A DNA stretch of 43,254 nucleotides, from positions 1-43,254 of the forward strand of contig JAQUKG010000003.1 of the NCBI GenBank assembly GCA_028719245.1. The letters run 5' to 3'. Source of the DNA: Candidatus Altimarinota bacterium. GTDB lineage: Bacteria; Patescibacteriota; Gracilibacteria; BD1-5; UBA6164. A program made the translations under genes and the position numbers. The notes beneath the pieces were generated by a model. That model had not been told where the DNA came from. It saw only the letters and a program-made list of their open reading frames with translations, and made no database searches. Every line of letters begins with the position of its first letter. The stretch's first letter is position 1. Positions 1 through 43,254 of this stretch are shown here, piece by piece.

Positions 1-148
1 AACTTGTAAATGCTATTGTAGCTAATATTGCTATTATTGTTATTACTATTATTAGTTCTACTAATGTAAAAGCTTTTTTAAGTTTTTTAATTGAATTATT
101 AGTACTACTATTAAAATTAGTTTTAATAAATTGTTTTAAAATTTTCAT
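1..148 (-). CDS. Type IV pilin-like protein, N-terminal part (cut by window edge)
   Basis: Only the first 49 codons are visible. The leader is long and basic (about 27 residues, ending KKLKKA) and runs into FTLVELIIVITIIAILATIA, the class III prepilin signal: cleavage would fall between Ala and Phe, and the conserved Glu is at +5. The hydrophobic helix after the cleavage site is what packs the pilus core. Known members are cut and methylated by PilD and assembled by PilB/PilC. It lies 34 bases downstream of pyrC on the same strand, with no terminator visible between them. A PilT-type ATPase at 35175-36257 fits a working type IV pilus. Pseudopilin and competence pilin cannot be told apart without the C-terminus. 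The ATG at 148 is chosen because it gives a normal leader. Confidence 0.85.
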   Translation of the reverse strand, partial: MKILKQFIKTNFNSSTNNSIKKLKKAFTLVELIIVITIIAILATIAFTS

Positions 149-182
149 TAAGTGAAAAGTTAAAAAATAATTTTTCTTTCTT

Positions 183-1184
183 TTAGTTTATTATACTCCA
201 TTTCAAATTTTCTCATGCTTTAAATGGAACAACTTCTCAATATTTTTCTGGAATTATAAAATCCTTTTTTTCTAAAATAATTTGTTTTTGATTTGGTTTT
301 AGATTATATATTCTAACAGCATTATCACTAATAAATTTTTGTAAATTGTTTAAAGAATTATTTTCTTCAAAAAGTTCAGTCAAAAGTTGCAAAGCTATTG
401 GTGAAGTGAAAACTCAAGCAGCACAACCTGAACATTCTTTTTTGTGAATTGGATGTGGAGCTGAATCGGTTCATAACATTACTTTAGAATTTCAACTTAA
501 AGCAAGTTTTAGTAAAGCTTCTCTATCTTCATCTCTTTTTGCAATTGGTTTACAAAATAGATGTGGTTTTAACATTCATCAAGCCAAATCATTTAAAGTA
601 ATAAGTAAGTGATGAACAGTAATTGTAGCATATAAATTTTCAAATTTATCTAAAGTTTCAGCTAATTCTTTTGTTGTAATATGTTCGGCAATTATTTTTA
701 ATTTTGGGAATCTTGTAGCTAATTCTTCATAAATAGAGATAAAGTTTTTCTCTCTATCAAGCACAAAATCACTTGTTTCTCAGTGAATGCTTAAAGGAAT
801 TCACAAAGTCTCCATATTTGCAAATATTTCTAAATTTCTCGGTGAAAGTATATTTTTGGCTCAACCTTGCGAATTAGTTGTAACTCATTCTGGATAAAGT
901 TTTACTGAAAGTATTTCTGATTTTAACTGCTTTAAAATTTCAAAAGTTAATTCTTCACTGAAAAATACAGTCATATATGGAGTGAAAATATCATTTCAAG
1001 TCTCATCTAAAACTCTTTTTTTATAACTTACAACATCTTCTAAAGTTTTAATTGGAGGAACAAGATTTGGCATAACTAAAGCTCAAGCGAAAGTCTTTGA
1101 AGTCAAAGGTGCTACAACTTTTAGCATATCATTATCTCTCAAATGAACATGCATATCTAAAGGTGAATTTAAAATTATTTGCAT
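183..1184 (-). CDS. pyrC: Dihydroorotase, class II (PyrC type)
   Basis: It would cyclise N-carbamoyl-L-aspartate to dihydroorotate, the third step of de novo pyrimidine synthesis, in the cytoplasm. The protein is 333 residues, close to the 340-350 usual for PyrC. The N-terminus carries the metal-ligand motif MHVHLRD (residues about 10-16). Around residue 170 a stretch reading [20 protein letters not shown] and continuing into ATITVHHLL matches the characteristic PyrC core, including EHITTK and the HH pair. Several in-frame TGA codons are read as Gly. The ATG at 1184 sits ten codons before the MHVHLRD motif. The pilin-like gene follows on the same strand. No other pyr genes are in the window, so regulation cannot be judged. 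Confidence 0.92.
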
Positions 1185-1335
1185 AGGTAGAAAGTTATGA
1201 ATTAGAATAAAATTTGGAAAAATAATTAGCTTTATATAAATGAAATTTTTATTAGATATAATTGCTAGAATATAAATAGATTTTAGTAATTTTTAAAAAT
1301 TTTTCAAAAGATTTTATGAACATTATTAAAAAACT

Positions 1336-1362
1336 TTGCATTATTTTCAAAAAATCTATAAT
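1336..1362 (+). promoter_or_regulatory. Predicted promoter of the amrS-amrB-amrA operon
   Basis: TTGCAT, then 15 bases, then a perfect TATAAT, ending 33 bases before the amrS ATG. The rest of the 1185-1395 gap between divergent pyrC and amrS is plain AT-rich DNA. I could not pick out a convincing pyrC promoter in it. Confidence 0.6.
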
Positions 1363-1395
1363 TAAAACATCAATTTACATGCTAATTTCAATATT

Positions 1396-2427
1396 ATGAA
1401 AAAAGAATGTATTTTATATAAACCTCTAAAATGATATATTGTTCAATGCACTTGTTGTAACCATTATTGCACTATCAAAAATTCTCAGACCTGAAAATGT
1501 TGAATAAGACAAAATATAAATTGAAAATTATATTTACTTGTTCATTCTCAATCTGTTGCCATAAATGTAGACCCAATAGAGAAAAAACCACTTTTTCATT
1601 TTTTACCTTGAACTAAAATTTTTTCATTTTGAACTGTTTGATGTAATTTTTTTTGTAAATTTTGTCAAAATTGGGATATTTCTCAAACCAGATTATCAAA
1701 TACTCCAGATATAGAAAATAAAGGAACTTACTTGCCACCAGAGAATATTATAAAATATTGTAAAGAAAATAATATTCAATCAATAGCTTACACTTACAAC
1801 GAGCCAACTATATTTTTTGAATATGCTTATGATACAATGATTTTGGCTAGAAAAAATAATATAAAAAATGTTTTTGTTTCAAATTGATTTCAGTCTAAAG
1901 AATTCTGGGAAAAAGCTTCTGGTTTAATTGATGCAATAAATATAGATTTAAAATGATTTAGTGAAGAATTTTATAAAAATGTTTGTGGAGCAAGATTGAA
2001 ACCTATTTTAGAAAATATAGAATTTGTAGCAAAGCATACTAATATTTGGCAAGAAATAACGACTTTAATAATTCCTTGAGAAAATGATAAAGATAGTGAT
2101 TTTTTAGAAATTGCTAATTTTACCAAAAATATTTCAGATGAAATTCCTTGGCACATAAGTGCATTTTATCCAAATTATAAAATGACTCAAACTCCAGTAA
2201 CTCCTTTTGAAACTTTAAAAAAAGCCTATGAAATATGAAAAAAAGTTTGATTAAAATATATTTATATTTGAAATATTTGAGATAGTAAAACAGAAACTAC
2301 TTATTGTCCAAAATGTGGAGAAATACTTATTAAAAGAGCTTGATATATATGACAAGATGTAAAAATATTTCGGACAATTCCTTGAGTTTGTCATAAATGT
2401 GGAGAAAAAATTTATTGAGTTTGGTAA
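1396..2427 (+). CDS. amrS: AmmeMemoRadiSam system radical SAM enzyme
   Basis: Radical SAM protein of 343 residues belonging to the AmmeMemoRadiSam set. The N-terminus has the family's Cys-rich start (QCTCCNHYC, then GKCGIR). It is followed by VDPIEKKPLFHFLPGTK and the [4Fe-4S] motif GCNFFCKFCQNW, which is CX3CX2C. The C-terminus adds a zinc-ribbon-like pair, YCPKCGE and CHKCGEK. Several of these glycines are TGA codons. The enzyme should cleave S-adenosylmethionine to start a radical reaction, but I know of no firmly established substrate for the family. It heads an operon with amrB (25-base gap) and amrA (5-base gap), from a promoter at 1336-1362. The ATG at 1396 is the only in-frame start upstream of the conserved Cys motif. 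Confidence 0.93.
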
Positions 2428-2452
2428 GATTTTAAATTATAATTTTATAAAT

Positions 2453-3259
2453 ATGTTATCAAGAAAAATGAGTTTTGCTTGAATGTTTTATCCTTGAAAT
2501 AAAATTGAATTAAAAAAAATGATTGATATTTTTTTTGATAATATAAATGAAAAAATTGATATACAAAAACCAAAAGCTTTAGTTTGTCCTCATGCTTGAT
2601 ATATTTATAGCTGACAAGTAGCAAGTTATAGTTATGAATTGTTGCAAAGAAATTTAAAAAATATTCCAAAAACAATAGTTTTACTTTGTCCCACACATTA
2701 TGTAAATTTTTTCTGAGTAAGTGTTTGATCATATGAAAAACTTAAAACTCCATTTTGAGATTTAGAAGTTGATAAAAAACTTGCTGAAAAACTTTTAACA
2801 AATTATCCAAATTATTTTGTAAATAATTTTGAAGCTCAAGATAAAGAACATTCTTTAGAAGTCCAATTACCATTTTTGAAATATATTTTGCAAGAAAGAA
2901 ATGTCAAAATATTGCCATTAATATTTTGACAAATTAATCCTTTAGAAATATGAGAAATACTAAGTAAAATATTAAAAGAAAATGAAATATTTTTTATAGT
3001 TAGTAGTGATCTAAGTCATTATAATAGTTATGAAGTTGCAAAAGATTTAGATAAAAAAACCATAAATTCTTTTATTTCAAAGGATATAAATAATGTAATA
3101 AACGAGGCTGATGCTTGTTGAATTTATCCTTGGCTTTGTCTTGAAAAAATAGCTATATTAAATAATTGGAATGTAAAACTTTTAAAATACCAAAATTCTT
3201 GAGATACAGCTTGAGATAAACAAAAAGTTGTTGGTTATTCTAGTTTAGTTTATTATTAA
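2453..3259 (+). CDS. amrB: AmmeMemoRadiSam system protein B (MEMO1 family)
   Basis: A MEMO1/LigB-fold protein of 268 residues (family members are about 260-300). Visible landmarks are MSFAGMFYPG at the N-terminus, VCPHAGYIYSG with the metal-binding-type His, LCPTHY, and VSSDLSHYNSY. Each lines up with conserved His, Cys or Asp positions of the family, whose fold is related to iron-dependent extradiol dioxygenases. Human MEMO1 has been linked to metal binding and redox; the bacterial function is unsettled. It lies between amrS and amrA, both tightly spaced and on the same strand, so the three are surely co-expressed. The ATG at 2453 is followed by the usual family opening; a second Met five codons later is also possible. 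Confidence 0.9.
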
Positions 3260-3264
3260 AATTT

Positions 3265-3843
3265 ATGAAAAATTATCAAATAGAGGCTTTACAAATAGCA
3301 AAGAAATCAATTTTGGAAGAATTTTGAAAATACTCTCTAAAATGATATAAAATCTTAAATAAAGAACTTTTAGAAAAAAAAGCTTGTTTTGTAACTTTAA
3401 AATCATTTCAAAAAGATTTAAGATGATGTATATGAAATATATTTCCAGTTTGAAATTTATATAACTCTATTATTTCTAATGCTAAGAACTCTGCATTTTC
3501 TGATCCTAGATTTTCACCTTTAACATTTGAAGAGTTAGAAAATAATGATATTTTTGTAGAAATTACGATTTTGTGAGAAATTCAAGAAAAATATTTTTTG
3601 AGTATACAAGAATTACTAAAATTTTTAAAAGAAAATAAACCATGATTAATAATACAATTATGATTTAGAGAAGCAACTTTTCTACCATCTGTTTGGCACG
3701 AAATAAAATCTGAAGAAGATTTTTTAACTCATCTTATTTATAAAGCTTGAATTGAAATTGATGAATTTATAAATAATTTTTCAAAAGTTAAAATAAGTAT
3801 TTACTCTTGAGAAGAGTTTGGAAATAAAATTAGTGAGATTTAA
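3265..3843 (+). CDS. amrA: AmmeMemoRadiSam system protein A (AMMECR1 domain)
   Basis: A 192-residue AMMECR1-domain protein, the usual length for the stand-alone bacterial form. The hallmark LRGCIGNIFP is present (its first Gly is TGA). It is followed by NAFSDPRF-like NSAFSDPRFSPL and the C-terminal FLPSVWHE, which replaces the commoner LPQVW form. Biochemical function is unknown in the family. Being last in the amrS-amrB-amrA operon, five bases after amrB and followed by a strong terminator, it completes the three-part system. The start at 3265 is the only ATG fitting the spacing and begins a conserved helix. Confidence 0.92.
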
Positions 3844-3868
3844 AACTCACTTTTATTTTGAGTTTTTT
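3842..3868 (+). terminator. Rho-independent terminator after amrA
   Basis: Perfect 8-bp stem AAAACTCA / TGAGTTTT with a 9-base loop, running into a T tract. It begins inside the amrA stop codon and ends the operon. Confidence 0.8.
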
Positions 3869-3911
3869 ATAAAAATAAATATATTTAAAAAAATATTAAT
3901 AACCTAAAAAT

Positions 3912-5312
3912 ATGATTTGTAAAAATATTCTAACAGCCTATCAATTGGAAAACTATAATAATATTAGATTTCTAAAGTTTATTTACACTCACCCAAAATT
4001 CTGGATTTCACCTCCAAATAGACAAAAAATAGTTTGGACTAAAAAAGCTAAACTTTTGGCTGTTTTAACTATATTTATTTTTTTATCAAAATTAATAAGT
4101 ATTTATTTGTTTGTATTTCCAGATTGAAATTTGGTTATAAAAATACCTTTATATATTTTGGTATTTCTAGCATTACCGATTTATATGATTTTTGCTAATT
4201 TTTGTCTTTATCCTGTTGATAAATATTTAAAAAATAAAATTATTCTGCAAGCAAAAAATAAACTATCTAAATTTAAGAATTTAAAAATTATTTGAATTAC
4301 TGGTTCTTACTGAAAAACATCACAAAAAGAGATTTTAGAAACGATTTTAAAACAAAAATTTAAAGTGCTTTGTAGTTCTGGAAATAAAAATACTCCACTT
4401 TGAGTTAGTGAAGTAATATTAAACGAACTTGATGAAACTTATGAAGTTTTTATAGTTGAAATGTGAGCTTATCATATTTGAGATATTAAAGAACTTTGTG
4501 ATTTAGTTAAACCAAATATTTGAATTTTAACTTGAATTACAATACAACATTTAGAAAGATTTTGAAGTTTAGAAAATATTATAAAAGCAAAATTTGAATT
4601 AATTGAAAGTTTAGATAATTTTTGACTTGCAATTGCTGATATTTCAAATGAAAATGTAAAAAAATGATTAGATGAAAAACAAGAAAAATTAGAAGTTAAA
4701 AATATTGTAAAAATCTCAAATCCAAAAAAAATAAATTATTTAGAAGATTTAGCTTGAATTAGCTTTGAATATGATTGAAATTTAATACAAACAAAACTTC
4801 TTGCAAGTCATAGTGCAAATCAAATAATTATTTCTTATGAAGTTGCAAAATATTTATGATTAAATACTAAAGAAATATTAAATTGAATAAAAAATATTGA
4901 TTATATAAAACATAGACTTGAACTGATTTATAATCCAAATTCAAATCTTTATATAATTGATGATTCATTTAATTGAAATTTGGAGTGAGTAAAATCAACC
5001 ATAAAATTACTTGAAAATATCAAAAATCATAAAAGATTTTATTTAACTCCTTGACTTGTAGAATTATGAAAAGAATCTGATAATATTCATCTTGAAATAT
5101 GAAAACTTTTATCAAAAGTTGTTGATAAAGTATTATTAATAGATAATAATGCAACAAAGAAAATTTTAGAATGATTAATAAATAACTGATTTAATAAATA
5201 TAATATTATAATTTACAAAACAACTCTTAATGCTCATAATGATTTAAGAAATGTGTTAAAATCTGGAGATGTAATAGTTTTTCAAAATGATTGGAGTGAT
5301 AATTATTTTTAA
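3912..5312 (+). CDS. murF: MurF-like Mur ligase with N-terminal membrane segments
   Basis: Predicted UDP-N-acetylmuramoyl-tripeptide--D-alanyl-D-alanine ligase, the last cytoplasmic step of the peptidoglycan precursor. Of 466 residues, the first 125 or so contain two hydrophobic segments (about residues 50-72 and 78-102), an addition seen in some MurF relatives but absent from the classical enzyme. The Mur ligase ATP loop ITGSYGKT is at residues 129-136 and the MurF-type IDDSFNGNLEGVKS stands for the usual DDSYNANP signature. The conserved metal-site stretch VEMGAYHIGDI and the HLERFGSLENIIKAK segment are also present. Two of the loop and signature glycines are TGA. It stands alone between the amrA terminator and the purine operon. 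A related D-Ala-D-Ala-adding or cyanophycin-type ligase is the main alternative. Confidence 0.82.
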
Positions 5313-5314
5313 TT

Positions 5315-5341
5315 TTGACAAATTAAAAAATAATTTATAAT
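5315..5341 (+). promoter_or_regulatory. Predicted promoter of the purine operon
   Basis: Consensus TTGACA, 15-base spacer, consensus TATAAT, starting three bases after the murF stop. The short leader to the purL ATG (about 48 bases) holds a small AT-only inverted repeat at 5347-5366 (CTTAAAT / ATTTAAG). That is too short to be a purine riboswitch. Confidence 0.72.
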
Positions 5342-5389
5342 AATCTCTTAAATTTAATTATTTAAGTTTATTTTTTTAATTTTATTTTT

Positions 5390-8300
5390 ATGTGAATGAA
5401 TGATATTAATAAGCTAGTGGAGACTTTAGAATCAACTAGAGAAGTTTTTGTTTCTAAGAAATCTTCTGAAGATACAATTTCTAGAGATCTGGAAATGACT
5501 GTCAAAGAAGTTTTATGAATAAATATTTCTTGAATAAAAATTTATAACAATTATCTAGTTGATGGGTTAGATGAATCTTGATTTAAACAAGCTATTTGAA
5601 CTATATTTTCAGAAGCACCTGTTGATGATGTTTTAAATTTATCTGATTTTGAAACAAGCACTGAATGAAAAACCGTTATAACAATTGAATCAAATCCAGG
5701 ACAATATGATAATAGAGTTGATGCAGTACAACAAAATTTAACTCTTCAAACATGAAAACAACATAATTGTCGTTTCAAGAAAGTTATAGTAATTGATTCA
5801 CCTATATCAAGAGAAGAATTAAAAAAATTGGAAAAATTTTTAATAAATCCAGTTGAAGCTTATAAATCTAGTTTAGAAGATAAAAGTTTTGATAGAATTG
5901 TAGCTGAACCAAAAAATCACCAAATATTAAATGGTTTTATATGATTAGCAGAAAAATCTGACAATGGAGAATTATTACAAACCTTATCTTGAATAGTAGA
6001 TTTTGAAGACGATGAAGATGGTAAAAAGAAAGGTGTTTTGGAAAGTTCTAAATTATCTTGTTTTGATAAATTACTTAAATTACTTGAATTATCTATAAAT
6101 TTTGACGATTTGGTTTTAGTTCAAAATTATTTTAGAGATGAAGAAGGTAGAAATCCAACATTAGCTGAAATGAGACTTATAGATACCTATTGGTCAGATC
6201 ATTGCAGACATACAACATTTACCACAGCAATTGAGGATGTTACAATAAGCTGAGAAGAAGCTATTACTAAAGATTTAAAAGCAGTTCATGGTTTTTTCAA
6301 ATCACAAAGTGAACAAGCTTGAAAGCCTGGAAACACTTTTATGGAAATAGCTCAAGCTAGTTTGAGATTTTTAAAAGATGATCCAGAATTTGAATGAAAG
6401 CAGTGGTTAGATGTTTCTATAGAAAATAATGCAGCTTCATACAAAACTGAAGTTGAAATGGAGGATGGAACAAAAGAAACATGGATAATAATGTTTAAAA
6501 ACGAAACTCATAATTCTCCAACTGAAGTTGAACCTTTTGGTTGAGCTGCAACTTGTCTTGGATGAGCTATAAGAGATTTATTATCGTGAAGAACTGCCCC
6601 TTTCCAATGTATGAGAGTTTCAGGATCTTGAAACCCAACAGAGCCAATTAGTGAAACTTTACTATGAAAATTATCTCAAAGAGCAATTTCTATTTGAGCA
6701 GCTTTAGGATATTCAAGTTATGGAAATCAAATCTGACTTGCAACTTGAAGAGTTCAAGAATATTTTCATCCTTGATATAGAGCAAAAAGATTTGAGTGTT
6801 GATTTGTTATATGAGCTGTAAAAGAATGAAATTTACTAAGATATGAACCAAAAAAATGAGATTTAGTTATTATGTCATGATGAAGAACTTGAAGAGATTG
6901 AGTTTGATGAGCAACCGTTTCATCCAAACAATGATGAGAGGTGTCTCATACTAGTGCTGCTGCACATGTTCAAAAGTGAAATCCAGTTGAAGAAAGAAAG
7001 TTTTTTAGGTTATTATTAAATTCAGGTTATTGTAAAGCCATAATAAGAAGTAATGATTTTTGAGCTTGAGGAGTTTCTGTTGCTATTTGAGAATTAGCTT
7101 CTTGAATAAAAATAAATCTAGATGAAGTAAAGAGATATGCAAAATATGCATGACTAAATGATGTGGAACTTGCTATTTCAGAGTCTCAAGAAAGGATGTC
7201 AATAGTTATAGCTCCTGAGGACTATGATAAAGTTATGCAATTGTTAATAGCTGAAAATATAGAGTGATTTCAAGTTTGAAAAGTTACGAGTGATTTAGAA
7301 AATCCTGAAAATGATAGACTTGTAATGAATTTAAATTGAAAAAACCCAATAGATTTAAGTAGAAAATTTCTTGATACAAACTGAGCTCAAAGAAAAGCAA
7401 ATGCAAAAATAGATTTAAAAAAAGTTGACTTTTTTGAAAAATTAGATCCTGAAGTGCAAGCTTTAGTTGATGGTTGAGATTTAAATTGAGCTATTTTAAA
7501 ACAATTAGCACTTTTATGAAATGCTTCCCAAAGATGACTTGGAGGTCTATTTGACTCATCAGTTTGAGGTTGAACTATTTTAGCTCCTTATTGATGAAAA
7601 TGCCAAGATAGTCCTCAAATATGAATGGCTGCAAAAATCCCAACTTTTACATGAGTTGATGCAAAAACAGCAATTATATCTACAAACTGATTTAATCCAT
7701 ATTTGATGGAACAAAATACTTATGTTTGATGAATATATGCAATAATTGATTCTATTTCAAGAATAGTTGCAATGGGATGAGATCATAAAAAAGCTTGGGT
7801 AAGTCTTCAAGAATATTTTGGGAAATTAACTACAGATGAAAAATACTGAGAAGTTTATGCTTGACTTTTATGAACTCTAAGAGCATTACTTGAATTAAAA
7901 ATTGCAGCAATTTGATGAAAAGACTCTATGAGTTGAACAACAACTTTAGAAAATTGAAATAAATTAGATGTTCCTCCTACGATAGTAAGCTTTGCAAATA
8001 CTCCAGTTGATAGTGATAAAATAGTTTCAGCTGAGTTTAAAAAACCTTGAAGTAAAGTATTGCTTTTTAGAGTTGAAAGAGATGAAAACTGATTACCAGA
8101 TTGGCAGTCATATGTTAAAAATCTTGAAGCAGTTCAAAAATTAATTAATGAAAAAAGAGTTTTATCTTCTTCAGTTGTTGATGCTGGATGATTAATTACA
8201 GCTATATCAAAACTAACTTTATGAAATAGAATTTGATTTGATTTTATAAATTCAGATCATACCGATATATTTAAACCAGGTATTTGAGATATAATAATTG

Positions 8301-9454
8301 AAGTAGGAGAAAATGAGGAATGATTTGATGATAAAATGATTTGAGAAACAACGGATAAATGAAATATTTGATTTACTATTAAATCACCCGGTAATCCCTG
8401 ATGAAGAGATAGTATATCTTGAACTTTTAATGTGATAGATTTATTAAAACTAAAATGAGCTTTAGAATGAACTTTAGAAGGTGTATTTCCAACAAAAGAA
8501 CATACTTGAATAGCTGAAGCAATAGAACCGTTTAAAAATAGATTACCCATAATTTTAAACCAACATTGACAAGATATATGTGGAAATAATATGGTAGCTA
8601 GAAATATAGAATTTATGACAAAAAAACCAGTAGCAGTACTTCCTGTTTTTCCTGGAACTAACTCTGAACTAGATACAAGACATGCACTATTAAAAGCTTG
8701 ATTTGATGTTATAGAACATGTTTTTTATACTCCAAAACTTTGAGTTTGAAATGATGAAATTGAGTTAAGGTTAGCCGAAGAGTCTAGAAAAGATTTTGCT
8801 GATTTATTAGACAAATCACATTTACTTGTTTTCTCTGGATGATTTTCAGGATGAGACGAACCAGACTGATCAGCAAAATTTATAGCAAATATGATGAGAT
8901 CAAGAGAAATAAGAGAAGCTTTTCAAGCATTTTTAGATAGAAAAGATACTTTGACTACTTGAATTTGTAATTGATTTCAAGCATTAATTAAACTTTGAGT
9001 GTTTAATAATTGAAAGATTAATGATATGCTTTGAAAAAATGATCCAACTCTAACATTCAACAATAACTTAAGACATATTACTTGACTTGTTTGACTTCAA
9101 GTTAGTTCAGTGTTATCACCATTTGCAAGATGAATGGAAATTTGAGATCAATTTATAGTTCCAGTTTCACATGGAGAATGAAGAATTTTGATACCAGATT
9201 ATAGAACGATAGAAGAATTTAAAGCAAATTGACAAATCCCACTTCAATATATAGATGAAAATTGAGAACCAACAAATAGATATAACTGATCTGAAAGTTG
9301 AATAGCTTGACTTACAGATTCAACTTGAAAAATTTTCTGAATGATGCCTCATCCAGAAAGAAATTGAAGAAATGTATTTAAAAATATTCCTTGAGAAAAA
9401 CTTATGCCAGTATTTGCTTGAGCATATAAATCAATTACAGGACAATTAAGTTAG
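5390..9454 (+). CDS. purL: Phosphoribosylformylglycinamidine synthase, fused PurL-PurQ
   Basis: Converts FGAR, glutamine and ATP to FGAM in de novo purine synthesis. At 1354 residues it is the large single-chain type found in proteobacteria and eukaryotes, not the separate PurS/PurL/PurQ set of Gram-positives. Landmarks in order: DTYWSDHCRHTTF (about residue 265), KNETHNSPTEVEPFGGAATC, PFQCMRVSGSGNPTEP, and the second half with GGLGGLFDSSVGGG-like and AIGGKDSMSGT segments. The C-terminal class I glutaminase domain starts near residue 1078 (VAVLPVFPGTNSE). Its catalytic triad is C1193 (in TGICNGFQ), H1321 and E1323 (MPHPER). Scores of TGA codons fall on conserved glycines. It ends in TAG, unlike most neighbours. 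First gene of the operon, followed by purN after 27 bases. The ATG at 5390 follows a T-rich stretch with no Shine-Dalgarno. Confidence 0.97.
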
Positions 9455-9481
9455 TTTATTTTATTTTTTTTTAATATAATT

Positions 9482-10348
9482 ATGTTTTACAACATTTTAA
9501 AATTATATAAGTTTTTACTGCAAACTAATTTATTAGGACCAGAATGAACTCCAAAAGTAGCACTTTTTTGATCTGGATGATGAAGTTGAATTAAAAAACT
9601 TTTAGATAAAGTTAAATCGTGAGAATTAAAAATGCGAGTTGAGGCTCTAGTTAGTAGCAGACCTTGAATATGAGTTGAAACTCATGCTACAAATTTTGAA
9701 GTTCAATTAGCAACTATTTATGAAAAATTTCCTCCTAGAAAAGTATTATGATTTGATAGATGAGAATATTCTCCAGAAAGTCTAAAAATAATAGCTTGAT
9801 ATTATCAGAAAATATTTAAACAATATTGACTTGATTATATATTTTTATCTTGATGGCTTAGGTATGTTTGTTGAATTCCATTTAACAAAGTTATAAACAT
9901 CCATCCTGGACCAACTCAAGAGTGATATTGATGAGAAAAAATGCATTGAGAAGCAGTTCATAAAAAGGTTTGGCAAGATTATGTGGATTGAAAAATAAAT
10001 CAAACTTGTGTAACTATGCATTATGCAACTGATATATTTGATGACCCAAATGCTACAATAGTTCAAGTTCCAGTTGACTTATCTTGACCTTTTGATTTGT
10101 GAAGCTGTCATCAAGAGCATTGATGTAGAAATGCCAAAGAAGTTTGAGAAAGAGTAAATGCGGTTGAACACTTTATACAATGGAAGATTACACAATTAAT
10201 AGTTTCTTGAGCTATTTCTTGGACTTGAGATAAAAAAGATAAGGTTGAAGTAAATATGGAACAGGTTAAAAAATATGAATTTCCAGAATGAACTGTATTT
10301 GCAGCAAACTTAAGTTTACAAGATTGAATTCCTTATAAAGGAAGTTAA
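9482..10348 (+). CDS. purN: Phosphoribosylglycinamide formyltransferase (PurN-like)
   Basis: Transfers a formyl group from 10-formyl-tetrahydrofolate to GAR. The core NIHPGPTQEGYGG supplies N139 and H141 and the later ATDIFDDP supplies D184, matching the catalytic Asn, His and Asp of GAR transformylase. The N-terminal segment VALFGSGGGSGIKKLLD is the usual nucleotide-ribose phosphate loop. At 288 residues it is longer than the typical 190-210, with an extended N-terminus and a C-terminal tail. The formyltransferase fold is shared with methionyl-tRNA formyltransferase, but the position between purL and purM makes the purine role by far the likeliest. Gaps are 27 bases to purL and 37 to purM. 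Confidence 0.88.
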
Positions 10349-10385
10349 TTAAATTTTTAATATTTTATTTTTTAATTTTATTTTT

Positions 10386-11780
10386 ATGATTACAACAGTT
10401 GCAGAAGAATATAGGCTTGAAGTTGTTTGAGCTTGAGATGAAGCTTCTTGAAATTTTAAGGGGGCTTGTGATAGTGCAAATGAACAACTAACTATAAGGA
10501 ATCTTTTAGAAAATACTTGAAGATGATGGAAAATAAAAACTTGACAAAATTGAGTTGAAAGAGTCGTTGAAAGTATTGATTGAGTTTGAACTAAAGTTCA
10601 AATTTATACAAATGTTTTTAATGAATTGGTAAAACAAAAAGAATCTTGAGAAATTTCAGATCAAGAATTATTTGATACATCCGTTGAGTTATGGGAAAGA
10701 ATGCTCCATGATTTAATTGCAATGAATGTTGATGATTTAAGAGATTGAGAAATGGCTATTGCAGTCACAAATATAATTGATATTAATCATTTAAAATGAA
10801 TTAGATGAAAAGTTTTTGCAGATTCTATGGCGAAAGCTATGTGAAATGTTATTACAGAACTTGATATTGCTATGACAGCTTGAGAAACAGCAATATTGTG
10901 AGAACCTAAAAAAGTAAGCCAATTATTATGACTAATTGATGATATATGAGCTAGTTTAACTCAAGTGTTGGATTTAGATATATCTGAAGTAGCAAAAAAT
11001 AAAATAAGAGCCATTTTAGATAAAGCATATTCAAAAACTTCAATAATTCATAGTGATTTAGAATTTAATATTTGATGAACTTGATTATGAGTGGTTTGAA
11101 CTGCAGAAAAATTAGTTGAATTAAAACCTTGACAAAGAATAATTGCTTTGCAAGAAAAACCAACTAAAGATTGAATTATTTGACCTAGATCAAATTGAAT
11201 TACAGCAATTAGAAAATATATGACAAGTTTAGCTTGAGAGTGATGGGAAAATTTAACTTTTGAGGAATTTTGCGATAAGATTTGAGTAGAAGAAGCTTAT
11301 AAAATTCCAGAAAGATTAACAGCTGAGCTTAGTTGACTAAAAATGTGGGATATTGCGACTGGTAAAACAACTGTTTTTAATCCTTTAGTTTCAAGGAGTT
11401 TACTTTGATGATTAGGTAATAACCCAATTGCAGATATATCATCTATTATACATGTTACTTGAAATCCTTGAAGAAAAATTAAAGATTGACTTAGGTGAAA
11501 CGATGATTTATGAATAAATATTGATTTAACTTGAGTAAAAATACCTCAAATAATAGAATTAATACAAATATTATGTAATGTTTCAGATGAAGATGCTATT
11601 TGATCTTGGAATATGTGAATTCCTTATGTTGTGATTTGTGAAAATGATTGAGCTGAAGAAATTATTAGAAAAGCTTTTGAAGAATGATATATAGCAAAAG
11701 ATATTTGAGAAATTATTTTATCTACTGGAGGCTCATATATTAGTAATTTTTGATTTTGATGAAGTTCTTTAAAAATTTAA
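10386..11780 (+). CDS. purM: Phosphoribosylformylglycinamidine cyclo-ligase (AIR synthetase), elongated
   Basis: Would close the imidazole ring, turning FGAM into AIR with ATP. Recognisable PurM landmarks are VVESIDGVGTKVQIY, MNVDDLRDGEMAIAVTN, TAGETAILGEP (the usual GGETAEMPG position), GPRSNGITAIRK and IHVTGNPGRKIKDGLR. At 464 residues it is more than 100 longer than the 345 of typical PurM, with extra sequence in the middle and C-terminal half, so it belongs to a divergent branch. The same fold occurs in ThiL, SelD and HypE, but the neighbours purL and purN settle the assignment. Last gene of the purine operon, with a terminator 13 bases later. purF, purD, purE, purK, purC, purB and purH are not in the window. 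Confidence 0.85.
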
Positions 11781-11793
11781 AATTATCTATTTT

Positions 11794-11822
11794 AAAAACA
11801 AACTAATTAGTTTGTTTTTTTA
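11794..11822 (+). terminator. Terminator of the purine operon
   Basis: AAAAACAAACTAA / TTAGTTTGTTTTT is a long self-complementary stem ending in a run of T. Its strong G-C-containing core is ACAAACT / AGTTTGT. Confidence 0.8.
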
Positions 11823-11850
11823 TTGTAAAAAATCAGATTTTTATTAAAAT
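11823..11850 (+). promoter_or_regulatory. Possible promoter of the helicase gene
   Basis: TTGTAA, 16 bases, TAAAAT, about 38 bases before the ATG. A weak match, listed because it resembles the spacing of the stronger promoters in the window. Confidence 0.3.
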
Positions 11851-11888
11851 TCAAAATAATTATGATTTATATTTATAAACTCTCCCCA

Positions 11889-14800
11889 TGCAAAACCAAA
11901 TATTTGAAAGCGAATATGCTAAATTAAACGAAAATCAAAAAAAAGCTGTAGATACAATTTATGGTCCTGTTATGGTTGTAGCTTGACCTTGAACTTGAAA
12001 AACTCAAATAATTTGACTTAGAACTGCTAATATTATTTTGCAAACTTGAGTAAATCCAGGAAATATTTTAATTACAACTTTTACCGATGCTTGAGTAATT
12101 GCAATCAAAAAAAGACTTGAAAAATTTTTATGAAGCGAATGATATAAAGTCGTAGTTTGCACAATTCATTCTTTTTGTCAGGATGTAATAAAAAATTTTC
12201 CTGAAAAGTTTTTGCAATTTAAAGCCTGAAATGCAATTGATGAAATAGATAGTTTAGAGCTTTTAAAAAATATTTTAGATAAAGAAATATCAAATAGAAA
12301 TATTGAAACTTTGACAAATGAACACGATAGATTTTTATATTTAAGAGATATAAAAAGTCGTATTTCTACATTAAAACAAGAAGCTGTAAGTTATGAAGAA
12401 TTTGAAGAAATTATTTTGCATCAAGAAAAAATATATTTAGATGAATTATCTGAAATTAAACCAACTTTAAAAAAATATGAAACGACAAAAGAAAACGGGC
12501 AAAAACACATAAAAAAATTACAAGAACTAAATTATATTTATAAATTATACAACGAAACCTTAAAAAATCTTTCTAAATATGATTTTAATGATATGATTAA
12601 TTTTGTTTTAGAAGTACTAAAAAATGATGAAGATTTGAGATATTTTTATGCTGAAAAATTTCAATTTATTATGCTTGATGAATTTCAAGATACAAACAAT
12701 GCTCAAAACAAAATTATTAATTTGATCTTGAGTGTTTGAAATGAAAAACCAAATATTTTAGTAGTTTGAGATGATGATCAATCAATTTACCGTTTTTCTT
12801 GAGCAAATATTGAAAATATGTTGGAATTTTCTAGTAAATTTCTAGAAACTCAAATAGTTGTTTTAGAAAATAATTATCGTTCAAGTCAGCCAATTTTGGA
12901 TCTTTGTAGTAATTTAATTAATAATAATAACGAAAGATTATCAACAAGAATTAAATGACTAGAAAAAAAATTAATTTCATCAAATCCAGATTATAAAAAT
13001 ATTAATTCAAAGCCAATTTTAATAACTCCAAGCTCACCAGAAGAACAAAAAGCTTTTTTATTATCTCAAATAAAAGACAAAATTAATTCTTGAAGAAATC
13101 CTGAAGAAATAGCTATTATTGTTAGAAATAATTCAGAAGTTGAAGAATTTAGTTTATTTTTTAAACAAAATCAAATTGAAGTTGTTTCAAAACTTAATAG
13201 TGATATTTTAAAAAATGATTATGTTAATTTTATTTTGAAATATTTAGAAGTTTTAAGTGATAATTTTTCATATAGTGATAATTTGATTGATATAACTAGA
13301 AGTAGCATAATTTGATTAAATCAAGTTGATATTTTTAAGATAAATAAAGATCTGTTCAATTATAATTATACTAAAAAATTTAAACTTAGTTTTTTAGATT
13401 ATTTACTTGATATTGAAAAAAAAGAAATTGAATTAGAAGATAAAAATAGTTTAATAGAATTTAAAAATAATTTTTTAGATTTTAATAAAAAGATTATTGA
13501 ACTAAATTTTTTAGAGTTTTTCTCATATTTTATAGAAAATATTTGAATAATTCCTTTTATAGAAAAATATTGAAGCTTTGATGATATTGAAGATATTTTT
13601 ACACTTTTTAATAAAATTAAATGATTTTTTGAAAATGATAAAGATTTTAATATTTCAAAATTTTTACAAAAAATCAATTTACATAAAGAATACAATTATT
13701 CAATTCCAAGACAAATTTTAAGAAAACCAAAAACTTGAATAAATATCCTAACATCGCACGGAAGCAAATGACTTGAATATGAAACCGTTTTTATACCAAA
13801 TTTATTTACATGAAATTGGGATAATAAAAGAGTTATTGATAAATTGAAATTACCAAATTCTATAGCTTGAAAATGATTGCAAGATGAAGTTGATAGTATT
13901 GAAGAAGAAAGAAGATTATTTTTTGTGGCTTGTAGTAGAGCAAAAAAAGAACTTTATTTAAGTTTCCCATTGTGAGTTGATAATAAACCAAAACTTGCAA
14001 GTGTTTTTATTTGAGAAATAAATTGATATTATGAAGAAATAAATATAAAAAATATTAATTTAGAGAATAATTTTCAAATTTCAATTAAAAATCAATTAAC
14101 AAATAACTTAATTAAATATTCTTCTTTAGAATTTGATTATATTAATGGATTTTTAGAAAATTATAAATTATCTCCGACTGATTTAAATTTGTTTTTAGAA
14201 GATCCTTTAAAATTCTTACAAAATGTAGTTTTTAAATATCCTTTTGTAGATAATGATGCGACAATCTTTTGAAAAGTTTATCATAGAGTTTTGGAATTAT
14301 TTTATTTAAAATATAAAGAAAAATGAGTTTTAGAAGAAGTTTCTTATTTAACTAATACATTTAAACTACTTTTAGAAAAAGAAATTTTATCAAGCGAAAG
14401 TTTTGAAAATTTGCTTAAAAAATGAATTATTTGATTAGAATGATTTTATGAAACATATAAAAATAATATTAGAGAAGTTTTGTTTTTAGAATACAATTTC
14501 AGACCAAAATGACTTGTTTTTAATGATGTTCCAATTACCTGAAAAATAGATAAAATAGAGAAACTTTGATTAACTAATTTTTCAAATGAAAATTCTTTAT
14601 GACAATTAGCATTTTTTAAAGATACTATTGCTATAATTGATTATAAAACTTGAAAACCAAAAAGTTTGTGAGAAATAAAATGAATTGATAAAACTTGAAA
14701 TAAAAAACCTTGAGAATGAAAATATTTTAGACAATTAATGTTTTATAAATTGTTATGTGAACTTGATAACGAATTTAATTGAAAATATGAAATCTGAGCT

Positions 14801-14956
14801 TTAGCTCTTGATTTTGTAGAATGAAAAGACTGAAATTATAAATATATAGAAGTTCCTTATACAAATGATGATTATGAATATTTTAAAAATGAACTTTTGC
14901 AATCTCGGGAAAAAATTTCAAATATTGATTTCTGGAAGGAATTATTAAAAAAATAA
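11889..14956 (+). CDS. UvrD/Rep-family helicase with C-terminal RecB-like nuclease; frame broken near the start
   Basis: A superfamily 1 3'-5' DNA helicase of about 1022 residues once a frameshift is corrected. It has the UvrD Q-motif region (KLNENQKKAV), Walker A VVAGPGTGKTQII, TTFTDAGV, Walker B MLDEFQDT, VGDDDQSIYRFSGA, the LENNYRSS motif, LTSHGSKGLEYETVF and EEERRLFFVACSRA. The last 150 residues carry GKIDKIEK followed by AIIDYKTGK, the catalytic pattern of a PD-(D/E)XK nuclease of the RecB/Cas4 group. That makes it an AddA/AdnB- or PcrA-nuclease-type repair enzyme. The ATG at 11889 reads 20 codons and then hits a stop; the rest of the protein is in another frame, joined at an A7 run at 11938-11944 that is one A short. 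Either the base is missing from the assembly, polymerase slippage restores it, or the gene is broken. An in-frame ATG at 11972 would lose the Q motif. No partner subunit is adjacent. Confidence 0.88.
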
Positions 14957-15000
14957 TTATAATTTAATACTATATTAAATAAAAATCAATGTTTTAAAAA

Positions 15001-15028
15001 TTGACTTTAAAATTTTGTTTGCTAAAAT
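15001..15028 (+). promoter_or_regulatory. Predicted promoter of the FMN-binding lipoprotein gene
   Basis: TTGACT, 16 bases, TAAAAT, 34 bases before the ATG. Confidence 0.55.
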
Positions 15029-15062
15029 CAAAACTACTTTTATATATATAACTATTTTTTTT

Positions 15063-15557
15063 ATGAAAAAAATTACTACTTTAGCTATATTACCTTTAAT
15101 GGCATTGGCATCTTGCTCTAAGAATGAAGAAAAAGTTGAAACTCCAAAAAATACTCCTATAGAAACCACTCAACAAACTACTCCAGAAGTTGCTACTCCT
15201 ACAGAAGTTACAAATTCATGAACAGAAACACAAGAAATATTAAATCAAAATATTTCTACTTGAATTACTAATGAATCTTGAGTTTCTATAAAAGAATTTA
15301 AATTAACTTATAATTTGCCAGATGGTAAACCATTAAACTTTAATGGTAATTTAGAAATAGAGTGATGAAAAATTAAATCAGTTAATTTTCCTGAATATGA
15401 CTTAATAAATGATCAATCTTATGAAGTTAAATTTGCTCAGAAATTACAAAGTGATATCGTTTGAAAAGAAATAAAATGATTACAATATGATGGTATGAGT
15501 TGAGCAAGTCTTACAACTAATGCATTTAATGAATTTTTAAATACTATAAATAAATAA
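15063..15557 (+). CDS. FMN-binding lipoprotein, predicted to carry covalent flavin
   Basis: A 164-residue exported protein. The N-terminus has a short basic start, a hydrophobic stretch and the lipobox LASC with Cys18, so it should be lipid-anchored outside the membrane. A Thr/Pro/Glu-rich linker follows (about residues 24-60). The C-terminal half is an FMN-binding domain of the NqrC/RnfG type. Its last part, YDGMSGASLTTNAF, contains D143-G-M-S-G-A-S149, the Dxx(S/T)GA(T/S) site at which ApbE attaches FMN by a phosphoester bond. The acceptor here would be Ser149 where most family members have Thr. The next gene is an ApbE, which supports the assignment. It has its own promoter and terminator, so it may be expressed independently of the downstream genes. 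Confidence 0.82.
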
Positions 15558-15566
15558 TAAAATTCT

Positions 15567-15598
15567 AAAAATTCCAAAGATTAATCTTTGGAATTTTT
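15567..15598 (+). terminator. Terminator after the FMN-binding lipoprotein
   Basis: ATTCCAAAGA / TCTTTGGAAT stem around a TTAA loop, flanked by A and T runs. Confidence 0.8.
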
Positions 15599-15602
15599 AA
15601 TT

Positions 15603-15624
15603 AATTCATTTTTAATTAAGGTTT
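15603..15624 (+). promoter_or_regulatory. Shared motif, copy 1, at the promoter of apbE1-regulator-kinase
   Basis: AATTCATTTT, three bases (TAA), then TTAAGGTTT. The same sequence, differing only in those three bases, occurs at 18483-18504. It abuts a possible promoter (TTGAGA at 15624-15629, 17 bases, TATTAT at 15647-15652). As the two copies precede the two operons of one functional cluster that also encodes an OmpR-type regulator, it is a candidate operator. Confidence 0.5.
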
Positions 15625-15664
15625 TGAGATTATATTATTAATAATTTATTATTTAATAATTTTT

Positions 15665-16558
15665 ATGAATTATAAAAAATCTTTTTTCTTAATGTGAACA
15701 AATATAGAAATTATAATTAATAGTGAAATAAATATTGAAAAAGAAATCTATGAAGCTTTTTGAATATTTTATTCATATGAATTAGAATTTTCTAGGTTTT
15801 TAAAAAATTCAACCCTAAGCTTACTTAACCAAAATAAAACCTTGGAAGTAAGTTCTAGGTTTTTAGATGTTTTTAATTTATGTAAAGAAATTTATAATAT
15901 TACCAATTGATTTTTTAATCCACTTATAAATTTATCAAATATTTGATATTCATCTAATTTTGAAGATAATAATTTTTCAAAAACATCTATTCTAAATAAT
16001 TTAAATATGGATGAAATAAAAATTGAATGAAATTTTATAAATCTTTTACAAGATCAAAATTTGGATTTTGGTTGAATTGTAAAATGATATTGTGTTGATA
16101 TAGTAGCTGAATATTTACTTGAAAAATGATGTAAAGACTTTATAATTAATGCTTGATGAGATATATATACTTCTTGAAATAATAATTGAAAAAAATGGAT
16201 AATTTGAATAGATAATCCATTTATTCCAGATACATTAATTTGATCAATAGAATTAGAAAACAAATCTATATCAACTTCTTGAAGTTATAAAAGAAATTGG
16301 AAAATTAAGTGAAATAATTATCATCACATAATAAATCCAAATAATTATAGTTCTTGTGAAAATGAAATTATAAGTTTAAGTTTAATTTCTCAAAAAACAT
16401 ATATAACTGATACTTATGCAACAGCTTGTTTTAATATGTGAATAGAAAAATCCTTAAAATTCTTAGAACGAAATAATATAGATTCACTTATTATTTGAAC
16501 TGATTCTAAAATGTATACGAGTAAATGATTTAATAACTATAATTTTTTAATTTTTTAA
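15665..16558 (+). CDS. apbE: FAD:protein FMN transferase (first ApbE)
   Basis: Splits FAD and attaches the FMN part to Thr or Ser in target proteins. The 297 residues show the ApbE opening LMGTNIEI, then EFSRFLKNSTLSLLN (the usual SRF..SS.L.R.N), the FAD-site motif LDFGGIVKGY (D134 to Y142), INAGGDIY, and the C-terminal Mg-site region YITDTYATACFNMG. Several of the glycines are TGA codons. No N-terminal signal peptide is evident: the protein starts almost directly with the catalytic fold, unlike the many exported or lipid-anchored ApbEs. Targets are presumably the FMN-binding proteins at 15063-15557 and 18594-20156. It heads a tight operon with the response regulator (5-base gap) and kinase. 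Confidence 0.92.
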
Positions 16559-16563
16559 TAATT

Positions 16564-17208
16564 ATGAATATTTTAATTATAGAAGATAATATAGATATTT
16601 CTCAAAATATTAAAAATATATTAGAACTTGATTGATATAAAATCACTCAAATTTTTGATTGAAAATTATGATTAGAAAAGGCTTTACAGTGAGATTTTGA
16701 TATGATAGTTATTGATCTTATGCTTCCAAATCTTAATTGAATGAAAGTTTGTAAAGGTATTAGAGAGAAAAAAGATACACCAATTATTATTATTACAGCA
16801 AAACAAGATGATGATGATAAAATATTATTATTTGAATCCTGAGCAGATGATTACATAGTAAAACCTTTTAAAATTAGAGAATTAGAAATGAGAATAAAAG
16901 CCATTTTTAAAAGATTAAAGAAAGATATAATTATAAAAATAGATAATATTTCTATAGATTTAAAAACAAAAACTATTCAAAAAAATTGAAAAGAAGTAAA
17001 TTTGAAATTAAAAGAATTTCAGGTTTTAGAATATATATTAAATAATAAAACTGTTTCTAGAACCGATTTAATTGAATATATCTGGTGATGAGAAGATTTA
17101 TTTTTTTGAGATAATAATTTAGATGTTTATATATCTTGCATAAGAAAAAAGTTAAATAAAGATATAATAAAAACCATAAAATGATATGGGTATTCTATAA
17201 AAAATTAA
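16564..17208 (+). CDS. OmpR/PhoB-family response regulator
   Basis: A 214-residue two-domain regulator. The receiver has the acidic pair E7/D8, phospho-acceptor D51 (VIDLMLP), the Thr switch in IIIITAKQ and the VKPF lysine near residue 101. The C-terminal winged helix (about 125-214) includes LKLKEFQVLEYIL, VSRTDLIEYIWG and the closing IKTIKGYGYSIKN, typical of the OmpR/PhoB DNA-binding domain. It lies five bases after apbE and two bases before the kinase, so the three are co-transcribed. Its most likely targets are the flavin electron-transfer genes, where a 22-bp motif occurs twice. Which signal it answers to is not visible. Confidence 0.93.
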
Positions 17209-17210
17209 AT

Positions 17211-18467
17211 ATGAAATTAAAAACTTGAACAAAAATATCATTTATATTTTCTATTTTTACATTTTTAATCATATTTCTTCTACTTTTATTAATAAATATA
17301 TATACTTTTTTAAACTGGTATAATAGTGAAAAAAAGGAAATATCTGAGAAACTTATTAATGAATATGAAGAAATAATAAAAGAGTATAAATTAATTGAAA
17401 ATCAAAAAATAAAATTATTAGATGAGCTGGAAGAAAAAAAATGATTTATATGAGATATTACTTGAAATTATAGTTTAATATTTTTAGATATATATAAATA
17501 TAAAGAAAAAGTTTATATAATGAATTTTAAAGATTCTAAATTTTGAAGAATATATATTCCTTATGATATAACAAACCATTTTAATAACCAAATTGATTTA
17601 TTATACATATCATTTTTTTGACTGTTATTTTTTGGAATTTTTTCTTTTTTTATTTCAAAATACCTATTTATTAAATTTGCATTAAAAGATATTTTTTTAC
17701 TGGTTAAAAAAATTCAAGAAATAGATTTGAATAATATAAAAAAAATAAATTTAAATTTAAAACAAGATGATGAAATATATGAAATAATCAATAATATAAA
17801 TAGATTTTTAGAACTTATAAAAGAAAACACAAATAATTTAAAAGAATTTAATACGAATGTTGCTCACGAATTTAAAACTCCGCTAATGATTATTTCAAGC
17901 CAAATTGAATATAATATTAAAACTGGAAAATATAAAGATTGACTTGAAAAAATAGAAAAACAAATTGATATTTTAAATGAATTATTAGAAACTTTTTTAT
18001 TTATATCAAAAGTTCAAAATTCAAATTTAAGTATAAAACTAAAAGATATAAACATTTCAGATTTAATAAATAATATTGTTTGAGACTTAGAAAAAATTTA
18101 TATTTCAAAAAATATAAAAATCACCAAAAATATAAATGATGATATTTTACTTAACACAGATGAAAAATTATTTCTATTAATTATAAAAAACTTAATTGAT
18201 AATTCATTAAAATATACTCCTGAGTTTTGAAAAATAGAAATATTTTTAGATGAAAAATCTTTTAAAATAAAAGATAACTGAATTTGAATTAGTAAAGATA
18301 AATTAGAAAATATTTTTGATAATTTTTATAGAGAAACAAATGATGAAAAATGATTTGGTATTTGATTAAATATAGTAAAAAAAGTTATTGATATATTAAA
18401 TTATAAAATATTAATAAAAACTCAAAAATGAATTTGAAGTGAATTTGAAATAAAATTTCAAAAATAA
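17211..18467 (+). CDS. Sensor histidine kinase, partner of the preceding regulator
   Basis: A 418-residue membrane kinase. Two hydrophobic helices (about residues 9-35 and 130-155) flank an extracytoplasmic segment of roughly 95 residues with no fold I recognise, which is probably the sensor. The cytoplasmic part has the H box NVAHEFKTPL with H219, the N box LIDNSLKYTP, the G1 box DNGIGIS, an F-box-like FDNFYRE and the G2 box GFGIGLNIVKKV. This is the usual HisKA plus HATPase_c layout. Most of the conserved glycines are TGA. The start is two bases after the regulator's stop. The sensor domain lies outside the cell, where the flavoproteins act, so it may report on envelope redox state; that is inference. 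Confidence 0.92.
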
Positions 18468-18482
18468 ACCAAAAAGTTTTTA

Positions 18483-18504
18483 AATTCATTTTGGGTTAAG
18501 GTTT
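18483..18504 (+). promoter_or_regulatory. Shared motif, copy 2, upstream of the FMN-binding/reductase operon
   Basis: AATTCATTTT, GGG, then TTAAGGTTT: 19 of 22 positions identical to 15603-15624. It lies 16 bases after the kinase stop and about 30 bases upstream of a possible promoter at 18537-18565. Confidence 0.5.
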
Positions 18505-18510
18505 ATAAAT

Positions 18511-18560
18511 AAAATCTATTTAAGAAATAAATTTACTTGCTTGTTTCTTAAATAGATTTT
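18511..18560 (+). terminator. Long perfect hairpin between kinase and FMN-binding gene
   Basis: A 17-bp uninterrupted stem (AAAATCTATTTAAGAAA and its exact complement) with a 16-base loop. The right arm ends in only four T, so it may terminate the kinase operon weakly. Its loop and right arm also contain the predicted promoter of the next operon, so a structural or operator role is possible. Confidence 0.55.
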
Positions 18561-18565
18561 ATACT
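18537..18565 (+). promoter_or_regulatory. Possible promoter of the FMN-binding/reductase/apbE operon
   Basis: TTGCTT in the hairpin loop, 17 bases, TATACT at the foot of the right arm, 28 bases before the ATG. Confidence 0.4.
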
Positions 18566-18593
18566 ATTTACTTAATTTAATAACTATTTCTAT

Positions 18594-20156
18594 ATGAAAA
18601 TCAAAAAACCATTGATTAAAGTTATACAAATTTGAACATTATTTGTATTTACATCTTTATCATTTTTATGAATTATTTCTTTTTCAAATCCTGAAATAAG
18701 TAATTTTTGGACAATAAAAAAAATAAATATAACTGCTAAATATATTAGTTATGCAGATGATGACGATGATGATAATTATAATAGAAATTATGGTAATTAT
18801 GATAACAATGACGATAACGACGATGACAATGATAATAACGACGATGATGATGATAATGATGTAAAACCTACTACAACTACAAGAAATTCTATAATAACAA
18901 ATACTAATACTAATAATACAACACAAACTTGAATAACAACATTGGCAAATACTAATTCTTGAACTACTAATACATCCAATTGTACTACTGTTACAAAAAC
19001 TATTTATGATACAGTAACTAGTGCATCTTGAACTACATCTCAAGTTCCAAGGCAGGTTGTAAGTGAAGTTTGTGGTACTACTACATCTATTAATAATATA
19101 ACAACTAATTCATGAACTATTAATAAAAATACAATACCAGTAAATATTAATATATATAGTGATTGAACATATATTTGAAATTGAAAATACTTATATACTT
19201 GATGAAGTATTAATTATTCAGTTGAAATTATTATTTCTTCTTGAAAAATTACAAGTGCAAAATTTATAAGTTTTACACAATCTTGAAATTGACTTTACAC
19301 TAGAGAACAAGCTGATATTAAATTATCTAACATTGTAGCTACTCAAAATACAGTTATTGACACAGTTTCTTGAGCATCAGGAACATCAAAAGCTATACAA
19401 GATGCTATAGATGATGCTTTATTAAAAGCAAAGAAAATAACAAATTCACCAACTACTATACAAAATATACAAACAAATACTAGTTCTACTAATACATGAG
19501 TTATTGATAATAGTAAAGTAAAAAATATTATTAGTAATGTTTTGTCTACTTGATTAACTGAGGCAGAAAAAAATAAAGTTAATTTACTAATAGATAATAA
19601 ACTTAATATTTATAATACTAATGAGAAAAAGATAAATAAACTTAATCCTATATTATCAAAATTAAAAAGATTAATTGTTAATCTAAAAATTTCAAAAACA
19701 AAATTAGATAATGAAAGCGATATATTGAGAATTGAAGATAAAATAAATGTGTATATAGATGTTAAAGAAATTATTTCTACAAAAATTCAAAATCTAGAAT
19801 TACAAAATGATTTGACAAATAATAGTCTTTTAAATATAAATGATGTTGAATTATATACTGCTCCAAATTGAAAAGTATATACTATTATGTTTGAAAATGG
19901 AAAAGTTGTAATAAAAAAAGCTGATTGATCTTATGCAAAAGAAACTTTTATTACATTTGATGAAGCTAAAAAATATTTAGATATAAATGCTCCTAAAAAA
20001 GTTGTAGTAAAACCAGTAGTTACTAAAAAAACAACTACTACAAAAAAAATTATATCAAATACTCCAGCTAAAACTGTTACAACAACTCCAACTAAAACAA
20101 CTACTACCGTTGTAACACCAACTCCAGCAGTTGATACAACTACAAAGGCTAGTTAA
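18594..20156 (+). CDS. Exported FMN-binding protein with Asp/Asn-rich and Thr-rich regions
   Basis: A 520-residue exported protein. One N-terminal hydrophobic helix (about residues 13-31) serves as signal or anchor. It is followed by a very acidic Asp/Asn tract (about residues 50-86), then a Thr/Asn-rich linker with two Cys. The FMN-binding domain (about 180-275) starts YSDGTYIGNGKY and ends VIDTVSGASGTSKAIQDAI. D256-T-V-S-G-A-S262 is the flavin attachment site, again with Ser as predicted acceptor. A mainly helical segment (about 300-430) and a Thr/Pro/Lys-rich C-terminal tail follow, suggesting reach across the cell wall. It is first in an operon with the heme/rubredoxin reductase (16-base gap) and the second apbE. 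It should be the outer electron carrier of the system. Confidence 0.85.
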
Positions 20157-20172
20157 TTTAATTTAAATTATT

Positions 20173-21564
20173 ATGAATAAAATTATTACATATTTGAAAA
20201 CAATAATTGTTATGTTTTCTTTATTATCTATTATTGTTATTTTTTATCCATTTGAAACTTATAAAGAATTTTGAAGTATTTCTTGGAGTTTACTTTTGAT
20301 TGTAATGTTTTTAAGACCATTTAAGGATATTTTTCCTAAATGTAAAATTTTTAGGTTCTTATTAAAATTTAGAAGGGAAGTAGCAATATTAGTTTGAGTT
20401 TTCTGAATAGCTCATGTTATTTGATATATAAAAATAGCTTGATATGAAAGTATATTTGAAATTTTTACTGATAAATATGTTTGGAATTATAAATGAATGT
20501 TGTTTTGGTGAATGCTTTGATTTTTAGTTTCTATTCCACTTTTAATAACTTCAAATTGATTTTTTACTCATTTATTTTGAAAATATTGGAAGACACTTCA
20601 AAGACTTTCATATTTTATGTTTTTATTTGTAGCTGTGCATATTTTTTTAATAGAATGAGAAATATGAACTTTAGTTATTTTTTGAATTTGGCTTATATTA
20701 TTTATTATAGCTTATTTTAAAAATAATAAAATTAAACAAAATTTATCTACTTGACCAAAATGGCTTTGTGTTCCTTGTGGCTATATTTATGATGAAAATA
20801 TTTGAGATCCTGATTCTTGAATAGTTCCTTGAACTAAATTTGAAGATATTCCTGATAATTGGAGATGTCCTGTTTGTGGAGTTTGAAAAAGTGATTTTAT
20901 TCTTTTAGAAAATGAAATAGAAAAAAATGAAAGTAGTATAGTTTCTTTAGAATATTTAAATAGTGATACAATAGAATTAAAATTGGATTTAAAAAAAGAT
21001 TTAAATTATATTTGCTGACAATTTTTAACTTTTGTTTTAACTGATGAAATTGGAGAATTTAATAGATCTTATTCTATAGCTAACAAAGAGTGAAATATTT
21101 ATACTTTTTTGATAAAATTAAAACAAGATGGAAGAGCTTGAAAATTATTTAGAATTAAAAATGTTTGAGATATTTTGTGATATACAAATATTTCTTGAAA
21201 ATTTAATTTACAAAATACTACTAATCCAAAAGTATTTATAGCAACTTGAACATGACTTGCTCCAATTTATTCTATGTTATTAAATACTCCAGAAAATATT
21301 AGTAAAAAATTATATTTTTGAGTTGCAACTAAAACTGATTTATTTTATGTAGAAAAATTAAAAAATATTAAAAACTTAGAATTAAAAATTTGTGTTTCAA
21401 GAGAAGAAGTTGAGTTTTGTCATTTTTGAAGAATTGATTTATCAAATGATATATTTGAAGAAAATACTGAATTTTATATTTGCTGAAATCCTTGAGTTGT
21501 AAAAACAGCTATAGCAACTTTAGAGTCAAAATGACATAAAAATATTTATAGGGAAGAATTTTAA
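20173..21564 (+). CDS. Ferric-reductase-like heme membrane domain fused to rubredoxin and FAD/NAD(P)H reductase
   Basis: A 463-residue single-chain electron-transfer protein. Residues 1-190 form about six hydrophobic helices resembling the MsrQ/YedZ ferric-reductase-like domain. Candidate heme ligands are H81 (GIAHVIGY), H133 and H156; the position matching the second conserved MsrQ His (LHRL) is Q143 here. Residues 195-240 are a rubredoxin with iron ligands C199, C202, C232 and C235 (CVPCGYIYDE and CPVCG). Residues about 255-463 are a ferredoxin-reductase module with the FAD motif RSYSIAN (298-304), the NAD(P) motif ATGTGLAP (357-364) and CGNP (437-440). It should carry electrons from cytoplasmic NAD(P)H through FAD and iron to membrane heme and out to FMN proteins. 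It sits between an FMN-binding protein and an ApbE, 3 bases before the latter. Confidence 0.9.
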
Positions 21565-21567
21565 AAT

Positions 21568-22440
21568 ATGAAAAAATTTGAATATTCTTTTAGTGCTTTG
21601 TGAACTGGTTGTTTAATATCAGTAATAAATGAAAATGATGAAAATTTAAATAAAATAATAAATAATTGTTATAATAAAACTCTTAGCTTTGAACAAGAGT
21701 TTTCTAGATTTAGAACAGATTCTGTTTTATCTAAGTTAAATAAAGAAAAAAGACTAAAAGTTAGTGAAGATTTTTTATCTTTGGTTTATAAATCAAGAGA
21801 AATTTACAAATTAACTAATGCTTATTTTAACCCACTTATTGATGTTAGAAAAATTTGATATATAAATGATTTTGATAAAAAAGAATTTAGAAAATTAGAA
21901 ATAAATGAAGATTTGAGTTTTGATAAGGTGAAAAATTATTGAGATGAACTTGAAATTTGAGAAAATATGAATTTAGATTTTTGAAGTATAGCAAAATGAT
22001 TTTTAGCTCAAAAATTAAGTGATTATTTAACTGAAAAATGATACAAAAATAATTTAGTAAATTTATGATGAGACATTTATGCTAGCTGATTAAATCTTGA
22101 ATGAAAAAAATGGCAAATAGCAATTTCGTCACCTTTTTTAGAAAATGAAAATATTGATATAATTGAAATTTCAAATGAAAGTATATCAACTTCCTGAATT
22201 TATAAAAGAAAATGGAAAATTGACTGAAAAAAATATCATCATATAAGAAATCCTTTTTCAAGCAAAACTCAAAATGAAATTGTTTCAGCAAGTATTATTC
22301 ATCAATTTTGATATATGACTGACTGATTAGCTACTTGAGTAATTGCTATGTGAAAACAAAAAGCTATAGATTTTTGTAAAAATAGTAATATAAAATTTAT
22401 GTTTATTTTTAATGATTGAAAAATTTTAAAAGAAATTTAG
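21568..22440 (+). CDS. apbE: FAD:protein FMN transferase (second ApbE)
   Basis: A 290-residue ApbE paralogue. It shows ALGTGCLIS, SFEQEFSRFRTDSVLSKLN, LDFGSIAKGF, LVNLGGDIY and MTDGLATGVIAMG in the canonical order. Like the first ApbE at 15665-16558 it begins directly with the fold and has no signal peptide. The two are clearly related yet diverged, so they may serve different targets or be a local duplication. It begins 3 bases after the reductase and ends in TAG. The role is to load FMN onto the exported flavoproteins of the cluster. No clear terminator follows; the gene converges on the MBL hydrolase 43 bases away. Confidence 0.92.
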
Positions 22441-22483
22441 GTTTAATTTTTATCAAAGTAAAAAAATATTATAACAAATAAAA

Positions 22484-23971
22484 TTATTTTATATAATTTT
22501 CTACAAAACTTTCAACATCTTTTCAAATACTTGCTCTTTTAAAATGAAGCGAGTATTTTTTGTATAAAATATCATTATTTAAAAAATTAGCTCAAAGACA
22601 AGTCCAAACTCTGTAAGTTTTTTTCTCGTTTAATTTATGCCGAAAGTTTGAATATAATTCTTGTCTTCATTCTAAAAAATCTTCCAAATCATTAGCCCAA
22701 TAATCTTCATTATAATCTTCATGTTTTCCTTTTTCTTCACAAAATTCAAAACTTGAAAAATCAAAAAAATAATTTCTTTCAAAATATTCTTCTATATTTC
22801 AATATCTTATTTTTACAACATATTTATGATTTTTACTATTTAAAATAGCATTTTTTAAATTATCTTCGGTATTTGCTAACCGATAAGGTAAAAACTTTGT
22901 ATTTAACATTTGAATTATTTTTCATTCTTGAGCTTTATAATTTCATTTTCTATTTTCAAGTGGTCAAAATTTATCTTCTTTAAATAATTCTAGTTCTAAA
23001 TTTGTTTCAGGATTAGGTATTTGAATAGATTTTAAAAATGGAATATCTCAAATTGTTTCAATTTTTCTATTTTCAATATTATATGTTTTTCCAGGAATTA
23101 GCTCAGTAATAGGGAAGTTTCTTGAATATTTTTTAGCAATAGATTTTTCAATTTTGGCTTCTTCATCAAGTTTTAAAATTCTAAGTTTTAAAAAATCTGG
23201 ATTTGGATGAACTATTCATTGTCCGACAAATACTTTCATAAAATACGGTAATTCTTGAATATCTGAGCACTCTAAAAAATCTTCTTCAAATCTAAAATAA
23301 TTGTATTCTATTTCTTGCATCCTTTGTTCTAAATATTCTTTTTGTATTTTTTTTCTTTCTTCAATTGAATTACTTTCAATTATTTGAAAATTTCAAGGTA
23401 ATTCGTTTCTAGTTGACATATAAATTGCTTGAGAGAAGTTTTTGTGAGTAAATAAATCATAAAGCAAGTTTATACAATCTTGCCTTTCTGGTGGAACAGT
23501 ATCAACATCAGTATAAATTAATTCTTCATCATTTGAAATTGCAAGAGTCATTACATCGTCTTCATTTGTTATATAATCATTTTCAAAAATTATTCATTTA
23601 ATATCAATTCAGTTTAGATTAAAAGTTTGAGAATTTTTAAGTATTTGAATTTTTTGTTTTGGAAGATATTTTTCAAAAAGCGGAACTAAAAATGAAATAG
23701 TTTCAGGAATTAGTAAAATCGGTCTTGGTTTTATATTTTCATAAATTTTTACTAAAGTATAAGGATCAAGATGATCTGAGTGGGAATGACTTATAAAAAT
23801 TGCATCAATTTCTAATTTTTCATAATCAATTTCTATTTTTGGATATCTAGCCATCATATCTCAAAATACATAATTAGAAAGCCAACTATCGGATAATATT
23901 TTTACGGTTTCATTTTTAGAATTCTTTATTTCAACCAAAAATTCTGAGTGTCATAAAAAGTGGATTCTCAT
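22484..23971 (-). CDS. MBL-fold metallohydrolase with long C-terminal extension
   Basis: The N-terminal 200 residues are a metallo-beta-lactamase fold: HFLGHSEFLVEI, ILSDSWLSNYVFGD, and the metal motif ISHSHSDHLDPYTL (HxHxDH). This pattern resembles UlaG and the CMP-Neu5Ac hydroxylase-like branch (ILTDPWL..., SHxHxDHLHPETL) more than beta-lactamases. The remaining 290 residues are rich in Glu, Lys and aromatic residues and match nothing I recognise. Total length is 495, against 250-350 for UlaG. The substrate is unknown. The gene stands alone, divergent from 24088 and convergent with apbE2; an AT-only hairpin (22480-22500) spans its stop codon. The ATG at 23971 begins the first conserved strand. 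Confidence 0.75.
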
Positions 23972-24032
23972 AAATAATAAATTAAAAAATATATTTCTTA
24001 TTATAGTTATTTTTTAAAAAATAATAATTTTT

Positions 24033-24059
24033 TTGCAAAATACTTTTATTTGATATACT
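24033..24059 (+). promoter_or_regulatory. Predicted promoter of the orphan gene at 24088
   Basis: TTGCAA, 15 bases, TATACT, 28 bases before the ATG. Confidence 0.6.
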
Positions 24060-24087
24060 AAAAAAAATTAATATTAAATTAATAATT

Positions 24088-25209
24088 ATGATGCCATCAG
24101 AAACTCTAGCTTGAACTCCAGAATCTTTAGCTTGAACTCCAGAATCTTTAGCTTGAACTCCAGGGTCTTTACATTTAGAATATGCTAGAAGATTTACGGA
24201 TGTTTTAAAATGATTAGAAGAATATAGCAATCTGAAATGAAGGGAAATTAAAATACTGAAAATAACAGAGGTTTTATCTTTAAAAAAAGTGTTAAAAGAC
24301 TGAAATATTATATGTGAAGTAAAAGATGAAAATTGGAATACTTGCTTTGTAGATCCTAGCACAATGAATAAAGTTGATATTACTCCAAATGAAATTGAAA
24401 CTGTAGATGATTATGAAAGAATAGGAGAATATAATAATTTGGTTTGAAAATATGTTTTATCAAAAATAGTAAGTATAGTATCAGTTAGAAAAACAAATTG
24501 AAAAACGGTTATTTGAGTTGATATTAAGTGAAGAAAAACAATTCTTATTGAATTAGATTCATTAGAACCATTATTGTTATGATGAAAACCTGTTTATGAA
24601 GTATGAAATGAGGAGAAAAAATTATGAAGTAGAAATTATATTGAAGTTAAATGAAATATTATTTGAAGTGATTTTAATAATGCAATTTTAGATACTGAAA
24701 CTTTAAAACCTTTTAGAGTTGGTAGAAATGGTGATATAATTACAAAAGTTCATTCTGAATATACAGTTTTATGAAGAAAATTTATAAAAGTTAGTATAAA
24801 TAATGAATTTAGACCAAATACTTATACTGAGAAAGATATTATATTGGATGCAAAAACTTTAGAACCAATTATGCATTGAGAGGAGTATGTTTTAAAAATT
24901 GAAGGACATCATTTAAATTGAAAACAAGTTTTAAAATATTGATTATCAAGACAAAGGTATATTTTAGTAAAACCAGAATATTTAGAAAAATTAGATTTAC
25001 ATATTGAATGATATTCTGAACCAATTGAATATTTTGAAGATTGTCCTTGAAAGACATATTGTAAAGCAGTAATATGAAATAGTCATATTACTGTTGATAA
25101 AAATACTTTAGGAAAAACAAAACCTAGTGATAATACCAAAGAGAATTTTCAGAACCCTAAAAAAAGTGGATGGTTTTTTGGAGTATTTAAAAAATTACTT
25201 TGAAGGTAA
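24088..25209 (+). CDS. Hypothetical protein with N-terminal AGTPESL repeats
   Basis: I do not recognise this 373-residue protein. After MMPSET the N-terminus holds three copies of a seven-residue unit, (L)AGTPES, encoded by an exact 21-bp tandem repeat. The rest looks beta-rich, with repeated patterns such as DIxxxxKTxIELDSLEPL, YIEVKGNIIGSD and FIKVSINNEF followed by TLEP or TLKP. These suggest several copies of a small beta unit of about 60-70 residues (near residues 105-175, 190-255 and 265-340), each ending D/K-T/S-LEP. The C-terminus is basic with a short hydrophobic stretch (WFFGVFKKLLGR). There is no signal peptide. It has its own promoter; thrC follows but has a separate promoter. Confidence 0.7.
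24107..24169 (+). repeat. Three tandem 21-bp units inside the orphan gene
   Basis: The unit TAGCTTGAACTCCAGAATCTT occurs at 24107, 24128 and 24149. The first two are identical and the third differs at two bases (AA to GG). Each encodes the frame of L-A-G-T-P-E-S, so copy number can change without breaking the protein. Confidence 0.9.
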
Positions 25210-25226
25210 ATATAAAGGTAAATATA
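25203..25226 (+). repeat. Two tandem 12-bp units
   Basis: AAGGTAAATATA occurs twice in a row across the stop codon of the preceding gene. A short local duplication with no obvious role. Confidence 0.6.
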
Positions 25227-25230
25227 AACT

Positions 25231-25257
25231 TTGACAAATCAAAAAAATCTATACAAT
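25231..25257 (+). promoter_or_regulatory. Predicted promoter of the thr leader and thrC
   Basis: Consensus TTGACA, 15 bases, TACAAT. Transcription should start near 25264, giving a leader RNA of about 160 bases before thrC. Confidence 0.65.
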
Positions 25258-25287
25258 AAATATTGTTAAATAATTAACCAAAGACAT

Positions 25288-25338
25288 ATGAGCTTAGCAC
25301 AACTTGAAACCATTATTATAACAGCTTCTAAAATTTAG
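25288..25338 (+). CDS. Putative Thr/Ile leader peptide of a thrC attenuator
   Basis: A 16-codon reading frame, MSLAQLETIIITASKI, ending in TAG. Codons 8-12 are ACC ATT ATT ATA ACA (Thr-Ile-Ile-Ile-Thr), the kind of run that stalls a ribosome when charged tRNA-Thr or tRNA-Ile is short, as in the E. coli thr leader peptide. It lies between a good promoter and a terminator hairpin directly upstream of threonine synthase. Its stop codon falls inside one arm of the competing RNA structure, as the classical mechanism needs. No Shine-Dalgarno is present, but none is seen for any gene here. Confidence 0.62.
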   Translation: MSLAQLETIIITASKI

Positions 25339-25404
25339 AGGATTTTTGTAAAGTGCTAAAATAAAACTTAAACAAGAACTTCTAAATAAATTTAGGAGTT
25401 TTTT
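25294..25404 (+). promoter_or_regulatory. Transcription attenuator upstream of thrC
   Basis: Four segments can pair in exclusive ways. Segment 1 is CTTCTAAA (25325-25332), segment 2 TTTAGAGG (25334-25341), segment 3 AACTTCTAAA (25377-25386), segment 4 TTTAGGAGTT (25391-25400). 3:4 is the terminator. 2:3 (8 bp) is an antiterminator. 1 can also pair with 2 or 4. A ribosome held at the Thr/Ile codons (25309-25323) would mask segment 1 and free 2 to pair with 3, letting transcription through. A ribosome reaching the stop at 25336-25338 would mask 2, so 3:4 forms. An outer pair TTAGCAC (25294-25300) with GTGCTAA (25353-25359) could close the structure when the leader is not translated. Confidence 0.6.
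25377..25404 (+). terminator. Attenuator terminator hairpin before thrC
   Basis: A 10-bp stem AACTTCTAAA / TTTAGGAGTT (one T-G wobble), 4-base loop, followed by TTTT and a further T run. It ends about 20 bases before the thrC ATG, with no gene end nearby that would otherwise need it except the leader peptide. Confidence 0.78.
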
Positions 25405-25423
25405 ATTTTTTAACTTTCTATTT

Positions 25424-26887
25424 ATGACAACACTTTTTGACACAAGAAGCAAGCAAACAACAACTTTGCAAAATGCTATAAAATCAAGCCAACCACTTTC
25501 AGGATGACTTTGGGCTATAAAAGATTTACCAAAAATTACTTTGGAGGAAATTGAAAAACTAGTATGAGAAAGTTATCAAGAGGTTGCTTTTCAAATTTTA
25601 TCAAAATTTGATTTTTGATTATCAAGCGAAGATTTAAAAGAAATTATAAATAATGCATATTGAAATCAATGGCATAACAAAGATATCACTCCAGTAAAAC
25701 AAATGTGAGATACAAATTTATTTTCTCTTCATTTATGATATTGACCAACATTTGCTTTTAAAAATGTAGCTTTAGAATTTCTACCAAGACTTTTATCTAA
25801 GTTGTCTCCTGGAGAAATAATAAATGTAGTTTGAGCTTCAAGTTGAGACACGATAAATGCAGCTCATTCTTGAGTAAAGTGAACAAATATTAGATCAATA
25901 TTTATGCTTACAAATTATGGACCATCTTATGTTCAAAAATTACAAGCAGTAAATGGAATTTCTAATAATCCAAATGCTTTTACATTGCTGGCTGATACTC
26001 CTTTTGATCCTCTTCAAGACATAGTAAAAAAACTAAATTCTAAAGAATTTGCAGACTTTAAATCTAAACATAAAATTACTTCTTTTAATTCTATAAATAT
26101 TGCAAGAATTTTAGCTCAAATAGTTTATTATTTTAGAGCTTACAGCGAACTTTTAAAATCTTGAAATATTCAGATTTGAGAAAAAGTAGTATTTAGTGTT
26201 CCTTCAGGAAATTTTTGAGATGCACTTGCAGGTTATTATGCAAAAAAGATGTGATTACCAATAGAAAAAATAGTTGTTGCTACAAATGAAAATGATATGC
26301 TAAAAGTATTTTTTGACTCTTGAGTTTATGCTCCACCAAAAAAAGACGGAAAAGATTTTGTTAAAATCACAAATGCTCCATCTATGGATATAGCAAAATC
26401 AAGTAATTTTGAAAGAGTACTTTTTGATATATACAATTTTGATGATGAAAAAATAAAATCTTTATATGATGAATTAGCTAGAACTTGAGAATTTAGAGTT
26501 GAAAATGAAATATTAAATAAAATCAGAGAAATATTTATTTCAGCTTCTTGCACAAATGAAGAAAGGGTTGAAGTTATAAAATACTTCTGAGAAACATTTA
26601 ATCACGGAATTGATCCACACGGAGCTACTGCAGTTATTCCTTTTACTAGATGAGATTTTGATTTTGGTTCTAAAAAAATAGTATTTTTAGAAACTTCTCA
26701 TATAGCACAATTTAAAAAGGAGTTGCAAGAAAAATGAGTTAATATTTCAGGAATGAATGAATTTGATAAGGAAATAGAAAAAATGGAGCAAAATAAATGA
26801 GTTGAATGAAAAAATTATATAATGATTACCTGAGAGTTTGATGAAGCTTTTGAAACAATAAAAAAAGCAATTGAAATGATGAAGTAA
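25424..26887 (+). CDS. thrC: Threonine synthase
   Basis: A PLP enzyme that turns O-phosphohomoserine into threonine. The 487 residues match the longer threonine synthase class (E. coli 428, yeast about 510). Landmarks are LGYGPTFAFKNVAL with the PLP lysine K113, VVGASSGDTINAAHSGVKGT, SVPSGNFGDALAGYYAKKMGLP binding the phosphate, and DPHGATAVIP near the C-terminus. Glycines in these loops are partly TGA. The upstream attenuator suggests control by Thr and Ile supply. No homoserine kinase or dehydrogenase is adjacent, so the pathway must be completed elsewhere or by uptake. The ATG at 25424 gives the usual N-terminal YxxTR-like start (FDTRSK). Confidence 0.93.
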
Positions 26888-26980
26888 AAAGCTTCAAGAG
26901 GAAAGATTAAAGAGGAAAGAATAAAATAACTTCGGGGGAATTAATAAAAATAATTATAACTTAACTTTAAACTAAATCCT
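26888..26980 (+). other. Short gap with repeated purine-rich units
   Basis: Between thrC and the Nudix gene. The unit AAGAGGAAAGA occurs twice about 15 bases apart (26896-26920), followed by a small G-rich patch (TTCGGGGG) unusual in this AT-rich DNA. No promoter or terminator is clear. Confidence 0.4.
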
Positions 26981-27418
26981 ATGTCTAGAAAACCAGAATT
27001 TTATGCAGCAGTCTTTTGAATAATAAAAGATGAAAACTGAAATATATTATTTCAAAAAAGACAAAATACTTGATTTGCTGATTGATTTTATCAATTACCA
27101 AGTTGACACATTGAGTGAGAAGAAACTTATAATGAGGCTTTAATTAGAGAAATGAAAGAAGAACTTTGAATTGATATATTAGAAAAAAATATAAAATTAG
27201 TTCATATTTCTCATAGAATTACTAAAAATGATAGAGTATATTTTGATATTTTCTTTGAAATAACCTTATATAACTGAGAAATAACCAATACTGAGCCGGA
27301 AAAATGTAGTGAACTAAAATTTTTAGATTATAAAAATGAGAATTTAGTTATTAATTATAATAAACTTGCTTTGGAAAATATTGAAAAGTGAACTGCTTTT
27401 TCTGAAGTTATATATTAA
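26981..27418 (+). CDS. Nudix hydrolase (MutT-like)
   Basis: A 145-residue Nudix protein. The Nudix box runs from GHIEGEETYNEALIRE into MKEELGI, fitting Gx5Ex7REUxEExGU. The box Glu residues would bind Mg and cleave a nucleoside diphosphate linked to another group. It is preceded by FQKRQNTGFADGFYQLPSG, a common Nudix start seen in 8-oxo-dGTP and related hydrolases. The substrate cannot be named from sequence. It follows thrC by 93 bases on the same strand. The next gene is a small kinase after a gap with a palindromic element. Confidence 0.9.
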
Positions 27419-27465
27419 CAATAAAGCTATAGTAAATAATATTTTAATTTTAAATAATTTTCTAG

Positions 27466-27488
27466 ATTGCTTCACTATCGTTCGCAAT
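27466..27488 (+). repeat. Short palindromic REP-like element
   Basis: ATTGC, 13 bases (TTCACTATCGTTC), GCAAT, flanked by G and GAC. It stands out by base composition from the surrounding A/T. Elements of the form GATTGCTTC...GCAATGAC occur as dispersed repeats in many bacterial genomes, so this is probably one copy of an interspersed family. Only one copy was noticed in the window. Confidence 0.45.
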
Positions 27489-27526
27489 GACAAACTATTT
27501 TACACTTTACATTTTATAATTTTTTT

Positions 27527-28117
27527 ATGAAAACAAATATAATTCTTATTTGAATGCCTTGAAGTTGAAAAACAACAATTGCAAAATATTTATCTTGGGC
27601 TTTAGAAATGCCAATAATAGACATTGATGATTTAATTGAAGAATCAATGCAAAGATCAGCTTGAGATACTTTAACAAAATATTGAGAAGAAAAATTTCTT
27701 GATTTTGAAAAAGAAATTTCTTTAAAATTAAAACCAAAACATTCAATAATTTCTTGTACTTGAAGTATTCCTTTGAGAAAAGAAGCTATGGATTATCTAA
27801 GAACTATTTGATATGCAATTTTGATAAATATTCCACTAGATAAAATAAAAAATAGGCTTGAAATTATGAAAGTTGATAGAATTGTTGGTATGTCAAATTG
27901 AAGAATGACTTTAGACGAAGTATTAAACTATAGAGATGGAATTTATAAACAAAGTTATGATTTTATTTTTAATGATGATTGAGTTTGAAATAAAAAAGAA
28001 ATGTTTAAAAAGTTTCTAGATTTCTTATTAAAATTACCAATTGCAAATGAACTTTGATTAAAGGTAAACGAAGATAATTTAAAAGTCGTTTATGATGAAT
28101 ATAAATGATTTGAGTAA
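27527..28117 (+). CDS. Shikimate kinase-like P-loop kinase
   Basis: A 196-residue small-molecule kinase. Walker A is IGMPGSGKTTIAKYL, followed by PIIDIDDLIEE, the shikimate-kinase-type Asp pair that contacts the substrate. The later YGEEKFLDFEKE resembles the GE..FR..E motif, and Arg-containing segments near residue 125 and LNYRDGIYKQSYD resemble the R.PLY region. The GGG motif of true AroK is replaced by CTGSI, so the exact substrate is uncertain; related kinases such as gluconate kinase share the fold. If it is AroK, it would make shikimate-3-phosphate for aromatic amino acids, but no other aro gene is present. A TATAAT at 27515-27520 lies just upstream without a clear -35. Confidence 0.62.
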
Positions 28118-28138
28118 TTTATATTTTTATTTAGAATT

Positions 28139-29230
28139 ATGTTTCTAGAATCACAAACAAGTTCTACAAGTCATAAAACAAGATTATTCTTAGGAACTTT
28201 TCCTGTTTTAAATCCAGATATTTTAAATCCGACAATTTTAAATCCAGAACAATTTAATATATGAGAAGTCTCTAATGAATTTGTTTTAAAAGTTTTTTGA
28301 ATTATAACTCAAGAACAATTTAATTTATTACAAAGATATGTTTCTTGAGAATTAAATGGAAATCATAAATTAAAAAGAGAAGCTCAAAAAATAGGTATAA
28401 GATTATTAAGAATATTACAAGAACATAAAGGTAACAAAATAAATATAAATTTTGATCAAAGTAATCTTTTTAGAAGCAGACCTGGGGTTGCATTAGAATA
28501 TTTTATAATTGAATTAGTTTCAAGATTACATAAAAGTAATTGAGTAAAAATAGAAAAATGACCTGAAGAATTAGAACCAAATAAAATGGATTTTGTTATA
28601 ACAAAAGAAGGTATAAAATATTGAATACAACTAACTACAGTTGAAAGTATCCATATACGAGAGAAAAATAGGGATATAAAAAAACTTCGTTGATATTGTA
28701 ATTCTTGAGTAATGGTAAGATATTTAAAATGAAAAATATCTACTCATTTTATTCCTGATGTCCCAATACTTATGGTGGTAAATTCTCATATAAGTAGATT
28801 AGCAAATAGAAACTGAGTATTATGATTAGCATATGCTAGATGGAAAAAAAATTGATATAAAAATACTCCTGATTATTATATTTCAAATAAACATGCTAGA
28901 GCAGAACTAAAAGAAATATGATTAAGTTTACCAAATGTAATTTGAGAATGAGTAAAATTTATAAAAGCTAGATATTGGGAACAAAAAATAGCAGAACAAA
29001 GAATGTGAAATTTAATATTTAGTTTTAATTGAAGAAATAATTTAAAAATATCTTATTACTCTCAGAGTCTTTCAAATACAGATAAACAAGAATTTATTTA
29101 TTCTATAGAAATATTTATAACAACTAAATTACTAAAAAAATTATGAATAAAACATATTTTAAGGGCAAATTGAACTCCAGAAAAAAAGAAAAGAACTTTT
29201 TATAAAATACCTAAAAAGAAAAGATATTAA
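28139..29230 (+). CDS. Hypothetical protein with possible nuclease-like core
   Basis: A 363-residue protein I cannot assign. The N-terminus contains three ILNP units (PDILNPTILNPEQF). The middle (about residues 115-175) reads ALEYFIIELVSRLH, EPNKMDFVITKEG and KYGIQLTT. Its E, D and Q-x-T spacing recalls the PD-(D/E)XK nuclease pattern but lacks the usual Lys, so this is only a suggestion. The C-terminal half is basic, with repeated Lys/Arg-rich stretches ending KIPKKKRY, consistent with nucleic acid or ribosome contact. No signal peptide or membrane segment is seen. It lies 21 bases after the kinase gene and 36 before thrS, so probably belongs to the same transcript. Confidence 0.65.
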
Positions 29231-29266
29231 TTATAATAAACATTTATTACTTACTAACTATACTTT

Positions 29267-31039
29267 ATGATAACTACTGCAAGACATTCGCTAAGCCATA
29301 TCTTAGCACAAGCTGTAAAAGCTTTATATGGAAATGATGGTAAAATGGCAATCGGACCAGATATTGAAAATGGATTTTATTATGACTTTGATTTTTGAAA
29401 TATAGAGTTCAAAGAAGAAGATTTAAAAACTCTTGAGAAGAAAATGAAACAAATCATTAAACAAAACCAGAAATTTGAACAATATGATTTAGATTTTCTA
29501 GAGGCAAGAGATTATTTATCATCTCAAGGTGAAGAATACAAAGTTGAAATGTGTGAAGAATTATTTGCAAAATGAAATGCTAAAATTAGCTTTTATAAAA
29601 ATATAATGCAAAACTGAGAAACTTCATTTATTGATATGTGTTCTGGTCCTCATGTAGATAATACAAACAAAATTGACGAAAATGCCTTTTGTTTAGAAAA
29701 AATTGCTTGAGCTTATTGGAAAGGTGATGCTAGCAAGAAAATGCTTACTCGTATTTACGGATTAGCTTTTGAAACTCGTGAAGAATTGGATAATCATATA
29801 AAAATGCTTGAAGAAGCAAAAAAAAGAGATCATAGAATTTTATGAAAAAAATTAAAACTTTTTACTATTTCAGAAATGGTTTGAGCTTGACTTCCTTTGA
29901 TACAACCAGCTTGAATGATTATTAGAAAAGAAATAGAAGATTATTTATGGAATTTACATAAAAAACACGGGTATCAAAGAATTTGGTCTCCACATCTAGC
30001 AAGAGAAGATTTATATATTACTTCTGGTCATGCAGGACATTATTTAGAAGATATGTTTAGTGTTTTTGGATGAACTAGTAAAGAGAAATTTCATCTAAAA
30101 CCTATGAATTGTCCTCATCATATGCAAATATTTGCTGATAATCAATTTAGTTATCGTGATATGCCTGTTAGATATTTTGAACCAGCAACTGTTTATAGAG
30201 ATGAAAAAACTGGACAACTTTCTTGACTTACAAGAGTTAGAAGTATTACTCAAGATGATTGACATTTATTTTGTAGAGTTAGCCAAATAAAACAAGAAGT
30301 AAAAATTATAACTGACATCATAAAAGAGTTTTATTCAACAATGTGATTACTTGATAATTATTGGGTTTCGCTTTCTGTTAGAGATGAAGAAGATAAAAGC
30401 AAATATTTAGGATCTGACGAAGTTTGGGAAAAGGCAGAAAATGCTTTAGAAGAGGCAGCAAAACTAAATGATTTGCCTTACAAAAGAATGCCTGGAGAAG
30501 CAGCATTTTACTGACCAAAACTTGATTTTATGTTTAAAGATTGTATAGGAAGAGAATGGCAACTTGCTACTATTCAGTGTGATTTTAACTTACCAGAAAG
30601 ATTTAAATTAAATTTCACAAATGAGCAGTGAAATGATGAAAGACCAGTTGTAATTCATAGAGCAATTTCAGGAAGTTTAGAGAGATTTATGTGAATAATT
30701 ATAGAGCATTTTGCCGGAGCTTTTCCACTTTGGTTGTCTCCAAGACAAGTTGCAATTATTCCAGTTGCTGAAAAATTTGAAGATTATGGGAAGAATTTAG
30801 ATGAAAAATTAAAAGATTTAGATATTAGAAGTAAAGTTGATTTTTCAAGCGATAGTTTTTCTAAAAAGATAAGAAATGCTGAAATGGATAAATATAATTA
30901 TGTTGCAATAGTTTGAGAACAAGAAATGCAAAATAAAACAGTTTCAGTTAGAAATGTTAGAACTAAAGAACAATTCACTTTGAGTTTAGATGAATTTATT
31001 AGTAAGTTGAGTGAAGAAATTAGGAGTAAGAGTTTATAA
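29267..31039 (+). CDS. thrS: Threonyl-tRNA synthetase, lacking the TGS domain
   Basis: Charges tRNA-Thr. The 590 residues start at [17 protein letters not shown], which is the beginning of the editing domain. The N-terminal TGS (N1) domain of about 60 residues found in E. coli ThrRS (642 residues) is absent. Class II motifs follow: the zinc and catalytic segment [13 protein letters not shown] with its Cys and His ligands, motif 2 [20 protein letters not shown], and motif 3 [20 protein letters not shown]. The anticodon-binding domain begins at [10 protein letters not shown]. Editing-site residues HxxxH and CSGPHV are present. The ATG at 29267 is the only plausible start: the 36-base gap upstream leaves no room for a TGS domain. 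No T-box leader is visible. Confidence 0.95.
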
Positions 31040-31048
31040 AAAATCTTT

Positions 31049-31076
31049 TTGACTTTTAAAAAACAATTATTATAAA
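31049..31076 (+). promoter_or_regulatory. Predicted promoter of the small membrane protein gene
   Basis: TTGACT, 16 bases, TATAAA, 33 bases before the ATG at 31110. Confidence 0.5.
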
Positions 31077-31109
31077 TATACCTTATTTTATTTTTTAAAT
31101 TTTTAATTT

Positions 31110-31583
31110 ATGTTAAAAGAGTTTGTTGCTCCCGTCTGTAATAGTATTAGCAGTTATGGTATAGATAAACTAAAAAAAGCAGCAAAAATCTTTGCTATTG
31201 CTTCTTGATTAATATTATGATGAGAAACATTATATCACTCCACAGATATTAAACAAGACCCTGAATATGCTGAGTTATGGAAAAGATTTACAAGTTGAGA
31301 TAGAAAATGAATGGATGTTGATGCTAGTAGTACTGGTCCTTGACCTATTGATTATCAAGACTGGGATTGACAAATGGCTTTATGAGCAAAATTAACTTGA
31401 TGAGTATTAGGAGAAAGAAATGAATTATTAAGTAAAAAATGTGATATATCTCATTGAGAATGGATAAATCATGGTCGTTGGTCTCCATATGCTGGTTACG
31501 AAGACAAGTCTTATTGTATTAATTTTCAGAATACCTTAAATTGAATACGAGCTGATTTAAGAAAAATTCTTACTATAAATTAA
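31110..31583 (+). CDS. Small hypothetical protein with an N-terminal hydrophobic segment
   Basis: I do not recognise this 157-residue protein. A basic N-terminus (KLKKAAK) precedes a hydrophobic segment (IFAIASGLILGG, about residues 28-39) that could be an anchor or an uncleaved signal. The remainder is hydrophilic, with Trp and Gly (SGDRKGMDVD, ISHGEWINHGRWSPYAGYED) and two Cys about 33 residues apart (in KKCDIS and SYCINF) that could form a disulphide if exported. It has its own promoter and a strong terminator, so it is a stand-alone gene. Confidence 0.7.
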
Positions 31584-31617
31584 AAAAACTACTTTCCATA
31601 TGGAAAGTAGTTTTTTT
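31582..31617 (+). terminator. Strong bidirectional terminator between 31110-31583 and ftsH
   Basis: A perfect palindrome: seven A, CTACTTTCCA / TGGAAAGTAG, seven T, with the stem centred at 31599/31600. It can end transcription from both the plus-strand gene and the convergent ftsH. Confidence 0.88.
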
Positions 31618-31633
31618 AAAAACATCAAATCCA

Positions 31634-33517
31634 TTAAGCAAAATATGCTTCAAATTCTTCTTTGTTTATTTCTTCTTTTATAATTAAATCTTCAGCAATT
31701 TTTATATGTAAATCTTTGTTATTTGTAATTAATTCTTTAGCTTTTTTATAAGCATTTGCTAAAATTTCTTTTACCTTAGCATCAATTAAATCTTGAGTCT
31801 TTTCTCAAAAAGGTTTAGCTTGTCATTCAGCTCATAAATAATTTCAACTAATATACTCTGGAGCAAAATTTTCAGCTCAGATTTCTTCATCCATACCAAA
31901 TCTTGTAATCATATCTCTTGCAATCTTTGTTGCTCTTTCTATATCATTTGAAGCTCAAGTTGTAATATTTTCACGACCAAAAAATATTTCTTCAGCAACT
32001 CTTCATCAATATAATGTTGCTAATTCATCTAAATATTTAGCCTTTGAAACTAGAAGTCTATCTCTTTCTGGTAAAAACCAAGTTACTCACAAAGCTCATC
32101 ATCTAGAAATAATTGAGACTTTATGAACTGGATCTGTATTTGGAAGTAATTTTCAAACTAAAGCATGTCACACTTCATGATAAGCTGTAGTTTTTTTCTC
32201 TTGTTCATCCATAACTTGTGATTTTTTAGTTAATCACATAACAATTCTTTCAAATGCTTCTGTAATTATTTCATCAGTTATTTCCTTTAAATTTTTTCTT
32301 GCTGTAATTATAGCAGCTTCATTTATTAAATTTCATAAATCTGCTCAACTAAATCAGACGGTTTTAGAGGCTAAAGCTTTAAAATCTATTTTTTTTGAAA
32401 TTGGTTTTCATTTTGAATGAACCAATAATATTTTTTCTCTATCTTCTAAATTTGGCAAATTAATTGTAACTTTTCTATCAAATCTTCCAGGTCTTAAAAG
32501 TGCTTTATCTAAAACATCAGCTCTATTTGTAGCTCACATAATTATTACATTTGTATCTTGATCAAATCAATCCATTTCAGTTAAAATTTGGTTTAGAGTC
32601 TGTTCTCTTTCATCATGTCAACCTCAAAGTCAAGGTCATCTTTTTTTTCAAATTGCATCTATTTCATCAATAAATATTATACTTGGAGCTAATTTTTTAG
32701 CTTGCTCAAATAAATCTCTAACTCTTGAAGCTCAAACTCAAACAAACATTTCAACAAATTCACTTCAAGAAATACTTAAAAATGGAACATCACTTTCTCA
32801 AGCAACTGCTCTTGCTATAAGAGTTTTTCAAGTTCAGGGTGGTCAAACAAGTAAAATTCATTTTGGAATTTTAGCTCAAATTTCTTTATATTTTTTAGGA
32901 TTTTTTAAAAAATCTACTATTTCCATTAATTCAACTTTTTCTTCTTCAGCTCAAGCCACATCAGTAAATAAAATTTTATCTTTATTTTTATCATAAATTC
33001 TAGCCCTTGATTTTCAAAAACTCATTGCATTATTAGCCACTCATCACATTCTTCAAATTATTAAAAATGCAATTACTGCAAATAGTATGAATAAAACTAT
33101 TGATGGAAGTATATCTTCCCAAAATTTTTTACTTGTTAAATCTTTTACTTCAACTTTTGTAGTTATTCAACTTCAAGTGTTTAGTAATCATAAATCTTTC
33201 AGACTATCATTTTCTGGTAAAATAACAATATCTCTTTGCTCTTTTTCAATATTATTTTCTATAATTTTTCAGCTTAATGTTGCAATTGCTTTGTTTCAAT
33301 CAACTAAAACATCACTATAAACTCAAGAATTATAAGATTTTGTGAATGTATCTAGAGAAACATTATTATCTAAATAAATATTTCATTTATATAAAATAGG
33401 TACAAAATAGGCAATTAATAAAGAAATAATAATAAGCCAAACAAATGCTTTTAAATTATTAGTTTTTAATTCTGGAGTTTTAATTTTTTTTGGAGATTTT
33501 TCTTTTTTTGGAGGCAT
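31634..33517 (-). CDS. ftsH: ATP-dependent zinc metalloprotease FtsH
   Basis: Membrane-anchored AAA+ protease that degrades misfolded and regulatory proteins. The 627 residues are typical. A short basic N-terminus precedes TM1 (about 25-42), an extracytoplasmic domain of about 80 residues and TM2 (about 128-148). The AAA module has [18 protein letters not shown] near residue 225, the pore loop [19 protein letters not shown], Walker [12 protein letters not shown], and the arginine-finger region [10 protein letters not shown]. The zinc site HEVGH is at 447-451, with the distal Asp in the [13 protein letters not shown] helix. Most motif glycines are TGA. It is divergent from the flippase gene, with a promoter at 33553-33580. 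Confidence 0.97.
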
Positions 33518-33552
33518 TTTAAAATTAATTATTAATTAAATCAAGTTAATGC

Positions 33553-33580
33553 ATTTTATTAATTAGATGTGAATTTGCAA
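33553..33580 (-). promoter_or_regulatory. Predicted promoter of ftsH
   Basis: On the minus strand: TTGCAA (33575-33580), 16 bases, TAAAAT (33553-33558), about 36 bases before the ATG. It is back-to-back with the flippase promoter. Confidence 0.5.
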
Positions 33581-33599
33581 ATTTATTTATAAACAAAAA

Positions 33600-33626
33600 T
33601 TGACTTTCTTAAAACTAAAATATACT
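33600..33626 (+). promoter_or_regulatory. Predicted promoter of the flippase gene
   Basis: TTGACT, 15 bases, TATACT, 30 bases before the ATG at 33657. The -35 is 19 bases from that of ftsH. Confidence 0.6.
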
Positions 33627-33656
33627 AAATCTTAAATTAATATTTAATATTTTTAC

Positions 33657-35174
33657 ATGATAGAACAACATAATACTCTAGCGGAGAAATTTTTAAAAAA
33701 ATGAATTTGGTTATATGTTTTTTCCTTCATAATTTCGCCTATTTGATATATTATTAAAATAATTTTATCTTGAGATTTAGAAGTAGATGAAATATGAATT
33801 ATTTATTGAGTAATGAGTTTGATGGTTTTAGTTAGTTCTTTTAATGATTTATGAATGGCTGAAAGTTTAAATAAATTTTTACCAGAATATATTACTGAGA
33901 AAAGGTATGATAAAGTAAAGTCTATTTTAGTTTATGCCGTATTAGCTCAAATTATTACGGGATGAATAATATTTTTATGATTTTATTTTTGAGCAAATTA
34001 TTTAGCAAATAGTTATTTTCATGATGTAAGAAGTTTAAATATAGTAAAACTTTTTTCTTTTTTCTTTTTATGAACTACTTTTTTTCATGTAATAAATGTT
34101 TTTTTTGGTGCTGTTCAAAATACTTTTTTACAAAAAATAACTGAATTATTTAGAATGTCCTTTATTTTATGTTTTACAACTTATATGTTTTTAAGTGATT
34201 CTTGAAATATATTTAATTATAGCTTAAGTTGGGTTTTGTGACTTTATTTTTGAATATTTTTTACTATTTTTTTATTTTATAAAAATTATTACAAAATTTA
34301 TTTAAATAATGTAAAAGTTATTTTTTCAAAAGAATTATTTAAAACTATTTTTAAATATGCTTTAATAGTTTTTTTGGGTTCTCAAGCTTGAACTTTATTA
34401 AGTCAAGTTGATATGCAGATGATAATATATATGCTTTGAAATACAAATGCTTGATATTATACAAATTATTTAAGTATTATTTCAATTCCTTTTATGATTA
34501 TTGGTCCTATTTTTTGATTTTTATTTCCAGTATTTTCTGAAATGGTTTCAAAAAAAGAATTTGAAAAAATTAAATTAATAAAATCAATATTTACAAAAAA
34601 TTTTTTATCATTTTCAATTTGCTTTTCTATTTTGTTTTTTGTTTTTTGAAGTGTAATTTCAACTATTTTATTTTGAGATAAATTTTTAATGTCTTGAATT
34701 ATTTTACAATATTCAGTTTTATTTTTAAGTTTTAATTTTTTACTTCAAATAAACTTTAGTATATTGGCTGCAAATTGAAGAATTCATGAAAGATTAAATA
34801 TTATTTTAATAGCTTTAGCTTTTAATACTATATTAAATTTTATATTTATCAAATTTATGTGAGTAGTTTGATCCGCACTTGCTACTTGATTTTGATGGAT
34901 TTTAATTTGGATTTTATCAGAAATAAAGTTGAGTGAATATTTTACAAAATTTGATTATAAATATTTGTTTAAAAATATCTGAGTTTTTAGTTTAATTTGA
35001 ATTTTTATATATTTTTTTATAATTCCTATTTTTGTTAGCATAAATGATAGAATATATGAGTTTTTATTTTTGGTTTTTATTTCACTAATTTATTTTTGAA
35101 TTTATTTTATTATAAATTTATGAGATTTTAAATATTTTTATAGTGAAATTAGAAGAATCAAAGCTTGAAAATAA
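33657..35174 (+). CDS. Polysaccharide flippase of the Wzx/MOP family
   Basis: A 505-residue, very hydrophobic protein with about 12-14 membrane helices and short basic loops. This is the profile of the Wzx/RfbX branch of the MOP superfamily, which flips lipid-linked sugar units outward. Family-like segments include LAEKFLKKGIWLYVFSF and SSFNDLGMAESLNKFLPEY at the N-terminus, GSQAGTLLSQVDMQMIIYML near the middle and MGVVGSALATGFGWILIWI in the C-terminal half. MurJ is the closest alternative, but the ATxxGW and QVD patterns fit oligosaccharide flippases better. Glycosyltransferases for the same polysaccharide are not adjacent, though one lies at 41327-42421. It ends exactly where the convergent pilT-like gene ends. 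Confidence 0.82.
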
Positions 35175-36257
35175 TTATTTTATTCAATCCTTAACCATTT
35201 TTGGATTATTTGAATATTTAAGTCATTCTTCTAAAGATATGGTTCAGAAATTAATTAAATCAATTATATCTTTTTCAAGCAATTGCATTCATTCTCTACT
35301 TCACATTTGCATTACAGAAGGAATTTGATGTAAATCATTTTCTCTTATTAGGTTTGAAACTGCATTATTACGAACTAATATTTCCTTTACTAATTTAACT
35401 CAACTTCAATCGCTAGCTTTTAATAATCTTTGAGAAAAAATTCAAACTAAACTATCAGCAAGTTGAAGTCTGATTTGATTTTGTTGTCATGATTCAAAAC
35501 TATCAATTATACGAGAAATCGTTTGATATGCACTTCTTGTATGAAGTGTTGAAAAAACTAAATGTCCAGTTTCAGCTAAGGTTAAAGCCATTTCCATTTC
35601 TTCAGTTGTTCTCATTTCTCAAAATAATATTACTTGTGGATTTTGTCTCATTGCTCAAGCTAGTGCTGTTTCATAATTTGGCACATCTTTTCATATTTCT
35701 TTTTGTTCAACTATTGAGTTATTATGTGGATGAATATATTCAACTGGATCTTCTATTGTAATAATATGTTTATTATAGTTTTGATTAATATAATTTATCA
35801 TTGCTGCTAGGGTTGTTGATTTTCAACTTCAAGTTGGTCAAGTTACAAGAACTAGTCATTGTCATATTCTAGTTATTTCTTTGTATATTTCTGGTAAATT
35901 TAAATCATCAATTGATGGTAATTTAACTCATAATAATCTTAAAACAACCATAAAATTTCCCATTTGAAAAGATATATTTCACCTAAATCTTCTTCAAGAA
36001 AATGTAAATGCAAAATCTAAATTTTTATATTTCATTAAAAAATCTAATTGTTCTTCTTTCATTAATGATTTAGCAAAATTTTGTGTATCTTCACTTGTAA
36101 GTTTATTTAATCATTCATCTATTTTTACTACATCACCAGATATTTTAATTGCTGGATAAGCTCAAACAGTAATATACATATCACTTCATTCATTATCTAT
36201 CATAACCTGAAGTAATTGATCTCTTAAATTATATTCTGACAATAAAGTTCATTCCAT
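35175..36257 (-). CDS. pilT: Type IV pilus retraction ATPase (PilT-like)
   Basis: A 360-residue secretion ATPase, the standard length for PilT (about 345). It has the N-terminal domain with [19 protein letters not shown], Walker A VTGPTGSGKSTT near residues 136-144, IEDPVEYIH (Asp box), Walker [17 protein letters not shown], and the His box [13 protein letters not shown]. The lack of a tetracysteine motif and the short N-terminal part separate it from PilB. It should power pilus depolymerisation for twitching, DNA uptake or host contact. The pilin-like gene at the left edge supports a pilus. Its stop codon directly abuts that of the flippase on the other strand, leaving no space for a terminator. 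Confidence 0.93.
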
Positions 36258-36280
36258 ATTATTTTATATTTAATAAAGTA

Positions 36281-36306
36281 AAAAAAGTAGTAAGAAAACT
36301 TACTAC
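36281..36306 (-). terminator. Terminator after the surface protein gene
   Basis: On the minus strand: GTAGTAAG, four T, CTTACTAC, then a T run (36281-36286). It separates the surface protein gene from pilT. Confidence 0.82.
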
Positions 36307-36313
36307 CATTTGA

Positions 36314-37243
36314 TTATAATTTATATACTTTTTTTCTAAATAAAAATAAAGTTAATGATAAAATCATAGCCAAAATTATTAATATATTTGTTTGAGTTCA
36401 AGTATCAGGAGTCTTTTCAGCATTCATTGCTACATTTTCAATATTCGCTCAAGTTGTTGTTAAATTATTTCAATTATCAGCAAGAACTCAAGTTGACATA
36501 TTGTTATCAGCTAATGGTACAATATTTTCAGCAATATTAAATTCTGGAGTTGTAAAATCATATAAAGCATTTTCTATTTCTATATCTTTGTTATTTAAAT
36601 CTTTTAAAGATAAAATAGCTATATAATCTTTTTTTCAAGTTAATGGATTTATAAATTTAACATTTAAAATTTTATCTTTTAAAGAAACACTTTTTGGAGT
36701 AATTTCTTTAAAAAATTTAAATTCTACATTTTGATTTAGTAAGTCTTTACTAAAATATATTTCAATAGTTTTTTGATCAATAACACTTATATATTCAATT
36801 GATAAATCATTTTTTGAAAATGTTGGATTTAAAATTTTTAATTTATCTCAAGATAAATTAAAATCCATACTAGTATTAACTGCATCAGAAACAGAAACTA
36901 AACTATATCTTTGTCAATCAACTAAATTATTACTTAGTGTTAAAACCATTTTCTTTGAATTAGTTTCATCTTTTGTAGAAGATATAATTGAAATATCTTC
37001 TAATATTTTTACTTCAGAATCATCTGAAATTCAAGAAATAGAATTTGATAAATTTATTCAAAAAGTTTTATCATCAATAAAATTTATTCACATAACTTTT
37101 ATGCTTGGAATATTAATAGTATTTCAAGTAGAAGTATTATTTGTTCAAGTTCAAGCAGTATTTATTGTTCAAGTAGCAAAAGATAAACCAAAAGAGGATA
37201 TTAATAATCCAAACATCAAAAAAGTTTTTATTTTAAAATTCAT
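36314..37243 (-). CDS. Exported surface protein with a TPDTG-type C-terminal anchor signal
   Basis: A 309-residue exported protein of unknown function. An N-terminal signal peptide (about residues 1-24: basic start, hydrophobic core, FAT) precedes a Thr/Asn/Gly-rich stretch. The body (about 48-245) looks beta-rich and resembles Ig-like or invasin-type repeat domains; pairs such as VMGINFIDDKTFGINLS and SIEYISVIDQKTIEIYFS suggest two related copies. The C-terminus is TPDTG, a hydrophobic helix of about 18 residues, and RKKVYKL. This is the layout of a sortase sorting signal with Thr in place of the usual Leu of LPxTG. No sortase is in the window. It has its own promoter and terminator. Confidence 0.72.
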
Positions 37244-37275
37244 AATATTAAAATTTAAGATATAAAAGTAATAGT

Positions 37276-37303
37276 ATTATATACCTTTTTTTTTATATTG
37301 CAA
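37276..37303 (-). promoter_or_regulatory. Predicted promoter of the surface protein gene
   Basis: On the minus strand: TTGCAA (37298-37303), 16 bases, TATAAT (37276-37281), about 32 bases before the ATG. Confidence 0.62.
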
Positions 37304-37348
37304 AAAAATGCATAGTGAAATCTATGATGAAAAATAGCTATATTTCTT

Positions 37349-37375
37349 TTGCTTTTTTTATAAATAATCTATAAT
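37349..37375 (+). promoter_or_regulatory. Predicted promoter of the MacAB-type exporter operon
   Basis: TTGCTT, 15 bases, TATAAT, 40 bases before the ATG at 37416. Confidence 0.55.
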
Positions 37376-37415
37376 TTTTATATTTAATGTAATATATTTT
37401 TTAACTTTTGATAAT

Positions 37416-39404
37416 ATGTGAGTATTAAAAGATATAGAACAAAATAATCGTAAAAAGAAATTCAAATTATTTTTATTAATTTTTCTTATTTGAATATGAA
37501 TATTATGATATGTTTATTTTTACCAAAAAAAATCACAAGTAGATGTTTTTAAATCAGCAACCGCAAATAATAGAACTATTTATTCAACATTAACTTCTGA
37601 TGGAAAAGTTTATTATAAAGAACAATATGATTTAAATTTTCAAACTACTTGAACTTTAGCTAAACTTTATAAATCAGAATGAGATGAAGTAAAAACTTGA
37701 GAAATAATTGCAAAACTTGATGATAAATATTTACAAATAAATCTTGATAAAGCGAATATTGCACTTAAAACTGCTAATGCAAATTTAAATGCTAAATTAG
37801 CTACTAAATGACAAAAAACAGATATAAATATTTCTGAAGAACAATTGAAATCAACCCAAACTTCTTTAGAAACAAATATAAAAGAATGACAAATAAATGT
37901 GAAAAATGCTCAAGATAATGCAGATTTTTTATTAATTTCTTTAAATAATACAAAAGAATCTAATTTAAAAGATATTGAAAATGCTCAGAAAAATATAGAA
38001 TCAAAACAAAAAGATTTAGAAAATGCTCAAATCAATTTACAAACTATTATTTCAACTGAAAATTTAAATATAAAAAATACCATAGAGAAATCACAAATTG
38101 AAATAAACTCATCAATTCCGCTTTTTGAAACTTATTTAAGAGATATTGATTTAATTATTTGAGTAAGTAATCAAAATAAAAATTTAAATGATAGTTTTGA
38201 AATATATCTTTGAGCAAAAAATTCTCAAACAAAAATTCAGGCTGAAGATTATTATAATAAATCGTATTTGGCTTTAAATAAATATAAAAGTGAATGGAGT
38301 TTATATAATGAAGGAAATGATATAAAACAATATTTAGAAAATATTTTACTTTTAATAAATAACATAAATGATGCTTTAGAAAATACTTTGGAAATGCTTA
38401 AAAACTCTATTTCAAGTTCAGATTTTTCTCAATCAACAATTGATAGTTATATTTTAAATATACAAACAGATATAAATGCTTTAAATTTCGAAAAACAAAA
38501 ACTTATTTGAGTCAATCAAAACATAGATTCTTCTAAATTATTATTAGAAACAAAAACTATTAATCAAAATAATTCTATTTCTTCACTTGAATTGCAAATA
38601 GAACAATCTAAAACTGCCTTAGATAAGGTGAAACTTCAATCTAAAACTACGATTGATGATTTAGAACAAAAATATTCACAAGCACTTACAACTTTATCAT
38701 GAGCAAAAATAAAATTGCAAAATAATATTGATTTGTCAAATGCTCAAATAGATATTTCAAAAGCTAATCTTAACAATAAAATATCGTCTTTTGATAATCG
38801 CGAATTACAACCATATTACACTGCAATACAAAATGCTAAAGTATGAGTTGAAGAAGCTAGAAAAAGATTATCTGACACATCTTTATTAAGTCCAATAAAT
38901 GGTAAAATTGCAAAATTAAATATTTCAAAAGTCTGAACAATTATTTCTTCAAATTCAATTAATCCATTTGTTATAATAATAAATAAAGATTCTTTATATA
39001 TAGAAGCTAAAATTGAAGAATGAGATATTTGAAATATTTATTTATGACAAAATGTAAACTTAACTTTTAATTCAATAAATGATTTAGAATTAACTTGAAA
39101 GGTAAGTTATATTTCCGATAAAGCTGAAACTGATATTAATTGAATTGTAACTTATAAAGTTGAAGTTTTATTTGATAAAGTTAATCCAAAAGTAAAAGAA
39201 TGATTTACAACTCAAATATATTTTATACTTTCAAAGGCTGAAAATGTTCTTTGTTTGCCTACTGAAGTTATAAAAACTGAAAATGGTATTTCAAGTGTAA
39301 TATTAAAAAATAAAACTACAAGAACTGTTAAACTTTGAATTTCTGATTGAGATTTTGTTCAAATATTGGATTGATTAAAGGTTTGAGATGAAGTTATTTA
39401 TTAA
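37416..39404 (+). CDS. Membrane fusion protein of a MacAB-type exporter (HlyD family)
   Basis: A 662-residue periplasmic-adaptor-type protein. One N-terminal membrane helix (about 18-36) is followed by the first half of the biotinyl-lipoyl-like domain (LAKLYKSEGDEVKTGEIIAKLDD). A very long helical region with many Asn, Gln and Lys residues forms coiled coils (about 110-480). Then come the returning lipoyl half (DTSLLSPINGKIAKLNISKVGT) and beta-barrel domains with IGNIYLGQNVNLTF and IKTENGISSVILKN. It is far longer than MacA (about 370) because of the extended hairpin. The next two genes encode the permease and ATPase of the same complex. In a cell without a recognised outer membrane the long hairpin might span the wall; that is inference. 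Confidence 0.88.
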
Positions 39405-39424
39405 AATTATAATTTTTAAAATTT

Positions 39425-40615
39425 ATGTTATTATTTTTTGAAATTTTTAAATTATCACTTAAATCCTTAAAAGCAAATAGACTTCGTTCAGCTTTGAGTA
39501 TGTTATGAATAGTTATTTGAGTTTTTACAATTATTTTAGTTGTTGCAATCTGAAATACGGTTTCAAAAGCTATTGAAGATCAATTTAAATTTTTAAATGT
39601 AACTACAATAGTCGTTCATCCAACTAATACTGCAAATGCAAAATCAAAACTTGATGGAAGAGATATAAAATATATTATGAAAAATGCAAAATATGTAACT
39701 ATTTGAACAGAAGTATTTTTTTGAAGATGAACAGTAGTTTATAAAGACAAAAAGAAACAATATAATATATTATCTTGAAATGAAAATTTTTCTATTGCTA
39801 TGCCTCTTTCAATGTATAAATGAAGATTTTTTAATGAAAGCGAAGCTAGAAAATGAGACAAGGTTGTTGTAATTTGAAAAATAATAGTTGATGATATATT
39901 TTGAATTTGAGTAAATCCAGTTTGAAAAGAAATACTTATCAGTGGTAAAATTTTTAAAATAATTTGAACATTAAAACCATCTGGTTGAGTTTGATCTTTT
40001 TCTTTTGATGATTCTTTAATTATGCCAATTGAAACTACAAATAAATTTTTATCAAGCTCTTGAGAACCTAATCCAATGATTTTTTTAGCTGACAATATAA
40101 ATAATGTTTGAAAAGCAATGGAAGAATTAAAAATAATTTTAAGAAAACTTCATAATATAAAACCTTGAAATGATGATGATTTTGCTTTAATGGATCAATG
40201 AGCAATATTAGTTTTAGCAAAGTGAGTAGCAATAGTAACAAAATATTTACTTATTTGAGTTTGAATTATTGTTTTAATAGTTTCTTGAATTTGAATAATG
40301 AATGTAATGTTTGCATGAGTTGCTGAAAGAAAAAAAGAAATTTGAATAATGATGTCTATTTGAGCTAGAAAAAAAGATATATTAAACCAATTTATAATTG
40401 AAAGTGTTATTTTAACAATTTTTGCTTGAATAATTTGAGTAATTTTGTGAAGTTTAGTTTTATATATTTTTAATATTTTTAGCCCTTATAAAGTTATAAA
40501 TGCTTTATCTTGAATAATTCTTGCGATATCTTTTGCTTTAGTTACTTGAATATTTTTCTGAATTTATCCAGCTCGTAGGGCATCAAATTTAGATCCAGTT
40601 GATGCTTTGAGATAA
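39425..40615 (+). CDS. ABC transporter permease of the MacB/FtsX type
   Basis: A 396-residue permease with the MacB topology: TM1 near residues 25-45 (ANRLRSALSMLGIVIGVFTII), a large extracytoplasmic domain (about 50-270) and three helices at the C-terminus. It ends with GIFFGIYPARRASNLDPVDALR, the conserved tail of the family (YPA..A..l.PieALR). The MGIVIG start and VAERKKEIGIMMSIGARKKDI segment (coupling region facing the ATPase) are also canonical. It lacks the fused N-terminal ATPase of E. coli MacB; the ATPase is the next gene, 10 bases on. The substrate (drug, peptide or lipid) cannot be told. Confidence 0.92.
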
Positions 40616-40625
40616 TTTTTATTTT

Positions 40626-41318
40626 ATGCAAAATATAATAGAATTTAAAAATCTTTATAAATCATATTATTTGGAAAATCAAGTTGAAATTCCAATTTTA
40701 AAATGAATTAATTTAAATATCAAAAAAAATGAATTTGTCGCAATTATGTGAGAAAGTTGATGTTGAAAATCTACATTATTAAACATAATTTGATTTTTGC
40801 ATCCGTTGACTTCTTGAGAATATTTCTTTGACTGAGATAATATTTCAAGTATAAAAGATGATGAAACCTTATCTTTTATTAGAAATAAAAAGATATGATT
40901 TATTTTTCAACAATTTTATTTATTACCAAGATTAAATTCTATAGAAAATGTTTGTTTACCAGCAATTTATGCATGAACTTTGTGAAAACAAAGGGAAGAT
41001 AAGGCTATCAAGTTATTAGAAAAAGTTTCTTTGTCTCATAGATTAAACTCTTATCCTTGAGAAATGTCTGGTTGAGAACAGCAAAGAATAGCAATTGCTA
41101 GAGCTTTAATAAACGACCCAGATATATTACTTGCTGATGAACCAACTTGAAATCTTGACAGTAAAACTACACTTGAAATTATGAATTTAATAGCTGAATT
41201 AAAAAAAGCTTGAAAAACTATTATAATGGTAACTCATGCAAAAGATGTTGCATTATTTGCTGATAGGATTATATTGTTGAAAGATTGAAAGGTAGAAAAT
41301 GATAATTTTAAATTTTAA
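40626..41318 (+). CDS. ABC transporter ATPase of the LolD/MacB type
   Basis: A 230-residue ATP-binding subunit. It shows Walker A MGESGCGKST, the Q loop FIFQQFYLLPRL, signature GEMSGGEQQR (LSGGQ position), Walker B ILLADEPTGNLD, and the H loop MVTHAKDVA. DEPTGNLDS is typical of the o228/MacB/LolD group, which works with FtsX-like permeases such as its upstream neighbour. Glycines in Walker A and the signature are encoded by TGA. Together with 37416-39404 and 39425-40615 it forms a complete tripartite-type exporter on the inner side. The glycosyltransferase follows after 8 bases. Confidence 0.95.
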
Positions 41319-41326
41319 TAAAAAAT

Positions 41327-42421
41327 ATGAAAAAAAATAAAGCATTATTTGCTATTTCATCTTTATGACTTTGACATGCTACAAGAACAATGGTTATAAT
41401 TAGCCATTTTTTAAAAAAATGATATGAAATCGATTTAATTAGTTTTTGAAATGCTTTAAAATTTTTAAAACTTGAACTAAAAAATCAAAAAATAAATTTT
41501 ATAGAATTTACAGATTATCCAGCATTAGAAAGGTGAACTTGATGGAAATTTTATTTTTATTTATTTTTAGATGTTTTTAAAACAACAATTTTAATAAAAA
41601 AAGAAAATAAATTTGTAGAAAATATAGCAAAAAATTATGATTTTATATTTTCAGATTGAAAATATTGAGTTTATTCTAAAGAGGTTCCAAGTTTTTTATT
41701 AAACCATCAACTTGCTTTTGTTATGCCAAAATGAATGTGATTTCTACAATGATTTACTGATTGGTTAAATATAAAATATATAAGAAATTTTGATTATTTA
41801 TTTATTCCAGATTATGAAAATTTTGAGAATTCTCTAGCTTGAAGGCTTTCACATCCAAATTGGATTAATAAAGTAAATCATAGCTATATTTGAATTTTGT
41901 CTTCTTTTTTAGATTATGAAAAAAAACAAAATAATAAAATAGATTATTTATTTACTATAAGCTGATATTTGCATGAGCATAAAGAAAGTTTTGTAGATAA
42001 ATTATTAGAACAAGCAAAAAAATTAAATTGAAAAAAAGTTTTCATACTTTGAAATACAAAAAATAATTATAAAAAAGAATTGGAAAATGATATAAATATT
42101 TATTCTTTTTTAGGTTGAGAAGATAGAAAAGAAATGTTTTTTAATGCTGAGACAATCATTTCAAGAGCTTGATATACTACAATTATGGATTTAGTTGAGT
42201 TATGAAAAAAGGCAATTTTATTTCCAACTCCAAATCAAACAGAACAAGAATATTTAGCGATTTATTTGAAAGAAAAAAATATGTTTGTATTTTGAGAAGA
42301 AAAGGATGACTTTAAAAAATTAATTAAAAAAACGACTGAATTATCTCCTTTAGATAATCTCAAAAAAACAGAGAAATCACTAGAGATAATTGATAAAATA
42401 ATATTTAATTATATCTTTTAA
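41327..42421 (+). CDS. Glycosyltransferase of the MJ1255/MurG-like group
   Basis: A 364-residue GT-B-type protein. The N-terminus FAISSLGLGHATRTMVI has the G-x-GH-x-x-R pattern of MJ1255-like and MurG-like sugar transferases. The C-terminal half contains GNTKNNYKKE, NIYSFLGGEDRKEMFFNAETIISRAGYTTIMDLVELGKKAILFPTP split over the usual nucleotide-sugar-binding motif (SRAGYTT..DL...G...I..P), and a closing TEQEYLAIYL, all as in the family. The donor is probably a UDP-sugar; the acceptor is unknown. It is translationally coupled to the next gene (TAAATG) and closely follows the exporter, so a surface glycoconjugate is plausible. Confidence 0.85.
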
Positions 42422-43254
42422 ATGAATAAGAAACTATATATTCCGCTAATAATTATATTTCTAGATATATTATGATTTAGTTTTATACTACCTTCTATAC
42501 CTTTTATAATTGAAAAATTTTGAGGTGATTCAACTTTTGTATGAATAACTATTTCATTAACAGCATTATGAATGTTTTTTTGATCAATAGTATTTTGAAA
42601 ATTATCAGATAAATTTTGAAGAAAATTTATTTTACTAGTTAGTATAATATCAAATATCATTTGATATATTTTATTTTGAATATCTAGTAATTTATTTATA
42701 TTTATATTTGCTAGATTTTTAAATTGATTCTGATGATGATGAATGAGTGTATTACAAGCTTATATTTGAGATATATCAGAAGAAAATGAAAAAATAACTA
42801 ATTTATGATATGTGTGAGCAAGTATATGACTTGGATTTTTACTTTGACCAATTATATGATATTTTTTGATTTGATATAATCTAAATTTCATATGATTTTT
42901 TTCTAGTATATTGTTATCTATAGCATTGTTTATTTGTTTATTTTTTTTTAAAAATAGTGATAAACAAATAGTTAATAATACTAAAATGAAATTATCATTA
43001 AAATTTGAAAAAATATTCTTTCTATTTTTTATATCTTTTTCAGTTACCTTAACATTAATTGGAATTCAGACAATATTACCATTTTTTTTAAAAGATACTT
43101 TTAATTTGTGAATAAGAAATATTTATTTAATTTTTTGATATGTATGAATAATAGCAGTATTATACCAAATTTTATGATTAAAAATCATAAAATTATTTTT
43201 TAAAGATGTAAATATATTAAAAATCTGATTATTTACAATATTTTTATCTTTAAT
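42422..43254 (+). CDS. Major facilitator superfamily transporter, N-terminal part (cut by window edge)
   Basis: The visible 277 residues have at least seven hydrophobic helices. Helix 1 (LYIPLIIIFLDILGFSFILPSIP) resembles the TetA-type opening, and the loop between helices 2 and 3 carries GKLSDKFGRK, the MFS motif A (GxxxDRxGRR). Helix 4-5 includes FARFLNGFGGGGMSV and GASIGLGFLLGPIIGY, close to the motif C of drug/H+ antiporters. This suggests an efflux antiporter of the multidrug or tetracycline-like group, but the substrate is open. Its ATG directly follows the glycosyltransferase stop. The frame continues past the right edge. Confidence 0.85.

Follow-up and report, generated by a model that had tools for sequence, protein, structure and literature searches.

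A direct-repeat box upstream of two flavin operons in an Altimarinota genome as candidate operator of the OmpR/PhoB-type regulator encoded between its copies

Gene content and the repeated motif

The window (the whole stretch of DNA analysed, 43,254 nucleotides) belongs to a genome in which TGA is read as glycine, and genetic code 25 resolves the region into complete genes. Two flavin-related operons lie on the forward strand: ApbE1-RR-HK (15665-18467), where RR and HK denote a response regulator and a histidine kinase, and FMN_bind/ferric-reductase-rubredoxin/ApbE2 (18594-22440). Their genes, and a stem-loop upstream of the first, are as follows.

15566..15599, + strand: stem-loop/terminator of the upstream FMN_bind lipoprotein gene, immediately 5' of box 1 (15 pairs, -16 kcal/mol, z -6.1)
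15665..16558, + strand: ApbE1, FMN transferase family (Pfam ApbE, 1.9e-59)
16564..17208, + strand: response regulator of the OmpR/PhoB family and proposed ligand of the two boxes (Pfam Response_reg 3.8e-27, Trans_reg_C 3.5e-16; groups in one clade with its flavin-linked orthologues at 100/99)
17211..18467, + strand: sensor histidine kinase, the regulator's partner (Pfam HisKA, HATPase_c)
18594..20156, + strand: secreted FMN_bind protein with an Asp-rich stretch and the C-terminal tail DTTTKAS (Pfam FMN_bind, 1.4e-6; stretch and tail from the sequence)
20173..21564, + strand: membrane reductase with a ferric-reductase-like TM domain, rubredoxin, FAD and NAD domains (Pfam)
21568..22440, + strand: ApbE2, FMN transferase family (Pfam ApbE, 7.6e-53)

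The response regulator consists of a receiver domain with the phospho-acceptor Asp and a Trans_reg_C winged helix (Pfam), as is typical of the OmpR/PhoB family, and D51, T78 and K100 are invariant in an alignment of seven regulators. It shares this receiver and winged helix with RegX3, KdpE and BasR/PmrA, homologues among solved structures (best RegX3, 3.2e-37), but differs from them in targets, half-sites and organism. Four further OmpR-family regulator homologues are encoded in the same genome (G000). Upstream of the first motif copy lies a small FMN_bind lipoprotein gene (Pfam E 6e-4, below the cut-off) with its own hairpin, the stem-loop at 15566..15599, which is terminator-like on the minus strand.

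The original prediction described a motif, AATTCATTTT-nnn-TTAAGGTTT, repeated upstream of the two operons. Both copies were verified: they lie at 15603-15624 and 18483-18504 and match without exception at all 19 defined positions, the central bases being TAA (copy 1) and GGG (copy 2). Both are intergenic and lie 5' of the two operons, as had been described. The whole-genome search for the motif, called for beforehand, returned two exact copies in 1.35 Mb (113 contigs), both in the window, which is not the pattern of a dispersed repeat with many copies in unrelated places. Allowing up to three mismatches gave 23 matches in the assembly vs 18 for a reversed-pattern control, and the two sites with two mismatches are both inside ORFs. 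Among all two-mismatch, three-mismatch and relaxed-pattern sites, only three besides the window copies are intergenic (C5, C24 and C40), the others falling within ORFs. C5 and C24 have no -10 hexamer matching at 5/6 positions at a gap of 8-12, and C40 (three mismatches) is followed by TATTAT at gap 10, with no recognised gene downstream.

Identity between two copies proves little by itself. Markov shuffles of the window's composition produced 3.5-4 chance pairs with 10-3-9 identity per shuffle of the whole window, and about 0.27 per shuffle in its 2,238 intergenic bases, with at least one such pair in 13.7% of 1000 shuffles; in DNA this rich in AT, identity at 19 positions alone does not reach significance. 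Of the 62 exact 10-3-9 matches that the window contains, most belong to hairpins and to one tandem array; dispersed pairs are at chance level, and repeat identity was discarded as evidence. The case for the motif therefore rests on conservation in relatives.

Box architecture and conservation in relatives

A regulator homologue at E 1e-20 or better was present in 46 of 48 family genomes searched. Up to 20 kb was read around 29 of the better matches, and the window's seven proteins were mapped onto these stretches. Six further same-family genomes (G036, G007, G030, G031, G024 and G009) encode a regulator of the same type; four of them have ApbE beside the regulator and four have the rubredoxin reductase there; the G007 contig ends after the regulator, and the stretch read in G031 holds neither ApbE nor reductase. 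Together with the window regulator these form one clade (support 100/99, trees of 36 and 45 rows). A further search with the regulator alignment gave 80 hits, to judge by their titles and identities (29-42%) generic response regulators from other phyla, and these were not used.

Comparison of upstream regions, proposed in the original prediction as a check, revealed a conserved box with the regulator in all six same-family clade members. The box is an 18-nt direct repeat, AATTCA(T/G)-TTTW-ARTTCA(G/T), in which two 7-nt half-sites are separated by 4 nt (7-4-7, 11-bp period) and agree with one another at 5-7 of 7 positions. It occurs at nine sites (one each in L054, L056, L058 and L059, two in L060 and three in L057), 5' of the start of a flavin operon or of a co-located secreted-protein gene. 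A tenth pattern match, on the minus strand inside the L058 regulator gene, was dropped. The L058 box follows RR-HK and does not precede it, so that autoregulation via the box is not universal.

The window copies have the same geometry, and with it the original description had to be amended: the repeat itself stood, and its 10-3-9 layout gave way to the 18-nt 7-4-7 direct repeat followed by a -10 hexamer.

15603..15620, + strand: candidate operator box 1, AATTCAT-TTTT-AATTAAG, 7-4-7 direct repeat (motif extends to 15624; top window score with the relatives-only weight matrix)
15631..15636, + strand: -10 hexamer TATATT of predicted promoter P1, 10 nt after box 1
18483..18500, + strand: candidate operator box 2, AATTCAT-TTTG-GGTTAAG (motif extends to 18504)
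18510..18515, + strand: -10 hexamer TAAAAT of predicted promoter P2, 9 nt after box 2
18509..18562, + strand: 22-pair stem-loop overlapping P2 (full stretch -24.7 kcal/mol, z -5.1)

Each window box combines one TTCA half with one TTAAG half, and the two 7-nt halves, at the 11-bp period, agree at 5/7 positions in site 1 and at only 3/7 in site 2. With a matrix built from the nine relatives' sites only, site 1 ranks first in the window on both strands (20.3 bits, 0.02 expected per shuffled window), and site 2 ranks sixth (11.7 bits; a shuffled window would give 2.3 scores this high), its score lowered chiefly by the GGG centre and the TTAAG half. Site 2 is supported by its half-site identity with site 1 outside the variable centre, its location, and the TAAAAT at gap 9.

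Across the nine relatives' sites and the window's two, a -10 hexamer (at least 5/6) begins 9-10 nt after the box in 10 of 11, the exception being L057a. Of 8,496 control positions, taken in these loci 40-110 nt 5' of gene starts, 8.1% have a -10 at gap 9-11; the relatives' sites are related by descent and not independent, and these frequencies overstate significance. Judged from the predicted -10 hexamers, the box would occupy the -35 region of a promoter at those ten sites. At the right distance from the -10 there is no recognisable -35 hexamer, the bases there reading ATTTTW. For the second operon, visual inspection suggests a possible competing promoter, TTGCTT-17-TATACT, at about 18539-18567.

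Chance similarity, or a repeat scar around an inserted apbE1-RR-HK block, would leave the copies with no regulatory role. Shuffled windows do yield 19-position matches, and the closest homologue of the cluster (L167) is without the block that stands between the copies. However, the positions shared by the two copies are the half-sites conserved in relatives with different gene order and with one to three copies, and the -10 keeps its distance at nearly every site, making this explanation very unlikely.

The fixed -10 distance, along with the strong stem-loop after copy 2, could also suit a promoter element for a sigma factor, or an element of the leader RNA such as an FMN riboswitch. This is extremely improbable, as Rfam returned 0 matches in 15000-19000 at E up to 1 (the riboswitch idea was dropped for this reason), the box tracks one regulator clade, and no other convincing box-plus-promoter was found 5' of a recognised gene in the genome. 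The -10 of P2 sits in the left arm of the stem-loop, which reaches only -7.7 kcal/mol if the RNA starts at 18519. The stem-loop may end kinase-operon transcripts, in which case the same DNA would end operon 1 and start operon 2; since a clean U-run is missing, its role as operon-1 terminator is a suggestion only.

Reductase loci outside the clade's clusters served as negative controls. The reductase was present in 34 of 77 genomes of the order, and 20 such loci were taken. None of the 20 has a box with up to two mismatches within the 250 nt or less upstream of the starts tested (225 nt for L174), the best (L180) having three mismatches. The closest homologue of the whole cluster, in G035, has neither ApbE1-RR-HK nor the box despite 71% identity in the FMN lipoprotein, 65% in the FMN_bind protein, 66% in the reductase and 59% in ApbE2. 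Within a single genus, G024 has RR-HK and the box, whereas G023 lacks both despite encoding an FMN_bind-like protein, reductase and ApbE. Both cases come close to natural deletions. With the box kept in 6/6 relatives and absent from 20/20 outside reductase loci, comparative evidence favours the original proposal that the motif is the site of the regulator encoded between its copies.

Half-site types, sister regulators and the recognition helix

A class-wide search of 353 genomes with the clade alignment added three clade members in another family, f5 (G104, G108 and G109), and the clade retained its support of 100/99. In G104, AGTTAAG-GTTG-CGTTAAG is followed after 10 nt by TATAAT at the gene for a secreted Asp-rich protein located after the regulator; the equivalent gene in G109 has tandem TTAAG-like halves at 11-bp steps, then TATAAT after 9 nt; no box was seen on the 3.3-kb contig of G108. 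TTAAGG repeats abound in the ten genomes that were checked, their number often not exceeding that of the reversed control, and because of this frequency the f5 sites are supportive and not proof. TTAAGG was likewise dropped as a clade-specific element, as such repeats are frequent and belong to sister regulators.

The two half-site types separate largely by regulator. An exact TTCA/TTCA box with a -10 occurs at all six same-family clade loci and at 0/21 sister-regulator loci. The exact TTAAG/TTAAG box with a -10 is found at 16 of the 20 sister loci whose regulator has Ser191 (all except L055, L061, L063 and L077), at the one sister locus with His191, and at one of the six TTCA loci. Shuffle controls for the two box types gave 0.13 and 0.07 hits per 10 kb (one mismatch allowed). 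Among ten further non-clade loci of f3 and f5, four carry the exact TTAAG box (L314, L317, L318 and L320) and six do not (L185, L315, L316, L319, L321 and L322). With one mismatch allowed, a TTAAG box lies within 200 bp of the two-component operon at 15/21 sister loci, with the same -10 spacing; such boxes precede the operon at 11/21 loci and stand right after it at 9/21. The window shares this layout, having one box before apbE1-RR-HK and another directly after HK.

At residue 191 the six TTCA regulators have Tyr; the window regulator, the three f5 members and most sister regulators have Ser. At residue 192 the window regulator has Cys and the six TTCA regulators have Ser. We take residues 191 and 192 to be equivalent to Ser219 and Tyr220 of Mycobacterium tuberculosis PhoP, by our own sequence matching. 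In PhoP, Ser219 and Tyr220 are described as touching a phosphate and a base (PMC4832192). The window box is thus a hybrid, its first half of the family type and its second half of the general type.

The TTAAG-type second half-site, found as it is at sister-regulator loci, raises the alternative that another OmpR-family regulator of the genome binds these sites. This is unlikely, as boxes containing TTCA occur only with this clade (at the six Tyr191 loci and in the window) and loci without the clade lack them. Cross-binding by other regulators is possible, with TTAAGG repeats serving them too. The assignment of the boxes to the in-between regulator is strong on comparative grounds: the sites, their geometry, their conservation and their co-occurrence with the clade are observed, and from this co-occurrence and the covariation of the recognition helix we infer that the regulator binds them.

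A broader reading is tentative and rather doubtful. The OmpR-type regulators of the lineage with TGA as glycine may share a promoter grammar, TTAAG-N6-TTAAG followed after about 9-10 nt by a -10, from which the flavin regulator was re-addressed to TTCA by a change at residue 191, 192 or both, with the window as a hybrid intermediate; the [DN]-T-x-T-[KRS]-A-S C-termini of the lipoproteins and secreted proteins of the insulated regulon would be a natural flavin tag for the co-regulated ApbE.

Proposed regulation, related systems and carrier-protein tails

We conclude that both copies are probably operators of the OmpR/PhoB regulator encoded between them, which would bind as a tandem dimer at -35 and activate both operons after phosphorylation (probability roughly 0.8). 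The kinase would phosphorylate the regulator, which would then bind both sites, two molecules lying head to tail on the half-sites, which span roughly -38 to -24, one turn upstream of the -10. As the dimer would sit over the -35 region and no good -35 hexamer is present, the geometry is that of an activator-dependent promoter. P1 would drive apbE1-RR-HK, forming a positive loop, and P2 would drive the FMN_bind carrier, reductase and apbE2, giving inducible electron export from NAD(P)H via the membrane reductase to extracytoplasmic flavin carriers. Phosphorylation, activation, autoregulation, the sign of control, the signal and the electron flow are parts of this scheme that we infer. If so, bacteria with such very small genomes would export electrons through extracytoplasmic flavins on a signal and not constitutively.

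The same regulator at the same sites could instead be a repressor, its dimer silencing both operons until a signal arrives, since a protein bound over -35 to -24 could also block polymerase. This is conceivable and on the whole improbable: absence of a -35 hexamer is expected for activator-dependent promoters, and pho boxes end about 10 nt before the -10, as the window boxes do, which is the classical activator position and counts against repression.

The geometry of the boxes agrees with what is published for related operators. The literature describes every known OmpR/PhoB site as a direct repeat (PMC4832192, PMC3264566). The published pho box is CTGTCAT(A/T)4CTGTCAT, and M. tuberculosis PhoP sites consist of 7-bp motifs whose 4-bp spacing is strict (PMC4832192); the window boxes resemble both in having two head-to-tail 7-bp half-sites and a 4-bp spacer. 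They are not pho boxes proper: their half-sites are AATTCAT and (AA/GG)TTAAG, not CTGTCAT or TCACAGC, and the two are unlike each other. The kind of operator is thus already known, and the interesting part is the specificity series: a natural run of half-sites, TTAAG, hybrid and TTCA, can be compared with recognition-helix residues, and for one regulator the binding site, the promoter geometry and the regulon are all predicted from sequence. Among the literature matches listed, no title or abstract opening reports an operator or promoter from these bacteria.

In gene content, the window resembles the MsrQ-like flavinylation clusters described by Meheust et al. (2021, PMC8238504), which combine ApbE, an FMN_bind protein and a ferric-reductase-like membrane protein with a NAD domain, and for which electron export to extracytoplasmic flavin carriers was inferred. 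It differs from the clusters described there in its fused rubredoxin domain and its dedicated two-component system with its own box. The main text of that paper has no occurrence of rubredoxin, CPR or Patescibacteria, and two-component appears only in a cited title.

As a separate observation, the carrier proteins encoded by these operons share a C-terminal T-x-[ST]-x-A-S or a sequence close to it. Examples include DTTTKAS in the window and in L167, DTTTSAS (L054), RTRTRAS (L056), RAITSAS (L057), NTTTSAS and DTKTRAS (L059), KTRSRAS (L060), and TTTKAS and IRTRAS (L312), among others. The ApbE motif D-x-x-[S/T]-G-A-[S/T] is described as seven residues, the last of which is modified, and as working as a tag at protein ends (PMC12052999). 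The tails fit this flavinylation motif save that they lack the Gly and several also lack the Asp. Two G020 lipoproteins and one G024 lipoprotein adjoin an ApbE gene, and the 3 kb read there shows no reductase. When 47 genomes were scanned with a DNA pattern for the tail, 17 matches came up, vs 6 for the reversed control; 14 of the 17 are true protein ends, 13 of them in loci with ApbE or reductase.

Boxes at genes for small secreted proteins

Among loci fetched from related genomes (L-numbers), each of five small secreted-protein genes carries a box of its own, that is, a predicted operator. These genes are:

L060, 7467-8057, small secreted protein
L057, 7523-8194, small secreted protein
L058, 12978-13712, small secreted protein
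L311, 3161-3760, small secreted protein
L312, 3042-3626, small secreted protein

Several of the products are rich in Asp, Tyr and Arg, and a weak PepSY-like match was found in only one. Genes of this kind would be the second type of target that recurs for the regulator.

Repeats at other operons

At 15 of the 21 loci scanned for sister OmpR-type regulators of this family of genomes (L062, L067, L070, L071, L073, L075, L076, L079, L080 and others), the regulator's operon is preceded and/or followed by TTAAG-N6-TTAAG boxes whose -10 lies 8-10 nt away. This pattern suggests a general promoter grammar for regulators of this lineage. In reductase clusters lacking a window-type regulator, other 11-bp direct repeats occur upstream of the carrier gene, and are perhaps boxes of a different regulator (positions in the orientation of the upstream scan):

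L167 (genome G035), ~130-50 nt before 7212, ATTCTTACAATATTCTTAC
L176 (genome G042), ~95-75 nt before 5716, ATGTAAGATTAATGTAAG

C-terminal tails of carrier proteins

At their extreme C-terminus, otherwise dissimilar carrier proteins and lipoproteins of ApbE/reductase clusters carry T-x-[ST]-x-A-S, which corresponds to the ApbE flavinylation motif minus its G:

Window: 20133-20156, where the FMN_bind protein ends
Related loci: L054, L056, L057, L059, L060, L167, L173, L176, L177, L184, L190, L203, L312

Some tail-bearing lipoproteins are only ~56-66 aa long, and L177 encodes an additional protein with a canonical SGAS end. Judged by their sequence, the tails are possibly natural C-terminal flavin tags.

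Other features of the window

The start of the second operon (FMN_bind protein, reductase, ApbE2) contains:

18509-18562, AT-rich stem-loop of 22 pairs, enclosing the predicted -10

In computed folds, the full structure forms in read-through RNA and not in RNA from the operon's own start. Elsewhere, in-frame 21-bp tandem repeats (SLAGTPE) at 24107-24160 lie at the start of the gene at 24088-25209.

Follow-up and report, generated by a model that had tools for sequence, protein, structure and literature searches.

The leader in front of the threonine synthase gene thrC in a Candidatus Altimarinota bacterium is very probably a ribosome-mediated transcription attenuator that senses the supply of charged tRNA-Thr and, in this genome, possibly that of charged tRNA-Ile too. 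As we read the comparative evidence, it is likely an example of a lineage-specific threonine attenuator that is unrelated in sequence to the known ones, is near-universal in one recoded family of Patescibacteria and has controlled the threonyl-tRNA synthetase gene thrS since the origin of that family, with thrC (here) or thrH (in three relatives) inserted under an already existing sensor. Because the leader is conserved and its arms covary, assignment of the leader family to this mechanism class is strongly supported; stalling, termination and read-through at the source locus are what we infer from the sequence.

The window, i.e. the whole stretch of 43,254 nucleotides that was analysed, belongs to a 1.35-Mb draft genome (90%-complete assembly) in which TGA is read as glycine (code 25) and whose closest named relatives are Candidatus Gracilibacteria. 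An uncharacterised gene ends at position 25209, thrC begins at 25424, and the leader element occupies the gap between them with the following features:

25231–25257, plus strand: promoter, with TTGACA at 25231–25236, a 15-nt spacer and TACAAT at 25252–25257 (read from the sequence and the homologous leaders)
25288–25338, plus strand: leader peptide ORF of 16 codons, MSLAQLETIIITASKI-TAG (from the sequence; ORF intact in 49 homologues)
25294–25300, plus strand: arm 0, TTAGCAC, with the potential partner GTGCTAA (near-invariant nucleotides in 49 homologues)
25309–25323, plus strand: control codons ACC ATT ATT ATA ACA (Thr Ile Ile Ile Thr), codons 8–12 of the leader (from the sequence)
25325–25332, plus strand: arm 1, CTTCTAAA, pairing with arm 2 as a protector hairpin (sequence and covariation)
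25334–25349, plus strand: arm 2, TTTAGAGG (25334–25341) with the extension ATTTTTGT, pairing with arm 1 or arm 3
25353–25359, plus strand: GTGCTAA, the potential partner of arm 0 (sequence and folding)
25371–25386, plus strand: arm 3, ACAAGAA plus CTTCTAAA (25379–25386), antiterminator with arm 2 and terminator with arm 4
25391–25398, plus strand: arm 4, TTTAGGAG (from the sequence)
25374–25410, plus strand: intrinsic terminator, a 13-bp stem at 25374–25403 (arms 3 and 4) plus U-tract, −10.0 kcal/mol

The original prediction had described a promoter, a 16-residue leader with Thr-Ile-Ile-Ile-Thr, duplicated arms and a terminator, and all of these coordinates and sequences are borne out by direct reading of the DNA. 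The predicted start of transcription lies at ~25264. Of 49 homologous leaders, 47 carry TTGAC and a −10 hexamer at a fixed distance 5' of the leader start; a spacer of 14–16 nt is usual in the homologues. The leader ORF is free of TGA codons, so its reading does not depend on the code difference.

Two arm segments are identical copies of CTTCTAAA, one being arm 1 and the other lying within arm 3, and the leader stop codon (25336–25338) sits within arm 2, that is, inside the arm to be masked, as had been proposed. The antiterminator and terminator arms stand as first described; that set was incomplete: a 7-bp hairpin of arms 1 and 2, with a short U-run behind it, has to be added, and so does the rod of 1:4 and 2:3 into which the RNA folds when it is not translated at all and which likewise ends at the U-tract. 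In the proposed mechanism, transcription would begin near 25264 and a ribosome would enter the leader peptide ORF. If charged tRNA is scarce, this ribosome would stall at codons 10–12 (Ile-Ile-Thr) such that its leading edge masks arm 1 and arm 2 stays free; arm 2 would then capture arm 3 ahead of the synthesis of arm 4, so that no terminator could form, and polymerase would read through into thrC and then via three more genes to thrS. If charged tRNA is plentiful, the ribosome would reach the stop codon and mask arm 2, leaving arms 3 and 4 to form the terminator. An RNA that is not translated would adopt either 1:2 with 3:4 or the rod of 1:4 with 2:3, and termination would follow either way.

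We modelled the ribosome as covering 15 nt ahead of the P-site codon. With this footprint at the source locus, arm 1 is wholly or partly hidden and arm 2 exposed while the ribosome waits at codons 10–12, whereas arrival at the stop codon hides arm 2; with arm 0 pairing excluded, arm 4 is freed only with the A site at codons 10–12. In the RNA as it stands shortly before arm 4 emerges, the best structure is 2:3 for every A-site codon up to 13, which fits what kinetic antitermination needs. At full-length equilibrium with arm 0 excluded, the antiterminator is modestly ahead at codons 11–12 only (arm 4 paired 0.30 and 0.61), and with the arm 0 helix allowed the terminator is ahead at these codons as well (0.79 and 0.93). 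Across the homologues, the equilibrium scan discriminates weakly and shows no codon window for most leaders; therefore, the model requires kinetic control. The arm 0 helix itself gives a weak pairing signal despite its conserved nucleotides; it may form and could, for instance, serve as the classical first arm, melted by the moving ribosome; we do not assert it.

Taken in isolation, the source locus makes a fair but not strong case against chance. Of 500 shuffles, 492 gave a weaker fold of the upstream half onto the terminator's 5' arm than the real sequence, and just 2 allowed all 13 bases (arm 3) to pair upstream. Shuffles yielded a comparably placed leader ORF with Thr/Ile codons in about 0.1% of cases or fewer; such an ORF had to end in the arms and carry three Thr/Ile codons, one of them a Thr at the critical place. 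The strength of the terminator is average for the source genome, where terminators are common. Among 16 terminators in a 5' position in about 444 kb of sampled source genome (the window, L041–L060 and L013), no other had a full antiterminator and a fitting leader, and no attenuator was seen at the head of the ilv operon. Separately, L058 holds three near-identical cassettes (11233–11320, 11900–11985 and 12477–12560), each a terminator hairpin with, immediately behind it, a promoter of the form TTGACATA-N-TATAAT.

It is conservation of the leader that carries the argument. A search of the family with the leader DNA gave strong matches in genomes that have no thrC, first of all within the same genus (78% and 75% identity); the gene that follows the leader in these genomes is thrS. 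A covariance model (R1) built from 20 aligned homologous leaders finds one strong copy per genome in 45 of 48 genomes of the Candidatus Gracilibacteria family (code 25) and also matches several genomes of a sister family. The original prediction had proposed to look for the arms and the control codons in related genomes. Both are conserved: the arms covary, as detailed below, and every one of the 49 homologues has Thr directly after xQLx. The leader ORFs of these homologues share an xAQLxT-like start and a Thr-rich run (family consensus [M/V]x(L/F)AQL(V/E)T, then the Thr-rich run), and the family leader peptides are 12–25 aa long. Thr makes up 24% of residues across 50 leaders compared with 5.1% in the proteins of the source genome. 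We infer from this conserved coding pattern that the leader ORF is translated.

The start context of the leader is ordinary for a genome that lacks Shine-Dalgarno sequences: it beats 36% of real gene starts and is matched by 15% of non-start intergenic ATGs. No Shine-Dalgarno sequence precedes the leader start at the source locus, and GGAG at −18 to −4 was found in none of 355 ATG genes in the ~444 kb sampled; a search of the source assembly for a 16S rRNA gene found none. Gene starts in this genome have TTAA near −14 and, in 76%, T at −1. AAGG occurs shortly 5' of the start codon in 21 of the 49 homologous thrS leaders, in which respect the ordinary genes of the source genome differ. Ribosome loading on the leader and on genes may differ.

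Conservation also bears on whether the ribosome is the sensor at all. The stretch AGCACAACTTGxAACC is near-invariant across the 49 homologous leaders, third codon positions included, which indicates a constraint at the RNA level, and a T-box-like RNA exists elsewhere in the source genome; both speak for the alternative in which something other than a translating ribosome (small molecule, protein or uncharged tRNA) binds the leader RNA directly and the ORF is incidental. We consider this very unlikely. The reading frame is kept in 49 leaders despite variable Thr codons and the use of two start codons (ATG or GTG), Thr is enriched in frame, and the leader has neither a T-box bulge nor a match in Rfam.

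Pairing of the arms offers a further line of evidence for attenuation by a translating ribosome. In a model-based alignment of 49 sequences, which was fitted to helices 1:2 and 3:4 and hence favours their register, these two helices are paired in 91.9% of cells, with two-sided changes in 16 of 16 pairs and 147 two-sided cells compared with 43 in shuffles; none of 500 shuffles, which ignore relatedness, was as high on any measure. In slid registers, pairing of the same helices drops to 41–54%. Whatever the fitting of the alignment and the neglect of relatedness contribute, the two-sided changes are many and varied. Covariation is seen at all nine modelled pairs of the terminator (3:4). The antiterminator (2:3) lies outside R1; it is paired in 77.4% of cells with two-sided changes in seven of eight pairs, and its covariation score is 0.265, a level reached by none of 500 shuffles (0.193) and by no slid register (at most 0.18); this signal could partly derive from the ties of arm 2 to arm 1 and of arm 3 to arm 4. 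Beyond the repeats, the extension of 2:3 (a T-run with an A-run) is partly conserved and varies little. In a swap test that needs no register inside the arms, arm 2 paired with its own arm 3 at −11.8 kcal/mol compared with −8.0 kcal/mol for the arm 3 of others; the corresponding means for 1:2 and 1:4 were spoiled by empty segments and were discarded. Covariation of both 2:3 and 3:4 upholds the proposal that antiterminator and terminator are mutually exclusive.

These data leave almost no room for the explanation that the element consists of two tandem terminators of the upstream gene together with a chance ORF. The 1:2 hairpin does precede a short U-run, as a terminator would, and the abundance of terminators in the genome is in keeping with this explanation. 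However, the terminator sits 165 nt from the upstream stop codon compared with a median of 12, a conserved promoter stands between, and a single conserved copy with covariation in four arms is present in 45 of 48 genomes, almost always before thrS; the conserved frame and the conserved 2:3 pairing contradict it directly.

The gene order around the leader suggests which gene it has served. In 42 of the 45 family genomes that have the leader, a gene for threonyl-tRNA synthetase, recognised in relatives by its N-terminal motif and in one case by NCBIfam, lies within ~1.4 kb 3' of it. The three exceptions are G024 and G445, in which the contig or stretch ends nearby, and the source genome, in which thrS is the fifth gene behind the leader. 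In G008 the order is leader-Nudix-thrS. In G033, G444 and G445, thrH (homoserine phosphotransferase; identified by NCBIfam in G033 and by sequence likeness in G444 and G445) is directly 3' of the leader, with thrS next in G033 and G444. Thus thrC or thrH has been inserted between leader and thrS in four genomes, and the best reading is that thrS was the original target of the element in the family. Three R1 matches in the sister family, those in G442 (L223), G044 (L232) and G443 (L236), have no thrS within 1.7 kb, which could mean other targets or lost neighbours.

Orthologues of thrC proved a misleading comparative set: judged by them alone the attenuator seemed refuted, and the picture changed with the search by leader DNA. 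A contig search with a single ThrC returned nothing, and a search with a ThrC alignment returned G033, G444 and distant bacteria. A close thrC (60–62% identity) was found in these two recoded genomes only; about 27 nt precede it there, with no leader, and the leader copy of both genomes precedes thrH-thrS.

At the source locus, five genes follow the leader:

25424–26887, plus strand: thrC, threonine synthase, read in code 25 (TIGR00260, Thr_synth_N)
26981–27418, plus strand: Nudix hydrolase, with 48% identity to its counterpart in G008, the gene of which separates leader and thrS there
27527–28117, plus strand: shikimate-kinase-like P-loop kinase, best NCBIfam model homoserine kinase (NF040667), sub-threshold
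28139–29230, plus strand: protein of 363 aa of unknown family, no Pfam or NCBIfam match
29267–31039, plus strand: thrS, threonyl-tRNA synthetase (TIGR00418)

No terminators were found between the genes of this cluster. The original prediction that the leader controls thrC alone is not sustained, given thrS in the same cluster here and behind the leader in most relatives. No relatives of the 363-aa protein were found in the seven family genomes searched. A different shikimate-kinase-like P-loop kinase is also found near thrC in genus g13 (L028 766–1419). Because the best sub-threshold model of both kinases is NF040667, they may supply O-phosphohomoserine; a homoserine dehydrogenase was not found in the source assembly.

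With several genes between leader and thrS, a once-working thrS attenuator might be decaying in the source genome, and its leader has two Thr codons, the joint lowest number among the 20 leaders first aligned. We regard decay as unlikely: arms, promoter and frame are all intact, and the leader scores 104.8 bits against R1 (E 6.7e-15), in the upper half of the family range, being itself one of the 20 seed sequences.

A working attenuator might nonetheless have isoleucine as its main signal here, or respond to isoleucine and threonine alike, which we hold as a tentative alternative. Codons 9–11 are Ile, and the permissive A-site codons 10–12 are Ile, Ile and Thr. Because ilvA, ilvB, ilvD and ilvE are present in the source genome, together with a small-subunit-like protein, threonine may feed isoleucine synthesis there. 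On the other hand, the residue enriched family-wide is Thr and not Ile, which makes up 8% of the family leaders; Ile accounts for 10.9% of residues in the proteins of this AT-rich genome, and drift can turn ACN codons into ATN and so give rise to Ile codons. For a threonine synthase, a mixture of Thr and Ile codons would be sensible, as in the E. coli thr leader, but the residue that appears selected family-wide is Thr. Our preferred reading thus remains an attenuator that senses threonine, possibly along with isoleucine at this locus.

The kind of attenuator is well known; the RNA family, its target thrS and the lineage appear new. Neither the window nor 20 homologous leaders gave a match to any Rfam family at its gathering score, and the near-misses at the source locus (trpB motif, E 0.52, and others) were not significant. 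Among the open-access papers searched, we found none on leader-peptide attenuation in Gracilibacteria or the candidate phyla radiation, and none that connects ThrRS with a leader peptide and attenuation, in agreement with the original prediction that such attenuators are hardly known from this lineage.

In the E. coli thr leader (thrL), Thr and Ile codons and a terminator precede the threonine biosynthesis genes and a stalled ribosome is the sensor. The leader described here is alike in its Thr/Ile codons in a short leader, its terminator and the proposed sensing by a stalled ribosome. It differs in having no detectable sequence relation and no match to the curated Rfam model, in its ancestral target (thrS and not thrABC), in the conserved xAQLxT N-terminus and leader length of about 145 nt, and in residing in a code-25 bacterium. 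A synthetase gene under leader-peptide attenuation is known from E. coli pheST. Leader-peptide attenuators of trpS and leuS have been predicted in Streptomyces (PMC1262725). Regulation of an aminoacyl-tRNA synthetase gene in this way, predicted here, is shared with these systems, whereas the threonine enzyme, the lineage and the unrelated sequence set the present leader apart. Like the T-box riboswitch (RF00230), the leader would choose between terminator and antiterminator according to tRNA charging, upstream of synthetase and amino-acid genes; unlike it, the leader has a conserved ORF, and neither a UGGN bulge nor a stem I specifier codon was found in 25264–25410. In E. coli, ThrRS represses translation of its own mRNA at the thrS translational operator. 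Both systems regulate thrS, here by a terminator and a Thr-rich leader ORF rather than translational autorepression.

Little is known about regulation in Patescibacteria, most of which have no amino-acid synthesis (PMC11665869). If our reading is true, coupled transcription and translation serves as an amino-acid sensor in reduced, recoded genomes, an uncultivated group has a measurable regulatory system, and biosynthetic genes landed behind a ready-made sensor. R1 and the leader alignment are directly usable for annotation.

The T-box-like leader RNA of the source genome, which is not called by Rfam, lies in L053 (G000:C14) at about 13800–13607 on the minus strand. It has a hairpin GTGG-CTATCAA-CCAC with ATC (Ile) in the loop and continues as GCTTTAGG-TGGTACC-hairpin-CCAAAAGC, overlapping a terminator. 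It precedes MazG-like, unknown, ilvA and ridA genes and, in G002 (L145), ileS; similar DNA is found with E below 1e-8 in more than 20 relatives (including L143–L145 and L147–L149).
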